DNA from: Gemmatimonadaceae bacterium
GTDB lineage: Bacteria > Gemmatimonadota > Gemmatimonadetes > Gemmatimonadales > Gemmatimonadaceae
Assembly: GCA_036273715.1 (NCBI GenBank)
Contig: DASUHB010000062.1
Span: 1-64,000 of the forward strand
DNA: 64,000 nt
Direction of reading: 5' to 3'
Position numbers and translations under genes: made by a program. Positions 1-64,000 of the stretch are shown here, piece after piece. Position 1 is the stretch's first letter; each line of letters opens with the position of its first letter. The notes below the pieces were generated by a model. That model saw nothing but the letters and a program-made list of their open reading frames with translations. It was not told the origin of the DNA and did no database searches.

Positions 1-71
1 TCCAGTATCGCGAACGGGTCATCGCTCGACGAATAAAAGAAGCTACTGTAATCATAGTCGGAGACGCTCAT
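1..71 (-). CDS. 5' end of a divergent gene, product unknown (partial)
   Basis: Reading leftwards from an ATG at 71-69, the frame stays open for 23 codons to the window edge, beginning MSVSDYDYSSFF and ending SSDDPFAIL. The acidic and aromatic N-terminus looks like a real protein start rather than noise, but no family can be named from so little. Its ATG overlaps the earliest possible start of the rightward acyltransferase. The two genes would therefore be divergent with no room for a promoter, unless the acyltransferase starts further in. Low certainty. Confidence 0.35.
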   Translation of the reverse strand, partial: MSVSDYDYSSFFYSSSDDPFAIL

Positions 72-987
72 GCTCGTCTGCGCTTCGACTCGTGTTGCCA
101 TGGGTGACCTCCAAGTGAATGCCGAGAGCGCCGGCTTGTCTCCGCAGCACGCTCCTTCTCCGGATCCAGCTGCACCACGACCACCCATCCTCCCCTCGTC
201 CGGATCCCGACTTGCGCGTATCGGGCGCGTACTACGCAGCGGCATTTTCTTCGTCATCTACTTCTGCTACGTGACCATCATCATGGGGCTTGGGCAGCGG
301 TTGCTGCTATGGCCCGCAATTTTTCTTTTTCCTGCGCGGCGCCGGGCGATGGTCCGCGCCTGGCTCCGCTTTCACGCCACTGCCACGCTCCGAATGGCGC
401 GAGCCCTCGCGGGCGTGCGCCTTACGACAAACGGATTACTGCCCGCCGAGAGTTGCATCGTGGTGATGAATCACCAGTCGGTGCTCGACATCCCACTCGG
501 CCTCTTCTTGGTACGCGGACCCTATCCACTCATTCCGACCCGCGACCGGTATCGTCGCGGCATTCCAGGCATCTCGCCGCTCAGTCGTCTTGCGCGCTTC
601 CCGTTTCTCTCGCAGAAGCGCACGCTCTCGCGTCCCGAGCTGGCATCGCTCACCGAGGCAGCCGAACAGGTTGCACGAGGCGAGCAATCGCTGTTGATCT
701 TTCCCGAAGGACACCGCACCGACGATGGCCGCATTGGTCGCTTCATGCGCAACGGCTTGCGGATTACGCTCGCGCGGGCTTCCCGACCTATCTATTGTGT
801 AGTGGCCGACGGCATGTCGCACGTTCGAACGTTCGCCGATTCCTTCGTGCGATTTGCCGACACCCACATTCGTGCTGTCGTGCTCGGACCCTTCGACCCT
901 CCGACCGATGAAGCACAGGTCGACGAGTTCATCGACATGCTGCACCAGCGTATGACAGCGGCGCTCGACGAGATGCGGCAGTCGTGA
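70..987 (+). CDS. plsC: 1-acyl-sn-glycerol-3-phosphate acyltransferase (PlsC family)
   Basis: Transfers an acyl chain to lysophosphatidic acid, making phosphatidic acid at the inner face of the cytoplasmic membrane. The family's HX4D motif is seen as NHQSVLD (about residues 135-141), with FPEGHRTDDG (about 213) matching the FPEGTR substrate motif. A hydrophobic membrane segment lies near residues 58-85. At 305 aa it is longer than many PlsC proteins because of a Pro/Ser-rich N-terminus of about 50 residues. A second ATG at 100 would remove the overlap with the divergent ORF and may be the true start. It heads a three-gene phospholipid operon, 16 bp before the next gene. These first 2 kb look less GC-rich than the rest and lack the GTTAGGC motif. 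Confidence 0.88.
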   Translation: MLVCASTRVAMGDLQVNAESAGLSPQHAPSPDPAAPRPPILPSSGSRLARIGRVLRSGIFFVIYFCYVTIIMGLGQRLLLWPAIFLFPARRRAMVRAWLRFHATATLRMARALAGVRLTTNGLLPAESCIVVMNHQSVLDIPLGLFLVRGPYPLIPTRDRYRRGIPGISPLSRLARFPFLSQKRTLSRPELASLTEAAEQVARGEQSLLIFPEGHRTDDGRIGRFMRNGLRITLARASRPIYCVVADGMSHVRTFADSFVRFADTHIRAVVLGPFDPPTDEAQVDEFIDMLHQRMTAALDEMRQS

Positions 988-1003
988 GCCGCAACCGCCG
1001 GTA

Positions 1004-2014
1004 ATGTCCAACCGGCAACCGCACTTTTCCCTCCCGCGCGATCCAGCGCTTGGCGCCCAGCTCGCGACGGGACTGGACACCGCACGCTCGGCGCGCACGG
1101 ACCAGCTTGCTGCATTCATTGCGAGCGCGTGCGGCCCGACCACGGTTGCACTCGTGCACTACGGATCACACGCCCAACAATCCCAACCGAGAGCCGAAAG
1201 CGCTCACGACTTCTTTGTCATCGTGGATCGCTATCGGGACGCCTATCGCTCACTCACGTCGAACGGCGTTGCACGATTTCGGCCGCACGTCGCCACGGTG
1301 CTCAATCATCTGCTTGCGCCCAACGTCATTCGTGTCACCGTTCCCGGCGTCACCCCGGTGCTCGAGGGCAAGTGCGCCGTGTATTCGTGGTCCGATTTTC
1401 GCCTTGCTGCGTCGTCCCTGGCGAGCGATCACTTCGCGTTAGGGCGACTCTTTCAACACGTGCAAGTTGCGTGGGCGCGAGATGAACAGAGTCGAGAACG
1501 TGTTATCGACTTACTGGTCGGCGCGCGCATCGCGACGTTCGTGTGGGGCAGACCATACTTACCCCAACAATTCGATGTGGATGCGTACTGCCGGATTCTG
1601 CTCGAGACGTCGTTTGCTGCAGAGATTCGACCCGAAGGGAGTGAGCGCGTGAATGCTTTGGTTGACGCGCAACGTGAGACGTTGATACCGGTCTACACGG
1701 CGTTGCTGGACCAACTCGTCCAGCAAAGAATAGTTGCACGGAAAGGTAAAGTCTACACCATCGTCGAGCCGGTTGGAAAGTGGGCCAAGTTCCGTGCCGC
1801 CATGTATTTCCGGCGTAGCAAAGTTCGCGCGACGCTGCGCTGGCTCAAATACATCGCATTGTACGATGGATGGCTCGAGTACATTCTTAAGAAGGTCGCC
1901 GGCCGCAGCGGTGTTTCGGTCGAGCTGACCGAGCGCGAGCGGCGTTGGCCGCTCATCTTCCTATGGCCCAAGGCGATTCGCTACCTCAGATCTCGACCAC
2001 AACGACGAAGCTGA
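1004..2014 (+). CDS. Nucleotidyltransferase-fold protein, possible Tam41-type CDP-diacylglycerol synthase
   Basis: A 336-aa soluble protein. A motif near residue 52 reads HYGSHAQQ, then about ten residues later HDFFVIVD. A Gly-Ser followed by a D-hydrophobic strand is the nucleotidyltransferase-fold signature. The spacing and the trailing DRYRDAYRS recall mitochondrial Tam41 (YGSxVF..., DFVFxVDDP), which makes CDP-diacylglycerol from phosphatidic acid and CTP. The position supports this: the upstream gene makes phosphatidic acid, and the downstream gene (1 bp away) needs a CDP-activated lipid. No integral-membrane CdsA is seen in the window. Gene status is secure. The Tam41 assignment is inference from a short motif plus context; another lipid-head-group nucleotidyltransferase is possible. 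Confidence 0.6.
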   Translation: MSNRQPHFSLPRDPALGAQLATGLDTARSARTDQLAAFIASACGPTTVALVHYGSHAQQSQPRAESAHDFFVIVDRYRDAYRSLTSNGVARFRPHVATVLNHLLAPNVIRVTVPGVTPVLEGKCAVYSWSDFRLAASSLASDHFALGRLFQHVQVAWARDEQSRERVIDLLVGARIATFVWGRPYLPQQFDVDAYCRILLETSFAAEIRPEGSERVNALVDAQRETLIPVYTALLDQLVQQRIVARKGKVYTIVEPVGKWAKFRAAMYFRRSKVRATLRWLKYIALYDGWLEYILKKVAGRSGVSVELTERERRWPLIFLWPKAIRYLRSRPQRRS

Positions 2015-2015
2015 A

Positions 2016-2789
2016 ATGACGCCTACGACGTATGCGGCGCTGATTCTCGCCGGAATGTTCGTATTGACCATGCCTGTGTTCGCTGTCGTGTCGCGGAACC
2101 GGCCGGTGGATGCCGATGTCGCGCGCCGCCCAACGACGTTTCTATTGGGCACGTGGGTGCGCGACTGGTTGATGTGGCTGATCTCGCCCGCCGAACGTGC
2201 GTTCGTGTCGTGGGGCCTCTCCCCCGATTTGTTCAACTACTTCGGCGGACTCATGGGGCTGTTCGCCGGCTTCGCGTACGCGAAAGAGTCGCTGGCCTTG
2301 GGCGGCTGGCTGGTCCTGGTGGGTGGCGTGGCGGACATCATCGACGGCCGCATCGCGCGCGCTCGACGCGTGGCTTCCGACTACGGCGAGTTTCTCGACT
2401 CGATGCTCGACCGCTTTGCCGAGATGTTCGCGTTCATCGGGCTCGCGGTGTACTTCGAGGCGGTGCCGCTGGCGATGACGGCGACGATCCTTGCGTTAGG
2501 CGGCTCGTTGATGGTGAGCTACGCGCGCGCCAAGGGCGAGGGCGTGCGGGTGGACTGCCGCGGCGGTGTCATGCAGCGGGCCGAGCGTCTGGTGTTGTTG
2601 GGCGTGGCCTCGCTGGTCGACAGCCCGCTGACCCGCGCGCTCCACTGGCACAACGGCGCACTGCTGCTCACGGTGATCGTGCTGATCGGCGCGGGCTCGA
2701 TCGGGACGGCAGTGTATCGGACGGTGTTCGTGGCGCGCGAGCTCAGGAAGCGGGAGCGCGAGACGGGGGAAGGGCGGCACATCGTGTAA
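2016..2789 (+). CDS. CDP-alcohol phosphatidyltransferase
   Basis: Integral membrane enzyme joining a CDP-activated lipid to an alcohol (for example glycerol 3-phosphate, serine or inositol). The complete family signature DX2DGX2ARX8GX3DX3D is present around residues 107-130, read as DIIDG, RIAR, then GEFLDSMLD. At 257 aa with several hydrophobic helices it has normal size. The ATG follows the previous stop by one base, so translation is probably coupled. The alcohol cannot be told from the sequence. It ends 12 bp from the convergent aconitase gene. Confidence 0.93.
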   Translation: MTPTTYAALILAGMFVLTMPVFAVVSRNRPVDADVARRPTTFLLGTWVRDWLMWLISPAERAFVSWGLSPDLFNYFGGLMGLFAGFAYAKESLALGGWLVLVGGVADIIDGRIARARRVASDYGEFLDSMLDRFAEMFAFIGLAVYFEAVPLAMTATILALGGSLMVSYARAKGEGVRVDCRGGVMQRAERLVLLGVASLVDSPLTRALHWHNGALLLTVIVLIGAGSIGTAVYRTVFVARELRKRERETGEGRHIV

Positions 2790-2801
2790 GGCACCACAGC
2801 G

Positions 2802-5567
<2,766 letters not shown>

Positions 5568-5701
5568 GTGCACTCGCGATCGGTGCGCACCGCGAGAAAC
5601 GGGCGCCGTGAAGAACTGAGCCACTGCCGCCGCGTAGTCGAGCGGCGACAGGCTAAATGCAATCTACAGCGGCGCCACGACGCCGGTCATGCGTGGCCGC
5701 C

Positions 5702-6121
5702 TTAGAGGGAAGACGGGCCGCGGCCCGAGAACGTGTAGCACCATGCTTCACCCTCGAGCACCACGTCACCCGTCTGGCGGCGGACCACGATGCGCAGCTG
5801 CGTCACCGGCTTTGTCGCATGCACGCTCACGACTTCCGCCTCGGCCGTGATGGTATCGCCGATGTAGACCGGTGCGGTGAATTTCCAGTTCTGGCTCAGA
5901 AACACCGTGCCGGGTCCCGGCATATCCATCGCGACCAACGCGTGGAGCAGTCCGGTCGTGAGACCGCCCTGCACGACCAGCTTCCCGAAGCGCGTGCGCT
6001 TCGCGAACGCTTCGTCGAAGTGCAGCGGATTGTAATCGCCCGTGAGCTCGGCGAAGGCCTGCACTTTGTCGGCGCCGATGGTGAGACTGCGGGTGGCGCG
6101 TTGGCCAGGTGTGAGAGGCAT
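5702..6121 (-). CDS. MaoC-like (R)-specific enoyl-CoA hydratase
   Basis: A 139-aa hot-dog-fold protein of the MaoC/PhaJ group, which hydrates trans-2-enoyl-CoA. The hydratase motif is visible as FAELTGDYNPLHFD, with the catalytic Asp/Asn and His in expected spacing, followed by GKLVVQGGLTTGLLHAL. The start is taken at the ATG at 6121 (MPLTPGQRATRS); the longer frame to 6184 adds a low-complexity basic stretch. It lies between aconitase and methionine aminopeptidase on the same strand. Whether it serves fatty acid oxidation or another pathway cannot be told here. Confidence 0.85.
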   Translation of the reverse strand: MPLTPGQRATRSLTIGADKVQAFAELTGDYNPLHFDEAFAKRTRFGKLVVQGGLTTGLLHALVAMDMPGPGTVFLSQNWKFTAPVYIGDTITAEAEVVSVHATKPVTQLRIVVRRQTGDVVLEGEAWCYTFSGRGPSSL

Positions 6122-6158
6122 GGCTGGTAAGGGAGTCGCGCTGGGGCGCGGGCGCCGG

Positions 6159-6899
6159 CTACATGGTGAGGACGAGCGGCGCACCTGTCCGGATCACGAT
6201 CGTGTGCTCGTGGTGCACCGCGAGCGCGCCGCTCAGCGTGCGCAGCGTCCAGCCGTCGTCATCCTGCACCGCTCGCGTTGGGCGCGGGGTGACCATCGGC
6301 TCGAGCGCAATCACCAGCCCGGGCGTGAGCACGCCGCGGGTCGCCGGATCGTTCCAGTTAGGCACCGATGGGCTTTCGTGGATGCGGCGTCCCACGCCGT
6401 GGCCGCAGAGCTCTCGCACCACCGCCAAGCCGTGGCGCCGCACCTCGCGTTCGACCGCGCCGCCCAGCTCGCCGAGCGAGGTTCCCGCGCGCGCCGAGCG
6501 CAGCGCCGCCGAGAACGCCTGCCTCGCGCATCGCTGCAGTTCCCGCGCGCGCTGTTCCGCCGGCGGGACGAGCACGGTGATGGCCGCGTCCGCGATGTAA
6601 CCGTCGAGCTCGAGCGTGACGTCCAGTTTCACTGCGTCGCCGCCGCGGAGAACGCGCGGGCCGGGGATGCCGTGCACGATTTCGTCATTCACGCTGATGC
6701 AGGTGAATCCGGGAAAATCATAGGCGAGTTGCGGCGCCGAGCGCGCGCCGTGCGCGCGCGCGAACCGCGCGGCAACTTCGTCGAGCGCGGCTGTGGTGAT
6801 GCCGGGCCGCACCGCTCCGCGCATCGCGGTGAGCGTTTGTGCGACGAGCTGTCCGACGCGTTGGAGTCCGGCGAGATCCGAAGCGGATTGGATGGTCAT
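6159..6899 (-). CDS. map: Methionine aminopeptidase, type I
   Basis: Removes the N-terminal methionine from new proteins. All five metal ligands can be placed: the two Asp of KLDVTLELDGYIADAAIT, the His of ELCGHGVGRRIHE, the Glu of IALEPM and the Glu of HHEHTIVI. The FTCISVNDEIVHGIPG segment is typical of the family. Length 246 aa is normal for the short bacterial form without an N-terminal extension. The first metal-site segment reads LELDGYIAD where DVGAxxDGYxxD is usual. It follows the 49-aa gene and lspA on the same strand, so the three are probably co-transcribed. Confidence 0.96.
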   Translation of the reverse strand: MTIQSASDLAGLQRVGQLVAQTLTAMRGAVRPGITTAALDEVAARFARAHGARSAPQLAYDFPGFTCISVNDEIVHGIPGPRVLRGGDAVKLDVTLELDGYIADAAITVLVPPAEQRARELQRCARQAFSAALRSARAGTSLGELGGAVEREVRRHGLAVVRELCGHGVGRRIHESPSVPNWNDPATRGVLTPGLVIALEPMVTPRPTRAVQDDDGWTLRTLSGALAVHHEHTIVIRTGAPLVLTM

Positions 6900-6968
6900 G
6901 AATGGTGTGCGGCCGGTGCGCGCGCCGGAGGAGCATCCTCCCCCGGCGCAGGCATCCCTCGACTGCCG

Positions 6969-7118
6969 CTATCCTCTCTTGAAGTACTGGACGGCTCGTT
7001 CGTGTTTCTCCGCTGCCGATCGCGACTTGAACGTGCCGAGGTTGCGTCGTTTCCCGGTCTGCGGATTCTTCTTGCGCGAGTAGAGACGGTATTCGCCGTT
7101 CTTCAATTTGCGAATCAT
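6969..7118 (-). CDS. Conserved 49-aa basic protein, function unknown
   Basis: A complete 49-codon gene: ATG at 7118, TAG at 6971-6969. The product begins MIRKLKNGEYRLYSRKKN, continues PQTGKRRNLGTFKSRSAAE and ends KHERAVQYFKRG. It is strongly basic and resembles a small uncharacterised protein found in many bacteria (MIRKLKSGxYRLYSRK..., KRRNLGTF...). Its ATG overlaps the lspA stop (ATGA), so it is translationally coupled to signal peptidase II and sits just before map. The dense Lys/Arg pattern suggests RNA or ribosome association, but that is inference. It is not ribosomal protein L33. Confidence 0.8.
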   Translation of the reverse strand: MIRKLKNGEYRLYSRKKNPQTGKRRNLGTFKSRSAAEKHERAVQYFKRG

Positions 7119-7633
7119 GGTGTCCTCCCGGCGGTTCGCGCCTTGTCGTGGTGCCAGAGCACGATGGCGAGCAGCACCGCGCCGACCGACACTCCGGCAT
7201 CGGCCACGTTGAAGGTCCAGAAGTGCCAGGCGCCGAATCGCACGTCGATGAAATCCACGACGCCGCGCGCCGAGCGCAGGCGATCGATGAGGTTGCCCAA
7301 CGCGCCGCCCGACACCAAGCCTAACGCAGCACCCAGCCAGGCGTCGCCGGCGGCGGTCTTGCGGTACATGCTGAACAGGATGATCAGCGCGATCACCACC
7401 ACCGCCGCCAGCGCGCCGCGGGCCAGGATGCCGCGCCCGACAGGAATTCCAAATGCCGTGCCGGGATTGTAGGTGAGCGTCAACTGGACGATCGTGCCGA
7501 TGAACGGATGCGCGATGTGCGCCGGCTCGAGGTACACGACGGCCAGCGCCTTGGTGATCCAGTCCGCGACCACCACCAGCACGGCGAGCGGCCAGTAGGC
7601 GAGCGCCTTACGCGGAATTCCCGTCGTGGGCAC
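7115..7633 (-). CDS. lspA: Lipoprotein signal peptidase (signal peptidase II)
   Basis: Cleaves the signal peptide of prolipoproteins after lipid modification at the cytoplasmic membrane. Four hydrophobic segments and the conserved boxes are visible: NPGTAFG, GGALGNLIDR with the first catalytic Asp, VVDFID, and FNVADAGVSVG with the second catalytic Asp. The protein is 172 aa, as usual. The start used is a GTG at 7633, just upstream of a basic patch and the first membrane helix. Its stop overlaps the start of the 49-aa gene by 4 bp. Confidence 0.96.
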   Translation of the reverse strand: MPTTGIPRKALAYWPLAVLVVVADWITKALAVVYLEPAHIAHPFIGTIVQLTLTYNPGTAFGIPVGRGILARGALAAVVVIALIILFSMYRKTAAGDAWLGAALGLVSGGALGNLIDRLRSARGVVDFIDVRFGAWHFWTFNVADAGVSVGAVLLAIVLWHHDKARTAGRTP

Positions 7634-7741
7634 GCGCCGGCTCAGGACGGACGGTGCGAGGCCACGCCCGACACCACGAGCAGGAGCGCGATGGATACCG
7701 GCGCGCTCATGGCTCGACTCGTCCTAACGGACGATCGGCGG

Positions 7742-8491
7742 TCACGCCAGCCCCAGGTAGTGGCAACCAGCTTCTTCCGCACGCGCCACGCCGAAGACCC
7801 CGGATGGCACCACGATCACGCCCGGCACGAGCGATCGCCTGACCTCGGCCGACACGGAATCGACGCGCTGCTTCGCGTCGTCGGCGAGCTCCGCCGCGAA
7901 CCCGCCGAGCGCGAGGTTGCAGCAGAGCACGATCACGCCGCGCTTGATCAGCGCGTCGAGCGACGATGTCTCGTCCACCAGCGCGTACTTGTCGTCGGAC
8001 TTCACGCCGACAAACGGATTGCGCTTCGCTTTTTTGCCGGTGGTCGGGTCCTTGAGCTTGGTATGATCGGCCACGAAATCGTACCGCGCCCAGATGTCAT
8101 CGCCGAGCGCCATGGGAATGGCCCGGTGCCGGATGACGATGACGACGTTGACGTCGGCGTCGCTGGTCCCGTACACCTGATGAAAGCCGTCGAGATAGAG
8201 GGCTGCTTTGCCGAGCGCTTCGCCGTCGGCGATGGCGGGCGAATCGAACACCTGGCGATGTTGGGCGGTCAGTTTATCGACCCACGACAGGTCCCACGGA
8301 CCGCGCGCCGGCCCTGTGGTGTCGGAGCGTGCGCGTGCGTCCCGCCGTTCGTTGGGCACGGCGTCCGCGAACACACGCGATGGCTGCACCAAGCCTCCGG
8401 CGGCGAGAGCAACGGCGGCGGTCGCCAGTTGGGCGAGGAAGCCGCGTCGTGGCGGTTCGGGTGAATCGAGTGACGTGCGGCGTTCTCGCAT
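7742..8491 (-). CDS. DsrE/DsrF-like protein with Tat signal
   Basis: A 249-aa protein starting at the ATG at 8491. The N-terminus carries a twin-arginine export signal (PPRRGFLAQLATAAVALAAGG), so it acts outside the cytoplasm. The C-terminal half has the DsrE-like pattern: a strand VNVVIVIRH, then RGVIVLCCNLALGGF, then PGVIVVPSGVFGVARAEEAG. The CC of VLCCN stands where sulfur-relay DsrE proteins have their conserved Cys. In well-studied relatives this fold carries persulfide sulfur; an exported version may have another role. A large hairpin lies just upstream at 8547-8604. Confidence 0.7.
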   Translation of the reverse strand: MRERRTSLDSPEPPRRGFLAQLATAAVALAAGGLVQPSRVFADAVPNERRDARARSDTTGPARGPWDLSWVDKLTAQHRQVFDSPAIADGEALGKAALYLDGFHQVYGTSDADVNVVIVIRHRAIPMALGDDIWARYDFVADHTKLKDPTTGKKAKRNPFVGVKSDDKYALVDETSSLDALIKRGVIVLCCNLALGGFAAELADDAKQRVDSVSAEVRRSLVPGVIVVPSGVFGVARAEEAGCHYLGLA

Positions 8492-8546
8492 GGCGGGTAC
8501 GGAATGAGCGGGGCGATACGGGTGTGAGAGAAATACTCTCCGGAAC

Positions 8547-8604
8547 GCAGAAGGGGGAAGAGCACAGGGGCAACGCGAAGTTGCGCCTGGTCTCTTCCCC
8601 CTGC
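8547..8604 (-). terminator. Long stem-loop between the RHH-like gene and the DsrE-like gene
   Basis: GGGGGAAGAG (8553-8562) pairs perfectly with CTCTTCCCCC (8592-8601). Inside, CAGG-GCAAC pairs with GTTGC-CCTG around a GCGAA loop, and outside GCA pairs with TGC. The structure begins 20 nt after the stop of the minus-strand gene at 8624. There is no clear T tract after it, so it may be a factor-assisted terminator or an mRNA-stabilising hairpin. Confidence 0.6.
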
Positions 8605-8623
8605 TTGTGCAGCCGAAACGAAC

Positions 8624-8800
8624 TTACTTCTTCGACCCGCGCCGCGTTCCACGGAGCTCGCGGAGGAGCCGATCGACGACGCTCGTGGTGGATTCGCGCG
8701 AGTGCTTCTTCTCGCGATCGAGGAAGGCGCGTGCCGCCTTGCTCACCCAGATCGTGGTCTGGTCCTCCCGATACTCACGATAGCGATCCCGCGTGGGCAT
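8624..8800 (-). CDS. Small ribbon-helix-helix-like protein
   Basis: A 58-aa protein from the ATG at 8800 (MPTRDRYREYREDQTTIWVS); the longer frame upstream is not protein-like. A short strand (TTIWVS) is followed by two probable helices (KAARAFLDREKKHSRES, then TTSVVDRLLRELRG) and a basic tail ending RRGSKK. This is the layout of CopG/Arc-type ribbon-helix-helix DNA-binding proteins, which act as dimeric repressors. No toxin partner is adjacent: the next gene downstream encodes the DsrE-like Tat protein. Target unknown. Confidence 0.6.
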   Translation of the reverse strand: MPTRDRYREYREDQTTIWVSKAARAFLDREKKHSRESTTSVVDRLLRELRGTRRGSKK

Positions 8801-8911
8801 GAAATGAGCCCTCAGTGTAAGGGTGAAATGTTGACCAGCCGCTTCGCGGTGCGTCGATGGACGACCGCCCAACGTCTGACACACGCACATGCTGGAGGGT
8901 GGTGTCGCGCC

Positions 8912-9343
8912 TTACGAGCAGCACGACATTCCTCCGCGATGAACGGGGAGTCCCGCGCGAGCGAGGCTCGCCTCGTCATCGTCCTGCAGCGAGAGCGTAC
9001 CGACTCCCGCATCCGACTCGACCGACAGCATCAACGCGCCGCCGCGATAGACTGCCGGGTCACGTACGGCGGCCGGTCCAGCCACGCTGCCCAACAGACC
9101 ATTGGGCAGCATGTCCTGCAAGACGGCAGCCGATTCGCCGGTGAGCATCCACCGGTCGCCGGCGCTGGCGACGCGCCGCCGGAACGGCGCCAGGAGTTCA
9201 TCGAGCGCGGCCCACGTCGTGCCCGGCACGTACGGCGGACCGAGAAATCCCAGCGTAAACTCGTCGGCGCCCCGGGTCATGCACCAGTCGAGCAGCCGCC
9301 AGCTCGACGCCGCCGTGTAGTCGTCACGTCGAACACAGAGCAT
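8912..9343 (-). CDS. Hypothetical protein (143 aa)
   Basis: No recognised family. The protein starts MLCVRRDDYTAASSWRLLDW and contains MTRGADEFTLGFLGPPYVPG. It has no signal peptide or membrane helix and ends in GGMSCCS with two adjacent Cys. The balanced composition supports a real gene. A perfect 9-bp inverted repeat (GCTGCCCAA at 9086-9094, TTGGGCAGC at 9102-9110) lies inside the coding sequence and uses two copies of the CCCAA/TTGGG variant of the genome-wide motif. A possible promoter is at 9500-9527. Confidence 0.65.
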   Translation of the reverse strand: MLCVRRDDYTAASSWRLLDWCMTRGADEFTLGFLGPPYVPGTTWAALDELLAPFRRRVASAGDRWMLTGESAAVLQDMLPNGLLGSVAGPAAVRDPAVYRGGALMLSVESDAGVGTLSLQDDDEASLARAGLPVHRGGMSCCS

Positions 9344-9499
9344 CGATGCGGTCCTGGTGGCTGGTTCCGCGATCCGCCGTGTCCGGCCGTTCGGTGTCTC
9401 GTTGCCTAACTACCGGCTCGTCTGTGCCGGATCCGGCCACCGGGTTGCGTGCATCGCAGTCGCGGCCGAGCGCGCGCCATCATCGCATCGCGCTGGCGC

Positions 9500-9527
9500 A
9501 GTATAACATCTTTCTCCGCGATGTCGA
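9500..9527 (-). promoter_or_regulatory. Candidate sigma-70 promoter for the gene at 8912-9343
   Basis: On the minus strand TCGACA (9527-9522) and TATACT (9505-9500) are 16 bp apart, each matching five of six consensus bases. The leader to the ATG at 9343 would be about 150 nt. It lies in a 396-bp stretch (9344-9739) where no convincing gene was found on either strand. Confidence 0.35.
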
Positions 9528-9692
9528 GAGGCAAGCGTGCAATCGCCGCTCGGGCGCGTCCCTAACGGTGCGACGTCGACACCGTTCGCCCAACGCTACG
9601 CCGCCGCGGGCCGGTTTGGCGGCGCGCCCGCACATCGACCACGTGTTCCGCGTCCCAAATCTGCCATCGGACCTCAAAAAAATCGCATCGAC

Positions 9693-9712
9693 CGTTGGGC
9701 GTATGCCCAACG
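9693..9712. terminator. Perfect 8-bp hairpin CGTTGGGC-GTAT-GCCCAACG
   Basis: CGTTGGGC (9693-9700) and GCCCAACG (9705-9712) form a perfect stem with a 4-base loop, 28 bp beyond the stop of the minus-strand gene at 9740. On that strand a T7 run follows about 10 nt later. Both arms are the GTTGGGC variant of the genome-wide motif, so paired motif copies may serve as terminators here, as uptake sequences do in Neisseria and Haemophilus. The rest of 9344-9739 holds nothing else I can support apart from the candidate promoter. Confidence 0.45.
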
Positions 9713-9739
9713 CAACACTCGGACGGCCCGGCTCAGCGC

Positions 9740-10000
9740 CTAGCGGCGGGCGATGAGCACGGCGCCGATCACGCCGAACGCGTACATCAGGGCGACGGCC
9801 TGCCATGCGTGGGTAATGAGCGGCTGCGCCTCGTCGACATAGAGCCGGCGGCGCCAGCGGAACGGCACGATCACATAGGCAGATCGCGGCATCCCGGGGC
9901 GCCGCAGCCGCTGCAGCCGAAAATCGAGCTGCCACATCCGCACGGCATGGAATGCGGCCGCGACGATCGCGACCCCACCCAACAAATGCATCCACCACAT
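9740..10000 (-). CDS. Small membrane protein (86 aa), unknown
   Basis: Starts at the ATG at 10000. Two hydrophobic segments flank a basic, charged middle: residues 3-20 (WMHLLGGVAIVAAAFHAV) and 65-84 (AWQAVALMYAFGVIGAVLIA). The middle holds MPRSAYVIVPFRWRRRLYVD and the C-terminus is RR. This suggests a two-helix inner-membrane protein with a cytoplasmic or periplasmic loop. No family recognised. It follows the DUF1080 gene after a 161-bp gap in which I see nothing definite. Confidence 0.55.
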   Translation of the reverse strand: MWWMHLLGGVAIVAAAFHAVRMWQLDFRLQRLRRPGMPRSAYVIVPFRWRRRLYVDEAQPLITHAWQAVALMYAFGVIGAVLIARR

Positions 10001-10161
10001 GGCGCCCCCCCGGCGACGGCGTCGACGGCAGACGCGGTCGCAAACATCTGCCGCGTTCCGTTAGCCACACGCGCGTCGCGAGCCGCGACGGCCGCGTGCG
10101 GGATGGCCGCAACGCCCGGCGGGCGCGCGCATCAAGAAAGCGTTGTGCGGAACGCGCCGGC

Positions 10162-10875
10162 TCAGTGCAGCGCTCGGATCTTGATGTTCCGCAGCGCGAG
10201 CATCCCCGGATGGTCGCCCTGGATCCCGATATATCCCTGTTTCGCCATTCCGTAATTCGCGTAAGGCGCAAACTTGCTCGTCTTCACCTTCGCCGCCCAC
10301 GCCGGACTCCACAGCTGGTAGCTCAGCAGCTTCTTGCCGTTCAGCCAATGCTCGACGTGCGCACCCTTGACGATGATGCGCGTCGTGTTCCACTCGCCGG
10401 CCGGCTTCACAATGCCCGCGGGCGACGGGTAGAGCGCGTAGGCCGAGCCCGCCGCCGTTAGACGGCTCTTGCCGTCGGGAGCGTTCGCGTCATCGAGCAG
10501 CTGAAACTCCGGTGCGCTCCAGTAAATGTGGTCGTACTCCTCCGTTCCGCGATAAAAAATTCCGCTGTTGCCGCCCCTGCCGATCTTCCAGTCGAGGTCG
10601 AGCTCGAAATCGCCGTATTGCTGCGCCGTGACGATGTCCTCGGTCTCCGTGCTCTTGGTCAGCGTTCCATCCAGCACGGACCAGCCGGCGGGCATGGTCT
10701 GCTGCTTGTACCCGCGCCAGCCCGCTGTGGTCTTGCCGTTGAACAACAGCGTCCAGCCGTCCGCCTGCTCGCGCGGCGTGAGGGTGTTAGGCGCAGACTG
10801 GGCAGCCGCGGGCAGGGCGGCGAAGGCGGCGATGACGAGCGCGGTCGAATACCGTGCACAACGGCAGCACACCAT
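10162..10875 (-). CDS. Secreted DUF1080 (3-keto-disaccharide hydrolase-like) protein
   Basis: A 237-aa exported protein with a signal peptide (ALVIAAFAALPAAAQS) and one DUF1080 domain, a concanavalin-like beta sandwich. Characteristic segments are WTLLFNGKTTAGWRGY near the start, GDFELDLDWKIGRGGNSGIF, and the closing GYIGIQGDHPGMLALRNIKI. Some members hydrolyse 3-keto-glycosides; many are uncharacterised. The ATG at 10875 is preferred to an in-frame TTG at 10881 because GAGG sits 6 nt before it. No sugar-oxidation genes are adjacent, so the substrate is unknown. Confidence 0.88.
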   Translation of the reverse strand: MVCCRCARYSTALVIAAFAALPAAAQSAPNTLTPREQADGWTLLFNGKTTAGWRGYKQQTMPAGWSVLDGTLTKSTETEDIVTAQQYGDFELDLDWKIGRGGNSGIFYRGTEEYDHIYWSAPEFQLLDDANAPDGKSRLTAAGSAYALYPSPAGIVKPAGEWNTTRIIVKGAHVEHWLNGKKLLSYQLWSPAWAAKVKTSKFAPYANYGMAKQGYIGIQGDHPGMLALRNIKIRALH

Positions 10876-10964
10876 GGACAACCTCGATGGGACGATGTGT
10901 GGATTGAGGTACAGGAAACGCCGGCGGCAGTACCTTATCCCGGGCGACGCGACACCCGCAATGC

Positions 10965-11258
10965 CTACGCGTCTCGGCGAGGAATGGCGATTGGTTCAGC
11001 GGCGGAGTGCGCGTCGGCGTGACGCTCGGCGAGGAGTCTGGTGGCGAAGCGCTGCGCTTCCGAAATGCGTTCGACCTCGATCGCGATCGCGTCGACCGCC
11101 TGCTCGAGATGCTCGAGCCTGGTGTCGTCCAACGGTGGACGCTCGCGCGGCGGGCGTTTGAGCAGCTTCATGCCGACGACAACGGCGCCGATCATGACCA
11201 GCGAAAACGTGCCGACGATGGCGAGAACCTGTGCGAGCTCGATGACGTCGGGATCCAT
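10965..11258 (-). CDS. Small single-pass membrane protein with coiled coil
   Basis: A 97-aa protein from the ATG at 11258 (MDPDVIELAQVLAIVG). One membrane helix (residues 8-31, ending VVVGMKLLKRPP) is followed by a charged region (RLEHLEQAVDAIAIEVERIS) with heptad-like spacing, so it probably forms an anchored coiled coil in the cytoplasm. No family recognised. It lies between the giant permease (upstream on the same strand) and the DUF1080 gene. Confidence 0.65.
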   Translation of the reverse strand: MDPDVIELAQVLAIVGTFSLVMIGAVVVGMKLLKRPPRERPPLDDTRLEHLEQAVDAIAIEVERISEAQRFATRLLAERHADAHSAAEPIAIPRRDA

Positions 11259-11366
11259 GGCGGCGACCGGGGTGGCGAGGAAGTTGGCGGCCTCATGCCT
11301 CTCCCTACGCGCATGCACTCGGGCGGGTTTCCCCTCGCGCTCGCGTCCGGCGCAGCCGCCATGCGG

Positions 11367-13928
11367 TTAGTCCGATCGGAGCGCGTGCATGGGATCCGCG
11401 CGCGCGGCGCGCTGGGCCGGCATGAAGCTGGCGACCCCGGCGACGGCGAGCAAGACGGCGGCGACGAGTCCGAACACCCAGGGGTCGCGGGGCGATTCGT
11501 GGAAGAGCAGCGGCGCGACCCATCGCGCGACGAAGAGCGCGATCCCCGCTCCGAGCAGGACACCGATCACGGTGAGCTGCATGGCCTCCCGCACCACCAG
11601 CCGCGCCAGGTCCGACATCCGCGCGCCTAACGCAGCGCGGACGCCGAGCTCGTGGGTCCGTTGGGCAACGTTGTAGGCGATCACGCTGTAGAGGCCGATG
11701 GCCGCGAGCACGAGCGCCAGCACGCCGAACACGACGAACATTGTCGCGCCAAGGCGCCACGAGCGCGTCTCGTCGCCAAAGACCTGGGTGAACGGCGTGA
11801 CCACGAGATACGATGCGCCCGGCATGATGGGTTCGAGCGCGCGCCGGATCGTCTCCTGGTAATTCACCGCCGGGCCCCGGGTGCGCACGAACAAACCACC
11901 CATGTCCGGATGGTATTGGTCGATCGACATGTAATAGTAGAGGCCGGGATCGTTGTCGAGCGCGCGCTCCTTGATGTTCTCGGCCACCCCGACCACGTAC
12001 GTACACGGAACGGTATCAGCGCCAACCTTCACGCACTGACCGATCGGGGACCGCCCGGGCCACAATGTGTTCGCCATCGACTGGCTGACCACCATGGCGC
12101 GCGGCGCGCCATCGCGTTCCGCTTCGGTGAGCGATCGGCCGGCGATGATGCGTGTGCCCATGGTCTGGAAATAGCTGGGGGACACGGCGTTCAGATCGAA
12201 CGCGCCTAACTTGTCGACCGAATCGATGCCGGCGACGTACAGCGACATGTCCCACATGCTCCAGAACGGCATCGTCAACTGCCGCGTCGCGCTGACCACT
12301 CCCGGAATCGAGCGCGTGGCCTCGAGCAGACGCCGGCGCAGCGCAATGTTCTGCGCGCTGTCGAGCGTCACGCCGCGCATCTGCAGGTCGACCGCGGCTA
12401 CGTGCTCGACATCGTAGCCGAGCGGCGTCTCCTGCACGTGGCGCAAACTGCGCACGAAGAGGCCGGCGCCGACGAGCAGCACCACGGACAGCGTGCCTTG
12501 GAAGATGAGCAGGCCGACGCGCAGGCGGGATCTCTGATACGTCCCCTCGCGGATGCCCGCTTTCAGATCGCCGGCGAGATTGGCCCGGCGTGTCTGCACG
12601 ATGGGCGCGAGACCGGTGAGCAGGCCCGCCACGAGCGCCGCAGCGCCGGCGTAGAGCAGCGTGCGCACGTCGGTCACCACAGCGGGTTTGGCGGTGCCGT
12701 CGAGCAACTGTGCACGCAGCAGCGAGCCGCCCCACTGTGCGATCGCGATCCCGATCACGCCGCCGGCCAACGCCAGCACGATGCTTTCCGTCACCAGCTG
12801 CGACCCCAGCCGCGCGTCGCTCACGCCTAACGCAAGCCGCACCGCGATCTCGCGGCGGCGGCGAAGTGCGCGCGCCAGCAACAGGTTGGCGACGTTCGCG
12901 CACGCGATGAGCCACACGACGATGGCGACGCCGGTGATCCACGTGGCCACCTTGGCGGTGTTCGATTCGTCAGGCCCGCGGTTGCTGAGAATCGACGAGA
13001 CGAACGCATGCGGCCGGCTCAGCGCGATCGACTGCATGTGGGGCGACTTGGCCAGCGCCGCCTGGTAACTGCGCACGTAGGCCTGCGTCATATCGGCGTT
13101 CGCCGCCGCCAGGCTCACTCCGGGTTTTCGCTCGGCGATCATCGATGCCCACGTCCAATGATACGTGGTCCACCACTCTTCTCCCGGCAGCCGAATTCTC
13201 GAGCTCATCTCGTGACCGTAGGCGGAGATGGGAACGAACGCGGCAGGCGGATCGCTCTCCCAGAGCCCCGAGAATCCGGCCGGCGACACGCCGATGATCG
13301 TATACGTCGTGGCGCCGATCTGAATGGGCTTGCCCAACACGTCGCGCGACCCGCCAAAGTGCGCCTGCCACATCGGGTACGTGATCACCGCCACCGGCGT
13401 CCCGTTAGGCGGACGATCCTCGGCCGCCGTGAAGTAGCGGCCGAGCGCGGGCGGGGCGTCGAAGAAGCCGAAGAAGCTCGCGCTCACGACCCCCACCTGC
13501 ATCTGCCGCGCGCTCGCGCCGGTGCCGATCGCCAGCTTGTCTTCCGCGACCTCCGCGGTGCGGCTGAACGACGTCGTCCAGCTCGTGAGGTCCGTGTAAC
13601 GCGCGTACTGGACGCCGCTGTTGACGTCCTCTTTGCCACGGAACGTGCTCGCCAGGTAGACCCGGTGCGTCAGGTCTGGATCGCGCAGCATAGCCGGCGG
13701 CCGGAACAGTAGCCGGTCGACGATCGAGAACATCGCCGAGTTGGCCCCGATGCCGAGCGCGAGCGTGGCGATGACGGCGGCTGTGAAGCCGGCTGAATTT
13801 CGCAGGCCGCGTATCGTGTAGCGGAGGTCCTGACGGAACGCGCTCCACCAATCGGTGGTTGCCCGCGAAGTAATGGCGCGTGGCGTGGAGGCGGGCATGG
13901 GAGCGGGGTCGGGGAGACCTGAGATCAT
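11367..13928 (-). CDS. ADOP-family MacB/FtsX-like ABC permease
   Basis: An 853-aa membrane protein. An N-terminal FtsX-type helix (TAAVIATLALGIGANSAMFS) is followed by a large extracytoplasmic MacB_PCD domain, three helices, a second extracytoplasmic domain and a final set of helices ending MPAQRAARADPMHALRSD. This duplicated layout is the 'acidobacterial duplicated orphan permease' type, which usually lacks a neighbouring ATPase; none is adjacent here. Substrate unknown; relatives export peptides, lipids or toxins with MacB-type ATPases. The ATG at 13928 (MISGLPDP) is preferred, though MPAST further in is possible. A paralog lies at 22166-24652. Confidence 0.92.
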   Translation of the reverse strand: MISGLPDPAPMPASTPRAITSRATTDWWSAFRQDLRYTIRGLRNSAGFTAAVIATLALGIGANSAMFSIVDRLLFRPPAMLRDPDLTHRVYLASTFRGKEDVNSGVQYARYTDLTSWTTSFSRTAEVAEDKLAIGTGASARQMQVGVVSASFFGFFDAPPALGRYFTAAEDRPPNGTPVAVITYPMWQAHFGGSRDVLGKPIQIGATTYTIIGVSPAGFSGLWESDPPAAFVPISAYGHEMSSRIRLPGEEWWTTYHWTWASMIAERKPGVSLAAANADMTQAYVRSYQAALAKSPHMQSIALSRPHAFVSSILSNRGPDESNTAKVATWITGVAIVVWLIACANVANLLLARALRRRREIAVRLALGVSDARLGSQLVTESIVLALAGGVIGIAIAQWGGSLLRAQLLDGTAKPAVVTDVRTLLYAGAAALVAGLLTGLAPIVQTRRANLAGDLKAGIREGTYQRSRLRVGLLIFQGTLSVVLLVGAGLFVRSLRHVQETPLGYDVEHVAAVDLQMRGVTLDSAQNIALRRRLLEATRSIPGVVSATRQLTMPFWSMWDMSLYVAGIDSVDKLGAFDLNAVSPSYFQTMGTRIIAGRSLTEAERDGAPRAMVVSQSMANTLWPGRSPIGQCVKVGADTVPCTYVVGVAENIKERALDNDPGLYYYMSIDQYHPDMGGLFVRTRGPAVNYQETIRRALEPIMPGASYLVVTPFTQVFGDETRSWRLGATMFVVFGVLALVLAAIGLYSVIAYNVAQRTHELGVRAALGARMSDLARLVVREAMQLTVIGVLLGAGIALFVARWVAPLLFHESPRDPWVFGLVAAVLLAVAGVASFMPAQRAARADPMHALRSD

Positions 13929-14212
13929 GTCGGGATCGACTCGCGTGTGCGCGGTGGGTCGGAGATCAATGGTTCGACACCGGAATGAGCGCAAGGGTGG
14001 CCTGCCGATTGAACGGCGGCGTGATGCTGCCGTCGGGCCACTTCCGTACCGGGCAACGCGGCCGACTTTTGTTTCGGCGCCGACAACTCGCCGCGCGCGG
14101 CATGTATGGCTCCGCGCCGCTCACCCTCGATCCACAGTTGAGTCGCCAGACCAGGCGGCGCATGTTCGAGCCGGAGTCCCGCGTCTGATTCCTGACGCGG
14201 TGGCCTAACGAA

Positions 14213-15994
14213 CTACGGCGGCGTCGCTCGATCGACGTGGAGCACGGTCATCATCCCCGACCCCAGGTGCTCGGCGATGTGACAATGCAGCATCCAGTCG
14301 CCCGGGTTCGATGCGTCGATCAAGACGTCGACGGTCGAGCCAACCGGAATCAGCACCGTGTCCTTCCAGACGAGATTCTTCGCGCGAACGCCATTGCGCG
14401 CCACCACGAGCATGCGTTGGCCGTGCAAATGAATGGGATGCTGCATCGGATGGAACGACTTGGGATCGTTGTAGAGCTCGAGCTTCACGACTGATCCCTG
14501 CTTCACGTGCCAGTCGATGTCCATGTTTTCCTTGCCCGTTGCGTCGTCGCGCAGGATCCACCGGACTTGTTCGCTGGTCGACAGCCAGTTCATGTCGGGC
14601 ATGCCGTCCACCCACTCGACGGGCGCGTAGTACGCGGTATCCACGTTCATGAACTGCACCGTGGCGAGCGGCAGAGCGCTCCCGTGCACGGTGAGGGTGA
14701 GGCGCTTGTCGGGCGGCTTGTCGAAGTACGGGCGGTAGCGGTCGATGTCGCGCGTGACCGCGGCGTTGTCGCGCAGCGCGTCGAACGCCGCGGCATAGTC
14801 GGGCACGGCCGCCGACGAGTCGACGTCGATCATGCCTAACGTATCCGACTCGGCCTCGAATTCTCCGCGGAAATGGTTGATCGCCTGCACGGCGTTGACG
14901 AGCGCATACCGCCCAGGATGCTCGAAGCGGACTTCCACGATGTATCGCTCGGCGGGCGCCAGGACGACGCTCGGCACGCGTTGCTCGTGCTCGAAGCGGC
15001 TCACGTCGGACGCCAGCACTTTGATCGGCGCGCCGCCGAACGAGATGTTGTAGGTGCGTGAACTGGCCGCGTTCGTGAGATAGAACCGCACTACGTCGCC
15101 GCGATGCGCGTCGAGCGTGTAGCGCGGCTCGCCGTTCACCAACAGCAGGTTGCCGACCCGTCCCATGAGCGCAAAGTCGGGCCCCTTCTTTCCATAGGGA
15201 ATGAGCGTATCGGCGTTCACGAGCAGGTCATCGAACACCAGCACCTGCTCCTGATTCGCCGGCGAATAGTAGGACGAATCGGGCGAATCGACGATCATGT
15301 TGCCAAACAAGCCTAACGCCTGCTCGATGTCCTCGCGGACGTGGGGGTGATACCAGTAGACTCCGGCGTCCGGAAAGTGGACGCGATAGACGAAGCTGTC
15401 GCCGGGAGCGACAGCCTGCTGGGTCACGCCGGGCACGCCGTCGTAGCGGTTGTCGAGTCGAACGCCGTGCCAGTGGATCGAGCTCGGCAGGTCAATGCGA
15501 TTGTGAAACCGCACGGTGATGGTCGCGTTCTGCGGGACGCGCAACAGCGGACCGGGCACTTCGCCGTTGAAGCCGTACATGATGTACGGCCGACCCGCCA
15601 CCGTTCGGCGCACGAGCGTGGCCGAGAGGTCGAGCGTGTCGCCATCCTTCACGCGCAGGATTTGGCGTGGCCTAACTTGCGGCACCGACGCCGGATCTGC
15701 GCCTCCGCCCGGCAGGAACGTCCCGCCCGGCGGCGTGAGCCCGACCAGCCCCGGCATCATGACCATACCCTTGGGCATCGGGATGGGCATGGGCATGCTG
15801 TTCGACGACATGCCCGGCATGTTCATCGAGTCGGCGGGTGCACGACGGGAGGCAGTGTCTGCCTTGCCGGGGCTGCCCGGCATGGGCATCCCCGGCGGCA
15901 TTGCGGGCATGGTCGTGTCGTGCTGCTGCGCGCTGCTGGTCGCCGCGACAGCGGCGACCAGCAGCGCCGCCGTCGTCAAAATGCGGCGATTCAA
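14213..15994 (-). CDS. Multicopper oxidase with Met-rich N-terminus (TTG start)
   Basis: A 593-aa exported copper oxidase, probably acting on Cu(I), metals or phenolics in the periplasm. Copper motifs are in normal order: SIHWHG (about 174-176), YWYHPH (216-218), HPIHLHG near the C-terminus, and HCHIAEHLGSGM with the type 1 Cys, His and axial Met. After the signal peptide, residues 29-80 hold 13 Met in MPMP/GM repeats, like the copper-binding Met-rich segments of CopA/PcoA proteins. The start is a TTG at 15994, because the frame further up is not protein-like and this TTG overlaps the previous stop (TTGA). First of three multicopper oxidases here. Confidence 0.92.
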   Translation of the reverse strand: MNRRILTTAALLVAAVAATSSAQQHDTTMPAMPPGMPMPGSPGKADTASRRAPADSMNMPGMSSNSMPMPIPMPKGMVMMPGLVGLTPPGGTFLPGGGADPASVPQVRPRQILRVKDGDTLDLSATLVRRTVAGRPYIMYGFNGEVPGPLLRVPQNATITVRFHNRIDLPSSIHWHGVRLDNRYDGVPGVTQQAVAPGDSFVYRVHFPDAGVYWYHPHVREDIEQALGLFGNMIVDSPDSSYYSPANQEQVLVFDDLLVNADTLIPYGKKGPDFALMGRVGNLLLVNGEPRYTLDAHRGDVVRFYLTNAASSRTYNISFGGAPIKVLASDVSRFEHEQRVPSVVLAPAERYIVEVRFEHPGRYALVNAVQAINHFRGEFEAESDTLGMIDVDSSAAVPDYAAAFDALRDNAAVTRDIDRYRPYFDKPPDKRLTLTVHGSALPLATVQFMNVDTAYYAPVEWVDGMPDMNWLSTSEQVRWILRDDATGKENMDIDWHVKQGSVVKLELYNDPKSFHPMQHPIHLHGQRMLVVARNGVRAKNLVWKDTVLIPVGSTVDVLIDASNPGDWMLHCHIAEHLGSGMMTVLHVDRATPP

Positions 15995-16479
15995 TCCGTC
16001 ACTCCATGGAAGAATGCCGTGTGCGCCTGGAAAATCTGCAGAAACGTACTCGGCGAGCTCCCGTGCAGAACGGACGGGCCGCCGTGCGTTGCCACCGCCG
16101 AGTCTCGTTCGGCCTCGATCACCAGCAGAAATTTGTTCATCGCGACAGTGCCGACGGTCGACTTCCCATTCGTCACGACGCCGAGCCGCTGCCACCGCGA
16201 AAGATCTGACGATACTGCCCACGCCACGTAGGCCCGGTACGCGCCTAACGACGATGGCGCGGGCAGTCCCGATGCGGTGATCTGCGCATCGTACCGGGCG
16301 TGGCCGTCGGCCGTGACGGCCACGCCGAACGGCGACTCGTCGAAGACGAGGCGCGCGCTCCCCTTCGCCGTGGGCGCCGTCGGCGTGGCATACAATGGAA
16401 TGTCGTACGGTCCGACATCGGGCCCCGTCGCCGCGACGAGCGCGGCGAGGGCCGCCAGTGCGCGCAGACGCCCGATCAC
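15991..16479 (-). CDS. Secreted protein of unknown function, coupled to the multicopper oxidase
   Basis: A 162-aa protein with a short signal-like N-terminus (RLRALAALAALVAAT). It contains KGSARLVFDESPFGVAVT and YRAYVAWAVSSDLSRWQRLG, suggesting a beta-rich extracytoplasmic domain. The start is a GTG at 16479 overlapping the upstream stop by 4 bp (GTGA), and its own stop overlaps the TTG of the oxidase gene. With both junctions overlapping, the three genes form a tight unit and the product probably works with the oxidase, perhaps as a partner or carrier; that is inference. Confidence 0.7.
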   Translation of the reverse strand: MIGRLRALAALAALVAATGPDVGPYDIPLYATPTAPTAKGSARLVFDESPFGVAVTADGHARYDAQITASGLPAPSSLGAYRAYVAWAVSSDLSRWQRLGVVTNGKSTVGTVAMNKFLLVIEAERDSAVATHGGPSVLHGSSPSTFLQIFQAHTAFFHGVTD

Positions 16480-17873
16480 CGGCGACCCTTGCCCGGCGAC
16501 GTCGCGGGTTTCGGCGCGCCATCCGGCCCGTGATCGTAGTCCTGCACGCTCGAGATGTTAGGCATCCCCATGGTGCGTCCGTTCCATCCCTTGAAGCCGT
16601 CCATGCGGAACAGCCACAAGCCCGTGCGCATGTCGGACAACGCGATCAGCCCGTCGTAATTCCGCACGTCGACGCCGAACGCGCCTTGTTCGACGCTGAT
16701 CGTGCTCTCCCACCCGTTGTCCGGCGTGCCGCCGAATCCGTGCTCGTGCGTGCAGTCACACGTGTAGTAATGCCCATCAGTTTTCGGAGCGAGCGGATTC
16801 TTGAGATCGAAAATCTGCAGACCATCCTCGTACGCGGACACGAACACGTACGGCCAGCGCACTTCGTGGTTGTGCGACAGGTCGCGCCAGTCGGCCGTCC
16901 AGGCGCTGATCGGCGTGTCGAGGTTCTGCGTCTTGCCGCTCTGGCCGTCGCTGAGGTCCCAGACGCGCAGCGGCGTGTACTGGTACTCTGTTTCCGTGAC
17001 GGCATACTTGGCATCCGGCGACGGCGTGAAGGTGTGTGCGACGTCCAAGCCGAGTCCCGTGATCGTGAAGAGCTGCTTCGGGGATTCGGGCTTGCTGACA
17101 TCCCACACGGAGTAGCCGCCTAACCCGGCGCCGTAGAACTTGTCCTGGTGCGTGGTCGCGTCGTACCCGACGTAGAAGTCGTGATAGCTCGCGGTGCCGA
17201 ACGCCTTGAACGGCGTCGGATTCGGCACCTCGCCGATGAGCCACGTGCTCGAATCGGCGCCGCTCACGACCTTGTCGAGATCATAGATCAAGGCGTGTCC
17301 TTCGTTTACGGTGGTGAAGTACAGCACCCGTCCGTCGGAGTGCTTGTACGCGAACGTGTTGTGAAATCCGCCGGGGGCCTTGGGATATCGGATTCGGGCG
17401 ACGACTTTGACCTTGGACGAGTCGGGCAGCCCGGTGACATCGAAGATCACGGCGCCCAGATCGGCGTCGGGCGTGCCCTGCATGAACTGATACGACTGCG
17501 CGTAGTAATAGCGGTTGCCGATCTTGAAGTACTTTCCGTCCATTGCGCCGATGCCGCGGTGCAGCTCCGGATTCTCGATGGTCCACGAGTACACCATCTT
17601 CGGGTGCGACGGATCGCGCACGTCGTAGATCTGCACGTCGAAGTTGGTAAAGCCGCATGCGTACACGTATGGCCGGTTCGGATCCTGCTCCATCTCGACG
17701 TCCGCGAGCTTCCACGCGCCCTTGTGCGTCACCACGTGCGCCAGCATGTGCACGTTCGGACTGCCGCCGCGCTTGGCGTCGAACGGCTTGACCGACATGC
17801 CTGGATCCTGGGCGGCAGCCGCCGCGGCGCCGACGACGGCCGCGATGGCGACGAGAGCGAGAGAACCGCGCAT
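16476..17873 (-). CDS. Secreted LVIVD-repeat (beta-propeller-like) protein
   Basis: A 465-aa protein with a clear signal peptide (LALVAIAAVVGAAAAAAQDP) after the ATG at 17873. AGGAG 7 nt upstream supports that start over the longer frame. Repeated units of the LVIVD kind are visible: NFDVQIYDVRDPSHPKMV, YSVWDVSKPESPKQL, LQIFDLKNPLAPK. HNHEVRWPY and CDCTHEHGFGG supply several His and Cys that could bind metal. It heads the three-gene unit ending in the Met-rich oxidase. Likely a periplasmic beta-propeller; ligand unknown. Confidence 0.8.
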   Translation of the reverse strand: MRGSLALVAIAAVVGAAAAAAQDPGMSVKPFDAKRGGSPNVHMLAHVVTHKGAWKLADVEMEQDPNRPYVYACGFTNFDVQIYDVRDPSHPKMVYSWTIENPELHRGIGAMDGKYFKIGNRYYYAQSYQFMQGTPDADLGAVIFDVTGLPDSSKVKVVARIRYPKAPGGFHNTFAYKHSDGRVLYFTTVNEGHALIYDLDKVVSGADSSTWLIGEVPNPTPFKAFGTASYHDFYVGYDATTHQDKFYGAGLGGYSVWDVSKPESPKQLFTITGLGLDVAHTFTPSPDAKYAVTETEYQYTPLRVWDLSDGQSGKTQNLDTPISAWTADWRDLSHNHEVRWPYVFVSAYEDGLQIFDLKNPLAPKTDGHYYTCDCTHEHGFGGTPDNGWESTISVEQGAFGVDVRNYDGLIALSDMRTGLWLFRMDGFKGWNGRTMGMPNISSVQDYDHGPDGAPKPATSPGKGRR

Positions 17874-17932
17874 TGCACTTCTCCTGTAGGGTGAAAGTGG
17901 GTCTTGCCCGTCGTTAGGCATTGCCCGAAACA

Positions 17933-18433
17933 TTACTCGAGTGCGGGCTCGAATTCCTCGTGCACGCGGGGGTGCAGCCGCTCGATCTTGTTTAGTAGCC
18001 GCGCGCACGCGTTCCAGCGCAGGATGGCGTCATCGTTGCCCGCGGGCCTGAGATGTTCGGCGCGCTCGTAGTGCGGCATCGCTTCGCGAAGCCAACCGTC
18101 CGCCACCTCGTGCGCGCGCGGGCCACCGCGCCGCAGGTGTGTCGTTGCCCTTCGCTCGCAGATGATCCCGGCGTAGTAGTGCCGCTTGTACTCGTCGTCG
18201 AGGCGCGGCAACACCGCTCTCGCGCGCGCCACCGCCTCCGCCGCGTTGTCGCCGAAGCCATCCGTGATCGCGAGCAACATCATGACCAGCGCGTCCTGGT
18301 TTGCCGGGTCGACGTCCAGCACGTCCTGGCAAATGCTCTCGGCAGCCGTCCAGTCGTTGAGTAAACGGTATCGCTCGGCTTTCTGCAAGGCAGCCGGAAC
18401 GCCCGCGGACGTGATCGGCTTGAGGGAATACAT
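17933..18433 (-). CDS. TPR-like protein at the end of the sdh operon
   Basis: A 166-aa soluble helical protein. ALQKAERYRLLNDWTAAESI followed by CQDVLDVDPANQDALVMMLL is a recognisable tetratricopeptide pair, and REAMPHYERAEHLRPAGND a further half repeat. It starts at the ATG at 18433 with GGGAGG before it, 15 bp after the sdhB stop, so it is very likely co-transcribed with succinate dehydrogenase. TPR proteins mediate protein contacts. A role in assembly or maturation of the complex is a reasonable guess, not shown. Confidence 0.75.
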   Translation of the reverse strand: MYSLKPITSAGVPAALQKAERYRLLNDWTAAESICQDVLDVDPANQDALVMMLLAITDGFGDNAAEAVARARAVLPRLDDEYKRHYYAGIICERRATTHLRRGGPRAHEVADGWLREAMPHYERAEHLRPAGNDDAILRWNACARLLNKIERLHPRVHEEFEPALE

Positions 18434-18448
18434 CGGTGCCTCCCGCGC

Positions 18449-19267
18449 CTAACTGCGACGCTTCCGCGAAAAGATCTTCACCAGCTTTCCGATCGGGTCG
18501 TAGTACTCGTCAACCACGCGTTCCTTGAGCGGGATGATCGCGTTGTCCGTGATCGTGATCCCCTCCGGACACACCTTGGTGCAGCACTTGGTGATGTTGC
18601 AGTAGCCGATTCCGTCGGCTTCCTTGAGCTCCGGCACACGGTCCGCCACGTCGAGCGGGTGCATCTCCAACGCCGCAACGTACACGAGGAAGCGCGGGCC
18701 GATGAATTCGTCCTGCTTCTGGTGCTCGCGCAGCACGTGGCATACGTCCTGGCACAGAAAGCACTCGATGCATTTCCGGAATTCCTGCACGCGATCCACG
18801 TCGCTCTGCTGCATGCGCCACGTGCCGTCGGGCGCGTCGGGCGGGCGAGGCGTGAAGCGCTGGATCCGCTTCTTCACGCGGAAATTCCACGAGACGTCCG
18901 TCACCAGATCCTTGATCCGCGGGAAGGTGTGCATCGGCTCGATCGTGACCGGCTTGTCGAGCGGCAGATCATTGAGCCGCGTCATGCACATGAGCCGCGG
19001 CTTTCCGTTGATCTCGGCCGAGCACGAGCCGCACTTACCTGCCTTACAGTTCCATCGTACGGCAAGATCGTTCGCTTGCTCGGCTTGTATCTGGTGGACG
19101 GCGTCGAGCACCACCATACCCGGGGTGATGTCTGTCGTGTAGTCGCGAAATGCGCCGCCGTTCGCGTCGCCGCGCCACACCCTGAACGTGGCGGGTCGCG
19201 CGGCCGGCGCGGATGGTTGCGGCGCGGTGGTCGCTGCGACGCTCTTCTCGACTGTCGTCGTGGCCAT
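18449..19267 (-). CDS. sdhB: Succinate dehydrogenase iron-sulfur subunit
   Basis: Carries electrons from the flavoprotein to the membrane anchor in complex II. The N-terminal [2Fe-2S] ligands are in NCKAGKCGSC and the later LMC. The C-terminal domain has CIECFLCQDVC and CCTKVCPEGI for the [4Fe-4S] and [3Fe-4S] clusters. Length 272 aa is normal; an Ala/Pro-rich N-terminal tail of about 25 residues is extra. GGAGG stands before the ATG. The order anchor-sdhA-sdhB-TPR is read right to left with gaps of 15-21 bp. Confidence 0.96.
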   Translation of the reverse strand: MATTTVEKSVAATTAPQPSAPAARPATFRVWRGDANGGAFRDYTTDITPGMVVLDAVHQIQAEQANDLAVRWNCKAGKCGSCSAEINGKPRLMCMTRLNDLPLDKPVTIEPMHTFPRIKDLVTDVSWNFRVKKRIQRFTPRPPDAPDGTWRMQQSDVDRVQEFRKCIECFLCQDVCHVLREHQKQDEFIGPRFLVYVAALEMHPLDVADRVPELKEADGIGYCNITKCCTKVCPEGITITDNAIIPLKERVVDEYYDPIGKLVKIFSRKRRS

Positions 19268-19282
19268 ACTCGATACCTCCGA

Positions 19283-21100
19283 TCAGCCCATCTCGGCGAT
19301 CACGGCGCGCAGCTCTTCGGGCATCGCCGCGATCGGCTCGCGACTCAGCGCCATGCTGCCGTCCTTCGCCTTGCGGATCACGATGTTGAAGGAGCTGTAG
19401 TTCGTGTCTTTTGCCGGGAAGTCGTCGCGGAAATGGCCGCCGCGGCTCTCGCGCCGCTCGAGCGCCGATCGGGTGATGGCTTCGGCGATCGTCAGCAGGT
19501 TGCGCAGATCGAGCGCCGTGTGCCATCCGGGATTGTACTCGCGATTGCCGTCGACGCTCACGCGTTGGGCGAGCGTCCGGAGCTCGTCGATTTTGCCTAA
19601 CGCCCGACGCATGTCGTCTTCGCGGCGGACGATGCCCACGAGGTCCTGCATCGTTTGCTGGAGCGCGTGCTGGATCTGATACGGGCCGTCCCCCGTCTGG
19701 CGGTCGAACGGCTCGAGGGCGCGGCGCGCGGCGGACGCGGCTTCGCTCTCGTCGACGGCCGCCGCACCATGGTCGCGCGCGAACGCGGCTGCGTGCTCGC
19801 CCGCGCGCTTGCCGAACACCAACAGGTCGGAGAGCGAGTTGCCGCCTAACCGGTTGGCCCCGTGCAGACCGGCCGCGCATTCGCCGGCGGCGAACAGGCC
19901 GGGCACGGTCGACATCTGTGTGTCGCCGTCGACGCGGATGCCGCCCATCACGTAGTGCGTGGTCGGGCCGACTTCCATCGGCTCCTTCGTAATGTCGATG
20001 TCCGCGAGCTGCTTGAACTGATGATACATGCTCGGCAGCTTCTTCTTGATGTGCTCGGCTGCGTTAGGCAGGCGTTCCGCGATCCAGGCGATGTCGAGGT
20101 AGACGCCGCCGTGCGGGCTGCCGCGGCCCTCGCGCACTTCCCGCATGATGCAACGCGCGACGTGGTCGCGCGTGAGCAATTCCGGCGGACGCTTGGCCGA
20201 CTTGTCTCCCTGCGTGTACCGCCAGCCCTCGTCGGGGTCGGTCGCCGTCTGCGCGCGATAGTTCTCGGGTACGTCGTCGAACATGAAGCGCCGACCCTCG
20301 CTGTTGCGCAGCACGCCGCCCTCGCCCCGCACACCTTCCGTGACGAGAATCCCCCGCACGCTCGGCGGCCACACCATGCCCGTGGGATGAAATTGCACGA
20401 ACTCCATGTCCTGCAGCGCAGCGCCGGCGTGATACGCGAGCGACTGGCCGTCGCCCGTGTATTCCCAACTGTTGCTCGTGATCCGAAACGCGCGGCCGAT
20501 GCCGCCCGTAGCCAACACGATCGCCTTGGCGCGAAACAAGCGAAATCGTCCGCGCTCGCGATCGTACCCGAACGCCCCCGCCACGCGGTCGCCATCCTTG
20601 AGCAGCGCCAGCACCGTGTGCTCCATGTGCACGTCGATGCCCAGATGGATCGCATGATCTTGCAGCGTGCGGATCATCTCGAGTCCCGTCCGGTCTCCCA
20701 CGTGGGCGAGCCGCGGATACTTGTGGCCGCCGAAGTTGCGCTGGAGAATGCGGCCGTCCGGCGTGCGGTCGAACAGCGCGCCCCACGCTTCGAGCTCGCG
20801 CACGCGCGCGGGCGCTTCCTTGGCGTGCAGCTCCGCCATGCGCCAGTTGTTGATGTACTGGCCGCCGCGCATCGTGTCGCTGAAGTGCACCTTCCAGTTG
20901 TCCCGGTCGTCGACGTTGCCGAGCGATGCCGCGATCCCGCCCTCGGCCATCACCGTGTGCGCCTTGCCGAGCAGCGACTTGCAGACGACGCCGACGGTGA
21001 GGCCCGAGCCGCCACAGACCGCGGCAATCGCGGCGCGCAGGCCGGCGCCGCCGGCGCCGATCACCAGCACGTCGTGGGATACGGTGTCGTACTCAGCCAT
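19283..21100 (-). CDS. sdhA: Succinate dehydrogenase flavoprotein subunit
   Basis: Oxidises succinate to fumarate using covalently bound FAD. A GAGGAGLRAA dinucleotide-binding motif is near residue 16. KAHTVMAEGGIA holds the His that attaches FAD, FHPTG and RGEGGVLRN line the active site, and HGANRLGGNSLSDLLVFG is the conserved FAD loop. At 605 aa it is full length. The presence of a Ser after the Asn-Ser-Leu loop and the single-anchor arrangement suggest an Actinobacteria-like Sdh; fumarate reduction cannot be excluded. Confidence 0.96.
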   Translation of the reverse strand: MAEYDTVSHDVLVIGAGGAGLRAAIAAVCGGSGLTVGVVCKSLLGKAHTVMAEGGIAASLGNVDDRDNWKVHFSDTMRGGQYINNWRMAELHAKEAPARVRELEAWGALFDRTPDGRILQRNFGGHKYPRLAHVGDRTGLEMIRTLQDHAIHLGIDVHMEHTVLALLKDGDRVAGAFGYDRERGRFRLFRAKAIVLATGGIGRAFRITSNSWEYTGDGQSLAYHAGAALQDMEFVQFHPTGMVWPPSVRGILVTEGVRGEGGVLRNSEGRRFMFDDVPENYRAQTATDPDEGWRYTQGDKSAKRPPELLTRDHVARCIMREVREGRGSPHGGVYLDIAWIAERLPNAAEHIKKKLPSMYHQFKQLADIDITKEPMEVGPTTHYVMGGIRVDGDTQMSTVPGLFAAGECAAGLHGANRLGGNSLSDLLVFGKRAGEHAAAFARDHGAAAVDESEAASAARRALEPFDRQTGDGPYQIQHALQQTMQDLVGIVRREDDMRRALGKIDELRTLAQRVSVDGNREYNPGWHTALDLRNLLTIAEAITRSALERRESRGGHFRDDFPAKDTNYSSFNIVIRKAKDGSMALSREPIAAMPEELRAVIAEMG

Positions 21101-21121
21101 GCACCATTCGCCTAACGGAGA

Positions 21122-21925
21122 TCACAAGAGGCGGAGATCGTGCAGCACGCCCATCGAGCACAGCCGCACGTACAGGTCGGTGAGGGCGACGCCGAAGAGA
21201 CTCAACCAGGCCCAACGCATGTGCCAGCGGTTGAAGCAGCTGGCGCAGGCGTACGCCGTGCGCCGCACCGGACGGTTGGCGAGCCGGTCGAAACAGCCGC
21301 CCACAATGTGGCGCAGCGAGTGGCAGCCGAACGTGTAGCAGCTGAGCAGCACGACGTTGAGCGTCAGGACGAGCGTGCCGACGCCGATGCCAAAGTGCGT
21401 CTGACCGGTGGCCGGATCCCTGAACCACAGCGCATTCCATGCGTCGTGCGCCAGAATGACGAGGAAGATGAATGCGATGTAGAGAAAGTATCGATGGATG
21501 TTCTGCAGGATGAGCGGAAACGAGTGCTCGCCGAGGTACGTGTTTCGAGGCTCGCGAACCGTACACGATGGCGGATCGGCCCACATCGCCTTGTAATACG
21601 CGCCGCGATAGTAGTAGCACGTCACGCGAAAAAGACCCGGAAACGGCAGGATGATGAGCGCGGGCGAGAACGGCAGCCAGAAGGGCCACCATCCAGGCTT
21701 CGGCCCCAGCAGCGCGTGCGGCGAGCTGCCGAATATTTCAGGCGAATAGAACGGCGACAGATAGGGCCCGAATGTGTAGTGGGCGTTCTGGAATGCGGCC
21801 CACGTGGCATACACGACGAACGACGCCAACACGATGGCCACGACCGTCGGCTGCACCCACCAAGCGTCGCGTCGCATGGTGAGCGCCCGTTGCTGATCGA
21901 CAACCGGGAGCTGCGCGTGGGCCAT
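21122..21925 (-). CDS. Succinate dehydrogenase membrane anchor (single large subunit)
   Basis: A 267-aa protein with about five hydrophobic helices, starting at the ATG at 21925 (GGAGG before it). It directly precedes sdhA and shows the long single-anchor form known next to sdhAB in some Actinobacteria, rather than the paired SdhC/SdhD. His in helices (QNIHRYFLYI, LAHDAWNAL, GCHSLRHIVGG) are possible haem ligands. Unusually Cys-rich for an anchor (TCYYY, SCYTFGC, GCFD, ACASC, LCSMG). A good promoter lies 73 bp upstream. Confidence 0.82.
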   Translation of the reverse strand: MAHAQLPVVDQQRALTMRRDAWWVQPTVVAIVLASFVVYATWAAFQNAHYTFGPYLSPFYSPEIFGSSPHALLGPKPGWWPFWLPFSPALIILPFPGLFRVTCYYYRGAYYKAMWADPPSCTVREPRNTYLGEHSFPLILQNIHRYFLYIAFIFLVILAHDAWNALWFRDPATGQTHFGIGVGTLVLTLNVVLLSCYTFGCHSLRHIVGGCFDRLANRPVRRTAYACASCFNRWHMRWAWLSLFGVALTDLYVRLCSMGVLHDLRLL

Positions 21926-21997
21926 CGGGTTCCTCCGGGCCGAGCTGGTCGCGAGTCGCACATCGAGCGATCCGGCGGATCTCTCGATTCGGAGCGG

Positions 21998-22026
21998 ATA
22001 CTCCTACCCGGTCCGCCCACTGTCAA
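21998..22026 (-). promoter_or_regulatory. Candidate sigma-70 promoter of the sdh operon
   Basis: A perfect -35 hexamer TTGACA (22026-22021 on the minus strand) is followed after 17 bp by GAGTAT (22003-21998), a weaker -10. Transcription would begin about 65 nt before the membrane-anchor ATG. The divergent permease gene starts at 22166, so this 240-bp gap serves both directions. Confidence 0.5.
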
Positions 22027-22165
22027 TAGAGAATGCTCGCCCTTTTCACCCTTTGCCCCTGGCTGGTTTCGTCAGGGATCACTTGCGTAACGCTGACATA
22101 CCTGACAAGCCCGAGGCCGGGCCGCATCGTAGCTTGTCCATCGACCTCTTCGGCGACTGCGATCG

Positions 22166-24652
22166 ATGCGTTCATTCGTTCGACTGCGTCAGACAGCGCG
22201 CCGCTTGCTGCGCGCGCCGGGCTTCACCGTGTCGGCGACGTTGACGCTCATGCTCGGCATCGGAGGGACCACGGCGGTGTTCACCGTGGTGAACGGCGTG
22301 CTGTTGCGTCCGCTGCCTTACGCGCACGCGGACCGGTTGGTGGATCTCTCGCATACGCTGGCGGTTTCGGGTATCGCGCACGTCGACCAATCAGATGCGA
22401 CGTATCTCGTGTATCGCGCCGGGAACCGCGTCTTTACGGACGTCGGCGCTTACGAGGCGACGTCGGCGAACGTAGTTCCCTCGACGGCATCGGGCCTCGG
22501 TACCGGGGAAGCCGAGCGGGTTCCGGCGGCCGTGATGACCGCTGGTGTGTTTCGGGTGCTCGGCGTCGGACCGCACGCCGGGCGCGAGTTGAGCGATGCC
22601 GACGTCGCGCCTGGTGCGGCGCCGGTGGTGCTCATCGGCGAGTCGTTGTGGAGGCGGAAGTTCGGCGGCGATCCGTCGGTCATCGGGCGCCAGGTGCTGG
22701 TGGATGGCGTCGAGCGCACGATCGTCGGCGTCATGCCGCGCGCGTTCCATTTTCCGGAGCCGGCGACGGCGCTCTGGATTCCGTTAGTCATCGATCCGGC
22801 GCACACGGCATCGGCGGCGTTCGACTTCCGCGGCATCGCCCGGTTGCGCGACGGCGTGACGATCGCCGCGGCGCAATCCGATGTGCAGCGGTTGCTGCCG
22901 ACGGTGCCGGTGGTGTATCCGGGGCGGCTGACGGTGGATGCGATCCGGGTGACGCACATGCAGGCGGTGGTGCGCCCGATGCGCGATGTGGTGGTCGGGG
23001 ACGTGGGCCGGGTGTTGTGGGTCGTGCTCGGCGCGGCGGTGGTGTTGCTGGCCATTGCGTGCGCGAACGTCGCCAACCTGTTCCTGGCCCGCGCCGAGGG
23101 GCGCCAGCGTGAGTTGGCGGTGCGGCGTGCGTTAGGCGCCGGGCGCGCCAGCGTGTTGGGCCAGTTCCTGGGCGAGGCGGCGCTCATCGCGGCGCTCGGC
23201 ACTGCGTTGGGCATTGGATGCGCGCTGGCGGCGCTGCGGGCGCTGGCGGCGGCGGGCGCGGCGCGCAGCGTGCCTCGGTTAGGCGACGTGCGCGTGGACG
23301 CGGCCGTCGTCGCGGTCGCGGTCGCCGCCGCGGCGCTGGCCGCGTTCCTGGTGAGTCTCGTTCCGCTCGCCCGGGCGCGCGCGCTGTCGCTCTCGGCCAT
23401 TCTCGGTGCCACCGGCTCGAGCGCCAGCGGTGGACGTGCGCGCTCCGGCGCCCGCCGCGCCTTGGTGATCGCGCAGGTGGCGCTGGCGCTCGTGCTCCTG
23501 GCGGGCGCCGGCCTGCTCGCGCGCAGTTTCGCTGCGCTGCGCGCGGTGGATCCGGGCTTCGTGCCGGAGCACGCGCTGACGTTCCGCATCGCGATGCCTA
23601 ACGTCGAGTATCCGGCGGCCGCCGACGTCGCGCGCCTGGTGTCGCAGCTCTCGGACTCGCTCGATGCGCTGCCCGGCGTTCGCGCCGCCGGCGTCGTGAC
23701 CAAGCTGCCGTTGTCCGACGAAAGCAGCCAGGATAGCGCCGTCTTCGTCGAAGACCACCCGCTCAAGCCCGGCACCATTCCCGGCATCCACCCCATGGCG
23801 TTCGTCACGCCCGACTACTTCCGCGCCATGGGGATTCCGCTCGCGGCCGGCCGCACGTTCGACCGCATCGACCCATCGATGGATCCCGCGAAGCGCCCGC
23901 GCGAAGTCGTGGTGAGCCAGGCGTTCGCCCAACGATACTGGAGCGGCGCGTCACCGATCGGACGGCGCATTCGGATGACGATCTCCGACCCGTGGTCGAC
24001 GATCGTCGGCGTGGTCGGAAGCGTGCACGACGCCGGACTCGACCAACCGCCGGCCGAAACCGTGTACATGCCGGCATTCACGCTCAATGCCGCCGGGAAG
24101 GCATGGGCGCCGCGCGATGTGGCTTTCGTGGTGCGCACGACCGGCGATGCAACGGGAGTGATTGGATCGGTGCGCCGGATCATGAGCGAGGTCGCGCCGG
24201 CCCTGCCGATCTATGCCGTGGCGCCGATGACCGCGCTCGTCACGCGCGCCGAAGCGCGCACGACGTTCACGCTGACGATTCTTGGCATCGCGGCCGTCAT
24301 TGCGATGGGCATCGGCGCGGTGGGGATTTACGGCGTGATCGCCTACCTGGTGAGCCTGCGCACGCGCGAGATCGGCGTGCGGTTGGCGTTAGGCGCGCAG
24401 CCGGCGCAGGTGCGCCGCCTGATCGCGGGCCATGCGCTGGCCGACGCGGCGATCGGCATCGTCGCGGGACTGGTCGGCGCGGTGGTGCTCACCCGCGTGC
24501 TCGGCTCGGTGCTGTTCGGGGTGAGCCCCACCGATCCGGTTGCGTTAGGCGGAGCGGCGCTGCTCCTGATCGCGACCGCCGTCGCCGCGAGCTGGATCCC
24601 GGCGCGGCGCGCGGCCGCTCTCGAGCCATCGATTGCGTTGCGGGTGGAGTGA
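22166..24652 (+). CDS. ADOP-family MacB/FtsX-like ABC permease
   Basis: An 828-aa paralog of the protein at 11367-13928, with the same duplicated layout. It opens LLRAPGFTVSATLTLMLGIG and VFTVVNGVLLRPLPYA, has a large extracytoplasmic domain, a central helix set (IACANVANLFLARAEGRQRE), a second extracytoplasmic domain and a closing helix set ending SWIPARRAAALEPSIALRVE. No ATPase gene is adjacent. It is divergent from the sdh operon and shares its intergenic region. No strong ribosome-binding site precedes the ATG. Substrate unknown. Confidence 0.92.
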   Translation: MRSFVRLRQTARRLLRAPGFTVSATLTLMLGIGGTTAVFTVVNGVLLRPLPYAHADRLVDLSHTLAVSGIAHVDQSDATYLVYRAGNRVFTDVGAYEATSANVVPSTASGLGTGEAERVPAAVMTAGVFRVLGVGPHAGRELSDADVAPGAAPVVLIGESLWRRKFGGDPSVIGRQVLVDGVERTIVGVMPRAFHFPEPATALWIPLVIDPAHTASAAFDFRGIARLRDGVTIAAAQSDVQRLLPTVPVVYPGRLTVDAIRVTHMQAVVRPMRDVVVGDVGRVLWVVLGAAVVLLAIACANVANLFLARAEGRQRELAVRRALGAGRASVLGQFLGEAALIAALGTALGIGCALAALRALAAAGAARSVPRLGDVRVDAAVVAVAVAAAALAAFLVSLVPLARARALSLSAILGATGSSASGGRARSGARRALVIAQVALALVLLAGAGLLARSFAALRAVDPGFVPEHALTFRIAMPNVEYPAAADVARLVSQLSDSLDALPGVRAAGVVTKLPLSDESSQDSAVFVEDHPLKPGTIPGIHPMAFVTPDYFRAMGIPLAAGRTFDRIDPSMDPAKRPREVVVSQAFAQRYWSGASPIGRRIRMTISDPWSTIVGVVGSVHDAGLDQPPAETVYMPAFTLNAAGKAWAPRDVAFVVRTTGDATGVIGSVRRIMSEVAPALPIYAVAPMTALVTRAEARTTFTLTILGIAAVIAMGIGAVGIYGVIAYLVSLRTREIGVRLALGAQPAQVRRLIAGHALADAAIGIVAGLVGAVVLTRVLGSVLFGVSPTDPVALGGAALLLIATAVAASWIPARRAAALEPSIALRVE

Positions 24653-24682
24653 CCGGGTGTCCGGGTCGAGCGGAGGCGCCGG

Positions 24683-25924
24683 ATGATGACGCTGGTGGTG
24701 TTGGCCTTTCTGGGCGGCGTGCTCACCATCGCCAGCCCGTGCATCCTGCCGGTGGTGCCGCTCGTGATGACGCGCACCGGCCGGTCGCTGCGCCGTGACA
24801 TCCTCCCCATGCTGGCCGGCATGGCGGTCACGTTCGCGGCGGCGGCATCGATCGCGACCGCGAGCGCGGCGTGGCTGATACGGGCGAGCATCGTCGGCCG
24901 CTGGATCGCGCTGGCCCTGCTCGCGCTGGTCGGGGCGAGCCTGCTCTTTCCACGGGTGGCCGACGCGCTGGCGGCGCTGCCGGTTCGGTTAGGCGCGCGG
25001 CTCGATCGCGCGGCCGGCTCCCTGGTGCCCGGCGTCGCCGGCAACGCCGTGATCGGCGCGGCGGTTGCGCTGCTGTGGGCGCCGTGCGCCGGCCCGATCC
25101 TCGGGCTCGTCGTCGCGATCACGGCCGCCGGCGGATGGAGCGCGCGCTCGGCGTCGCTCTATCTCGCGTTTGCCGCGGGCGCCGCATTGTCGCTGGCGGT
25201 GGTGCTGTTCGCCGGCGCTCGGCTGCTCGAGCGGCTGCGGCGCGGCGCCGGCGTGGACCGATGGGTCCGTCGTGCGTTAGGCGCAGCCGCGATGGCCGTC
25301 GTCGTGCTGCTCGCGTCGGGCCGCGACTCGGCGCTCTTCGCGCGAGCGGGCGTCTCGACCGCGCCGGCGGAAGCGCGGCTCGTCGCCCTCGTGCGTGACG
25401 GCGCCACGCCAGGCAGCAGCCGGCCCGGTGTGGACTCGTCCGTCGTGGCGCGGCCGGCGTCGTTGCCGTCGTTGACGGCGCAGGGCTCGTTCCCCGGATT
25501 TGCCGGCGGCGGCCCGTGGATCAACTCGACCGCTCTCACGCCGGCATCGCTGCGCGGCAAGGTGGTGATGGTCGATTTCTGGACCTTCCTCTGCGACAAC
25601 TGCCTCAATGCGCTGCCGCACGTCGAAGCGCTGGCGAAGAAGTACCACGATCGGGGATTGGTTGTGGTGGGCGTGCATACGCCCGAGTTCCTGGCCGAGC
25701 ACGATGAAGCGAGCGTGCGCGACGAGGTGAAGCGGTTGGGCATCGCGTATCCCGTGGTGATGGACAACGACTACGCCATCTGGCGAGCGTTCAACAATCA
25801 GTACTGGCCCGCCGCATTTTTCATCGACAAGGCCGGGAAGATTCGCTACCACCACTTCGGCGAAGGCGCGTACGACACGCAGGACCGCGTGGTGGCGCAG
25901 CTCCTGTCCGAGCCTGCGCCGTAA
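24683..25924 (+). CDS. DipZ-like CcdA-thioredoxin fusion protein
   Basis: A 413-aa membrane protein passing reducing power from the cytoplasm to the outside. Residues 1-215 form a CcdA/DsbD-type membrane domain with its redox Cys in SPCILPV and WAPCAGP. Residues 270-413 are an extracytoplasmic TlpA-like domain with active site FWTFLCDNC, followed by LVVVGVHTPEF and the cis-Pro region YWPAAFFIDKAG. The order matches mycobacterial DipZ, but the C-terminal carbohydrate-binding-like domain of that protein is missing. GGAGG precedes the ATG. It follows the permease gene by 30 bp, so co-transcription is likely. Confidence 0.9.
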   Translation: MMTLVVLAFLGGVLTIASPCILPVVPLVMTRTGRSLRRDILPMLAGMAVTFAAAASIATASAAWLIRASIVGRWIALALLALVGASLLFPRVADALAALPVRLGARLDRAAGSLVPGVAGNAVIGAAVALLWAPCAGPILGLVVAITAAGGWSARSASLYLAFAAGAALSLAVVLFAGARLLERLRRGAGVDRWVRRALGAAAMAVVVLLASGRDSALFARAGVSTAPAEARLVALVRDGATPGSSRPGVDSSVVARPASLPSLTAQGSFPGFAGGGPWINSTALTPASLRGKVVMVDFWTFLCDNCLNALPHVEALAKKYHDRGLVVVGVHTPEFLAEHDEASVRDEVKRLGIAYPVVMDNDYAIWRAFNNQYWPAAFFIDKAGKIRYHHFGEGAYDTQDRVVAQLLSEPAP

Positions 25925-26054
25925 ACCGGCCGCCGGCAACCGTCGGGCACGTTCCGTCTCCCTCCTCCGTTTATGTTTGACGGACCCGTTTTCCGGCGGC
26001 CTCGCGCCGGGCGCGGGCGATTGACCCATCACGCGACAGGAGACGGGCTGGGCT

Positions 26055-27689
26055 GTGACTGCGCCATCACGTGCATCCGGAGCCGCCGTCACCGCCGCCT
26101 CATTGGCGGCGAACGACGCGGCCGATGCGGAGCTCAACAAGCACCGCTGGCTGATTCTGTTAGGCCTGATCACGGCCGCGATCATGGAGGTGCTGGACAC
26201 CACGATCGTCAACGTTGCGCTGCCGCAGATGGCCGGCAACCTCGGTGCGACGTTCGACGAAATCGGATGGGTCGCCACGGCGTACATCCTCTCGAACGTC
26301 ATCGTGCTGCCGATGACGGCGTTCTTCACGGCGCGGTTCGGTCGTCGCAACTATCTCACGGCGTCGATCGCCATCTTCGCGTTCGCGTCGTTCATGTGCG
26401 GCACGTCGCACAGCCTGACGGAGCTGGTGTTGTGGCGGATCATGCAGGGCGCGGGCGGCGCGGCGCTCCTGTCCACCGCGCAGGCGACGCTGCGGCAGGT
26501 CTTTCCGCGCGAGCAGCAGGGCATGGTGCAGGCGCTCTTCATCCTCGGCATCATCGTCGCGCCGACCGTCGGGCCGACGTTGGGCGGATGGATCACCGAC
26601 AACTACAACTGGAACTGGATTTTCTTCATCAACATTCCCATTGCGGCGGCGTCGACGTTCCTGGTGACGGGCTTTCTGCACGACCCGCCGTGGATGACGC
26701 GGCGCAAAGAAGACATCGATTGGTTGGGCATCGGTCTCCTCACCGTCGGGTTGGGCACGCTGCAGTACGTGCTCGAAGAAGGCCGCCGCGACGACTGGTT
26801 TCAGGATCCGTTGATCATCCGACTGGCGATCGTGGCTGCCGTCGCGCTGTCGGGCATGCTCTGGTGGGAATTATCAAAGCGCAACAAGCACCCGGTGATC
26901 GAGTTTCACGTGCTGAAAAACCGCGAGCTCAGTGCGTCGATCTTCCTGTTCCTTGCACTCGGCTTCGGTCTGTACGGAGGCGTGTTCATCTTTCCGTTGT
27001 TCACGCAGACGATTCTCAACTTCACACCCACCGAGACGGGTCTCGCACTCCTGCCCGGCGGTATCGCCACGGCTGTGGCGGCCGTGATCTGCGGCCGTCT
27101 GTTGAACGGCGCCAAGCCGTTGGTCGATGGCCGTATTCTGATCGTGATCGGCGTGTGCGTGTTCCTGGTGTCGATGTGGCAGTTAGGCCATTTGACGACG
27201 GCGGCGGGCGAGCCCGATGCACGCGCGGCGCTCATCATCCGCGGCTTCGGCCTGGGCCTGCTCTTCACGCCGATCAACAACTCGGCGTACGGCAGTCTGG
27301 ATCCCAAGACGGCGCAGCAGGCCTCGGGGCTGATCAATCTGGCGCGCCAACTCGGCGGCTCGTTCGGGATTGCGGCACTGAGCACGTACGTCGACAAGCA
27401 CACGCAACTGCACCGCGTGGATCTCGTGTCGAACATCTACGCCGGCAATCCCGCGTTAGTCGCGCGCCAGCACCTGCTCACCCAGGGCTTCATGGCGCAC
27501 GGCTACACGCCACTCGAGGCTGCGCACGCGGCGATGGGTGCGATCGACCAGCTGGTGATGCGCCAGGCGGCGATGCTCAGCTACAACGATGCCTGGATGC
27601 TGATCATGATGGCCTTCATCATCGCGTCGCCGGCGATCATCCTGCTGCGGAAGCCGAAGGGCGGCGGCGCCGGGGCCGCGGCGCACTGA
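26055..27689 (+). CDS. DHA2-family (EmrB/QacA) drug-proton antiporter
   Basis: A 544-aa major facilitator protein with about 14 membrane helices. The DHA2 signatures are clear: ITAAIMEVLDTTIVNVALPQ in helix 1, GWVATAYILSNVI, WRIMQGAGGAALL, and ILGIIVAPTVGPTLGGWIT (the drug-antiporter motif C region). WNWIFFINIPI is typical of EmrB. The start is a GTG at 26055. No EmrA-type adaptor gene or dedicated regulator is adjacent. Likely extrudes hydrophobic compounds; substrate unknown. Confidence 0.92.
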   Translation: MTAPSRASGAAVTAASLAANDAADAELNKHRWLILLGLITAAIMEVLDTTIVNVALPQMAGNLGATFDEIGWVATAYILSNVIVLPMTAFFTARFGRRNYLTASIAIFAFASFMCGTSHSLTELVLWRIMQGAGGAALLSTAQATLRQVFPREQQGMVQALFILGIIVAPTVGPTLGGWITDNYNWNWIFFINIPIAAASTFLVTGFLHDPPWMTRRKEDIDWLGIGLLTVGLGTLQYVLEEGRRDDWFQDPLIIRLAIVAAVALSGMLWWELSKRNKHPVIEFHVLKNRELSASIFLFLALGFGLYGGVFIFPLFTQTILNFTPTETGLALLPGGIATAVAAVICGRLLNGAKPLVDGRILIVIGVCVFLVSMWQLGHLTTAAGEPDARAALIIRGFGLGLLFTPINNSAYGSLDPKTAQQASGLINLARQLGGSFGIAALSTYVDKHTQLHRVDLVSNIYAGNPALVARQHLLTQGFMAHGYTPLEAAHAAMGAIDQLVMRQAAMLSYNDAWMLIMMAFIIASPAIILLRKPKGGGAGAAAH

Positions 27690-27716
27690 GCGCGGTCGTC
27701 CGTCGCCTAACGCAAT

Positions 27717-28205
27717 CTACCACGACTCGTCGGCGGTCGGCCCGTACATCGAGGGCAGCGGCACGTCGTTCAGCCGCAGGTACACGGTGAGCTGGCCGCG
27801 GTGGTGGACGATGTGATTGAGGTGCTGGCGCACGACGATGCGCCGCGGCATGGTGAAGAGCACCTGGTCGCCGTGCACGAGCGACCAGGGCGCGTCGAGG
27901 TCGCGATCGGTGGTCGCCGCCAGCGCTTCGTGCGCATCGTGCACCCCGCGGTCGAACTGCGCGAGGAGCGCCTCGGTGTTCTCGAGGCTGTAGCCCGGGG
28001 CGGCGCCGAGGTCGAGCTTCGTGTCGCGCAGCATCGGCACGAGCCAGCCGGGCATCCGTGCCACCAACTGTGAAAGATGGCCTAACGAAAACGATTTCTG
28101 GTGCGGCTTCCACGCGCCGCGATCGCTCGGCACCCGCTCGAGCAGTTTCCGGGTGGGCGGCATCTCCCCATCGAACTCCGCCAGGAATTCTTGCGCTACG
28201 CTCAT
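27717..28205 (-). CDS. DinB/YfiT-family metal-dependent protein
   Basis: A 162-aa four-helix-bundle protein. The three metal-binding His can be placed in SLGHLSQL and RQHLNHIVHHRGQLTVYL. The family includes thiol S-transferases and damage-induced proteins; most members, like this one, have no known substrate. It ends 27 bp from the convergent transporter gene and starts 14 bp after the stop of the DUF3224 gene, with which it is probably co-transcribed. Confidence 0.87.
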   Translation of the reverse strand: MSVAQEFLAEFDGEMPPTRKLLERVPSDRGAWKPHQKSFSLGHLSQLVARMPGWLVPMLRDTKLDLGAAPGYSLENTEALLAQFDRGVHDAHEALAATTDRDLDAPWSLVHGDQVLFTMPRRIVVRQHLNHIVHHRGQLTVYLRLNDVPLPSMYGPTADESW

Positions 28206-28219
28206 GACCTGCTCCGCAC

Positions 28220-28624
28220 TCAGGGATGATCTCGCAGTCTGTACTCGAATCGATATGAATGCTTGCCGCCGCTGATGTCGATCTGCATGGTTCCGGAGAT
28301 GCCGGCCAGGCCGTCGGTCCCTGAGTCCGGCACAACCGAGATGCGGAGGTCCGGCGCACCCCGCGTCATTGTCGCTACATGGTAGAGCGCGAATGACCCG
28401 CTGTGGCCGTCGAGCGCACCTGTGACGCGCTCGATGGCGACGTATGCCGCCGACCCGGATACGGCCGTCCCGGCGGAGAGCATTTCGCCGATTGAAGTAG
28501 CCTCGAGGTCGCCGCGGTATGTCTTGTCGAGGGACATGCGGGCAATGCGCGATCCCGGGGCCTGGTCGTAGGGCGTGAGAGGCTTGACCGACACCTCGAA
28601 CGGCCCGGCGGCGATGGTCGACAT
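28220..28624 (-). CDS. DUF3224-family protein
   Basis: A 134-aa protein, starting at the ATG at 28624. The pattern GPFEVSVKPLTPYDQAPG, then RMSLDKTYRGDLEATSIGEM, then ISGTMQIDIS and KHSYRFEYRL matches the DUF3224 (AOC-barrel-like) family. No signal peptide. Such proteins often occur beside DinB or similar small enzymes, as here, but their function is unknown. The frame upstream of 28624 to 28696 is not protein-like. Confidence 0.82.
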   Translation of the reverse strand: MSTIAAGPFEVSVKPLTPYDQAPGSRIARMSLDKTYRGDLEATSIGEMLSAGTAVSGSAAYVAIERVTGALDGHSGSFALYHVATMTRGAPDLRISVVPDSGTDGLAGISGTMQIDISGGKHSYRFEYRLRDHP

Positions 28625-28716
28625 ATAGATGAGTGGCTCCAGATGGGTGCGGGCAGCGTCGGGCCTTCGTGGGTCATGCCCACACTCTAGGCGCACGCGT
28701 CATCCGATGCAATTTA

Positions 28717-28777
28717 GTGGGCTTGGCGCCGCGCCCGGCCGTCACAGCAGTTTCACGATTGCCGTCGCCAAGCCCAC
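28717..28777 (-). terminator. 12-bp perfect inverted repeat at the end of the gene at 28742
   Basis: GTGGGCTTGGCG (28717-28728) and CGCCAAGCCCAC (28766-28777) are exact reverse complements with a 37-nt spacer. The right arm lies in the last codons of the minus-strand gene (coding VGLA) and the left arm 14-25 bp past its stop. After the stem the transcript reads TAAATT, which is AT-rich for this genome. It may be a terminator or a structure shielding the 3' end. The 12-bp identity is too long for chance at this spacing. Confidence 0.5.
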
Positions 28778-29257
28778 CAGTTTTTTGTCGTCAGTCGGTT
28801 GGATGCTGAGCATGAAATGCGTTTTCCCTTTCAATACGTGTAGCCAGTTTCCTGTGTCATCCGGATTTTGCCAATAGGTGGAGTCGCCGACGGCCGGCGC
28901 CGGCTTTGACTTGTCAGCCAGGTAGACCGCGATCTTGTTGAAGGCTTCCTTGGCTTCGGCCGAAGACGCCTCCTGGTACACAAGGAAGTCGACGGTGGTC
29001 TCGTGACCTCGCGCAAAGGGAGGCTTGGAAGAGAATACGCAGCGCATGCCCGTCGCGCCGGCATAGGCAGGCACCGCCGGGGATGCGACCGGCTGATCAT
29101 TGAATTTCTCGCCGAACGCGCTGTCGAGCAGCGATATCGGGATCACAGCGCACCCGCTCGGTGCCGGCGCGTGGCGCACGTGCGCTTCAGCCGGCGAGAG
29201 TCGAAGGGACGCCAAGAATAGTACTGCTATCACGGCTACTGCCGGTCGCAACGTCAT
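28742..29257 (-). CDS. Secreted DUF3558-like protein
   Basis: A 171-aa exported protein; signal peptide AVIAVLFLASLRLSPAEA, GGAGG before the ATG at 29257. A Cys near the start of the mature part (SGCAVIPISLLDSAFGEKF) and a second before a strand (GMRCVFSSKP) repeat the C...C-[YF] pattern seen twice in the protein at 36103-37182. The two are probably distant paralogs of a DUF3558-like fold. Function unknown. It follows the permuted oxidase gene by 24 bp on the same strand, so the two may be co-expressed. Confidence 0.7.
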   Translation of the reverse strand: MTLRPAVAVIAVLFLASLRLSPAEAHVRHAPAPSGCAVIPISLLDSAFGEKFNDQPVASPAVPAYAGATGMRCVFSSKPPFARGHETTVDFLVYQEASSAEAKEAFNKIAVYLADKSKPAPAVGDSTYWQNPDDTGNWLHVLKGKTHFMLSIQPTDDKKLVGLATAIVKLL

Positions 29258-29281
29258 ATCGTTTCCTCCAAAAAGGACTCC

Positions 29282-31228
29282 TTACTGCACGCGGATCGGC
29301 ACTCTGGCCAGCAAGTTCCGCTGGCCGCCGTTCCGCCGGATCTCCAGTCGGAGGTTCCCCGGGTGCTCCGGCACGTACTCGAAGTCGTACGTCTCGCCAA
29401 TCCCGATGTACTGGCTCGCCAGTCGCAGCTGCCGCTCGGCCTCCGGAAAATCGAAGCCGTCCTTGGCTAACGGTCGCCACCGAACGGTCATCGTGTCGGT
29501 GACCCCCCGCAGCGAGCTGTCGGGCCGCGCCGTGAGCGCGGCGATCGGCGCAGTATTCACCGTTGACAGATTGAGGAAGCGAAGGCGCGCCGGCCGCCCA
29601 ACGTGAAGAAGAATGGTGTCGGGGTTTGCTGTGCCGTTGATTTCGAACGGGTGCTCGACCGGACCGTTGAACACGGTCAACGTTCCGTTGATGCCCTTGA
29701 GAAAGAAGACATAGTCGTCCGCCGGCGGCGCCGTCCCGGAGTCACGAACGATCAGCGCTCCCTCGAGTCCGCCGATCTCGGCGCGCAACTCGTCCATGTG
29801 AACGTGATACATGAACGTGCCGGACCGCGGCGGCGTGAAGCGCGCGTCGAATGAATCGCTCGGCGCGATCTCCGGCGATCGGTGACCGCTCTCTCCGCTG
29901 AACCCCATCACCCCGTCCATGTAGCTGTCCTGGAGCTCGATGCCGTGCCAGTGCACGCTGGTGGGCTCGTTCAATCGATTGACGATCATGATCGAGACCG
30001 GCGCGCCGCGCGCGAGATCGAGTTCGGGACTCATGTCCGACTTCGATTCGACACGATGCCCATTCTCCTCGAGCACGAAGTGCATCGACGGTATCGCGCT
30101 GGCCGTGCCGTTCGCGCCGCCCAACGGAGTTTCTTCGGCGATGAGGCGCAGATGCCGAACGGGCGAGGGCGGCGCGCTCGCGGCCTGAGCGCCGGGATGT
30201 TGGCCAACGGTTATGCCTAACACGAGGCCGACCATGCCCAGCATGTGCGGATCGTTTGGCTCCGCCGACGTCGAATCGGGCTCGAGGTGGACCGCGAGAT
30301 GGCAATGAAAGATCCAGCTGCCTGGCCGGTCCGGCGACCAGGACATGGCCATCGCCGTGTATGGCGGCAGGAGCTGGGTCACGACCATCTCGCCCGGCGT
30401 GGGCCGGCTCAAGTTGCTCTGGCCCGAGAAGTCGTCGATCCGGAAGTAGAAGCCGTGCAGATGCATCGGGTGCGGAAGAAACGAGGCATTGATGACCCGC
30501 CAGTGCAGCGAGTCGCCGACCGTTGCGTTGATGCGCTCCGTGTTAGGCCAGGAACGACCGTTGATCGTGTAGATCAACCGCCCGACCGGCGCGCCCGGTT
30601 GCGATGGACCCTGCACGGTGTCACGGAACGCGTTGAGGGTCGAGTCTTGCGTCGCCATGATGACGAAGACGCGGTCATCTGCCGCGCGCGAGCCCGATGT
30701 ATCGACCACGATCGCTCCGGTCAGGAGCCCGGTGACGCCGGTTCCCTGGCTCGCTTTGTCAGGCATCAGCGCGCGATACATATAGTTTCCGGGCACGGTC
30801 GCGTGCAGCGTGAGCATGCCGGTCGCTTTTGGCGCGATGACCACCGAGTCTCCCCGTTTGGGCGCTTTCGGGTCCCCGCGGATCGCGGACGGCACGAGAA
30901 ACGTGAGCGGCGCCGCGAACGAATTGCGCACTGAGATCCGAATCTCCGTTCCCGCTGCCACGCGAATGAGGGGGCCAGGGACGAGCGGTGCCTTCCCATT
31001 TTCGGAGAACGCCGCGATGGCCACCGGTGGTCGATGCGGTCCGTCGCGCCACCACCTGGCCTGGCCCGCTTCGAGCGAGACCGTGAGGACGCCGTCGCGC
31101 AGAAGTCCGGCGCGCTCGACGTTCGGGTTGGGCCGCACGACGGGCGGCACAGCGTAATGAGCCACGTGGGCAGACAGGACTAGCGTGCCCAGGAGCAGTA
31201 TCGCGGAACGAGGCGACATAGGAGGCAT
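29282..31228 (-). CDS. Multicopper oxidase with permuted copper motifs (paralog A)
   Basis: A 648-aa exported protein of four cupredoxin-like domains. Copper motifs occur in the order HPMHLHG (253-259), HCHLAVH (308-314), HWHG (426-429), MYHVH (to 477), that is 3-4-1-2 instead of 1-2-3-4. The first domain has lost its ligands: TFLVPSAI stands where HWHG belongs and NYMYRALM where YHSH belongs. The axial position of the type 1 site is Ser (HLEPDS) rather than Met, which in laccases goes with high potential. The layout dead-live-live-dead looks like two fused two-domain oxidases. The ATG at 31228 is used; 31219 is also possible. Substrate unknown. Confidence 0.88.
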   Translation of the reverse strand: MPPMSPRSAILLLGTLVLSAHVAHYAVPPVVRPNPNVERAGLLRDGVLTVSLEAGQARWWRDGPHRPPVAIAAFSENGKAPLVPGPLIRVAAGTEIRISVRNSFAAPLTFLVPSAIRGDPKAPKRGDSVVIAPKATGMLTLHATVPGNYMYRALMPDKASQGTGVTGLLTGAIVVDTSGSRAADDRVFVIMATQDSTLNAFRDTVQGPSQPGAPVGRLIYTINGRSWPNTERINATVGDSLHWRVINASFLPHPMHLHGFYFRIDDFSGQSNLSRPTPGEMVVTQLLPPYTAMAMSWSPDRPGSWIFHCHLAVHLEPDSTSAEPNDPHMLGMVGLVLGITVGQHPGAQAASAPPSPVRHLRLIAEETPLGGANGTASAIPSMHFVLEENGHRVESKSDMSPELDLARGAPVSIMIVNRLNEPTSVHWHGIELQDSYMDGVMGFSGESGHRSPEIAPSDSFDARFTPPRSGTFMYHVHMDELRAEIGGLEGALIVRDSGTAPPADDYVFFLKGINGTLTVFNGPVEHPFEINGTANPDTILLHVGRPARLRFLNLSTVNTAPIAALTARPDSSLRGVTDTMTVRWRPLAKDGFDFPEAERQLRLASQYIGIGETYDFEYVPEHPGNLRLEIRRNGGQRNLLARVPIRVQ

Positions 31229-31398
31229 GGTGACGGTTAGGAACGAGATGCTACCGCCGCGCATCACGCCACCGTCACTCCACCGTCACCTGCCCGTGTG
31301 CATCCACTGAGTGCCAGTATGCGGCCTGCCATGGCCTCCCGCGTACATATATTTGGCTGATCAGTTCGCCACCTGCATTCCGGCTTCCCGAGGTCTCC

Positions 31399-34131
31399 AT
31401 GAAACGATCCGCGCGCATCACAGCCGCCGTTCTTGCGCCGATCGGCGTCGTACTGGTACTCCTCGCGCTGCTGCCGTTCGTGTTTCGCGACCGGATTGCA
31501 CTGCGCGTCCAGCAAGCGGTCAACGACAATGTGAACGCGCACGTGGCATGGCGCAGCATTGGGCTCTCCTTCTTCCGGCACTTCCCCAATTTGAGCCTCA
31601 CGCTCGACGATCTTGCCATCGTCGGCGCGGGACGCTTCGAGGGCGACACGCTCGCCGCCGTGAGCCACCTGCGCGTGGTGCTCGAGCTGACCAGCGTGGC
31701 GGGTAATCTGCTGCACGGCGCGCCGCTCGAAGTCGGCGCGCTCGAGCTCGATCGGCCGCGCGTCCACCTGCTGGCGCTCGAGGACGGCACGGCCAACTGG
31801 AACATCACCAAACCGGCACCGGCGGCGGCGCCGACCGCGCCTAACGCCAAGCCGTTCGCGGTGCGCCTGCGCCGCGTCGCGATCACCGGCGGCACGATCG
31901 TGTTCGACGACCGGCACGCCAACGTCCTCGCCTCGCTCGCCGGCTACGACCAGTCGTTGAGCGGGGACGTGAGCCAGCGGCGTGTGAGCATTCGCACGAC
32001 GGCCGGCGCCGACACCGCCACCCTCGTCTTCGCCGGAATCCCCTATCTCGACCACGTGAAGCTCGGCCTGACGGCCAACGTGGACGCCGACCTCGCGGCG
32101 AAGGCGTACACGCTCGCCAACACGGAGCTGCGCCTCAACGACCTCGCACTCGCCATCTCCGGGTCGGTGAAATCGGCGGACAGCATGATGGCGCTCGACC
32201 TGGCGTTCACGGCGCCCAAGGCCGACTTCAAGAGCATGCTGTCGCTTGTGCCCGGCGTGTACGCGCACGATTTCGACAAGGTGCAGGCCACGGGCGCCGT
32301 CGCGCTGGACGGCTGGGTCAAGGGCCGGTACGGCCTAACGGCGTTTCCGGCGTTCGCGCTCACCGCCAAGGTGACGGACGCGGCGTTCAAGTACGCGGAT
32401 CTGCCGCTCCCCGCGCGCTCGATCGGCGTCGATCTCTCGCTCGACAACCCGGGCGGCAGCGCCGACAGCACCGTGGTCACGCTCGACCGGTTTCACGTCG
32501 TGCTCGGCGCCAATCCCATCGACGCACGCATGGTGATGCGCACACCGATCTCCGACCCCGACATCGATGCTCGCCTAACGGGCAAGGTCGATCTCGCCGA
32601 CGTGCGGCGCACCGTGAAGCTCGAGGGCGTCGACCAGCTCGCGGGCACCGTCGCCGCCAACGCGGCGGTGCACACGCGGATGTCCTTCCTCGCGAAGCAG
32701 CAGTACGACAAGGTGATGGCGAACGGCACCGTGGACGTGGCCGGTCTCACCATGAAAGGCGCGGCGCTGCCCCGCCCGCTCGCCGTCCAGCAGGCGTCGC
32801 TCGTGCTGGCGCCGCAGCGCGCGCAGCTCAAATCGTTCACGGGCACGGTGGGATCGAGCGACCTCCAGGCATCGGGCACGCTCGACAACCTCATCGCCTT
32901 TGCGCTGCACGGCGACACGCTCCGCGGATCGGCGACCGTCACGAGCAAGCGGTTCAATCTCGACGAGTGGCGCTCCGGCGGCGACCTCGCGATCATTCCG
33001 GTGCCGCCCAAAATCGACGTCGCGCTCGACGCGACCGTCGGGCAACTGCTGTACGACAAGCTGACGATGAGCAACGTGCACGCCCGTCTCCGCATCGCCG
33101 ACCAGCGGGCGACGCTCGAGCAGTTCCAGGCCGGGGCGTTAGGCGGCCAGATCGCCGTCAGCGGCGTCTATGAAACCACGCAGCCCGCCAAGCCGACGTT
33201 CGACGCCACGGTGACCATGACCAGGGTCGACCTTCCATCCGCGTTCCAGGCCTTCACCACCGTGCAGATGCTGGCGCCCGTGGCCAAATATGCGAGCGGC
33301 ACCGCCACCACCACCGTGCACGTGAGCGGAGCGTTAGGCAAGGACATGATGCCGCTCTTGCCGAATCTGAGCGGCGCCGGCACGCTCGAAACGTCCGAGC
33401 TCGCGCTGCGCGGGTTCCCGGCGTTGAGCAAGCTCGCCGCCATCACCAAGCTCGACGTCCTCGACAATCCCACGCTGCAGCCGCTCCGCGCCCGGTTCCG
33501 GATCGACAACGGCCGCCTGACGGTGCAGCCGTTCGACGTCAAGGTGGCCGGCATCGCCGCCACGATCGCCGGCTCGAATGGACTCGACCAGTCGCTCCAG
33601 TACACCATGAACATGCACGTCCCGCGATCGATGCTCGGGACCGCGGCGAACGATGCGCTCTCGAGCCTGGCGTCGCAGGCCGGCAGGGCCGGGGTGAACC
33701 TCGGCGCCGCACCCGAGATTCCCCTGGCCATTCAGTTAGGCGGCACGGTCGCCAATCCGACCGTCAAGGCCGGCGCCGGGACCGCCGCGTCGTCGGCTGT
33801 CGCCGCCGCCCAACAGGCCGTCACGCAGCAGGTGTCGGCCGCCGCGTCGAAGCTCGTCGAGCAAGCCGAGCAGCAAGCCGCGACCATCAAGCAGAACGCA
33901 CAGGCCCTGGCCGACACGGTGAAGCAGATCGGCCACGCCCAAGCCGACTCGTTGACCGCCAAGGCCGGCTCCAATCCGCTGCTGCAGGTCGCGGCCAAAG
34001 CCGCGGCCGACAAATTGCGCAAACAGTCGGACGACAAGGCGGCCGCGATCGTGCGCACGGCCAATCAGCGCGCCGACAGCCTGGTCGCCTCGGCGCGCGC
34101 GCAGGCGGCCAAGGCGGGCGCCAAGCCGTGA
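31399..34131 (+). CDS. AsmA-family protein
   Basis: A 910-aa envelope protein with one N-terminal membrane helix (AAVLAPIGVVLVLLALLPFV) and a long periplasmic part rich in beta strands. AsmA-type segments are visible: VNAHVAWRSIGLSFFRHFPN, LSLTLDDLAIVG, then repeated 'LELDRPRVHLL / LTLDRFHV'-type strands. AsmA/YhdP/TamB-like proteins are thought to form hydrophobic grooves that carry phospholipid to the outer membrane, which fits a diderm host. The last 110 residues are an Ala/Gln/Lys-rich coiled coil (QQAATIKQNAQALADTVKQI), unusual for the family. Seven GTTAGGC motifs fall in this gene. Confidence 0.87.
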   Translation: MKRSARITAAVLAPIGVVLVLLALLPFVFRDRIALRVQQAVNDNVNAHVAWRSIGLSFFRHFPNLSLTLDDLAIVGAGRFEGDTLAAVSHLRVVLELTSVAGNLLHGAPLEVGALELDRPRVHLLALEDGTANWNITKPAPAAAPTAPNAKPFAVRLRRVAITGGTIVFDDRHANVLASLAGYDQSLSGDVSQRRVSIRTTAGADTATLVFAGIPYLDHVKLGLTANVDADLAAKAYTLANTELRLNDLALAISGSVKSADSMMALDLAFTAPKADFKSMLSLVPGVYAHDFDKVQATGAVALDGWVKGRYGLTAFPAFALTAKVTDAAFKYADLPLPARSIGVDLSLDNPGGSADSTVVTLDRFHVVLGANPIDARMVMRTPISDPDIDARLTGKVDLADVRRTVKLEGVDQLAGTVAANAAVHTRMSFLAKQQYDKVMANGTVDVAGLTMKGAALPRPLAVQQASLVLAPQRAQLKSFTGTVGSSDLQASGTLDNLIAFALHGDTLRGSATVTSKRFNLDEWRSGGDLAIIPVPPKIDVALDATVGQLLYDKLTMSNVHARLRIADQRATLEQFQAGALGGQIAVSGVYETTQPAKPTFDATVTMTRVDLPSAFQAFTTVQMLAPVAKYASGTATTTVHVSGALGKDMMPLLPNLSGAGTLETSELALRGFPALSKLAAITKLDVLDNPTLQPLRARFRIDNGRLTVQPFDVKVAGIAATIAGSNGLDQSLQYTMNMHVPRSMLGTAANDALSSLASQAGRAGVNLGAAPEIPLAIQLGGTVANPTVKAGAGTAASSAVAAAQQAVTQQVSAAASKLVEQAEQQAATIKQNAQALADTVKQIGHAQADSLTAKAGSNPLLQVAAKAAADKLRKQSDDKAAAIVRTANQRADSLVASARAQAAKAGAKP

Positions 34132-34184
34132 GGCCGAGCGTTAGGCGACGAGACCGCGTCGCGCTCGATCGCTGAGGACCGGGA

Positions 34185-35777
34185 ATGGAGCAATTCCTCG
34201 CCAGCCTGGCGCTGATCGCCATCGTCCTCATCGCGGCCGCTCTCCTTTCGAGCGCGCTCGAGCGCGCCGGCGTCCCGATCGCCGCCGTGTTTCTCGCCCT
34301 CGGTGCGCTGCTCGGTCCGTTCGGCATGGGGCTGCTCGATGTCGGATTCCATTCTGCCGCGCTCCACGCGCTGGCGACCCTTGGCCTGGCCCTGGTGCTG
34401 TTCAGCGACGCGGTCACCGTACGCATCGCAGAGCTCAGCGCGCAGCGCCGGCTGGTCTGGCGCGTGCTCGGCCCGGGCACGCTCATTCCGGCCATCCTCA
34501 TCGCCGTGGCCGCCTGGCTTCTGTTAGGCGTGACGCCGCCCGGTGCGGCGATCCTCGGCGCCGCGCTCGCGTCGACCGACCCGGTGTTGCTGCGCGGCGT
34601 ACTGCGCTCGCCGGCGCTCCCGGCGCCGGCTCGATTGGCGCTGCGGATCGAGACCGGGATGAACGACGTCGTGCTGCTGCCCATCGTCGTACTCGCCATG
34701 CTCCTGCTGCGCGCGCCGTCGAGCGGCGTCGCGCCGCACGACGTCGTGCGCAGCGTGCTCGGTCTGTTCCTGCTCGGCCCATTGTTAGGCGCGGCGGTCG
34801 GCTGGACCGGGATCGCGGCGCTGTCCCGCGTTCGCGAGCGGATTGGCGTGAGGCGCGACTACGAGTCGCTGTATGCGCTGGGGCTCGCGTTCGGCGCCTA
34901 TGCCGCGGCCGAGGCCGTCGGCGGAAGCGGGTTCGTCGCGGCGTTCGTGGCCGGCCTCATGGTGGCGATGCAGGACGTCGAACTGTGCGACTGCTTTCTC
35001 GAATACGGCGAAGCCACCGCCGAGATGCTGCTGCTGCTCACGTTCGTCGCGTTAGGCACGTCGCTCATCTGGTCGGGATTCGCCGGCGTCGATTGGCGGC
35101 TCGTCGTGTTCGCCTGCATCGCGCTCGGCACGAGAACGGTGGTCCTGTATCCCATCCTCGTCGGCGCCGGGATGGAGACGCGCGACCGGCGGCTGGTCGC
35201 GCTCTTCGGCGCGCGCGGGCTCAGCTCGCTGCTGCTCGTCCTCCTGCCCGTCTTCCTCGGACTGCCCGGCTCCGACCGTCTGTTCGCCATCACGAGCTTT
35301 GTCGTCGTGCTGTCGGTGGTGCTCCACGGGGGCGGCATAGGCCTGTTCGTTCGCCGGCACCGCGCCGCCACCGCGCCGGCCCCTGTACTAACGGAAAGGC
35401 CAGCCCTTCCGATCGCCGCGCCAGCCACCGATGGGGTTCCCGAACGGATCGGCATCGACGAGATGCGCGCGATGCAGGCGCGCGGCGAACCCGTCGTGAT
35501 CGTCGACGCGCGCGCGCGCCGGAACTACGACGCGGATACCATCACTGCCGCCGGCGCTGTCCGACTCGACCCGGACGACCCGGTTCGCGATGCGACCGCG
35601 CTCCGGCTGTCGCAGCGAGCAACGCTCGTGGTCTACTGCGCCTGACTCGACGAAGCCACGAGCGCCCGGGTGGCGCTCCAGCTGAGACGAGCGGGTTGGC
35701 CCAACGCTCGAGCACTTCGCGGCGGATGGACGGCGTGGAAGAATGCCGGATTGGCCACCCAAGCGAAGGCGCACTGA
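34185..35777 (+). CDS. Cation/proton antiporter with C-terminal rhodanese domain; candidate selenoprotein (in-frame UGA at 35643)
   Basis: Residues 1-400 are a CPA-type antiporter with about 12 helices; ALASTDPVL and ETGMNDVVLLP carry the conserved Asp residues. Residues 415-530 are a rhodanese domain. The open frame stops after VVYCA at UGA (codon 487), but the same frame continues 43 codons, LDEATSARVALQLRRAGW then LRGGWTAW, to TGA at 35775. This is the expected end of a rhodanese of the YCxC-P/L-x-E-x-x-S-A type, with UGA exactly at the second Cys (Cys485-Ala-Sec487). A SECIS-like hairpin follows. Known: Sec replaces redox Cys and rhodanese-related selenoproteins are reported. Inferred: this UGA is decoded. 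Alternatives: simple truncation, sequencing error or decay. No sel genes are in the window. Confidence 0.7.
35660..35678 (+). promoter_or_regulatory. Candidate bacterial SECIS hairpin
   Basis: GAGCGCC (35660-35666) and GGCGCTC (35672-35678) form a perfect 7-bp stem with loop CGGGT. It begins 14 nt after the UGA at 35643-35645, and the G at loop position 2 is 22 nt from it. Bacterial SECIS elements lie within the coding region just 3' of UGA, with a short apical loop carrying G among its first two bases, about 16-37 nt from the UGA. All three criteria are met. Confidence 0.6.
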
Positions 35778-35921
35778 CGCGCGCGTGAAGAAACCGCGGG
35801 TCGCGCCGGCGTGAACGCACACGGCTGCCGTCAGATAACTGCCGCGTAACGTCCAACGTAGCGCCGGGATAACGGGAGCCGACCATCATCTGCCCGCAAC
35901 CACACCTTCGGTCGGGCCTCC

Positions 35922-36086
35922 ATGTCGTTGTCATCCGCGCGCGGTGCGCGCCGGGCTTGTCGCACACTCGCGCTCGGCGCTCGCGTCATGTGCGGCACGG
36001 CGGCCGCCCTGTTGCCGGCTTGCGCGCTCGCGCAGCCGGCGAGAGCACAGGCCCCGCGCACCCCGGGACTCATCACACAGTTCTAA
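35922..36086 (+). CDS. Possible 54-aa leader or secreted peptide
   Basis: ATG at 35922, TAA at 36084-36086. The product has a basic N-terminus, a hydrophobic Ala/Leu core (MCGTAAALLPACALAQ) and an AQPARAQA stretch like a signal-peptide end, leaving only about ten mature residues (PRTPGLITQF). It ends 16 bp before the next ATG, so it could be a leader peptide. No strong ribosome-binding site precedes it. The rest of 35778-36102 shows nothing else. Confidence 0.35.
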   Translation: MSLSSARGARRACRTLALGARVMCGTAAALLPACALAQPARAQAPRTPGLITQF

Positions 36087-36102
36087 ACGGAGGAGTTTTC
36101 TC

Positions 36103-37182
36103 ATGTCAGTCATGCGCCTGTGGCCGCTCGTCGGCCTGTCGGCTTTGGCGTCGGCGATCGGCGGCGCCGCCAACACGAAGGATCCATGTTCGCTGCTCTC
36201 GGCGGCCGAAGCCGCGCCGTACGTCGGCACGCTCGCGTCGCCGCCCTTCCGCGCGAACGACGGCACGGGGGAGCCTAACGTAACCGGAGAGGTGTGTGTG
36301 TATCGCGGCGCCGACAGCCGGGTGCTGACGGTCCAGGCCTCCTGGACCGGCGGCAGGACCATGGCCAACGCCCAGACCACGGTCACGACGAGCGCATCGT
36401 CGCTCAGCCAGGCGACCGGATTGACGGCCGGCAGCAAGGTCGCGCAGCAGGACAGCACCGGGCCCTGGGATCAGGCGACGTGGTATCCTAACGGAGCGCT
36501 GTTCGTGGTCAAGGGAGAGGCCACCGTCATCATCGACGTGAGCGGCGCGAGCGGACAGAAGGGCGACGCGTACGCGATCGCGCGGACCATCGTGCCGCGC
36601 ATCGCCCATCCCCTCGCGTACGACGGCGCGAAAGCGGTCGCGCTGGCGCCAAAGCCCGTCAAGCATCCAGCGAACGCGTGCGACTTTGTGTCCCGCGCGG
36701 CGGTGGAAGGTGCGATCGGCCCGCTGTCGGCTACGCCCGTGCCCGACTCATCGGGTAACGGGTGCAAGTATCGCGTCGCCTCCGCGCAGGGCTCGCGGAC
36801 CTACGCCGTGAGTTACTCGTGGCAGTACGGCGAGAAGAGTTACAACGCGCTCGCTCACGGGCCGGCGATGATGAGCGGTTTGTTCGGCACACCCGCCAGC
36901 ACGCCGATGGACACGATGAAGCCCACTGGCCCGACGGGCGCGATCATGTCGGGGATGATGAAGATGGTGACTGGCGCACCCAAGTCTCAGGCGTCGGGCG
37001 CCGTATCCACCGTGGGGTTCCAAACCGACACCACGCTCAAAGGTCCGTGGGACAGAGCGGCGCTGATTCACGGCACGCAGCTCATCGCCGTCCGACACGA
37101 CGTATTCGTGGGCATGGACCTGACGTCCGCCGACTACCAGAAGGCGAAGGCCCTCATGGTTGCCATCTGCTCGCGCCTCTAA
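36103..37182 (+). CDS. Secreted DUF3558-like protein, two repeats
   Basis: A 359-aa exported protein. The ATG at 36103 is chosen because GGAGGAG lies 9 nt before it and a short signal peptide (LVGLSALASAIGGAAN) follows. Two copies of one fold are visible: DPCSLLSAAEAAPYVG with a later GEVCVYRG, then NACDFVSRAAVEGAIG with GNGCKYRV. The pattern recalls DUF3558 lipoproteins of Actinobacteria, but no lipobox is seen. It is followed by 37219-38139 after 36 bp. Distantly similar to the 171-aa protein at 28742. Confidence 0.72.
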   Translation: MSVMRLWPLVGLSALASAIGGAANTKDPCSLLSAAEAAPYVGTLASPPFRANDGTGEPNVTGEVCVYRGADSRVLTVQASWTGGRTMANAQTTVTTSASSLSQATGLTAGSKVAQQDSTGPWDQATWYPNGALFVVKGEATVIIDVSGASGQKGDAYAIARTIVPRIAHPLAYDGAKAVALAPKPVKHPANACDFVSRAAVEGAIGPLSATPVPDSSGNGCKYRVASAQGSRTYAVSYSWQYGEKSYNALAHGPAMMSGLFGTPASTPMDTMKPTGPTGAIMSGMMKMVTGAPKSQASGAVSTVGFQTDTTLKGPWDRAALIHGTQLIAVRHDVFVGMDLTSADYQKAKALMVAICSRL

Positions 37183-37218
37183 GGCAGCGTACACCACCGG
37201 AGCCCGGGACATCGTGTC

Positions 37219-38139
37219 ATGACCGAGCGCAAGCGCCGTGTGTTGTGGACGCTGGCCGTCATCATTGCGTTCATCATCGGCTTTCTGTTAGGCAGGCGGT
37301 ATTGTGAACGGCACATGTTCGGCGGCTCCGGCGGCGGTGTGATGTTGGGCAAGGGCGGAAGCGCTGGGGGAGGCGGCGGTGGTCGCTTCGCCCGCGGCAG
37401 CGGCGGCGGCACCACGAAGAGCAATGGCGGGTACCTCAAAACCCCCGTCGACACCGATAGTAGCGGCGGTGGAAACGCCGCGCCCGGCGGCGGCGGCACG
37501 AGCGATGTCCAGGGTGGCAACGGCGGTGGAAACTCCGAGACTCCGTACGACTCGGGTGAGTTCAAGAAGAAGCCTAAGGCTGTCGATACGCTGAGCGCCG
37601 GTTTCGTCGCCCAGCTGTCGCAAGACCAGCTCACGGGTCGAGCGCCAACCGGCCCTCCGCCGCCGCCCAGTCCCAACGTGACCACCAAAACCGCCGACGA
37701 CTTCAGTCTCGATCAGACGTCGCTGCCGCGTTTTCCGATGGACGTCAAGACTGCGTACAGCAGCGTCTCTACACGCTCCGATAAACCGGCGGACACCGGC
37801 ACCGCGACGGTGTTTGCCACGAGCGATAGTTACGACTCGGTGACGTCATGGTATCAGCACCACATGCCGGCCAGCACACACCCGCTGAGCGTCGACGCCA
37901 AGAAGTTGTCGGCGATCGCCAGGCAACTCACGCCCAAGAACATCATGAAGATGTTCACGGACTCGAATGACTCCACGAAAGCGTTGGACACCGCGGCGGT
38001 CGACAGCACGGTCCCGGACCGCAAATTCACCGGTTGGACCATTCCTGATGACGGAGTACACGGGCAGCGGACGGTGATGGTGGTCGACGAGCCGGGGAAG
38101 CCGACCACGATCCTCATGACGCGGGGGAAGCGGCCATGA
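37219..38139 (+). CDS. Membrane-anchored Gly-rich protein, unknown
   Basis: A 306-aa protein with an N-terminal helix (VLWTLAVIIAFIIGFLLG) between basic residues. About 80 residues of Gly/Ser-rich low-complexity sequence follow, then a TGPPPPPSPN linker. The C-terminal domain from about residue 170 is globular (LPRFPMDVKTAYSS, SVTSWYQHHMPAST, GQRTVMVVDEPGKPTTILM). The linker would let the domain reach across the periplasm. No family recognised. It overlaps (ATGA at 38136) a 25-codon frame of doubtful meaning and precedes the kinase gene, so kinase signalling and this protein may be linked. Confidence 0.7.
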   Translation: MTERKRRVLWTLAVIIAFIIGFLLGRRYCERHMFGGSGGGVMLGKGGSAGGGGGGRFARGSGGGTTKSNGGYLKTPVDTDSSGGGNAAPGGGGTSDVQGGNGGGNSETPYDSGEFKKKPKAVDTLSAGFVAQLSQDQLTGRAPTGPPPPPSPNVTTKTADDFSLDQTSLPRFPMDVKTAYSSVSTRSDKPADTGTATVFATSDSYDSVTSWYQHHMPASTHPLSVDAKKLSAIARQLTPKNIMKMFTDSNDSTKALDTAAVDSTVPDRKFTGWTIPDDGVHGQRTVMVVDEPGKPTTILMTRGKRP

Positions 38140-38263
38140 ATCGTGCTATCGCATTCGCCGCCTTTACGTGGCTCACCGCGCATCACGTGGCGCTCGAACC
38201 GCAACCCAGGTAAAACCAGCGGTCACTCTGGCGGACGCAGGCACTCCGCGCGACATTCCCTGC

Positions 38264-40918
38264 GTGGCCACCGACATCGGGCGCCTAACCGCGATCCTCG
38301 CCGACCGCTACGTCATCGAGCGGGAGCTGGGCGCCGGCGGCATGGCCACGGTGTATCTCGCCCAGGACGTCAAACACGACCGCAACGTCGCGGTCAAAGT
38401 GTTGCGGCCGGAGCTCGCGGCGGTCATCGGCGCCGAGCGATTCCTGGCCGAGATCAAAACGACGGCGAACTTGCAGCACCCGCACATTCTCCCGCTGTTC
38501 GATTCGGGAGAAGCCGACGGCATGCTGTTCTACGTAATGCCGTTCATCGAAGGGATCTCGCTCCGCGACCGGCTGGTGCGCGAGAAGCAGCTGCCGGTTC
38601 CCGACGCCGTGCGTATAGCGACGCAGGTCGCCGCGGCGCTCGACTACGCGCACCGTCACGGCGTCATCCATCGCGACATCAAGCCCGAAAACATCATGCT
38701 GCACGACGGCTCGGCGCTCGTCGCCGATTTCGGGATTGCGCTCGCGGCGAGCAAGGCCGGCTCGCGGATGACGGAGACCGGCATGTCGCTCGGCACACCG
38801 CAGTACATGTCGCCCGAGCAGGCGATGGGCGAACGCGAGCTCGATGCGCGCAGCGATGTGTATGCGTTAGGCTGCGTCGCGTACGAGATGCTCGTCGGCG
38901 AGCCGCCGTTCACCGGACCCACCGCGCAGGCGATCATCGCCCGCGTGATGACCGAAGAGCCACGTCGCCTCACGCTGCAGCGAAAGACCATCCCGCCCGA
39001 AGTCGAGGGCGCGGTGCTGCACGCGATCGAAAAGCTGCCGGCGGACCGCTTTGCCACCGCGGCGCAGTTCTCCGACGCGCTGGCAGGCCAGGGCCTAACG
39101 GTAACCACGCGCGCGACGGCGGCCGTACCCGGTCGCAACGCCTGGCGCGCGCGCTTCCAGGTAGCAAGTGGTGTGGCGATCGTCGCGATCGCATTCGGTA
39201 TCTGGAGCGCGCTGCGCGGACGGACCGTCGACGGCCCGGTAGAGCGACGCTACATCTCGCTGGGCGACAGTGTGCGGCTGCAGACGCCACAGCGCGTCGC
39301 GTTGCCGTTAGCGCTCTCTCCCGACGGCTCGCGCCTCGCGTTCATCGGCGACACACTGTTCCGTATCTGGGTCAAGCGCCGCGACGCGCTGGACGCCGCG
39401 CCCCTTGCCGGCACTGAGGGCGCGAGCTCGCCCACATTCTCTCCGGACGGGCAGTGGATCGCCTACGTGGTCGACGGCCATCTCAAGAAAGTACGCGCCG
39501 GCGGCGGCGTGAGCATCACGCTCGCCGATTCCGCCGGAACCGGATTCGGCGAGGCGTGGCTCGACGACGGAACGCTCATCTATACCGACGGCAGTCTGCT
39601 CGGCTTGCGCCGGGTGAAGGAATCAGGCGGCCCCACCTGGGTGGCGGTGCCCGACACGGCGTTCAAGGGCCTCGCACCGATGTTGGCGACGCCGCTGCCG
39701 CACGCGCGCGGCGTCCTGTTCGTGGTCTGCGCATCGAACTGCGTGACGATGAGTCTGCACGTGCTCGACTTCAAGACGGGCCGTTCCAAACGGCTGGTGG
39801 ACAATGCATCGGCAGGATGGTACCTGCCCAGCGGCCAGCTGATGTATTTCGAGCCTAACGGGGTGGCGATGGCCGTGCCGTTCGACCTCTCGACGCTGAC
39901 GATCCGCGGCGCGCCGATTCCCGTGTTGCAGGGTGTGCGGATGGCCGGCTACATACCGGAGCTGGCGTGGTCGACCTCTGGACGGCTGGTCTACGGGATT
40001 GGATCGGGATCTGCTTCCACGGTCACACTGCGCGAGGCCAACCGCGACGGAACCAGCACGGCCTTCGATCCGTCGTGGAGCGGCGCGTTCAACTCGTTCG
40101 CCCTCTCGCCTAACGGACGCCAGGTGGCCGTCGGCGTGAGTACGCCCGGCGCCGGCCTCGACATCTGGGTCAAGCAGCTCGACCGCGGCCCATTCACGCG
40201 CCTCACGTTCAGCGGACGCGACCGGCGCCCCACGTGGTCTCCGGACGGGCGGCAAGTGGCGTTCGTCCGCGACAGCGCGAGCGGCGGCGACGTATGGGCG
40301 CGTGCCGCCGACGGCGGCGGCACGGAGCGCCGGCTCACCCATTTCGGCCGCGCCATCCAGGAAGTGTCGTGGTCCAAGGATGGCCGGTGGCTGCTGGTAC
40401 GCACGGAAACCGGCGCCGCGGGGAACGGCGACATCGTCGCCCTGTCAGCGTTAGGCGATACAACGGTGGTGCCGATCGCGGCGACCCCGGCAACCGAGCT
40501 GCAGCCCGCCCTGTCGCCTAACGGTCGGTGGGTCGCCTACGTCTCGAACGAGGCCGGAGTGAACGAAGTGTTCGTCCGGCCATTCCCGAACGCCGACGCC
40601 GGACACTGGCAGGTGTCCAACGGCGGCGGCGGCTCGCCCGTCTGGTCGGCCGACGGCAAGGAGCTCTTTTTCCTCAACGGAAGCGATCGCCTCATGTCGG
40701 CCGAGATCGGGCCAGGCCCGGCGTTCAGCGTGACCAGGCTCGTTCCGCTCTTCGACGCGACGGCATTCGCATACGTCGGCTATCACTGGGCGTTCGACGT
40801 GACGCGCGACGGGAAGTTCGTGTACATGGGCCAGGCGGACACCGAGCGGCCGAGCACCGGGCAACTCGTGCAGGTCGACAACTGGTTCGCCGACATCCGC
40901 GCCCGGCTGCAGCCGTAA
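38264..40918 (+). CDS. Serine/threonine protein kinase with C-terminal PD40 propeller
   Basis: An 884-aa membrane-spanning receptor-like kinase. The Hanks-type kinase domain (residues 10-275) is intact: GAGGMATVY nucleotide loop, VAVKVL Lys, HRDIKPENIM catalytic loop, ADFGIA, and SPEQ before the C-lobe. One membrane helix follows (VAIVAIAFGIWSAL). The outer part carries TolB/PD40 repeats (LSPDGSRLAFIG, FSPDGQWIAYVV, WSPDGRQVAFVR, LSPNGRWVAYVS), predicting a six- or seven-blade propeller that could sense a ligand. The GTG at 38264 (ATDIGRLTAILADRY) fits the usual kinase N-terminus; an upstream GTG at 38168 exists. No known substrate. Confidence 0.9.
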   Translation: MATDIGRLTAILADRYVIERELGAGGMATVYLAQDVKHDRNVAVKVLRPELAAVIGAERFLAEIKTTANLQHPHILPLFDSGEADGMLFYVMPFIEGISLRDRLVREKQLPVPDAVRIATQVAAALDYAHRHGVIHRDIKPENIMLHDGSALVADFGIALAASKAGSRMTETGMSLGTPQYMSPEQAMGERELDARSDVYALGCVAYEMLVGEPPFTGPTAQAIIARVMTEEPRRLTLQRKTIPPEVEGAVLHAIEKLPADRFATAAQFSDALAGQGLTVTTRATAAVPGRNAWRARFQVASGVAIVAIAFGIWSALRGRTVDGPVERRYISLGDSVRLQTPQRVALPLALSPDGSRLAFIGDTLFRIWVKRRDALDAAPLAGTEGASSPTFSPDGQWIAYVVDGHLKKVRAGGGVSITLADSAGTGFGEAWLDDGTLIYTDGSLLGLRRVKESGGPTWVAVPDTAFKGLAPMLATPLPHARGVLFVVCASNCVTMSLHVLDFKTGRSKRLVDNASAGWYLPSGQLMYFEPNGVAMAVPFDLSTLTIRGAPIPVLQGVRMAGYIPELAWSTSGRLVYGIGSGSASTVTLREANRDGTSTAFDPSWSGAFNSFALSPNGRQVAVGVSTPGAGLDIWVKQLDRGPFTRLTFSGRDRRPTWSPDGRQVAFVRDSASGGDVWARAADGGGTERRLTHFGRAIQEVSWSKDGRWLLVRTETGAAGNGDIVALSALGDTTVVPIAATPATELQPALSPNGRWVAYVSNEAGVNEVFVRPFPNADAGHWQVSNGGGGSPVWSADGKELFFLNGSDRLMSAEIGPGPAFSVTRLVPLFDATAFAYVGYHWAFDVTRDGKFVYMGQADTERPSTGQLVQVDNWFADIRARLQP

Positions 40919-41043
40919 CCCGGCCGGCGCGCGCTCTCTACTGTACACAAGATTTTTCTTGCGTAAGGCTCGCAACCGTGTTCGGCGCGAGGCCAGGTTT
41001 CCCGTGATGGTCGCTGTTGCGTATGTGGCGGGCGGCACGCGCC

Positions 41044-42612
41044 TTATCCGCCAGCCCCTGGCCTGCCGCCTGCGCCGCCGGCCCGTGCCCGCACGCGCTC
41101 GAAGTGAACCGATTGCCGTCCCATCGAAAGTCGAGTGGGCTGACCGAGCTCATTGAGATCGAACGTCACGTACTGCGTTCCGTAGTACTGGTAACGCCAT
41201 GCGACCCGGAACGTGTTGTCATGCCAGTACTCGAGATCGCCGATGAAGTCGAGGTTGCCGAGCCGCAGCACGAGATGTCCGTCCTCCATGCTGACCCGCA
41301 CGGCGCCGGCGAACGGATCCTCGTAGACGCCGGCATAGTCGGGCAAGGGATGCGGTGCGCGGCCCGTGCTGTCGCGGGTTGCCGCCAACTTTGCCGCCGC
41401 GGCCTCGCCCGCCTTCTGCGCGCGCTGCGTCATCGCGAGCAGCGTGTCGCTGAGATTTCCCGGCGGCAGCCCGAGGTAGGCGTTCAGCACGCGCTGGATG
41501 ATCCCGAACCGTGCGTCGCTCTGGTTCATGTTCGACAACACCACGACGCCTAACTGGGCGTCCGGCACGAGCGCAACGGCCGATGCCATCCCATCGATAT
41601 CACCGGCGTGCCATACGAGCGTGTGCCCTCCATAGGTCTGGATGAAGAGCCCGAGACCGTAGGTGTAGAAGGCGCTCCCCGGAAGCCATGCGCGGATCTC
41701 GCGGCCCACGCCCGACGTCGCCTCGATCAGCATCTGCGGCGTCTCCATGTCCCGGACCGTCGCCGAGTCGAGCACGGTCTTCCCATCGTACCGGCCGTCG
41801 GCCAGGAGCATTAGCATCCAGTGGCTCATGTCATCGGCGCTGGAATTGATCCCGCCTACCGGCGACATGATGTCCATGTTGTGACCCCAGTACGGGCGGA
41901 TCGCCACCACTTTTCCTTCGTAGAGGCCGTGCGGCACCGCGACGTCGCTCGCGGCCGCGACTTGAGCCGACGTGGTGACCGTGTGATCCATCCCGAGCGG
42001 CGCGAAGACATGCTCGGCGACGTAGCGGTCCCAGGTTTCGCCAGTGACAGCGGGAATGAATCGGCTGGCGGTGAGGTACAGAATGTTGTTGTAGCAGAAT
42101 TCCGCGCGGAATCCGTACTCCGGTTGTTGGTAGCGCACACGCGCGATCACGTCGCTGTCGTCCGATGTATACCACATGCCGGGATCGCAATATCCGCTGC
42201 GATGCGTGAGCAGATCGCGCAACGTGATCGATTGCGTCACGTAAGCGCTGCTCAGCTGGAATGGCTTGACGTAATCCACCACGTGCGCATCCCAGTCGAG
42301 CTTCCCGGCGGCGACCAGCGTGCCGAGGGCCGCGGCAGTGAAGGCCTTGGTGTTGGAGCCGATATCGAAGATGGTGCCGCCGTCCACCTGAGCGGGCTTG
42401 CCCACCTCGCGCACGCCGTAGCCTTTGGCGAGCACCACCTTACCGTCCTTGACGATCGCGACTGCGAGTCCGGGCACCTGCCACTGCGCCATGACGTGCT
42501 GCACGTAGGCGTCAAAGCCCTTCATCTGCGCCGGAAGTTTACCCGTCGCCTGAGCCGCGGCTTGGGTTCCGAGCAGTACGATTGCCGCGAAGGCAATGAG
42601 CCATTTCTTCAT
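41044..42612 (-). CDS. Secreted serine hydrolase (class C beta-lactamase/DD-peptidase-like)
   Basis: A 522-aa exported enzyme; signal peptide KKWLIAFAAIVLLGTQAAAQ after the ATG at 42612. Catalytic elements of the serine beta-lactamase-like fold are seen: SNTK (S-x-x-K), YNN (Y-x-N) in EFCYNNILYL, and WHAGDIDG in the third motif. A C-terminal DUF3471-type beta domain follows (about residues 420-520). Such proteins include esterases and D-peptidases and are usually not antibiotic-resistance enzymes. The paralog at 47047-48606 shares the layout. A dyad at 42685 lies in its upstream region. Confidence 0.88.
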   Translation of the reverse strand: MKKWLIAFAAIVLLGTQAAAQATGKLPAQMKGFDAYVQHVMAQWQVPGLAVAIVKDGKVVLAKGYGVREVGKPAQVDGGTIFDIGSNTKAFTAAALGTLVAAGKLDWDAHVVDYVKPFQLSSAYVTQSITLRDLLTHRSGYCDPGMWYTSDDSDVIARVRYQQPEYGFRAEFCYNNILYLTASRFIPAVTGETWDRYVAEHVFAPLGMDHTVTTSAQVAAASDVAVPHGLYEGKVVAIRPYWGHNMDIMSPVGGINSSADDMSHWMLMLLADGRYDGKTVLDSATVRDMETPQMLIEATSGVGREIRAWLPGSAFYTYGLGLFIQTYGGHTLVWHAGDIDGMASAVALVPDAQLGVVVLSNMNQSDARFGIIQRVLNAYLGLPPGNLSDTLLAMTQRAQKAGEAAAAKLAATRDSTGRAPHPLPDYAGVYEDPFAGAVRVSMEDGHLVLRLGNLDFIGDLEYWHDNTFRVAWRYQYYGTQYVTFDLNELGQPTRLSMGRQSVHFERVRARAGGAGGRPGAGG

Positions 42613-42684
42613 CAGGGGATCCTGTTCAGGGTATCGACGGGCGACTGGGCGGGGTTTGCGGAGCGGTGAGGCGGTTCGACGAAA

Positions 42685-42698
42685 TACACAACTGTGTA
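42685..42698. promoter_or_regulatory. Operator-like dyad TACACA-AC-TGTGTA
   Basis: Perfect 6-bp inverted arms (42685-42690, 42693-42698) in an AT-rich pocket 73 bp before the serine hydrolase ATG and 222 bp before the divergent oxidase. TACA...TGTA ends resemble BlaI/MecI/CopY-type operators, whose usual spacing is shorter. No repressor gene is adjacent. Confidence 0.4.
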
Positions 42699-42919
42699 CA
42701 TTTTCACACATGCGCTCGCCGAGCGCAAGGAAAGCCAGGCCGCCGGGCCTGCGCCTAACTCGCCGCCGGCGCCGCCCGGACCCAAGGCCAGCAGCCTGCC
42801 GAATCCGTCGAGGCGCAGCTGGCCGCTATTGACTATCCCACTGGTTGCAATAGCGTAGTTCGCCCGCTCCACAGACAATCGACGCCCCTCCAACCAGGCG
42901 CTTCGCCCCGGAGACACCG

Positions 42920-44803
42920 ATGTTTTTGGCCCTCCTTGCCGCCGTCGCGTGCTGCGGGACCCCGGCGCACGCGCGCGCCGCTGTGCCGCATTCTTCTTCC
43001 GTCATCGCATCGAACGACAACCGCCGCCCGGCCGGGAGGCTGCGCAACGGCGTACTCACGATATCCCTCGAGGCGCGGGTCGGAACGTGGTTCCCCGAGG
43101 GGCCTAACGGGAAGTCCATCTCCACCGCGGCATTCGCCGAAGTTGGCGGCCCGTTGCAAGACCCCGGACCACTCATCCGCGTCCCGGTCGGCACCGAAGT
43201 GCACGCGACCGTCCGCAATGCGCTCGAGACTCCGATGACGGTGTTCGGCTTGGGCGCGGTGCGCGGCGGCCGCGACAGCATCGTCATCGCGCCGGGGGCA
43301 TCGCGAGAGGTCCGATTCACCGCGACGACCGCGGGAACGTACTACTACTCCGGCAAGACCACCCCCGGTCCGATCGTGGCGCGCGTCAACGATGGCACGC
43401 AGCTCAATGGCGTGATCGTCGTCGACGGCGCGGCCTCGGTGCCGGCCGATCGCATCTTCGTCATCTCGTGGTGGTTCACGCTCGACTCGCTGAGCCCGAC
43501 CGGCATCGGACTCGGGACAATGACCATCAACGGATTGTCTTGGCCGCACACCGAGCGATTGGAGATGACGCAGGGCGACAGCGCGCGGTGGCGGTTCGTG
43601 AACGTCACGGCGTTGGACCATCCGATGCATCTGCACGGATTCTATTTTCGTGTCGATGCGAAGGGCGACGGGGAGCGCGACACGATATACACGGCTGCCC
43701 AACGGAGGTCGGCCGTCACCGAGATCCTCGCGCCCGGACAGACGATGATGCTGTCCTGGGCGGCGACGCGCCCCGGTGATTGGATCTTCCACTGTCATTT
43801 CGCCGGCCATCTCTCGACGCTCGTGTCGCTCGACGATCAGCATGGCATGATGGACTCGTCGGGCGCGATGCGGCACACCTCCGACCGCCCCCATCAGATG
43901 TACGGCCTGGTGCTCGGCATCCACGTTGCGCCTAACGGGCAGGGCCCGCGCGTCGCCGCGGACGAGCGACACATCCGCCTGCTGGTGCGCGAGAAGCCGA
44001 ACGTCTACGGCCGGGCGCCCGGCTATGCGTTTGTGTTAGGCGGATCGCCGGACGACTCGAGCGGCGCCATGCCGGTGCCCGGTCCAACGCTCGTCCTCCA
44101 ACGCGGCCAGCCGGTCGCGATCACCGTCGTCAACCAGACCGTGGACCATGCCGCCGTGCACTGGCACGGCATCGAGCTCGAGGACAGCTATGCCGACGGC
44201 GTGCCGGGATGGAGCGGCACCACCGACAATCTGATGCGCGCCATTCCTCCCGGTGATTCGCTGACCGTGCACTTCACGCCCCCGCGCGCAGGCACGTTCA
44301 TGTATCACTCGCACTTCAATGAGTTCCAACAGATCCCGTCGGGCCTCTACGGCGCGCTCGTCGTGGTCGACAGCACGCACACGCTGACCACCGACGGCGA
44401 TCGCATCTGGGCGTTCGGCGACCGCGGCCCGACGACCAACGTCATCCGCGGCCCCTTCGCATCGGCGACGATGAACGGCGATACCGCTCCGCCGCCGATG
44501 GACCTCCAATCGGGTCACGTCTATCGCTTGCGCTTGATCAACATTCGCGGCGACGGCTCGTTGGAGCTTTCGCTTCGCCACGGCGACTCGCTGTTGACGT
44601 GGCGCGAAGTGGCCAAAGACGGCGCCGACCTGCCATCCAGCCAGGCGACGGAACGGCCGGCAACATTGTACTTCGACCCCGGCGAAATCTACGACTTCGC
44701 CTTCACGGCCCCCGCAGCGGGGACGTACACGCTGCGCTTCGGCGATTCTCCGTCACCCACGCCACCCAACGAGACGCGCGACGTCGTGATTCGCGTGCAC
44801 TGA
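42920..44803 (+). CDS. Multicopper oxidase with permuted copper motifs (paralog B)
   Basis: A 627-aa exported protein, paralog of 29282-31228 with the same four-domain layout. Motifs in order are HPMHLHG (234-240), HCHFAGH (291-297), HWHG (414-417), MYHSH (to 465). Domain 1 lacks ligands (MTVFGLGAV and YYYSGKTT at the HWHG and HxH positions). The type 1 axial position is Val (HLSTLV), not Met. Conserved flanks such as GFYFRVDA and GIELEDSYADGVPGWSG confirm common descent with paralog A. GGAG precedes the ATG; the signal peptide is about 20 residues. Substrate unknown. A trinuclear copper site could form between domains 2 and 3. Confidence 0.88.
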   Translation: MFLALLAAVACCGTPAHARAAVPHSSSVIASNDNRRPAGRLRNGVLTISLEARVGTWFPEGPNGKSISTAAFAEVGGPLQDPGPLIRVPVGTEVHATVRNALETPMTVFGLGAVRGGRDSIVIAPGASREVRFTATTAGTYYYSGKTTPGPIVARVNDGTQLNGVIVVDGAASVPADRIFVISWWFTLDSLSPTGIGLGTMTINGLSWPHTERLEMTQGDSARWRFVNVTALDHPMHLHGFYFRVDAKGDGERDTIYTAAQRRSAVTEILAPGQTMMLSWAATRPGDWIFHCHFAGHLSTLVSLDDQHGMMDSSGAMRHTSDRPHQMYGLVLGIHVAPNGQGPRVAADERHIRLLVREKPNVYGRAPGYAFVLGGSPDDSSGAMPVPGPTLVLQRGQPVAITVVNQTVDHAAVHWHGIELEDSYADGVPGWSGTTDNLMRAIPPGDSLTVHFTPPRAGTFMYHSHFNEFQQIPSGLYGALVVVDSTHTLTTDGDRIWAFGDRGPTTNVIRGPFASATMNGDTAPPPMDLQSGHVYRLRLINIRGDGSLELSLRHGDSLLTWREVAKDGADLPSSQATERPATLYFDPGEIYDFAFTAPAAGTYTLRFGDSPSPTPPNETRDVVIRVH

Positions 44804-44873
44804 GTACCCCGCGCCGCCGGCCGATCGTCTGCTCAACACGACCGGCGGTGCGACCGGAACTCCGAGGTGAGCG

Positions 44874-45254
44874 ATGGCAGTGGGCAAGATGGACGGTGCA
44901 GGGATCCAGAAGCTGAAGACGATCGATGAGGCGCAGTCGACGATGCAGACGTTGCACGGCCACGTCGAGCGCATGGCGATCGAGGTGAAGAACCACCGTG
45001 GAACGGGCGTGATTCCGCAGCAGATCAAACGCATTGCCGGCCCCCTCCAGGGACAGCTCAAGGGGCAGTTCGGCGTCATCGCCGATCAGGTGTCGGGGAT
45101 GATCCTCGCGTTAGGCAGAGGCGGCAGCGACCAGCTGCGGGTGCGGGTGATGCGCGAGTACGTCGGCCAGATCCGCCAGGCGCTGGACGTCGCCGCGTCC
45201 AAGGTTCAGGAGCAGCACACCGTCACCGAAGAGGCGCCGGGCGGCGCCGGCTGA
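44874..45254 (+). CDS. Hypothetical helical protein (126 aa)
   Basis: Starts at an ATG with GAGGTGA 3 nt upstream. The product is mainly helical and charged (QKLKTIDEAQSTMQTLHGHV, HRGTGVIPQQIKRIAGPLQG, MREYVGQIRQALDVAASKVQ). It has no signal peptide or membrane segment and a short acidic/Gly tail. No family recognised; the heptad spacing suggests a helical bundle or coiled coil. It lies 70 bp after the permuted oxidase gene and ends 6 bp before the convergent DUF2071 gene. Confidence 0.68.
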   Translation: MAVGKMDGAGIQKLKTIDEAQSTMQTLHGHVERMAIEVKNHRGTGVIPQQIKRIAGPLQGQLKGQFGVIADQVSGMILALGRGGSDQLRVRVMREYVGQIRQALDVAASKVQEQHTVTEEAPGGAG

Positions 45255-45259
45255 CGCCG

Positions 45260-46042
45260 TTAGGCAGATGCGCCGGTGCGCGGGAGCCGCACCGGGCGAT
45301 ATACCGTGACCGGCGATCCGTCGGCTACGAACGCAAACGCCGGCTGGCCGGCGAGCAGCGCGTCGAAAGGAACACCGTAGAGCGCGAGGGCGTCCGCATC
45401 GAAGCGCGCATCATCCGCCGGCGCCGCGCGCCAGCGCGGATGCGCCACGCGATATTCGATGGTCGAACCGTCTCGCTGCCGCGTGTACCCCCAGTAATGC
45501 TCGGCGATGAATGCTTCCGCCGAATCCGCCGCGATCGGTGCCGGCTCGGCGCTCGTTCGCACTGAAAGGCCTTCCCACCGTCCGCGCCGCCGCCACTCGT
45601 ACCGCGCGGCGGTCGGCCAGCCGTCCGCGCGCCGGGCGATGGTGTGGCGCATCGGCAGTGTGCGATACGGCTCGTTGTACCACGCTCGCGCCGTCCATGC
45701 GATGGCCCGGCGCGGCACCAGCTCGTGGATGAACACGACGCCCCGCCGCCATCCCTCCGGCGCCCGGTGCCTAACGTACGTGCGCAGATTCACTTCATCG
45801 AAATCGACGTGGCCCGGGATGCGGATGCCCAACACCCGGGTCGACGCAAAGCGAAACCCGACCACGCTGACGTACGCGGCGCCCTCGTGCTCATCGAGCT
45901 CGGTGCCGGCCGGCACGCAGCGGCGCACCGCGTCGGGCGGCACGCGGTAGTTGAGCATGGCGAGGTCGAGCCATGCCGCGGTGAGCGCCGTCTTCCGGTG
46001 TGACGCGAGATCCGCGCCGGCGCCGTCGAGCCGCGACGTCAC
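45260..46042 (-). CDS. DUF2071 (YqjF-like) protein
   Basis: A 260-aa cytoplasmic protein. Family segments seen include TAAWLDLAMLNYRVPPDAV, YVSVVGFRFASTRVLGIRIP, FDEVNLRTYV, RGVVFIHELVPRR, and FIAEHYWGYTRQRDGS. The GTG at 46042 is preferred over the longer frame because it overlaps the stop of the previous gene (GTGA). It is the last of a three-gene unit with ogt. Function unknown; the acetoacetate-decarboxylase-like fold of the family suggests small-molecule binding. Confidence 0.85.
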   Translation of the reverse strand: MTSRLDGAGADLASHRKTALTAAWLDLAMLNYRVPPDAVRRCVPAGTELDEHEGAAYVSVVGFRFASTRVLGIRIPGHVDFDEVNLRTYVRHRAPEGWRRGVVFIHELVPRRAIAWTARAWYNEPYRTLPMRHTIARRADGWPTAARYEWRRRGRWEGLSVRTSAEPAPIAADSAEAFIAEHYWGYTRQRDGSTIEYRVAHPRWRAAPADDARFDADALALYGVPFDALLAGQPAFAFVADGSPVTVYRPVRLPRTGASA

Positions 46043-46437
46043 TCGTTCGTGTCGCGGCGCAGATGTTCGTCGGCCTGTTCCATCCCCCACGCCGGCGATG
46101 CGCTCGCGAAGAGCAGTGCGCACTCGTCGGGCAGCGCCGATCGCTGCACCGTGTCGAGCACCCGCGGCTCACCGAACGCGTCGATGGTGGCGCGAAGCGC
46201 CGCATCGCTCAGGTACAGATCGACGCCGTCCGAGTCGTCACGGGTGCGCGACCAGAGGACGACGCCGCCGTCGGCGTCCCGATACGATGCGCCGCGCGGG
46301 CCGCGGACGAATCGCGACAGCGCCGCGACGAACGCCGCTGCCTCCTGGCGGTCCGGAAAGCCGCAGCGGTGATACGCCTCGTTAGGCTCGGCGGACTCGC
46401 GGCCCATGTCGCCCGGAAGATCCAGCGGCGCCGTCAT
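46039..46437 (-). CDS. Hypothetical protein (132 aa) in the ogt operon
   Basis: Starts at the ATG at 46437, which overlaps the ogt stop (ATGA), and ends overlapping the GTG of the DUF2071 gene. It contains RCGFPDRQEAAAFVAALSRF, SYRDADGGVVLWSRTRDDSD and DLYLSDAALRATIDAFGE. Soluble and acidic, with no signal peptide. No family recognised. The double overlap shows tight co-translation, so a shared process with the alkyltransferase is likely but undefined. Confidence 0.72.
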   Translation of the reverse strand: MTAPLDLPGDMGRESAEPNEAYHRCGFPDRQEAAAFVAALSRFVRGPRGASYRDADGGVVLWSRTRDDSDGVDLYLSDAALRATIDAFGEPRVLDTVQRSALPDECALLFASASPAWGMEQADEHLRRDTNE

Positions 46438-47000
46438 GGCGCGGCGGGTTGCTCGAACAGCGGGCCCGGCGACCGCTCGATCGCCAGCATCCGCAGCTTG
46501 GTCGGTACGCCGCTGCCGCCCGAGAAACCGCCCGTCCGGCCTCCGGCCGCGAGCACGCGGTGACACGGCACGACGATCGGGAACGGATTTTCGCCTAACG
46601 CCTTGCCCACCTCGCGCGCCGCGCCGGGGTCGCCGAGTCGGGCCGCCAGTTCGCCGTACGTAATGGTCGAACCCGGCGCGACCGTCCGCGCGATCTCGTA
46701 CACGCGGCGGTTGAAATCCGGCACACGGCGCATGTCCAACGGAACGCCGGACAGATCGGTCCGCCCCCCATCGAGCAGCGTGATGATGTCGTCGATCGCG
46801 GAGCGCACGAATCCGGGCGGAGCGGACTCGGCCGCGGCGGGAAACCGCTTGGACAGGCGTGCGCGCGTCGCGGCAGGCGTCCGTTCAGGCAATTGCACGC
46901 CTGTCACGGCCATGCCAGTCCAGGCGATACCGCATTGGCCAATGGCGGTGGCGAAGAACGCGACGCCCGAATCGCTCCCGCTCGGAAGAATCGAGTCCAT
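46434..47000 (-). CDS. ogt: Methylated-DNA--protein-cysteine methyltransferase
   Basis: Repairs O6-alkylguanine by irreversible transfer of the alkyl group to its own Cys. The active-site box NPFPIVVPCHRVLAAGG carries the acceptor Cys, preceded by ITYGELAARLGDPGAAREVG (DNA-binding helix-turn-helix with the Arg finger) and followed by GGFSGG. At 188 aa it has the normal Ogt/MGMT size with an N-terminal domain. Unlike Ada, no DNA-binding transcription domain is present. First gene of a three-gene overlapping unit. Confidence 0.95.
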   Translation of the reverse strand: MDSILPSGSDSGVAFFATAIGQCGIAWTGMAVTGVQLPERTPAATRARLSKRFPAAAESAPPGFVRSAIDDIITLLDGGRTDLSGVPLDMRRVPDFNRRVYEIARTVAPGSTITYGELAARLGDPGAAREVGKALGENPFPIVVPCHRVLAAGGRTGGFSGGSGVPTKLRMLAIERSPGPLFEQPAAP

Positions 47001-47046
47001 GATTGCAGCCTAATGCGACACGGCGCGCCGAGGTAGACCCTCGAGG

Positions 47047-48606
47047 CTACGGCGCGCGCGCCAGCACCTCGCCGCTGCCCAGGTCGATCGACGCGACGTT
47101 GCCGTCCTGTGTCAGCGCGAACGTGACGAGGGTCTGGCCCAACCAACGATTGCGGTAGTGCGCCATGAACGTGTCGTAGTTCCACGGCTCGAGATCCGCT
47201 TGGAGCAGTGGCACCGTTTCCAGGACCAGCGCGCCGTGCTCCACGCGCACGCGCGCCGTTCCGTAGAGGCTGTCGGTGTACGTGCCGGCGTATCGTTCGA
47301 GCGGCAGCGACGGTTTGGTGCCCAACACACGCGTCGCGAGCGCCGCCCGCTCCTGCTCGTGCTGCTTGCGGTCGAGGTCCGTGTACATCGCCAGCATTTC
47401 CTTGCTCCAATCGTGCGTCGCGCCGCCCAGGTATCGGTCGAACACGGTGTACATGAGCGCGTGGCGCACTTCGGTATGGTCAATGTTCGCGAACACCACC
47501 ACGCCTAACTTGCGATCGGGAATGAGCCCGACGATCGCCACGTAGCCGTCGATGCTTCCGGTGTGGAACACGACGTACTCGCCGCGATAATCCTCGACGA
47601 ACCAGCCGAGTCCGTATGCCGTGAGATGCGGGTGCGTGAGACGCTCGGTCGGATAGAACTGATCGGATCCCACCATCATTTGCGGACGGAACATCTCGTT
47701 GAACGACGCGCTGTCGACGAGGCGCCTGCCGCCGACGCGGCCGCTGTCGAGCAAGAACTTCATCCACTTGGCCATGTCGCTGACGCTCGAGAACATGCCG
47801 CCGGCGGGCCCGATGCCGTCGATCGCGAGGCGCGGAATCGCGCGCACGGTGTCGTTCACGAGATAATGCGGCGTCGCGATGTTCGCCTGGGCTGATGCAG
47901 CGACGGGATTGGTGTACGTCTCGTGCATGCCGAGCGGGTCGAAGATCCGCTGCGCGTCGAACTGTCCCCATGACTCGTGCGTCACCTGCTCCTGGATCAG
48001 TCCCGCCGTCGCATAGGTGTCGTTCTGGTAGGTGAAATGTGTGCGCAGGCTCGTTTCCGGCTTCACCCAGCGCAGCCGCCTAACGATTTCGGGCAGGTCC
48101 AGGGTCGTGCCGTACCACAGAAAATCTGCCTCCGGGAGACCGGTGCGATGGGTGAGCAGATCGCGCACGGTCACCTCGCGCGTGACGTATGGATCGTACA
48201 GCTGGAACCACGGCAGATAGGTGGTCACCGGAGCGTCGAGCCGAACCGTTCCGCTGTCTTCAAGCATCGCGATCGCCATCGACGTGAACGCTTTGGTCGT
48301 CGATGCATTGGCGAACAGCGTATGCGTGTCGACACGATTCGCGGTGCCTATCGTGCGTACGCCGTAGCCTTTCGCGAACACCACCGAGTCGTCTTTCACG
48401 ACCGCGATGGCGAGACCGGGGACGTTCCAATCCTTCACCGCCTTGGCCACGTACGCGTCAAAACCGCCGAGCGGCCCTTGTGCTCCGGCGGCCGGCGCGA
48501 CGACCGCCAATGCGAACAGCGCGGCGGCGGTTCGTGCGGTGCGGGGCAGCAGCCGGCGAATGGTGCGGGCATTGTTGCGGTGGACTGGGACGACCGGTTC
48601 GCGCAT
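47047..48606 (-). CDS. Secreted serine hydrolase (class C beta-lactamase/DD-peptidase-like), paralog
   Basis: A 519-aa exported enzyme similar to 41044-42612. STTK carries the catalytic Ser and Lys, TYQNDTYA the Tyr-x-Asn, and HTGSIDG the third motif; DLLTHRTGLPEAD and GIGPAGGMFSSVSDMAKW are family hallmarks. A C-terminal DUF3471-like beta domain begins near residue 415. The N-terminal 40 residues form a long basic signal peptide (TARTAAALFALAVVAPAAGA). It is divergent from the DUF305 gene across 134 bp. Probably a cell-wall or peptide hydrolase or esterase; substrate unknown. Confidence 0.88.
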   Translation of the reverse strand: MREPVVPVHRNNARTIRRLLPRTARTAAALFALAVVAPAAGAQGPLGGFDAYVAKAVKDWNVPGLAIAVVKDDSVVFAKGYGVRTIGTANRVDTHTLFANASTTKAFTSMAIAMLEDSGTVRLDAPVTTYLPWFQLYDPYVTREVTVRDLLTHRTGLPEADFLWYGTTLDLPEIVRRLRWVKPETSLRTHFTYQNDTYATAGLIQEQVTHESWGQFDAQRIFDPLGMHETYTNPVAASAQANIATPHYLVNDTVRAIPRLAIDGIGPAGGMFSSVSDMAKWMKFLLDSGRVGGRRLVDSASFNEMFRPQMMVGSDQFYPTERLTHPHLTAYGLGWFVEDYRGEYVVFHTGSIDGYVAIVGLIPDRKLGVVVFANIDHTEVRHALMYTVFDRYLGGATHDWSKEMLAMYTDLDRKQHEQERAALATRVLGTKPSLPLERYAGTYTDSLYGTARVRVEHGALVLETVPLLQADLEPWNYDTFMAHYRNRWLGQTLVTFALTQDGNVASIDLGSGEVLARAP

Positions 48607-48740
48607 GGCGGTAGGGGTGGAAAGCGAAACGAAATCGTTGCGGGCTCAGCCGTGCGAACGGCCGACGAAAACTGGTCGTTCGTACGCAGGCGCGCTAGAT
48701 TCGCCGACACGATCAGCTTCTTCTGCGAGAGTGAAGGATT

Positions 48741-49415
48741 ATGCGGTCATTGCACCCAGCCTCGGCTGTGCTCGCTTCGGCGTTCATCATGGTGATCGGT
48801 GTCAGCGGCGCAGCTGCGCAGGCAGCCGCGCCGGATTCGAGCGAGGCATCCGCGATTGCCGAAGCGCGAGCCGACAGCGCGCGGTACCCGTATACGGACG
48901 CGGACATCAAGTTCATGAGCGGCATGATTCCGCATCATGCGCAGGCGATCGTGATGGCGGGTTGGGCGCCGACGCACGGGGCCAGCCCGGCCGTGCTCAC
49001 GCTGTGCTCGCGCATCATCAACTCGCAGCGTGACGAGATTCACCTCATGCAGACGTGGCTGCGCGATCGGAATCAACCGGTACCGCAGCCGGATTCGTCG
49101 GGCACCGTCATGATGGACATGAACGGCATGCGGATGCCGATGGTGATGCCCGGGATGCTCACGCCGGAGCAGATGAAGGAATTGAACGCGGCGCACGGCC
49201 AGGACTTCGACCGGCTGTTTCTGCAGTTCATGATCCAGCACCACCACGGCGCGGTGTCGATGGTTCAGGATCTGTTCGCGACTAACGGGGCGGCGCAGGA
49301 CCTGATCGTGTTCAAGCTGGCCACGGGCATCAACGCGGATCAGACCACCGAGATCGCGCGGATGCAGCGGATGCTCGCCGATATTCTGTTCGCGCCGAGC
49401 TCGTCCTCGCAATGA
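48741..49415 (+). CDS. Secreted DUF305 protein
   Basis: A 224-aa exported four-helix, ferritin-like protein. Two DUF305 half-sites are seen: FMSGMIPHHAQAIVMAG and FMIQHHHGAVSMVQDLF, each with the paired His typical of the family. Between them MDMNGMRMPMVMPGM is a Met-rich run. The His pairs and Met suggest copper or other metal binding; DUF305 genes often occur near copper resistance genes, and three multicopper oxidases lie in this window. GAAGG precedes the ATG. It is followed 30 bp later by an OsmC gene. Confidence 0.88.
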   Translation: MRSLHPASAVLASAFIMVIGVSGAAAQAAAPDSSEASAIAEARADSARYPYTDADIKFMSGMIPHHAQAIVMAGWAPTHGASPAVLTLCSRIINSQRDEIHLMQTWLRDRNQPVPQPDSSGTVMMDMNGMRMPMVMPGMLTPEQMKELNAAHGQDFDRLFLQFMIQHHHGAVSMVQDLFATNGAAQDLIVFKLATGINADQTTEIARMQRMLADILFAPSSSSQ

Positions 49416-49444
49416 CGGACTGAGTCGCGCCGTCCACGCACGCG

Positions 49445-49918
49445 ATGTCGGGGGAAACGCACGAATACGCGGCTCGCCTTACCTGGGAGGACTCGGGCGG
49501 GGAGGGCACGGCGTCGTACGAGCGCTACGGCCGGCAGTATCGCGTGCGTATTGACGGGAAGCCCGATCTCGTCGGCTCGGCCGATGCGATGTTTCGCGGC
49601 GATGCGGCGTTGCCTAACCCAGAGGACTTGTTTCTCGTCGCGCTCTCCTCGTGCCATATGCTGTCGTACCTGGCGTTGTGCGCACGGTCCGGCGTGCGCG
49701 TGCTGGCCTACGAGGATGAGGCCCGCGCGACGCTCGAGTTCGACGGGAAGGGCGGCGGGCGTTTCGTCGAGGTGATGCTGCATCCGCGCGTGACGATCGC
49801 GGCCGACTCCGATGCTGCGTTAGCATGGCAGCTGCACGAGCCGGCGCACGAGATGTGCTACGTCGCCAGCTCGTGTTCGGTGCCGGTCCGTCATCGCGTC
49901 ACGGTCACGACGGCGTAG
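49445..49918 (+). CDS. OsmC-family peroxidase-like protein
   Basis: A 157-aa cytoplasmic protein of the OsmC/Ohr fold, which reduces organic peroxides or protects against them with two Cys. The first is in ALSSCHMLSYL, the second in HEMCYVASSCSV; an extra Cys follows the second. PNPEDLFLVA matches the family's substrate-pocket segment. A thiol donor is not evident. The gene shares its strand with the DUF305 gene 30 bp upstream, so both may respond to oxidative or metal stress. Confidence 0.87.
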   Translation: MSGETHEYAARLTWEDSGGEGTASYERYGRQYRVRIDGKPDLVGSADAMFRGDAALPNPEDLFLVALSSCHMLSYLALCARSGVRVLAYEDEARATLEFDGKGGGRFVEVMLHPRVTIAADSDAALAWQLHEPAHEMCYVASSCSVPVRHRVTVTTA

Positions 49919-49944
49919 AAATTTCCGCCGCCCGGCGACCCAGC

Positions 49945-50367
49945 TCACGGAAGCGTGATGGTGGTCGAGGCGAGCGTCGATTCTTCCGTTTTGCCCGCGT
50001 TCACCGTGCGCAATGCGAGGCGGGCCGCGCGCGTGCCGCTCGGCACATCGTGCACCGTCACCGAGAACGCCGTGGGGATGGCGAGCACCGGGCACGGCCG
50101 CGTCGCGATCGCGGTGCTGAGCGTCATGATCAGGCTTCCGGAGCGAAGACCGGCCACGACCGTCGGATGCGACGCGCAGGGATTGTTCGGGTTCGCGGCC
50201 ACTACGGCGACGCTATCGCCCGCTGCGGCGACGGATGGCAACCCGTCGTTGGAGAACGCCACCAACGACACTCGTGCCGGCAGGCCGTTAGGCGGAGCCG
50301 TGAGGCTGCTCGAACACCCGGACGCCGCGGCGACCGTCAGGCCGCAGATCCAACGAGTGAGACGCAT
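49945..50367 (-). CDS. Small lipoprotein, tandem copy 1
   Basis: A 140-aa lipoprotein. The ATG at 50367 (MRLTRWICGLTVAAASGC) has GAGGAGG upstream and leads into a signal peptide with the lipobox AASGC. The mature part begins SSSLTAPPNGLP and is beta-rich, ending in a strand (TEESTLASTTITLP). It is a tandem paralog of 50480-50920. At the shared Pro-Asn, this copy uses CCT-AAC (making GCCTAACG) where the other uses CCC-AAC (GCCCAACG). Function unknown; the frame above the ATG is not protein-like. Confidence 0.78.
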   Translation of the reverse strand: MRLTRWICGLTVAAASGCSSSLTAPPNGLPARVSLVAFSNDGLPSVAAAGDSVAVVAANPNNPCASHPTVVAGLRSGSLIMTLSTAIATRPCPVLAIPTAFSVTVHDVPSGTRAARLALRTVNAGKTEESTLASTTITLP

Positions 50368-50479
50368 GGGTTTTCCTCCTCGCCGATGGCAGCGTACGCG
50401 GGCAGCCGACCCCGCGCCGGGCAGCGGCGCCCCACCACAACGACGGCGGCGCTGCGTTAGGCCTCCCCGGGCGGCGCGA

Positions 50480-50920
50480 CTACTGCACCGTGATCGGGCC
50501 GGATCCCAGTTCGATATATGCCGCGTTGCCTCCGCTGATTCGCCTGAGCACGACGCGGGCCGAGTCCGTGCCGGCGGGAACCGCGTGGACGACGAGACGG
50601 ATCGGCAACGGCACAACGGCGGCGAAAGCGGCAACAGGCCCGCAGGTCGTACGGACGACCTGCGCCGATACCGTGACGACGAGCTCGCTCCCCCGGATGC
50701 CGGCCGCCGCGGTTGGCGGACCGTCCTCGCACGTGAACTGGGTCGGCTCGCTGACGATCGCGATCACGCTGTCGGCGCCGCTGGTAATGGATGGCGTCTG
50801 CACGTCTGATTCGACGAAGGACAGGTCCACCGGAAGCCCGTTGGGCGGCGCCGTCAGGCCGCCGGAGCAGGCGGCTGCGGCGATCAACGTCACGGCACAG
50901 ATCGAACGTGTCAGGCGCAT
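50480..50920 (-). CDS. Small lipoprotein, tandem copy 2
   Basis: A 146-aa lipoprotein from the ATG at 50920 (MRLTRSICAVTLIAAAAC), with AGGAGG upstream and lipobox AAAC. The mature part begins SGGLTAPPNGLPVDL, nearly the same as copy 1, then diverges (FTCEDGPPTAAAG, RIVLRRISGG-like strands). Two Cys in the mature part match two in copy 1 and may form a disulfide. The copies are 112 bp apart on the same strand. Function unknown. Confidence 0.78.
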   Translation of the reverse strand: MRLTRSICAVTLIAAAACSGGLTAPPNGLPVDLSFVESDVQTPSITSGADSVIAIVSEPTQFTCEDGPPTAAAGIRGSELVVTVSAQVVRTTCGPVAAFAAVVPLPIRLVVHAVPAGTDSARVVLRRISGGNAAYIELGSGPITVQ

Positions 50921-51013
50921 CCTGCCTCCTCGAGTGGGTTCCGCGTTCAACGACCGGCCCGCGTTGCGGCGGGTCGATGTCGAGTAATACCTCACCATAC
51001 AGCGCCAGGACAC

Positions 51014-51030
51014 TTTCCCGGTTAGGGAAA
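51014..51030. promoter_or_regulatory. Operator-like inverted repeat TTTCCC-GGTTA-GGGAAA
   Basis: Perfect 6-bp arms around a 5-bp centre in the 212-bp divergent gap between the lipoprotein pair and the gene at 51133. The AT-containing symmetric sequence stands out in its GC-rich surroundings. It could bind a dimeric regulator or form a leader hairpin. Confidence 0.3.
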
Positions 51031-51132
51031 ACCTGTACGCGACCGCTCTTCCTGAATGCAGTATCGGCAACGGTCCACTGGTCATGATCGGGCGCCATTG
51101 CTCCGGAAGCCAGTCGCGGGTAGCGTGGAGGC

Positions 51133-52920
51133 ATGCCCCCTCGCGCGGCCAGTCCGCGGGCGGGCCGCTTCGACGCCCGTCCATCACGGTCCGGCGTTGG
51201 GCGACGGTGCGCGCCGGCACACCGGCGCGCCGTGCTGTCGCTCGTCGCCGTGGCCTTGGCGTGTGCATGCACTCCGGTGCCGGCGCAGAACCTCGGGCCG
51301 ACGCCCGAGCGCAAAGCCCGACATGTCCAACGCGACTTCGAGATGCTGCGCCGCGCCCTGCTTCCCCGCGTGCCGGCCCGGGGCGACGGATGCGACGTCA
51401 CGATCGGCGACATCTGCTACTGGGACGACAACGCTGATTCGCCGCTGCCGGCCGAGCGGCCGCGCGTGGCGCTCGCGCGCCGGCAGCTGCGCTCGTCGCT
51501 CGACTCGTTAGGCGCGATCGATTCGGCCAGCGACTACATCGCGGGCCAGCGCGTGCGGTACGCAGTCGAAGCCGGCGATGCCGCCGGCGCCGCACGGGCG
51601 CTCGCCCACTGTGCGGCCACACCATGGTGGTGCGCGGCGCTCCGCGCGTTTGCCTGGCACCGCGCCGGAGACGAAGCCGCGAGCTCGGCTGCCTTCGACA
51701 CCGCGCTCGCCGAAATGCCGGACACGCTTCGATGCCAGTGGCTGGATGTGCACGATTGGCTGCCACAGGGCACGAACCTCGAGGCGGCGCGGGATCGGCC
51801 CTCCTGCGACGCACGCGCGGCGACGAGCGAGCGGGTCTTCTGGCTGGCCGCGCCCCTGCTCACCTGGCGCCCCGATGCGGCGCGCGATGAGTTCTTCTCG
51901 CGGCGCACGCTGACAAAGATGCTGGAGGGCACTGCCAACGCGCAGTACTCGTTCTGGCGATGGGACAGCGAGAAGACCGCGCTGCGCTACGGCTGGCCCG
52001 ATCAGTGGGCGCGCGAAGACACACCGATCGACCCAGCCGCGTTCCCCGATCCGCGCATCATCGGCGACGAGCCGCGGCCCAGCTTCAGCCTCGTGCCCGA
52101 TCCGCACGCGCTCGAGTCGCCGTTCGCCGCCAACCCCGGCGACTGGCGACTAACGGAAGACCGCGCCGCGATCATGCGCTACGCGCCCGGTTGGCTGCGC
52201 ATGATCGACACGCTTCCGGTTCAGATCGCGCGCTTTCGCCGACCCGGCGACAGCATGGTCGTGGTCGCCGTGTACGACGCCGGAGTGCTGCTCGACAGCG
52301 GCAGCACGGCGTTCGTGGCGGCAGCGTCGCTGTCCTCGGGCCTCGCACCGGAGAGCACGCTGGCGATCGGGCGAACGCAGGGCGCTCCGACGGGAGACAT
52401 CGTGCTCGATGCACCGGCGCGCGCGGCGCTCGCTGCGGTCGAGGTCTTCGATTCCGTTGGGCATCGGGCCGCCCGCTGGCGCGCCGGGCTCGCCCCGCTG
52501 CCGGCGTCGGCTGCGATCTCGGACCTGCTCGTGGGACGCGCGGGCGCCGCGTTCGCGCCGGCCACGCCCGACAGCGCCGCGCGCGTGGCCATGCCCACGC
52601 TGCGCGTCACGGCGCGCGACACCCTCGCGCTCTACTGGGAGAGCTATTTGCGTCCTCCCCCCGGCGTACCGATCCGCACCACCGTCCGCCTAACGAAGGC
52701 CGCCGGCTTTTTCGGCCGCCTCGGCCACGCGTTCGGCCTTGGCCGGTCGCAAGCGGGCCCGGCCGTATCCTGGGAGGATGCCCAGTCCGACGCGACGGTG
52801 GCGCATTCCCTCCGCTTCGGCGTCGCGGACTTGCCGCCCGGCCACTATCGGATCGAGGTGACCGTGCAAACGCCGGGTGCTCACGGCACCGCGTTCCGGG
52901 ACGTCGACGTGGTGGAGTGA
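51133..52920 (+). CDS. Large secreted protein, unknown (possibly GWxTD-like)
   Basis: A 595-aa exported protein; after a basic N-terminus the segment AVLSLVAVALACACTPVPAQ is a signal peptide, perhaps with a lipobox Cys. Residues 60-260 are helical and TPR-like (AAGAARALAHCAATPWWCAA, AGDEAASSAAFDTALAEM). FFSRRTLTKMLEGTAN and ALRYGWPDQWARE recall GWxTD-type secreted proteins of Acidobacteria/Gemmatimonadota. The second half is beta-rich, ending in a strand-rich domain (GHYRIEVTVQTPGAHG). Assignment to GWxTD is tentative. Confidence 0.7.
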   Translation: MPPRAASPRAGRFDARPSRSGVGRRCAPAHRRAVLSLVAVALACACTPVPAQNLGPTPERKARHVQRDFEMLRRALLPRVPARGDGCDVTIGDICYWDDNADSPLPAERPRVALARRQLRSSLDSLGAIDSASDYIAGQRVRYAVEAGDAAGAARALAHCAATPWWCAALRAFAWHRAGDEAASSAAFDTALAEMPDTLRCQWLDVHDWLPQGTNLEAARDRPSCDARAATSERVFWLAAPLLTWRPDAARDEFFSRRTLTKMLEGTANAQYSFWRWDSEKTALRYGWPDQWAREDTPIDPAAFPDPRIIGDEPRPSFSLVPDPHALESPFAANPGDWRLTEDRAAIMRYAPGWLRMIDTLPVQIARFRRPGDSMVVVAVYDAGVLLDSGSTAFVAAASLSSGLAPESTLAIGRTQGAPTGDIVLDAPARAALAAVEVFDSVGHRAARWRAGLAPLPASAAISDLLVGRAGAAFAPATPDSAARVAMPTLRVTARDTLALYWESYLRPPPGVPIRTTVRLTKAAGFFGRLGHAFGLGRSQAGPAVSWEDAQSDATVAHSLRFGVADLPPGHYRIEVTVQTPGAHGTAFRDVDVVE

Positions 52921-53022
52921 GGCCGCATTTCCTCGGCACGCGCCGTGCGATAGCCCATCGGGCGGCCACATCGGGAGTGGAACGAGATGTGGCGGCCGTT
53001 TCCATTCTCCGGAGCCGGACTC

Positions 53023-53901
53023 ATGCACACGAACGGCAGTTGGATCGCGCGCGGTGTCGTCGCCGCGTGCGCTGCGTTGGGCGTCGCGGCCTGCAGTAGC
53101 AACAGTCCGACGGGCGGTGGACAGCAAGCGTCGACCGTGACGGTGACTCCGGCGACATCGACGGTCGTCGCCGGCGACAGCGTGTCGCTCACCGCGACCG
53201 CGAAGGACGGGCAAGGCAATCCAATCACAAATCCGTCGATCACGTGGACCGTGAGCGACACCGACGCGGTCAGCGTCTCGTCCGCCGGCCTCGTGAACAC
53301 GCTGCTGTCGTCGACCGACACGGTCACCGCCACGGTCAGCGGCGTCTCGGGCACGGCGGTGGTCACCGTCCAACCGCCCACGCCGATCCAGCTGAACGAA
53401 GGCGGTCTGGTGGGCGCCGTCACCTTTCCCAACGGAAGCACCGCGAGCGGCGGCCAGGGGGATCCGGTGGACACGATCCCGTGCGGCACGGGCGCCGACG
53501 CCGAGCACTATCACGCGCACCTGAGCCTGATCGTGAACGGCCAGCAGATCGCGTTGCCGTTAGGCGTAGGCATCAAGAACGCCGTCGTCGAGGGCGACAG
53601 CCTGGCGATCGCCGGCACCTGCTTCTACTGGCTGCACTCGCACGACCGGACGGGGATCATCCACATCGAGCCGTCGGTGACGGGCCACACGTTTACGTTA
53701 GGCGAGTACTTCGACATCTGGGGCGAGCCGCTCACGTCGGGCAACGTGGCCGGCAATCAAGGCGCCGTGACGGTGTACGTCGATGGCGCTCGCTACTTCG
53801 GCGACCCCCGCGCCATCGTGCTCGCGGCGCATCAGCAGATCACGATCGAGGTCGGACCCCGCGTCGCGCCGCCGGTCTTCGACTTCCCGCCGGATTATTG
53901 A
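53023..53901 (+). CDS. Lipoprotein with BIG2-like domain and His-rich C-terminal domain
   Basis: A 292-aa lipoprotein from the ATG at 53023 (GGAG upstream), lipobox GVAAC. Residues 35-125 form a bacterial Ig-like (BIG2) domain (VTVTPATSTVVAGDSVSLTA, ITWTVSDTDAVSVSSAG). Residues 130-290 contain HYHAHLSLIVNGQQIALP and CFYWLHSHDRTGIIHIE. These His clusters are conserved in a group of uncharacterised secreted proteins and could bind metal. PCGTG and GTCFYW supply two Cys that may pair. Function unknown. Confidence 0.78.
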   Translation: MHTNGSWIARGVVAACAALGVAACSSNSPTGGGQQASTVTVTPATSTVVAGDSVSLTATAKDGQGNPITNPSITWTVSDTDAVSVSSAGLVNTLLSSTDTVTATVSGVSGTAVVTVQPPTPIQLNEGGLVGAVTFPNGSTASGGQGDPVDTIPCGTGADAEHYHAHLSLIVNGQQIALPLGVGIKNAVVEGDSLAIAGTCFYWLHSHDRTGIIHIEPSVTGHTFTLGEYFDIWGEPLTSGNVAGNQGAVTVYVDGARYFGDPRAIVLAAHQQITIEVGPRVAPPVFDFPPDY

Positions 53902-53906
53902 TCGAA

Positions 53907-55034
53907 TCAGCGCCGCTTGACCGCCGGCGTCTGGCCGGTGTCGAGCGTCGGCTCGCTCATGGGGCGCGTCGTGCGACGCGTCCCATCGAGCGTTTGCACG
54001 GTGATCGCTTCCGTTGGGCAGTGCTGCACGAAGTCGCCATCCGCCGGCGACCATTGCAGCGGTGTCGCCGTGACCACCGCCTTGCGCTCCGCGTCCAGTG
54101 CCATCACGCGGGGCGCGAGGGCGACGCACATCCCGCATCCGATGCACCGGTCGCGGTTCACGTGAACGGACACGACGCTGCGAGGATAGACGCCGCTGCC
54201 GGTGCACAGCGCATCCCCCGCCAGATCCAGCGCGGTGCGCGCCGCCTCATAGCCGGCCTGCACGATCTCGCCGCCGTGGGTGAAGCTGAACCAGTGATGG
54301 CGTCCCACATCGGGTCGCACCAGCAGCATCGGCGGCCCGCTCCAGTCGGCTAACGGACGCGCCTGGAGCGCGTGCATCATCAAGGTTGCCGCGCGCATGT
54401 AAATCGCCGCGAATCCCTGCGACCCGATGTCGCGCGGGCGCTCCACCTCGAAGCTCCCGACGTCCACCGCGATCACCGCGTCGGCGCCGAGTGCGGCAAT
54501 GGAAATCGGCAGGTTGTCGATGGTGCCGCCGTCGATGCACGTGCGCGTGCCGACGTACCCGGGCGGAAAGAAGCCGGGCAGGGCACACGACGCGTACACG
54601 GCGTCCACGACCGGAACGTCCTGCAGGCCGGGAAGTCCCCACACGAGGCGCGTGCCGCGCTCCACGTCGACGGTGTTCACGAGCACCGGTGTCTCGAGGT
54701 CGGCGAACGTTCCTGGCGGCGAGACGGCCGCGCACAAATCGCGCAACGGTTCTTCGAGATAGAGCGACGGGCTGCGCATGCGCTCGAACAGCATGCCCAC
54801 ATGATTGATGCGGAACAGGTCGCGTCGTCTGAGCGACACTGCGCGCGCCGTCATCTCGCTCACGCTCATGCCCCCGGCGTAGGCCGCGCCGATGAGCGCG
54901 CCGATGCTCGTGCCCGCGATCACGCTCGGCCGGATGCCGCGCTCCTCGAGGGCGCGGATCACGCCGATGTGGGCGAATCCCTTCAATCCGCCGCCGCCTA
55001 ACACGAGCGCGGTGCGGGCGGGCACGTTCGACAT
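53907..55034 (-). CDS. Patatin-like phospholipase fused to a ferredoxin domain
   Basis: A 375-aa protein. Residues 1-280 are an RssA/patatin lipase: GGGGLKG oxyanion loop, GTSIG with the catalytic Ser, and CIDGGTIDN with the Asp of the dyad. Residues 295-350 add a ferredoxin-like module, RDRCIGCGMCVALAP then HCPTEAI, that is CxxCxxC plus CP for one Fe-S cluster. A lipase with a redox cluster is unusual; the cluster may regulate activity or be structural. The ATG at 55034 is used; the upstream frame is low complexity. It ends 5 bp from the convergent lipoprotein gene. Confidence 0.88.
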   Translation of the reverse strand: MSNVPARTALVLGGGGLKGFAHIGVIRALEERGIRPSVIAGTSIGALIGAAYAGGMSVSEMTARAVSLRRRDLFRINHVGMLFERMRSPSLYLEEPLRDLCAAVSPPGTFADLETPVLVNTVDVERGTRLVWGLPGLQDVPVVDAVYASCALPGFFPPGYVGTRTCIDGGTIDNLPISIAALGADAVIAVDVGSFEVERPRDIGSQGFAAIYMRAATLMMHALQARPLADWSGPPMLLVRPDVGRHHWFSFTHGGEIVQAGYEAARTALDLAGDALCTGSGVYPRSVVSVHVNRDRCIGCGMCVALAPRVMALDAERKAVVTATPLQWSPADGDFVQHCPTEAITVQTLDGTRRTTRPMSEPTLDTGQTPAVKRR

Positions 55035-55286
55035 TCCGTTGGGACTCCTTCGGGAGGCGGTGGTGCGGTGCGCGGACGAGCCGCGTCGCTGCACGACAGA
55101 CGATTCGCTGCCCCGGCGCGTTGCCGGGCCTCGCCGCGGGCCGTCGGTTCGCCGCATGATCATGATGACCTGCCACCGACAAATAAACGCGCGGCACAGG
55201 GATGGTTCCAGCCTGCGCCGTGCCGGACGCGCGCGCGTCCCGTGCGGCGATCGCGCGTCCGCTGCCGGATCATGCGGCGCGCCGCG

Positions 55287-55661
55287 TCAGAACCGGATCG
55301 AGTATCCGATCTCGGACGGGGTACCGGAATGCGGCCGGCCCAACTGCAGATAGAGCCCATAGAGCAGGACGGCGCCGCCGCCGATCATGATGATCGTCCC
55401 CGGCGTGTCGCCGATGATCGCGCCGGTGATGAGCGCCGCACCGCCCAACACCATCAACTTCTCGCCATTGGAGAGCGCAAACGCGGAGTTGCTGAGGGTC
55501 GGCGCGTCCGCCGGCTCCTCGGCGAGCCGGGGCGCGAGAGAAGCAGCGGCGGCCGTTGGGCCCGAGGGCGCCGGGGAAGCGGCGACGCTCTGAGCGCCTA
55601 ACGGAGAAACGCCGGCGACGATCGCGGCCGCGGCCGCGACAACGAGCCCTGTCCGAAGCAT
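55287..55661 (-). CDS. Small exported or membrane protein (124 aa)
   Basis: Starts at the ATG at 55661 with a signal peptide (LVVAAAAAIVAGVSPLGAQS). A low-complexity Ala/Pro stretch and a hydrophobic pair of segments follow (KLMVLGGAALITGAIIG, GTIIMIGGGAVLLYGLYLQL). The two Gly-rich hydrophobic stretches may be membrane helices. The C-terminus is polar (SGTPSEIGYSIRF). No family recognised. It is divergent from the amino acid permease gene across 205 bp. Confidence 0.65.
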   Translation of the reverse strand: MLRTGLVVAAAAAIVAGVSPLGAQSVAASPAPSGPTAAAASLAPRLAEEPADAPTLSNSAFALSNGEKLMVLGGAALITGAIIGDTPGTIIMIGGGAVLLYGLYLQLGRPHSGTPSEIGYSIRF

Positions 55662-55866
55662 GGCGCGTGTCCTGTGTGTGATGGTACGCTCCGCGTCGCG
55701 TTCGACGCGGACTGGGTGACGCGCGACGTCTCTGCACGCCGCACCTGTCGCCAACGCAAGGCACGCGCCGCGGCACCGCGCTACCGCGTACACGACCAGC
55801 CGCCTCGCGCGTGGCGGACGCGGCGGCCCGTGCGCGCGCCGCCCACCCGCCCTACATTGAGCGACC

Positions 55867-57204
55867 ATGAGCGCATCCCGGACCGGAGGCGAGCACACGC
55901 TCGTCCGCGCGATCGGCGTCACCGGTCTCGCCGCCACGACGTTCAACATCATGATCGGCGGCGGCATCTTCGTGCTGCCGGCCGCGGCCGCTGCTGCGTT
56001 GGGTGAACGCGCGCCGGTGGCGTACGTCATCTGCGCCGCGGCGATGAGTCTCGTCCTCATCTGCTTTGCCGAAGCCGGCAGCCGCGTGTCGCTCACCGGT
56101 GGGCCTTACGCCTACGTCTCGTTGGCCTTCGGTCCCTTCGTCGGCTTCTTGAGCGGTGTGCTGTTGTGGGTGATGGCGGTGTTCGCGATGTCGGCGGTGA
56201 TGAGCGCGCTCGCCGGTTCCGCGGCGGTGCTATGGCCGGCGTTGTCGCAACCGGTTCCGCGCGGGCTGCTGCTCGTGGCGGTGCTGCTGCTCATCACCAC
56301 GGTGAACGTGCGCGGCGTGCGCGGCGGCGCGCGACTGGTGGAGCTCATGGCGGTGGTCAAGCTTCTGCCGCTGTTCGCGTTCGTGCTGGCCGGCGCGCTC
56401 GTCGGGCATGCGGCGGCGCCGGCGCCGGCGGCTCGGATGGGAGGCGACCTCGGAGGCACGGTCGCCATTCTCATCTTCGCGTTTGCGGGTTCGGAGAGCG
56501 CGCTCGTCCCGAGCGGCGAGGTGCGCGATCCCGCGCGCACGGTGCCGCGAGGCCTGGCCATCGCGATGATCACCGTCATGCTGCTCTACATCGCGGTGCA
56601 GGTCGTCGCGCAGCGCGTGCTCGGCGCCGGCGCCCTGGCAGCGGCGAGCGCGGCGCCGTTGTCGGCGGCCGCGGCGCGCATCGCCGGCCCGTTAGGCGCA
56701 TCCATCATCGCTGTGGCGGCGGTGCTGTCGATGTTCGGCAACGTGAGCGGCATGACGCTCGCCACGCCGCGCGCGCTCTACGCGCTCGGGCGCGATGGCT
56801 TCGTGCCGTTCTTCTCCCAGTCGTTAGCCCGCGTCCACCCGGAATTCCGCACGCCGTACGTGGCGATCGTCGTCCAGAGCACCATTATCGGTTGCCTGGC
56901 GGCGACGAACGGGTTCGTCGCGCTTGCCGTGCTGGCGAACGTCTCGGTGATCACGCTCTATCTCGTGTGCTGCGCGGCCACGATTCAGCTGCGACGCCGG
57001 GATGTACGGCAGGCAGGCGTGCCCTTTCGGATGCCGGGCGGCCGCGCCGTTCCGTACGTCGCCATCGCCGTGCTCGCCTGGATCCTCTGGCACTCGCCGG
57101 TACACCAGATGCTCGTCGTGCTGGCGGTGATCGTCGTCGCGGCGTGCCTGTTCGTCATCACTGCCCCGTATCGCCGCGCCGCGCCGCCGGTGCCCACGCC
57201 ATGA
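55867..57204 (+). CDS. APC-superfamily amino acid permease
   Basis: A 445-aa transporter with about 12 helices. Helix 1 has the APC motif (TTFNIMIGGGIFVLPAAAAA), helix 3 follows SLTGGPYAYV, and helix 6 carries LIFAFAGSESALVPSGEVRDP with the substrate-site break. The ATGA overlap with the next gene (kynureninase-like) suggests that the permease imports the substrate of that enzyme, plausibly an aromatic or kynurenine-type amino acid. Substrate not shown by sequence. Confidence 0.9.
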   Translation: MSASRTGGEHTLVRAIGVTGLAATTFNIMIGGGIFVLPAAAAAALGERAPVAYVICAAAMSLVLICFAEAGSRVSLTGGPYAYVSLAFGPFVGFLSGVLLWVMAVFAMSAVMSALAGSAAVLWPALSQPVPRGLLLVAVLLLITTVNVRGVRGGARLVELMAVVKLLPLFAFVLAGALVGHAAAPAPAARMGGDLGGTVAILIFAFAGSESALVPSGEVRDPARTVPRGLAIAMITVMLLYIAVQVVAQRVLGAGALAAASAAPLSAAAARIAGPLGASIIAVAAVLSMFGNVSGMTLATPRALYALGRDGFVPFFSQSLARVHPEFRTPYVAIVVQSTIIGCLAATNGFVALAVLANVSVITLYLVCCAATIQLRRRDVRQAGVPFRMPGGRAVPYVAIAVLAWILWHSPVHQMLVVLAVIVVAACLFVITAPYRRAAPPVPTP

Positions 57205-58391
57205 ATGATTCGCTGCTCGCCTACCGCGCCGAATTCCCGATCGTCGATCGGGTCACGTATCTCGTGTCCAACTCGCTCGGCGCGATGCCTCGCGCGGTGC
57301 CGGACCGGCTGGCCGAGTACGCCGCATCGTGGAACGAGCGCGGCGTGCGCGCCTGGGCCGACCGATGGTGGAGCATGCCGCTCACCGTCGGCGACGAGAT
57401 CGCGCCGTTGTTAGGCGCGGGACCGGGCGAGGTGGCGATGTTCCCGAACGTGACGCTCGCCCAGGCCGCCGTGCTGTCGGCGCTCGACTACACGCCGCCG
57501 CGCGACACGATCGTCATGACGGGGCTCGACTTTCCGTCGGTGCGCTACGTGTACGATCAGCTCGCGGCCCGGTTAGGCGCGCGCATCGTGAGCGTGCCCA
57601 GCGATGACGGCATCGCCATCGACGTCGAGCGGGTGCTGGCGGCGATCGACGAGCGCACACGCCTGGTGGCCGTGTCACACGTGCTCTTCCGCTCCGCGTA
57701 CATCCTGGACGTGGAGGCCGTCTGTCGCCGCGCGCACGATGCGGGAGCGCTGGTGTCGCTCGACGCTTTCCACTCCGTTGGCGTGATGCCCGTGGACGTG
57801 CGCGCGAGCGGCGTCGATTTTCTCACCGGCGGGGTGCTCAAGTGGCTGTGCGGCGGACCCGGCGGCGCGTTCCTGTATGTGTCGCCGCCCGTACGCGACA
57901 CGCTCGAGCCGGCGCTCACCGGCTGGCAGGCGCACGCGCGCCCATTCGCGTTCGAGCTCGAGATGGAGTACGGCCACGGTGCGGGCCGGTGGCTCAACGG
58001 GACGCCCGTGATTCCGGCGTTGTACGCGGCACTCGAAGGTCCGCGGATCGTGCGTCAGGCGGGCATCGAGGCCATTCGCGCCAAGAGCGTCCGACAGACC
58101 GCGCGGCTCGTGTCGCTTGCCGACGCGCACGGATGGCGCGTCAACGCCCCGCGCGACCCGGCGCGGCGCGGCGGTACCGTGGCCTTCGATGTGCCTAACG
58201 GATACGCGGTGGCGCAGGCGCTGCTCGCCCGCGACATTCTCGTCGACTATCGTCCCGAGGCCGGCATCCGCGTCGCGCCCCACTTCTATACCGACGACCG
58301 CGAGATCGACGACGCGGTGCAGGCAATGGAATCCATCCTCGAGAGCGGCGCCTGGCAGCGGTTCGCCGGCAAGAACTCGGTGGTCACGTAA
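57201..58391 (+). CDS. Class V aminotransferase-fold enzyme, kynureninase-like
   Basis: A 396-aa PLP enzyme. The PLP Lys is in LTGGVLKWLCGGPGGAFLYV, matching the kynureninase loop (K[YW]LxGGPG); the Asp that holds the PLP nitrogen is in VSLDAFHSVGVMPVD. VAVSHVLFRSAYILDVEAV and AFDVPNGYAV are also family-like. Kynureninase splits kynurenine to anthranilate and alanine; no other kynurenine-pathway gene is in the window, so a related beta-lyase or desulfurase-like reaction is possible. The ATG overlaps the permease stop. The frame above 57201 belongs to another reading of the permease gene. Confidence 0.85.
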   Translation: MNDSLLAYRAEFPIVDRVTYLVSNSLGAMPRAVPDRLAEYAASWNERGVRAWADRWWSMPLTVGDEIAPLLGAGPGEVAMFPNVTLAQAAVLSALDYTPPRDTIVMTGLDFPSVRYVYDQLAARLGARIVSVPSDDGIAIDVERVLAAIDERTRLVAVSHVLFRSAYILDVEAVCRRAHDAGALVSLDAFHSVGVMPVDVRASGVDFLTGGVLKWLCGGPGGAFLYVSPPVRDTLEPALTGWQAHARPFAFELEMEYGHGAGRWLNGTPVIPALYAALEGPRIVRQAGIEAIRAKSVRQTARLVSLADAHGWRVNAPRDPARRGGTVAFDVPNGYAVAQALLARDILVDYRPEAGIRVAPHFYTDDREIDDAVQAMESILESGAWQRFAGKNSVVT

Positions 58392-58403
58392 GGCGCGCCC
58401 GAA

Positions 58404-58811
58404 TCAGTGCAGCTGCGCCGCGCGGCTGCGGTCGATGAGCACCACCAGCACTTTCGCCACTGCCGTGAGCGTCGCGATGCGCGAATTGACCGCGTTTTCG
58501 CCGAGCTCGATGCGCGCGCGCAGGTACCAGTCGCGCGCTTCCCGCGCCGCGCCGAGCGCCAGCTCGTACGCAGGCACGCGATCGTTCCTGGACATGCGGC
58601 TGTACCCTGCCGCGATCTGGGCGCCGATGGACGCCGTTGCCGCGACCAGCCGTCCCGCGATTCCTTCCGTGACAGGATTCGCCACCAGCCGCCGCGCGTC
58701 ATGCGACGCCAGCTCGGCCACGTAGAGCGCCGCGCGATAGACGCGCAGCGACCAGATGGGATCCGTGCGGATGTCGACCGGCACGCCGCGCTCCCAGTCA
58801 TCGTACTTCAC
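58404..58811 (-). CDS. Four-helix-bundle protein (S23/avd-like)
   Basis: A 135-aa helical protein. WERGVPVDIRTDPIWSLRVY, then AGRLVAATASIGAQIAAGYS and YELALGAAREARDWYLRARI are the hallmarks of the 23S rRNA intervening-sequence (S23) family. Stand-alone copies are common and of unknown function; one relative (avd) serves diversity-generating retroelements, but no reverse transcriptase is here. The GTG at 58811 starts the conserved part (KYDDWERG) with GGAGG just before it; longer upstream frames are not conserved-looking. A long palindrome (59000-59122) lies upstream. Confidence 0.82.
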   Translation of the reverse strand: MKYDDWERGVPVDIRTDPIWSLRVYRAALYVAELASHDARRLVANPVTEGIAGRLVAATASIGAQIAAGYSRMSRNDRVPAYELALGAAREARDWYLRARIELGENAVNSRIATLTAVAKVLVVLIDRSRAAQLH

Positions 58812-58999
58812 GACCCCTCCGCCGTTGCGCTCGCGAGAATACGCGACCGCGAGACGGCGTCCCGCATCATCCGAGTGCGCGCCGCATCGGTCCATTGCTC
58901 GGCGAGCGATGATGCGCCGGGCGCGCACACGTGTGCGGTAGAGGTACAGTTTGGTCCGGTACCCGGATGAGACTCGTTGCAGGCCGGAGGGGCAGAGCG

Positions 59000-59122
59000 C
59001 TACGCTCATGAAGACGCGGACAAAACAGGACACAACGGACACGACACCAGCAACACCAACGTTGGTTTGTTGTCAGTGCTTTGTCCGTTGTGTCCTGCGT
59101 GTCCGCGTCTTCATGAGCGTAG
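59000..59122. repeat. 123-bp imperfect palindrome beside the four-helix-bundle gene
   Basis: Two arms of about 61 bp meet at CCAACGTTGG (centre 59060/59061). The outer 23 bp of each arm (CTACGCTCATGAAGACGCGG plus ACA) match exactly. After a small AAA/CG difference 16 more bp (CAGGACACAACGGACA) match, then the inner part is looser. Each arm contains the iterated GGACACAACGGACA sequence. As RNA it would fold into one very long hairpin. It lies between the four-helix-bundle gene and 59236. Stretch 58812-59235 holds no other convincing gene. Confidence 0.85.
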
Positions 59123-59165
59123 ATGCAAGCCATGAGGGAACGGCGCCCCAAAACTGAATCGGTAC

Positions 59166-59202
59166 CACGTGTGCCTCTCTCTATTGTGAGGCTGCACGCG
59201 TG
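59166..59202. terminator. Imperfect hairpin downstream of the palindrome
   Basis: CACGTGTG-CCTC (59166-59177) pairs with GAGG-CTGCACGCGTG (59188-59202) around TCTCTATTGT, with a two-base bulge. Stable by base count but without a T tract; it could be a terminator, or part of the leader of the gene at 59236. Confidence 0.35.
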
Positions 59203-59235
59203 ACAGTAGTTTGGTCCCTCTCCCCAACCACTCTT

Positions 59236-59463
59236 ATGCCGACGCCACCAAAAAAGCTCCGCAAGCACTACACGAACAATGAGCATCCGGCCGTCATTCT
59301 GCGCTTCGAGGATGGGCACGAGATCGCCGTCCCCAAGGGCACGAGCAAGTCCTTCGACGCGTACGAAGGCGAGACGGTGAAGGTGCTGGCTGTCTACGAC
59401 AAGAAGACGGGCGAGCGCGAGCTGCTCGTGACCAAGAAGGCAGGCGAATTTCCTGATGGCTGA
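59236..59463 (+). CDS. Small conserved-looking protein (75 aa)
   Basis: Starts at the ATG at 59236 (MPTPPKKLRKHYTNNEHPAV). A compact beta-rich domain follows: ILRFEDGHEIAVPKGTSKSF, then GETVKVLAVYDKKTGE and LLVTKK. It resembles a single small beta-barrel; no family recognised. The last 8 bp overlap the next gene, so translation is coupled to the beta-lactamase-like protein. The upstream frame to 59200 includes part of the hairpin and is less likely translated. Confidence 0.6.
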   Translation: MPTPPKKLRKHYTNNEHPAVILRFEDGHEIAVPKGTSKSFDAYEGETVKVLAVYDKKTGERELLVTKKAGEFPDG

Positions 59464-60412
59464 CGGCCTCGCCTTGCCGCGGTGGACGCGCGGCGCGGCG
59501 CTGGCTTTCCTGCTGCTCCTTCCTGCCTGCGCGCGCGGACAGGGCGCCGGTGGACAACTCTCCCCGGTTCGCGCCGACACCGCACTGCTTCGCCACACGC
59601 TCGATTCGCTCGCCGACGCACACCACGGTGTCGTCGGCTACAGCATCATCGACCTCGATACCGGAGACACACTCTCGCGCCGCGGCGATGAAACGTTTCC
59701 CACCGCGAGCCTGATCAAAGTCCCGATCCTCGTCACGCTCTACGATCTGGCCGCGCAGAAAAAAATCTCGCTCGATGACCCGCTCACGCTGCTCGACATC
59801 GACAAGGTGCCGGGGTCGGGATCGCTGCAGTTCATGCACGACGGAGCGACCCTCACCGTGCACGACGCGGCCTGGCTCATGGCCACCGAAAGCGACAACA
59901 CGGCCACCAACCTCCTGCTCGACCGCATCATCATCCGCCGCGTGTGGGCGAAGATGGAATCGCTCGGCCTGATGCACACGAAGGTGCACTCGAAGACGTT
60001 CCTGCGCATCTCCAGCGTGGCCATGGACAGCTCGGCCAAGTACGGGTTGGGCGTGTCCACGCCTAACGAAATGGCGCACCTGTTCGTGCTGCTGGCGCAG
60101 GGCAAAGCCGTGAATCCGTCGGCCGACTCGTCGATGCTCGACATTCTCGAGCACAACGAGGACAACACGCTGCTGCAGCGCGAGCTGGATGGCGTGCGCG
60201 CGGCGCACAAGACGGGCGCGGTCGATGACGCGCGCACGGAGTGCTCGCTCTTCTATCTCCGGTCGCGCGTGGTCGCTTGCGTGTTCACCAAGGACAACAA
60301 GGACCAACGCTGGATTCTCGACAGCGAACCGCAGCTCACGATGGCGCACATGGGCGCTGTGATCGCGCGTGCGTTCGGGCTTCGGGACAGCGCGTCCGTC
60401 GCCGGTCCGTAA
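59456..60412 (+). CDS. Exported class A beta-lactamase-like serine hydrolase
   Basis: A 318-aa protein with a signal peptide or lipobox (FLLLLPAC). Three class A landmarks are present: TASLIKVPIL (Ser-x-x-Lys), ESDNTATN (SDN loop) and AHKTGAVDDARTE (KTG). The omega-loop Glu of true beta-lactamases (E166, in ExxLN, about 36 residues after SDN) is missing; that position falls in SKTFLRISS. Without it deacylation is unlikely, so this is more probably a peptidase or a penicillin-recognising protein than a resistance enzyme. It overlaps the previous gene by 8 bp. Confidence 0.85.
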   Translation: MADGLALPRWTRGAALAFLLLLPACARGQGAGGQLSPVRADTALLRHTLDSLADAHHGVVGYSIIDLDTGDTLSRRGDETFPTASLIKVPILVTLYDLAAQKKISLDDPLTLLDIDKVPGSGSLQFMHDGATLTVHDAAWLMATESDNTATNLLLDRIIIRRVWAKMESLGLMHTKVHSKTFLRISSVAMDSSAKYGLGVSTPNEMAHLFVLLAQGKAVNPSADSSMLDILEHNEDNTLLQRELDGVRAAHKTGAVDDARTECSLFYLRSRVVACVFTKDNKDQRWILDSEPQLTMAHMGAVIARAFGLRDSASVAGP

Positions 60413-60530
60413 GGCGCAGCGGTCGACCGTCAGATCGACCGAACCGCGTGCGTCAACTCGTCCAGACATGGCACCGGAAATGCCCGGTCCGTCACCCGGC
60501 CAGCATCGAAACGTGACCGGAGGAATCTTT

Positions 60531-60947
60531 GTGAGAACCTGGGCTGCCGTCGCCACGATCGTCGCACTCGCAACTGCTCCAACCGCCGCCGCTGCGCAGT
60601 TCACCGCCGCGCTGGTGCCGGCGCACCTTCCGGCTCCGCACACGCGGCTAACGGACAACTCGCACGCTCCCACAGCGATGCCGGCCGGAACACACGTCGA
60701 TTCGTCGCTCGGCTCTTTCGATTCGACATTCTTCGACTCGTCGTCCAATTCGGTCACGCCGACCGAGAAAGGCACCACGGCGCGCGTCCGCGGCGGCTCC
60801 GCTGTACATTCCGCCGACACCTCCACCGCCGGAGACACCGTTTTCAGAGACGGCGCGTCGGCTCCGCAAACCGATTCAACGCTTCCGGCATTGGCACTCG
60901 CTGGTGTAGGTACGCTACTCGTTGGTGTTGTACTGGTCCGACGCTGA
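60531..60947 (+). CDS. Probable sortase substrate (LPALA sorting signal)
   Basis: A 138-aa exported protein. A GTG at 60531 with GGAGG 7 nt upstream starts a signal peptide (TWAAVATIVALATAPTAAAAQ). The middle is Ser/Thr/Asp-rich and disordered-looking (FDSTFFDSSSNSVTPTEKG). The C-terminus has the three-part cell-wall sorting layout: LPALA, a hydrophobic stretch (LAGVGTLLVGVVLV), then RR at the very end. The sortase gene begins one base after its stop. This strongly suggests a dedicated enzyme-substrate pair in a diderm bacterium. Confidence 0.68.
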   Translation: MRTWAAVATIVALATAPTAAAAQFTAALVPAHLPAPHTRLTDNSHAPTAMPAGTHVDSSLGSFDSTFFDSSSNSVTPTEKGTTARVRGGSAVHSADTSTAGDTVFRDGASAPQTDSTLPALALAGVGTLLVGVVLVRR

Positions 60948-60948
60948 C

Positions 60949-61536
60949 ATGCGACGTTTCTTCGGAGTCTTCTTCATCCTCGCCGGCGCGTGCTTGCTGC
61001 TCGCCGTGGGTTATGCGTACGGCGCCAGCGCCATCGCGCGCCGCCACGTGCGCGCGTCGTGGACCGCCGTCGAAGCGAACGGCTCGCTGGGCACGCCCGA
61101 CAGCGACGTTTCTCACCGCAGCTTCGCGCGCGGTGAGCCCGTTGGGCGAATCGATATTCCGTCGATCGACCTCGACGAAGTGTTCATCGAAGGCGTTGGC
61201 GACGCGCAGCTCGCGATCGCGCCCGGTCATCTTCCGCAGAGCGCGCTGCCCGGCGAGCCCGGCAACGCGGTAATCTCCGCGCACCGTGACCGGCAGTTTC
61301 ACGCGCTGGACAAACTGTCGCTCGGCGATACGATCGTCACCGAGACGTACGGTGGACGGACGACGTGGGTCATCGTGGCGCGTCGCATCGTGGAACGCGG
61401 CAAGCCCGCGTTGTTCGCGACGGTGGAACCGACGCTGACGCTCACGACGTGTTGGCCGGTGCGTTATGTGGGTCCGGCGCCGGACCGGTTGATCATCACG
61501 GCCAAGGTGCTGGAGCGGGCTCGCCGCGGCGTCTGA
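60949..61536 (+). CDS. Sortase (class D-like)
   Basis: A 195-aa membrane-anchored transpeptidase. An N-terminal helix (FFGVFFILAGACLLLAVGYA) precedes the sortase domain. The catalytic triad is visible: His in NAVISAHRD, Cys in LTLTTCWP and Arg in APDRLIITA. GRIDIPSIDLDEVFIEG is typical of class D/E. Sortases normally attach LPxTG-type proteins to peptidoglycan or each other. The ATG at 60949 follows the substrate gene's stop directly. Confidence 0.92.
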   Translation: MRRFFGVFFILAGACLLLAVGYAYGASAIARRHVRASWTAVEANGSLGTPDSDVSHRSFARGEPVGRIDIPSIDLDEVFIEGVGDAQLAIAPGHLPQSALPGEPGNAVISAHRDRQFHALDKLSLGDTIVTETYGGRTTWVIVARRIVERGKPALFATVEPTLTLTTCWPVRYVGPAPDRLIITAKVLERARRGV

Positions 61537-61582
61537 CGTCGCATCACTTCCCAAGCGGGCGGCGGCAGGGCATCGTAGCGTC

Positions 61583-62131
61583 GTGTCGAAAATCGCTCCG
61601 TCCCAGGCCGCCGGCACTCCGCCGCGCGCGCACCCGCCGTCCGGCGTCACCAGCGCCCCGCGGGTCATTCAGACGAGGAATGCCGAGGATCCGGCGCTGC
61701 GCACGTGGATCGTGCTGGCGCGCGCCTACCACACGATCGTGCGCGCCGTGTCGCGCGACGTCAGCCGCCACCGCCTAACGCTGGGACAGTTCGCGGTGAT
61801 GGAGGCCCTGTATCACAAGGGCGCGCTTCCGTTAGGCAGAGTGGGATCGCTGCTGCTCGTCACCGCGGGCAACATCACCTATGTGGTGGACCAGCTCGAA
61901 CGGCGCGGCCTCGTGCGCCGCGAGCGGCGGCACGGCGACCGCCGAGTGGTGTACGCCGCGCTCACCGCCAAGGGCAGGGCGTTCATCGACGAGATCTTCC
62001 CGTCACACGCCCGCTACATCGCCGAATTGTTCGACACGCTTCCCCCCGACGAGCAGAACCAGCTCCGTCGCCTGCTCAAAAAAGTCGGCTTCGCCGTGGC
62101 CGAGCTCGAGGGCGACGGGAAATCCGACTGA
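61583..62131 (+). CDS. MarR-family transcription regulator
   Basis: A 182-aa winged-helix repressor. The helix-turn-helix and wing are readable: TLGQFAVMEALYHKGALPLG, GRVGSLLLVTAGNITYVVDQ, LERRGLVRRERRHGDRRVVY. The N-terminal 40 residues are Pro/Ala-rich and unstructured; the start is a GTG at 61583 (a later start within that tail is possible). Ligand and target are unknown. Two GCCTAAC/GTTAGGC motifs lie within 60 bp of each other inside it. Confidence 0.9.
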   Translation: MSKIAPSQAAGTPPRAHPPSGVTSAPRVIQTRNAEDPALRTWIVLARAYHTIVRAVSRDVSRHRLTLGQFAVMEALYHKGALPLGRVGSLLLVTAGNITYVVDQLERRGLVRRERRHGDRRVVYAALTAKGRAFIDEIFPSHARYIAELFDTLPPDEQNQLRRLLKKVGFAVAELEGDGKSD

Positions 62132-62132
62132 T

Positions 62133-62258
62133 CTACAGTGCGCGCCGCACGAAGAAGACGCCGAGTGCAATGAGCACGGCTGCCAGGATGACGACCTGCA
62201 CGCCGTTCCGCTCTCCCGCTGCCGGGGGATCTGCTTGCTGTTCGGTCTCGTCGCTCAC
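62133..62258 (-). CDS. Small tail-anchored membrane protein (41 aa)
   Basis: Reading leftwards from a GTG at 62258 (GGAG 6 nt before it) the product is SDETEQQADPPAAGERNG followed by a hydrophobic tail (VQVVILAAVLIALGVFFV) and RRAL. A polar head with one C-terminal helix is typical of small membrane regulators. It is divergent from the peptidase gene and ends one base past the MarR gene stop on the other strand. Modest support. Confidence 0.45.
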   Translation of the reverse strand: MSDETEQQADPPAAGERNGVQVVILAAVLIALGVFFVRRAL

Positions 62259-62301
62259 GATGCTCTCCACGTTGATGCACAACTCTCTGGATTCACGTCT
62301 C

Positions 62302-63921
62302 ATGCGCTTCGTCGCTGCCTTCGCGCTTGCCATTGCCGCCGCCGCCCCGGCCGCCGCCCAACGGATCACGCCCAACGAGATCGACGGCGATCTCCGCTTC
62401 CTCGCATCCGATCTGCTCGAGGGCCGCGCGCCGGCCACGCGAGGCGGCGAGCTGGCCACCGCGTACATCGCGTCGCAGCTGCGGTCAGCCGGGATCGAGC
62501 CCGCGGTGAACGGATCCTACTTTCAACGTGTCCCGATCGACGTCGTCACTGTCGACTCGTCGTCGATGCGCGTGACGGCGTCCGGCAAAGCCGCGGGACA
62601 ACTCCGATTTCCCGATGACGTCGTCATCTGGGCCGGGTCCGCCGTCCCGTCGAGCGCCGCGCACGCCGAAATCGTGTTCGCCGGATACGGCGTCACGTCG
62701 CCCGAATACAAGTGGGACGACTTCAAGGACGTGGATGTCAAAGGCAAGATCCTGCTCGTGCTGGTGAACGACCCGCCCGCCACGGCGAAAGAGCCCACGT
62801 TGTTCGGCGGAAAGGCCATGACCTACTATGGGCGGTGGACGTACAAGTTCGAGGAAGCGGAGCGGCGTGGGGCGGTTGGCGCACTCGTCGTGCACACGAC
62901 GGCCACGGCGAGCTATCCGTGGCACACGGTGATCGCGTCGTGGGCGACCCCGCAGCGGATGCTGCCGCGCGATGCGTCGGCGCCGCCTCCGTTAGGCTTT
63001 CGGGGCTGGATCACCGACTCGGCCGCCACGGCGCTGCTCGCCCACGCCGGCCTCGACCTGGCGGCGCTGCGCAGGCAGGCGGACACGCGAGCGTTTCGCC
63101 CGGTGAACACCGGCATTACGCTCGATGTCGCCTTCAAGAGCACCGTGCAGCATCTCGAGAGCAAGAACGTCGTCGGCGTGATCCGCGGACGCGGCAAATC
63201 GCTCGCACACCAGTACGTGGCGCTCAGCGCGCACTGGGATCACTTCGGCATCGGTCCCAAGGTGGACGGAGACTCGATTTACAACGGCGCCGTAGACAAC
63301 GCGTCGGGCGTGTCGACGCTGCTCGCCGTCGCACGCGCGGCAGCGCACGCACCACCGATGCGCCGGTCGCTGGTGTTCGTGTTCGTGACTGCTGAAGAGG
63401 CCGGACTGCTCGGCTCCCAGTGGTTCGCCGAGCATCCGACGATGCGCGACGGCGACATCGTCGCCGACCTCAACATGGATGTCGTGACCGTGCTGGGACG
63501 GGTGCGCGACCTCAACGTGCTCGGCGCCGACAAATCGACGCTCGGGCCGATGCTGGCGCACCTGATCGCGCCTAACGGACTGCGGATCGATCCCGATGCG
63601 CATCCCGAAGCCGGGCATTTCTATCGGTCGGATCACTTCTCGTTCGCCAAGGCCGGCATCCCCGCGGTATCGATCGGCGCGGGCACCGATTATGTCGGAC
63701 GGCCGAAAGGCTGGGGCGTGCAGCAGGAGGACGATTACACCGCGCATCGCTATCATCAGCCGGCGGACAACTACAGTCCCGATTTCGATCTGAGCGGCGC
63801 CGCGCAGATCGGCGACATCGTGCTGCGCTTCGCCACCGCGCTCGCCAACTCGCCGGTGCTTCCGTCGTGGAACGCCAACGCCGAGTTCAAGGCGGACAAG
63901 CCGCGGACGCTGCCGGAATGA
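62302..63921 (+). CDS. Secreted M28-family zinc peptidase
   Basis: A 539-aa exported aminopeptidase-like enzyme. Signal peptide FVAAFALAIAAAAPAAAQ after the ATG at 62302 (an ATG at 62263 would add 13 residues). A PA domain insert (KILLVLVNDPPATAKEPTLF, GAVGALVVHTTA) precedes the catalytic part. Zinc ligands and catalytic Glu are in LSAHWDHFGIG, VDNASGVSTLL, TAEEAGLLGSQ, ADLNMDVVT, and the distal His in AHRYHQPADNY. Probably releases N-terminal amino acids from peptides outside the cytoplasm. Confidence 0.92.
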   Translation: MRFVAAFALAIAAAAPAAAQRITPNEIDGDLRFLASDLLEGRAPATRGGELATAYIASQLRSAGIEPAVNGSYFQRVPIDVVTVDSSSMRVTASGKAAGQLRFPDDVVIWAGSAVPSSAAHAEIVFAGYGVTSPEYKWDDFKDVDVKGKILLVLVNDPPATAKEPTLFGGKAMTYYGRWTYKFEEAERRGAVGALVVHTTATASYPWHTVIASWATPQRMLPRDASAPPPLGFRGWITDSAATALLAHAGLDLAALRRQADTRAFRPVNTGITLDVAFKSTVQHLESKNVVGVIRGRGKSLAHQYVALSAHWDHFGIGPKVDGDSIYNGAVDNASGVSTLLAVARAAAHAPPMRRSLVFVFVTAEEAGLLGSQWFAEHPTMRDGDIVADLNMDVVTVLGRVRDLNVLGADKSTLGPMLAHLIAPNGLRIDPDAHPEAGHFYRSDHFSFAKAGIPAVSIGAGTDYVGRPKGWGVQQEDDYTAHRYHQPADNYSPDFDLSGAAQIGDIVLRFATALANSPVLPSWNANAEFKADKPRTLPE

Positions 63922-63931
63922 TCGTACGCTG

Positions 63932-64000
63932 GTGACGACGCCAGTGCGCGTCTCGCCTGCGGTCGCCGCTGCCCTACGCGACGGCCGGCCGGTCGTCGCG
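63932..64000 (+). CDS. Start of a pseudouridine-5'-phosphate glycosidase-like gene (partial)
   Basis: A GTG at 63932 opens 23 codons to the window edge, VTTPVRVSPAVAAALRDGRP then VVA. This closely follows the N-terminus of PsuG (SPEVAAALAxGRPVVALEST), which cleaves pseudouridine 5'-phosphate to uracil and ribose 5-phosphate. Only the opening is visible, so the assignment rests on one short segment. Confidence 0.55.
   Translation, partial: MTTPVRVSPAVAAALRDGRPVVA

Follow-up and report, generated by a model that had tools for sequence, protein, structure and literature searches.

A gene for a CPA1-type cation/proton antiporter fused to a rhodanese-like domain is found in a genomic stretch of 64,000 nucleotides (to be referred to as the window) from a Gemmatimonadaceae bacterium, and selenocysteine (Sec) is almost certainly inserted at its in-frame UGA codon 487. 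This assignment is based on sequence and comparative evidence, with no protein, 75Se or mass-spectrometric data. A selenoprotein with an antiporter–rhodanese core is the probable reading overall, the confidence in it being lowered for the less certain proposal that the selenium centre gates the antiporter.

Organization of the fused gene

The features of the gene and its neighbors are listed in Table 1. The reading frame runs through ...VVYCA-UGA-LDEATSARVALQLRRAG...LRGGWTAW..., with 43 codons between UGA 487 and the terminal TGA. The Pfam match for the rhodanese extends across codon 487, and as a result the UGA falls inside the second domain. The fusion homologues are collinear with the window protein over residues 1–530. 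The preliminary description, made from the DNA letters alone, had reported the position of the UGA, the 43 downstream codons and a 7-bp hairpin with loop CGGGT, and all of these are exact.

Table 1. Positions in the window of the fused gene, its functional elements and its neighbors
Feature	Position	Strand	Basis or remark
Whole gene, CPA1-type antiporter–rhodanese fusion, 530 aa	34185..35777	+	Sec487 (almost certain); terminal stop TGA at 35775-35777
Na+/H+ exchanger membrane domain, residues 17-390	34233..35354	+	Pfam PF00999 (Na_H_Exchanger), E 1e-34
Motifs in exchanger domain: TDP 131-133, ND 160-161, Arg344			
Cys268-Asp-Cys270, candidate thiol partner of the Cys-x-Sec centre	34986..34994	+	Invariant; predicted cytoplasmic end of antiporter domain
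Rhodanese-like domain, residues 425-521	35457..35747	+	Pfam PF00581, E 2e-10
Cys485, rhodanese catalytic cysteine position	35637..35639	+	Invariant; alignment to solved rhodaneses
UGA codon 487, almost certainly read as Sec	35643..35645	+	Conservation in homologues; Sec machinery in genome
SECIS hairpin GAGCGCC[CGGGT]GGCGCTC in mRNA, within coding sequence	35660..35678	+	Fixed position and covariation
Multicopper-oxidase-like protein	29282-31267	-	3 kb upstream of fused gene
AsmA-family protein	31399-34131	+	Neighbor of fused gene

The multicopper-oxidase-like and AsmA-family genes were not found as conserved neighbors of the fused gene elsewhere. A comparison of the gene neighborhood across 75 loci gave no widely conserved neighbor, and hence no hint of a pathway.

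Conservation of UGA codon 487

UGA 487 is kept in more than 80 relatives from Gemmatimonadota, Acidobacteriota, Chloroflexota, Thermomicrobiota, Myxococcota and Pseudomonadota. Scanning a single genome for each species gathered 80 relatives, and further fused UGA copies were obtained from Gemmatimonadota and Chloroflexota. Codon 487 is TGA in 73 distinct loci (including that of the window) and a Cys codon, TGC or TGT, in 8, and no residue other than Sec or Cys was seen here among the aligned loci. One locus (L092) initially seemed different; on inspection it reads YCTU, and it is an additional UGA locus beyond the 73. The UGA is located at the same codon in homologues down to roughly 35% identity, and all seven rhodanese-fused relatives from the same genus, family or order have exactly one TGA within the match. 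Conserved residues continue past the UGA to the C terminus in the 73 aligned UGA loci and in L092. Among 47 aligned fusion proteins, Cys485 is invariant and residue 487 is invariantly Cys or Sec.

One further sequence (L071), near its match end at 6353, diverges from the family shortly after the rhodanese domain begins, continuing as apparently oxidase-like sequence. It could be a chimeric contig or a real truncation.

The preliminary description had claimed Sec insertion, and this is supported on comparative sequence evidence. It had proposed looking for Cys at codon 487 in homologues, where it is indeed observed in some, and had stated that the reading would fail if the homologues all ended at the same UGA without the rhodanese end; instead, they continue through this end. 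Every refutation test named beforehand that could be run favored the Sec reading.

The SECIS hairpin

In the window, the 5′ arm of the 7-bp hairpin starts after 14 nt, and the CGGGT loop starts 22 nt after the UGA with G at its second position. The published model for bacterial SECIS elements has a loop of 3–9 nt, a stem of 4–16 bp, G in the first two loop positions, a distance of 16–37 nt between UGA and loop, and a minimum free energy (MFE) of −7.5 kcal/mol or lower (PMC13188914). The window element meets all these criteria; the hairpin is part of the MFE fold, and the 30-nt element has an MFE of −13.2 kcal/mol. The earlier claim that this spacing and loop G agree with bacterial SECIS rules thus held.

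The distance of the hairpin from the UGA is constant across the Sec forms. An intact 5-bp stem with loop G[G/U] is present in 72 of the 73 homologous UGA genes, as compared to 2.1 expected when synonymous codons are sampled according to the codon usage of the individual genes, so the hairpin is not a chance feature. In the genes with an intact hairpin, arginine in the loop is encoded by CGT or CGG without exception (about 28 of 73 expected). Over the 72 rows of the tree, pairing is kept in 359 of 360 stem cells. At least 2, 4 and 4 changes between Watson-Crick states are needed on the tree for pairs 2, 3 and 4, respectively, corresponding to roughly 10 independent compensatory double changes, and the pairing is destroyed when the partners are slid by 1–3 columns. 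In some cases both sides of the stem change the protein together, for example from TSA-R-V-A to TST-R-V-V, indicating that the RNA constrains the amino acids. The hairpin is degraded in the Cys forms and has no Watson-Crick stem.

The fold of the single sequence is not unusually stable relative to dinucleotide shuffles (z −0.5), and the case for the SECIS element therefore rests on the comparison. An Rfam search found no family at the gathering score.

Selenocysteine machinery and exchange of Sec and Cys

The preliminary description had named selA, selB, selC (tRNA-Sec) and selD as genes to look for in the host. All are present above curated cut-offs in its 4.34-Mb draft genome (98.7% complete), with scores of 541 bits for selA (cut-off 268), 332 for selB (242), 380 for selD (125) and 76.7 for tRNA-Sec (47). 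The host selD (L128 / C19:10882-11992) carries an in-frame TGA of its own, and the tRNA-Sec gene is found on its contig at a distance of about 100 bp.

Among the genomes searched, a strong tRNA-Sec (over 60 bits) is found in 34 of 39 with the Sec form, versus 2 of 8 with the Cys form (Fisher p 0.001). Five Sec-form genomes have no clear tRNA-Sec, several of them being small and probably incomplete metagenome bins. Within Gemmatimonadota, selA is present in 18 of 20 fusion genomes and in 36 of 50 others, a weak signal because selA is common in this phylum.

In a midpoint-rooted tree built from 79 proteins, three changes account for the Cys forms, all nested among Sec forms: in Nitrospirota (Manganitrophaceae), in a group of mostly Anaerolineae, and in one Chloroflexales-like copy. 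From this nesting, it is inferred that Sec is probably ancestral within the sampled family and that Cys is secondary, usually where the machinery is missing. The genomes of two Cys-form genes (L090 and L098) retain a strong tRNA-Sec, and the switch to Cys can thus precede loss of the machinery. A Sec-form copy in a record titled Scytonema tolypothrichoides (L087) is placed among Chloroflexales, and this genome has no clear tRNA-Sec. Contamination of a cyanobacterial assembly by a foreign contig is the probable cause, or else a recent transfer.

Alternatively, the UGA could be a plain stop or a nonsense mutation, with the rhodanese end a decaying or unused remnant, and a standard reading of the frame does end at this UGA (35645). 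However, this is all but excluded by the protein conservation and SECIS covariation 3′ of the UGA across six phyla, by Cys at the same codon elsewhere, and by the presence of the Sec machinery. It remains possible that truncated and full-length forms coexist as a regulated mixture. A nonsense mutation, a pseudogene and a sequencing error are ruled out by the conservation and covariation. A reassigned code (UGA as Trp) is also ruled out, since TGA is also the terminal stop of this gene and the Sec machinery is present.

The antiporter domain

The exchanger domain is matched by models of NhaP2-type K+/H+ antiporters. The AlphaFold2 model (mean pLDDT 90) has Z scores of 37–39 with PaNhaP, MjNhaP1 and SOS1, and of 30–39 overall when NHE-type exchangers are included. 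Residues S130, D132, N160 and D161 are invariant in the 47 aligned fusion proteins, and R344 is nearly so. The retention of these ND and TDP residues and of Arg344 indicates that the antiporter half is likely a functioning CPA1 exchanger, as inferred from the sequence and the predicted fold; there are no transport data.

The Cys268-Asp-Cys270 motif is also invariant in these 47 proteins. It is present in all 104 fused-type hits, as compared to none of 13 ordinary CPA1 homologues. The copies having this motif without a readable rhodanese part (L174 and L175) sit at contig ends. Based on the alternation of the helices and the positively charged loops, the C terminus is predicted to be cytoplasmic and the motif to lie where helices 9/10 end on the cytoplasmic side, both being likely. 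At two loci, L022 (217-1356, minus strand) and L023 (106-1251, minus strand), a second, ordinary CPA1 antiporter gene without this motif adjoins the fused gene in divergent orientation.

The rhodanese domain

The rhodanese domain contains a CxU motif, C485-A-U487. Its loop is C-A-U-L-D-E-A-T-S-A-R and the canonical CxxGxR sulfurtransferase loop is absent, so that the usual thiosulfate sulfurtransferase chemistry cannot be taken for granted. The NCBIfam model NF041203 (rhodanese_LYCAU) scores 81.1 bits on this domain, under its 115-bit cut-off, and none of 298 genomes in the phylum has a match over this cut-off. A search of plasmids gave matches to distant rhodanese domains only.

Short standalone YCxU rhodaneses, with an in-frame UGA followed by a hairpin of the same kind, are observed in Gemmatimonadota (L136, L137, L149, L152, L153 and L155). 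None of them reaches the NF041203 cut-off, and current annotation may therefore miss them.

It is possible that the selenorhodanese acts on its own as a membrane-tethered enzyme (a thiol/selenol oxidoreductase or a sulfur carrier), for which the antiporter serves only as an anchor or for local pH coupling. The standalone YCxU rhodaneses in the same phylum favor this reading, as they indicate that the domain can work without an antiporter. On the other hand, the antiporter retains its transport residues, the extra Cys-Asp-Cys motif is restricted to the fused family, and the canonical CxxGxR loop is missing.

A possible redox gate

The reading preferred here is a redox-gated antiporter. SelB, bound to the downstream SECIS hairpin, would deliver Sec-tRNA to UGA 487. 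The product would be a 530-residue CPA1-type Na+ or K+/H+ antiporter with a cytoplasmic rhodanese-like tail carrying a Cys485-x-Sec487 redox centre. Cys485 and Sec487 may be joined in a selenenylsulfide or act as carriers of sulfane sulfur, and their oxidation or persulfidation would be passed on to Cys268-Asp-Cys270. Exchange at this motif would then switch cation/proton exchange on or off, as a gate sensitive to redox state or sulfane sulfur.

Gating through thiol exchange is suggested by the Cys-Asp-Cys motif, which is invariant, exclusive to the fused family and predicted to be cytoplasmic, and is further favored by the invariance of Cys485 and of Cys or Sec at residue 487. The gating step is inferred, with no data on transport, on gating or on the distance between this motif and the Cys-x-Sec centre, and the case for it falls just short of even. 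A bolder reading, slightly less likely still, is a new and widespread class of selenium-regulated ion transporters, in which a Cys-x-Sec rhodanese tail would exchange thiol/selenol bonds with the antiporter Cys-x-Cys and couple the redox or reactive-sulfur state of the cell directly to cytoplasmic pH and cation balance.

A further alternative is that the Cys-x-Sec and Cys-Asp-Cys motifs together form a soft-metal site (Cu, Zn or Hg), the transporter being regulated by metal or exporting it. Most predicted selenoprotein transporters are metal-linked, such as the UxC Cu/Zn efflux transporter NF033936 (PMC13188914), and the multicopper-oxidase-like gene is nearby. However, there are no conserved metal-resistance neighbors across the 75 loci, and the fold, with its ND motif, is typical of CPA1 Na+/H+ exchangers, making this alternative unlikely.

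Novelty and comparison with known systems

No antiporter is listed among the 119 prokaryotic selenoprotein families inventoried in 2026, and none of the words antiporter, exchanger, sodium or potassium appears in the text of that inventory. It does include the CxU rhodanese (NF041203), as its form 3, and, as form 5, a rhodanese/DsbD fusion-like protein (PMC13188914). No antiporter selenoprotein was found in the full-text literature searched, and papers beyond that scope could still mention one. The novelty suggested in the preliminary description therefore held in part, as the CxU rhodanese was already catalogued and the antiporter fusion was not. New here are the rhodanese–antiporter fusion, its wide spread and, within the membrane domain, an invariant CxC as partner motif, together with a plausible but untested regulatory principle.

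With this family, the selenoproteome of soil and marine phyla would gain a cation/proton antiporter, its genes being cut short at the UGA in a standard reading, and the family appears to be predominantly Sec-based. It offers a concrete and testable hypothesis, namely that an ion transporter is redox-gated in a selenium-dependent way. The family also provides a natural data set for SECIS evolution, with one fixed, covarying SECIS element and three apparent switches from Sec to Cys.

The form 3 rhodanese, a predicted selenoprotein, shares with the window domain the rhodanese fold and Y-C-x-U, with Sec two residues past the Cys at the catalytic position. However, its model covers 126 positions only, whereas the below-cut-off window domain is fused to a 390-residue antiporter. 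TsoB (NF045694, form 5) likewise combines a selenium rhodanese with a membrane protein, the latter being suggested by its name. In comparison, its partner is DsbD-like rather than a cation/proton antiporter, and its motif is UxxxxU, with two Sec residues (PMC13188914).

NhaP (PaNhaP and MjNhaP1), NhaP2 and SOS1 have the fold and transport motifs of the window antiporter, and SOS1 also has a large C-terminal cytoplasmic domain. None of these is known to contain a rhodanese or Sec. The other CPA1 homologues examined differ from the fused family in having no Cys-Asp-Cys motif.

The glutathione-gated K+ efflux antiporter KefC is related in fold to the window protein (Z score 29.6). KefC is a cation/proton antiporter gated by thiol chemistry. 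It belongs to CPA2, is not known to contain Sec, and is gated through a nucleotide-binding KTN domain rather than a rhodanese. By analogy, the gate proposed here would resemble that of KefC in its logic, while being built from different domains.
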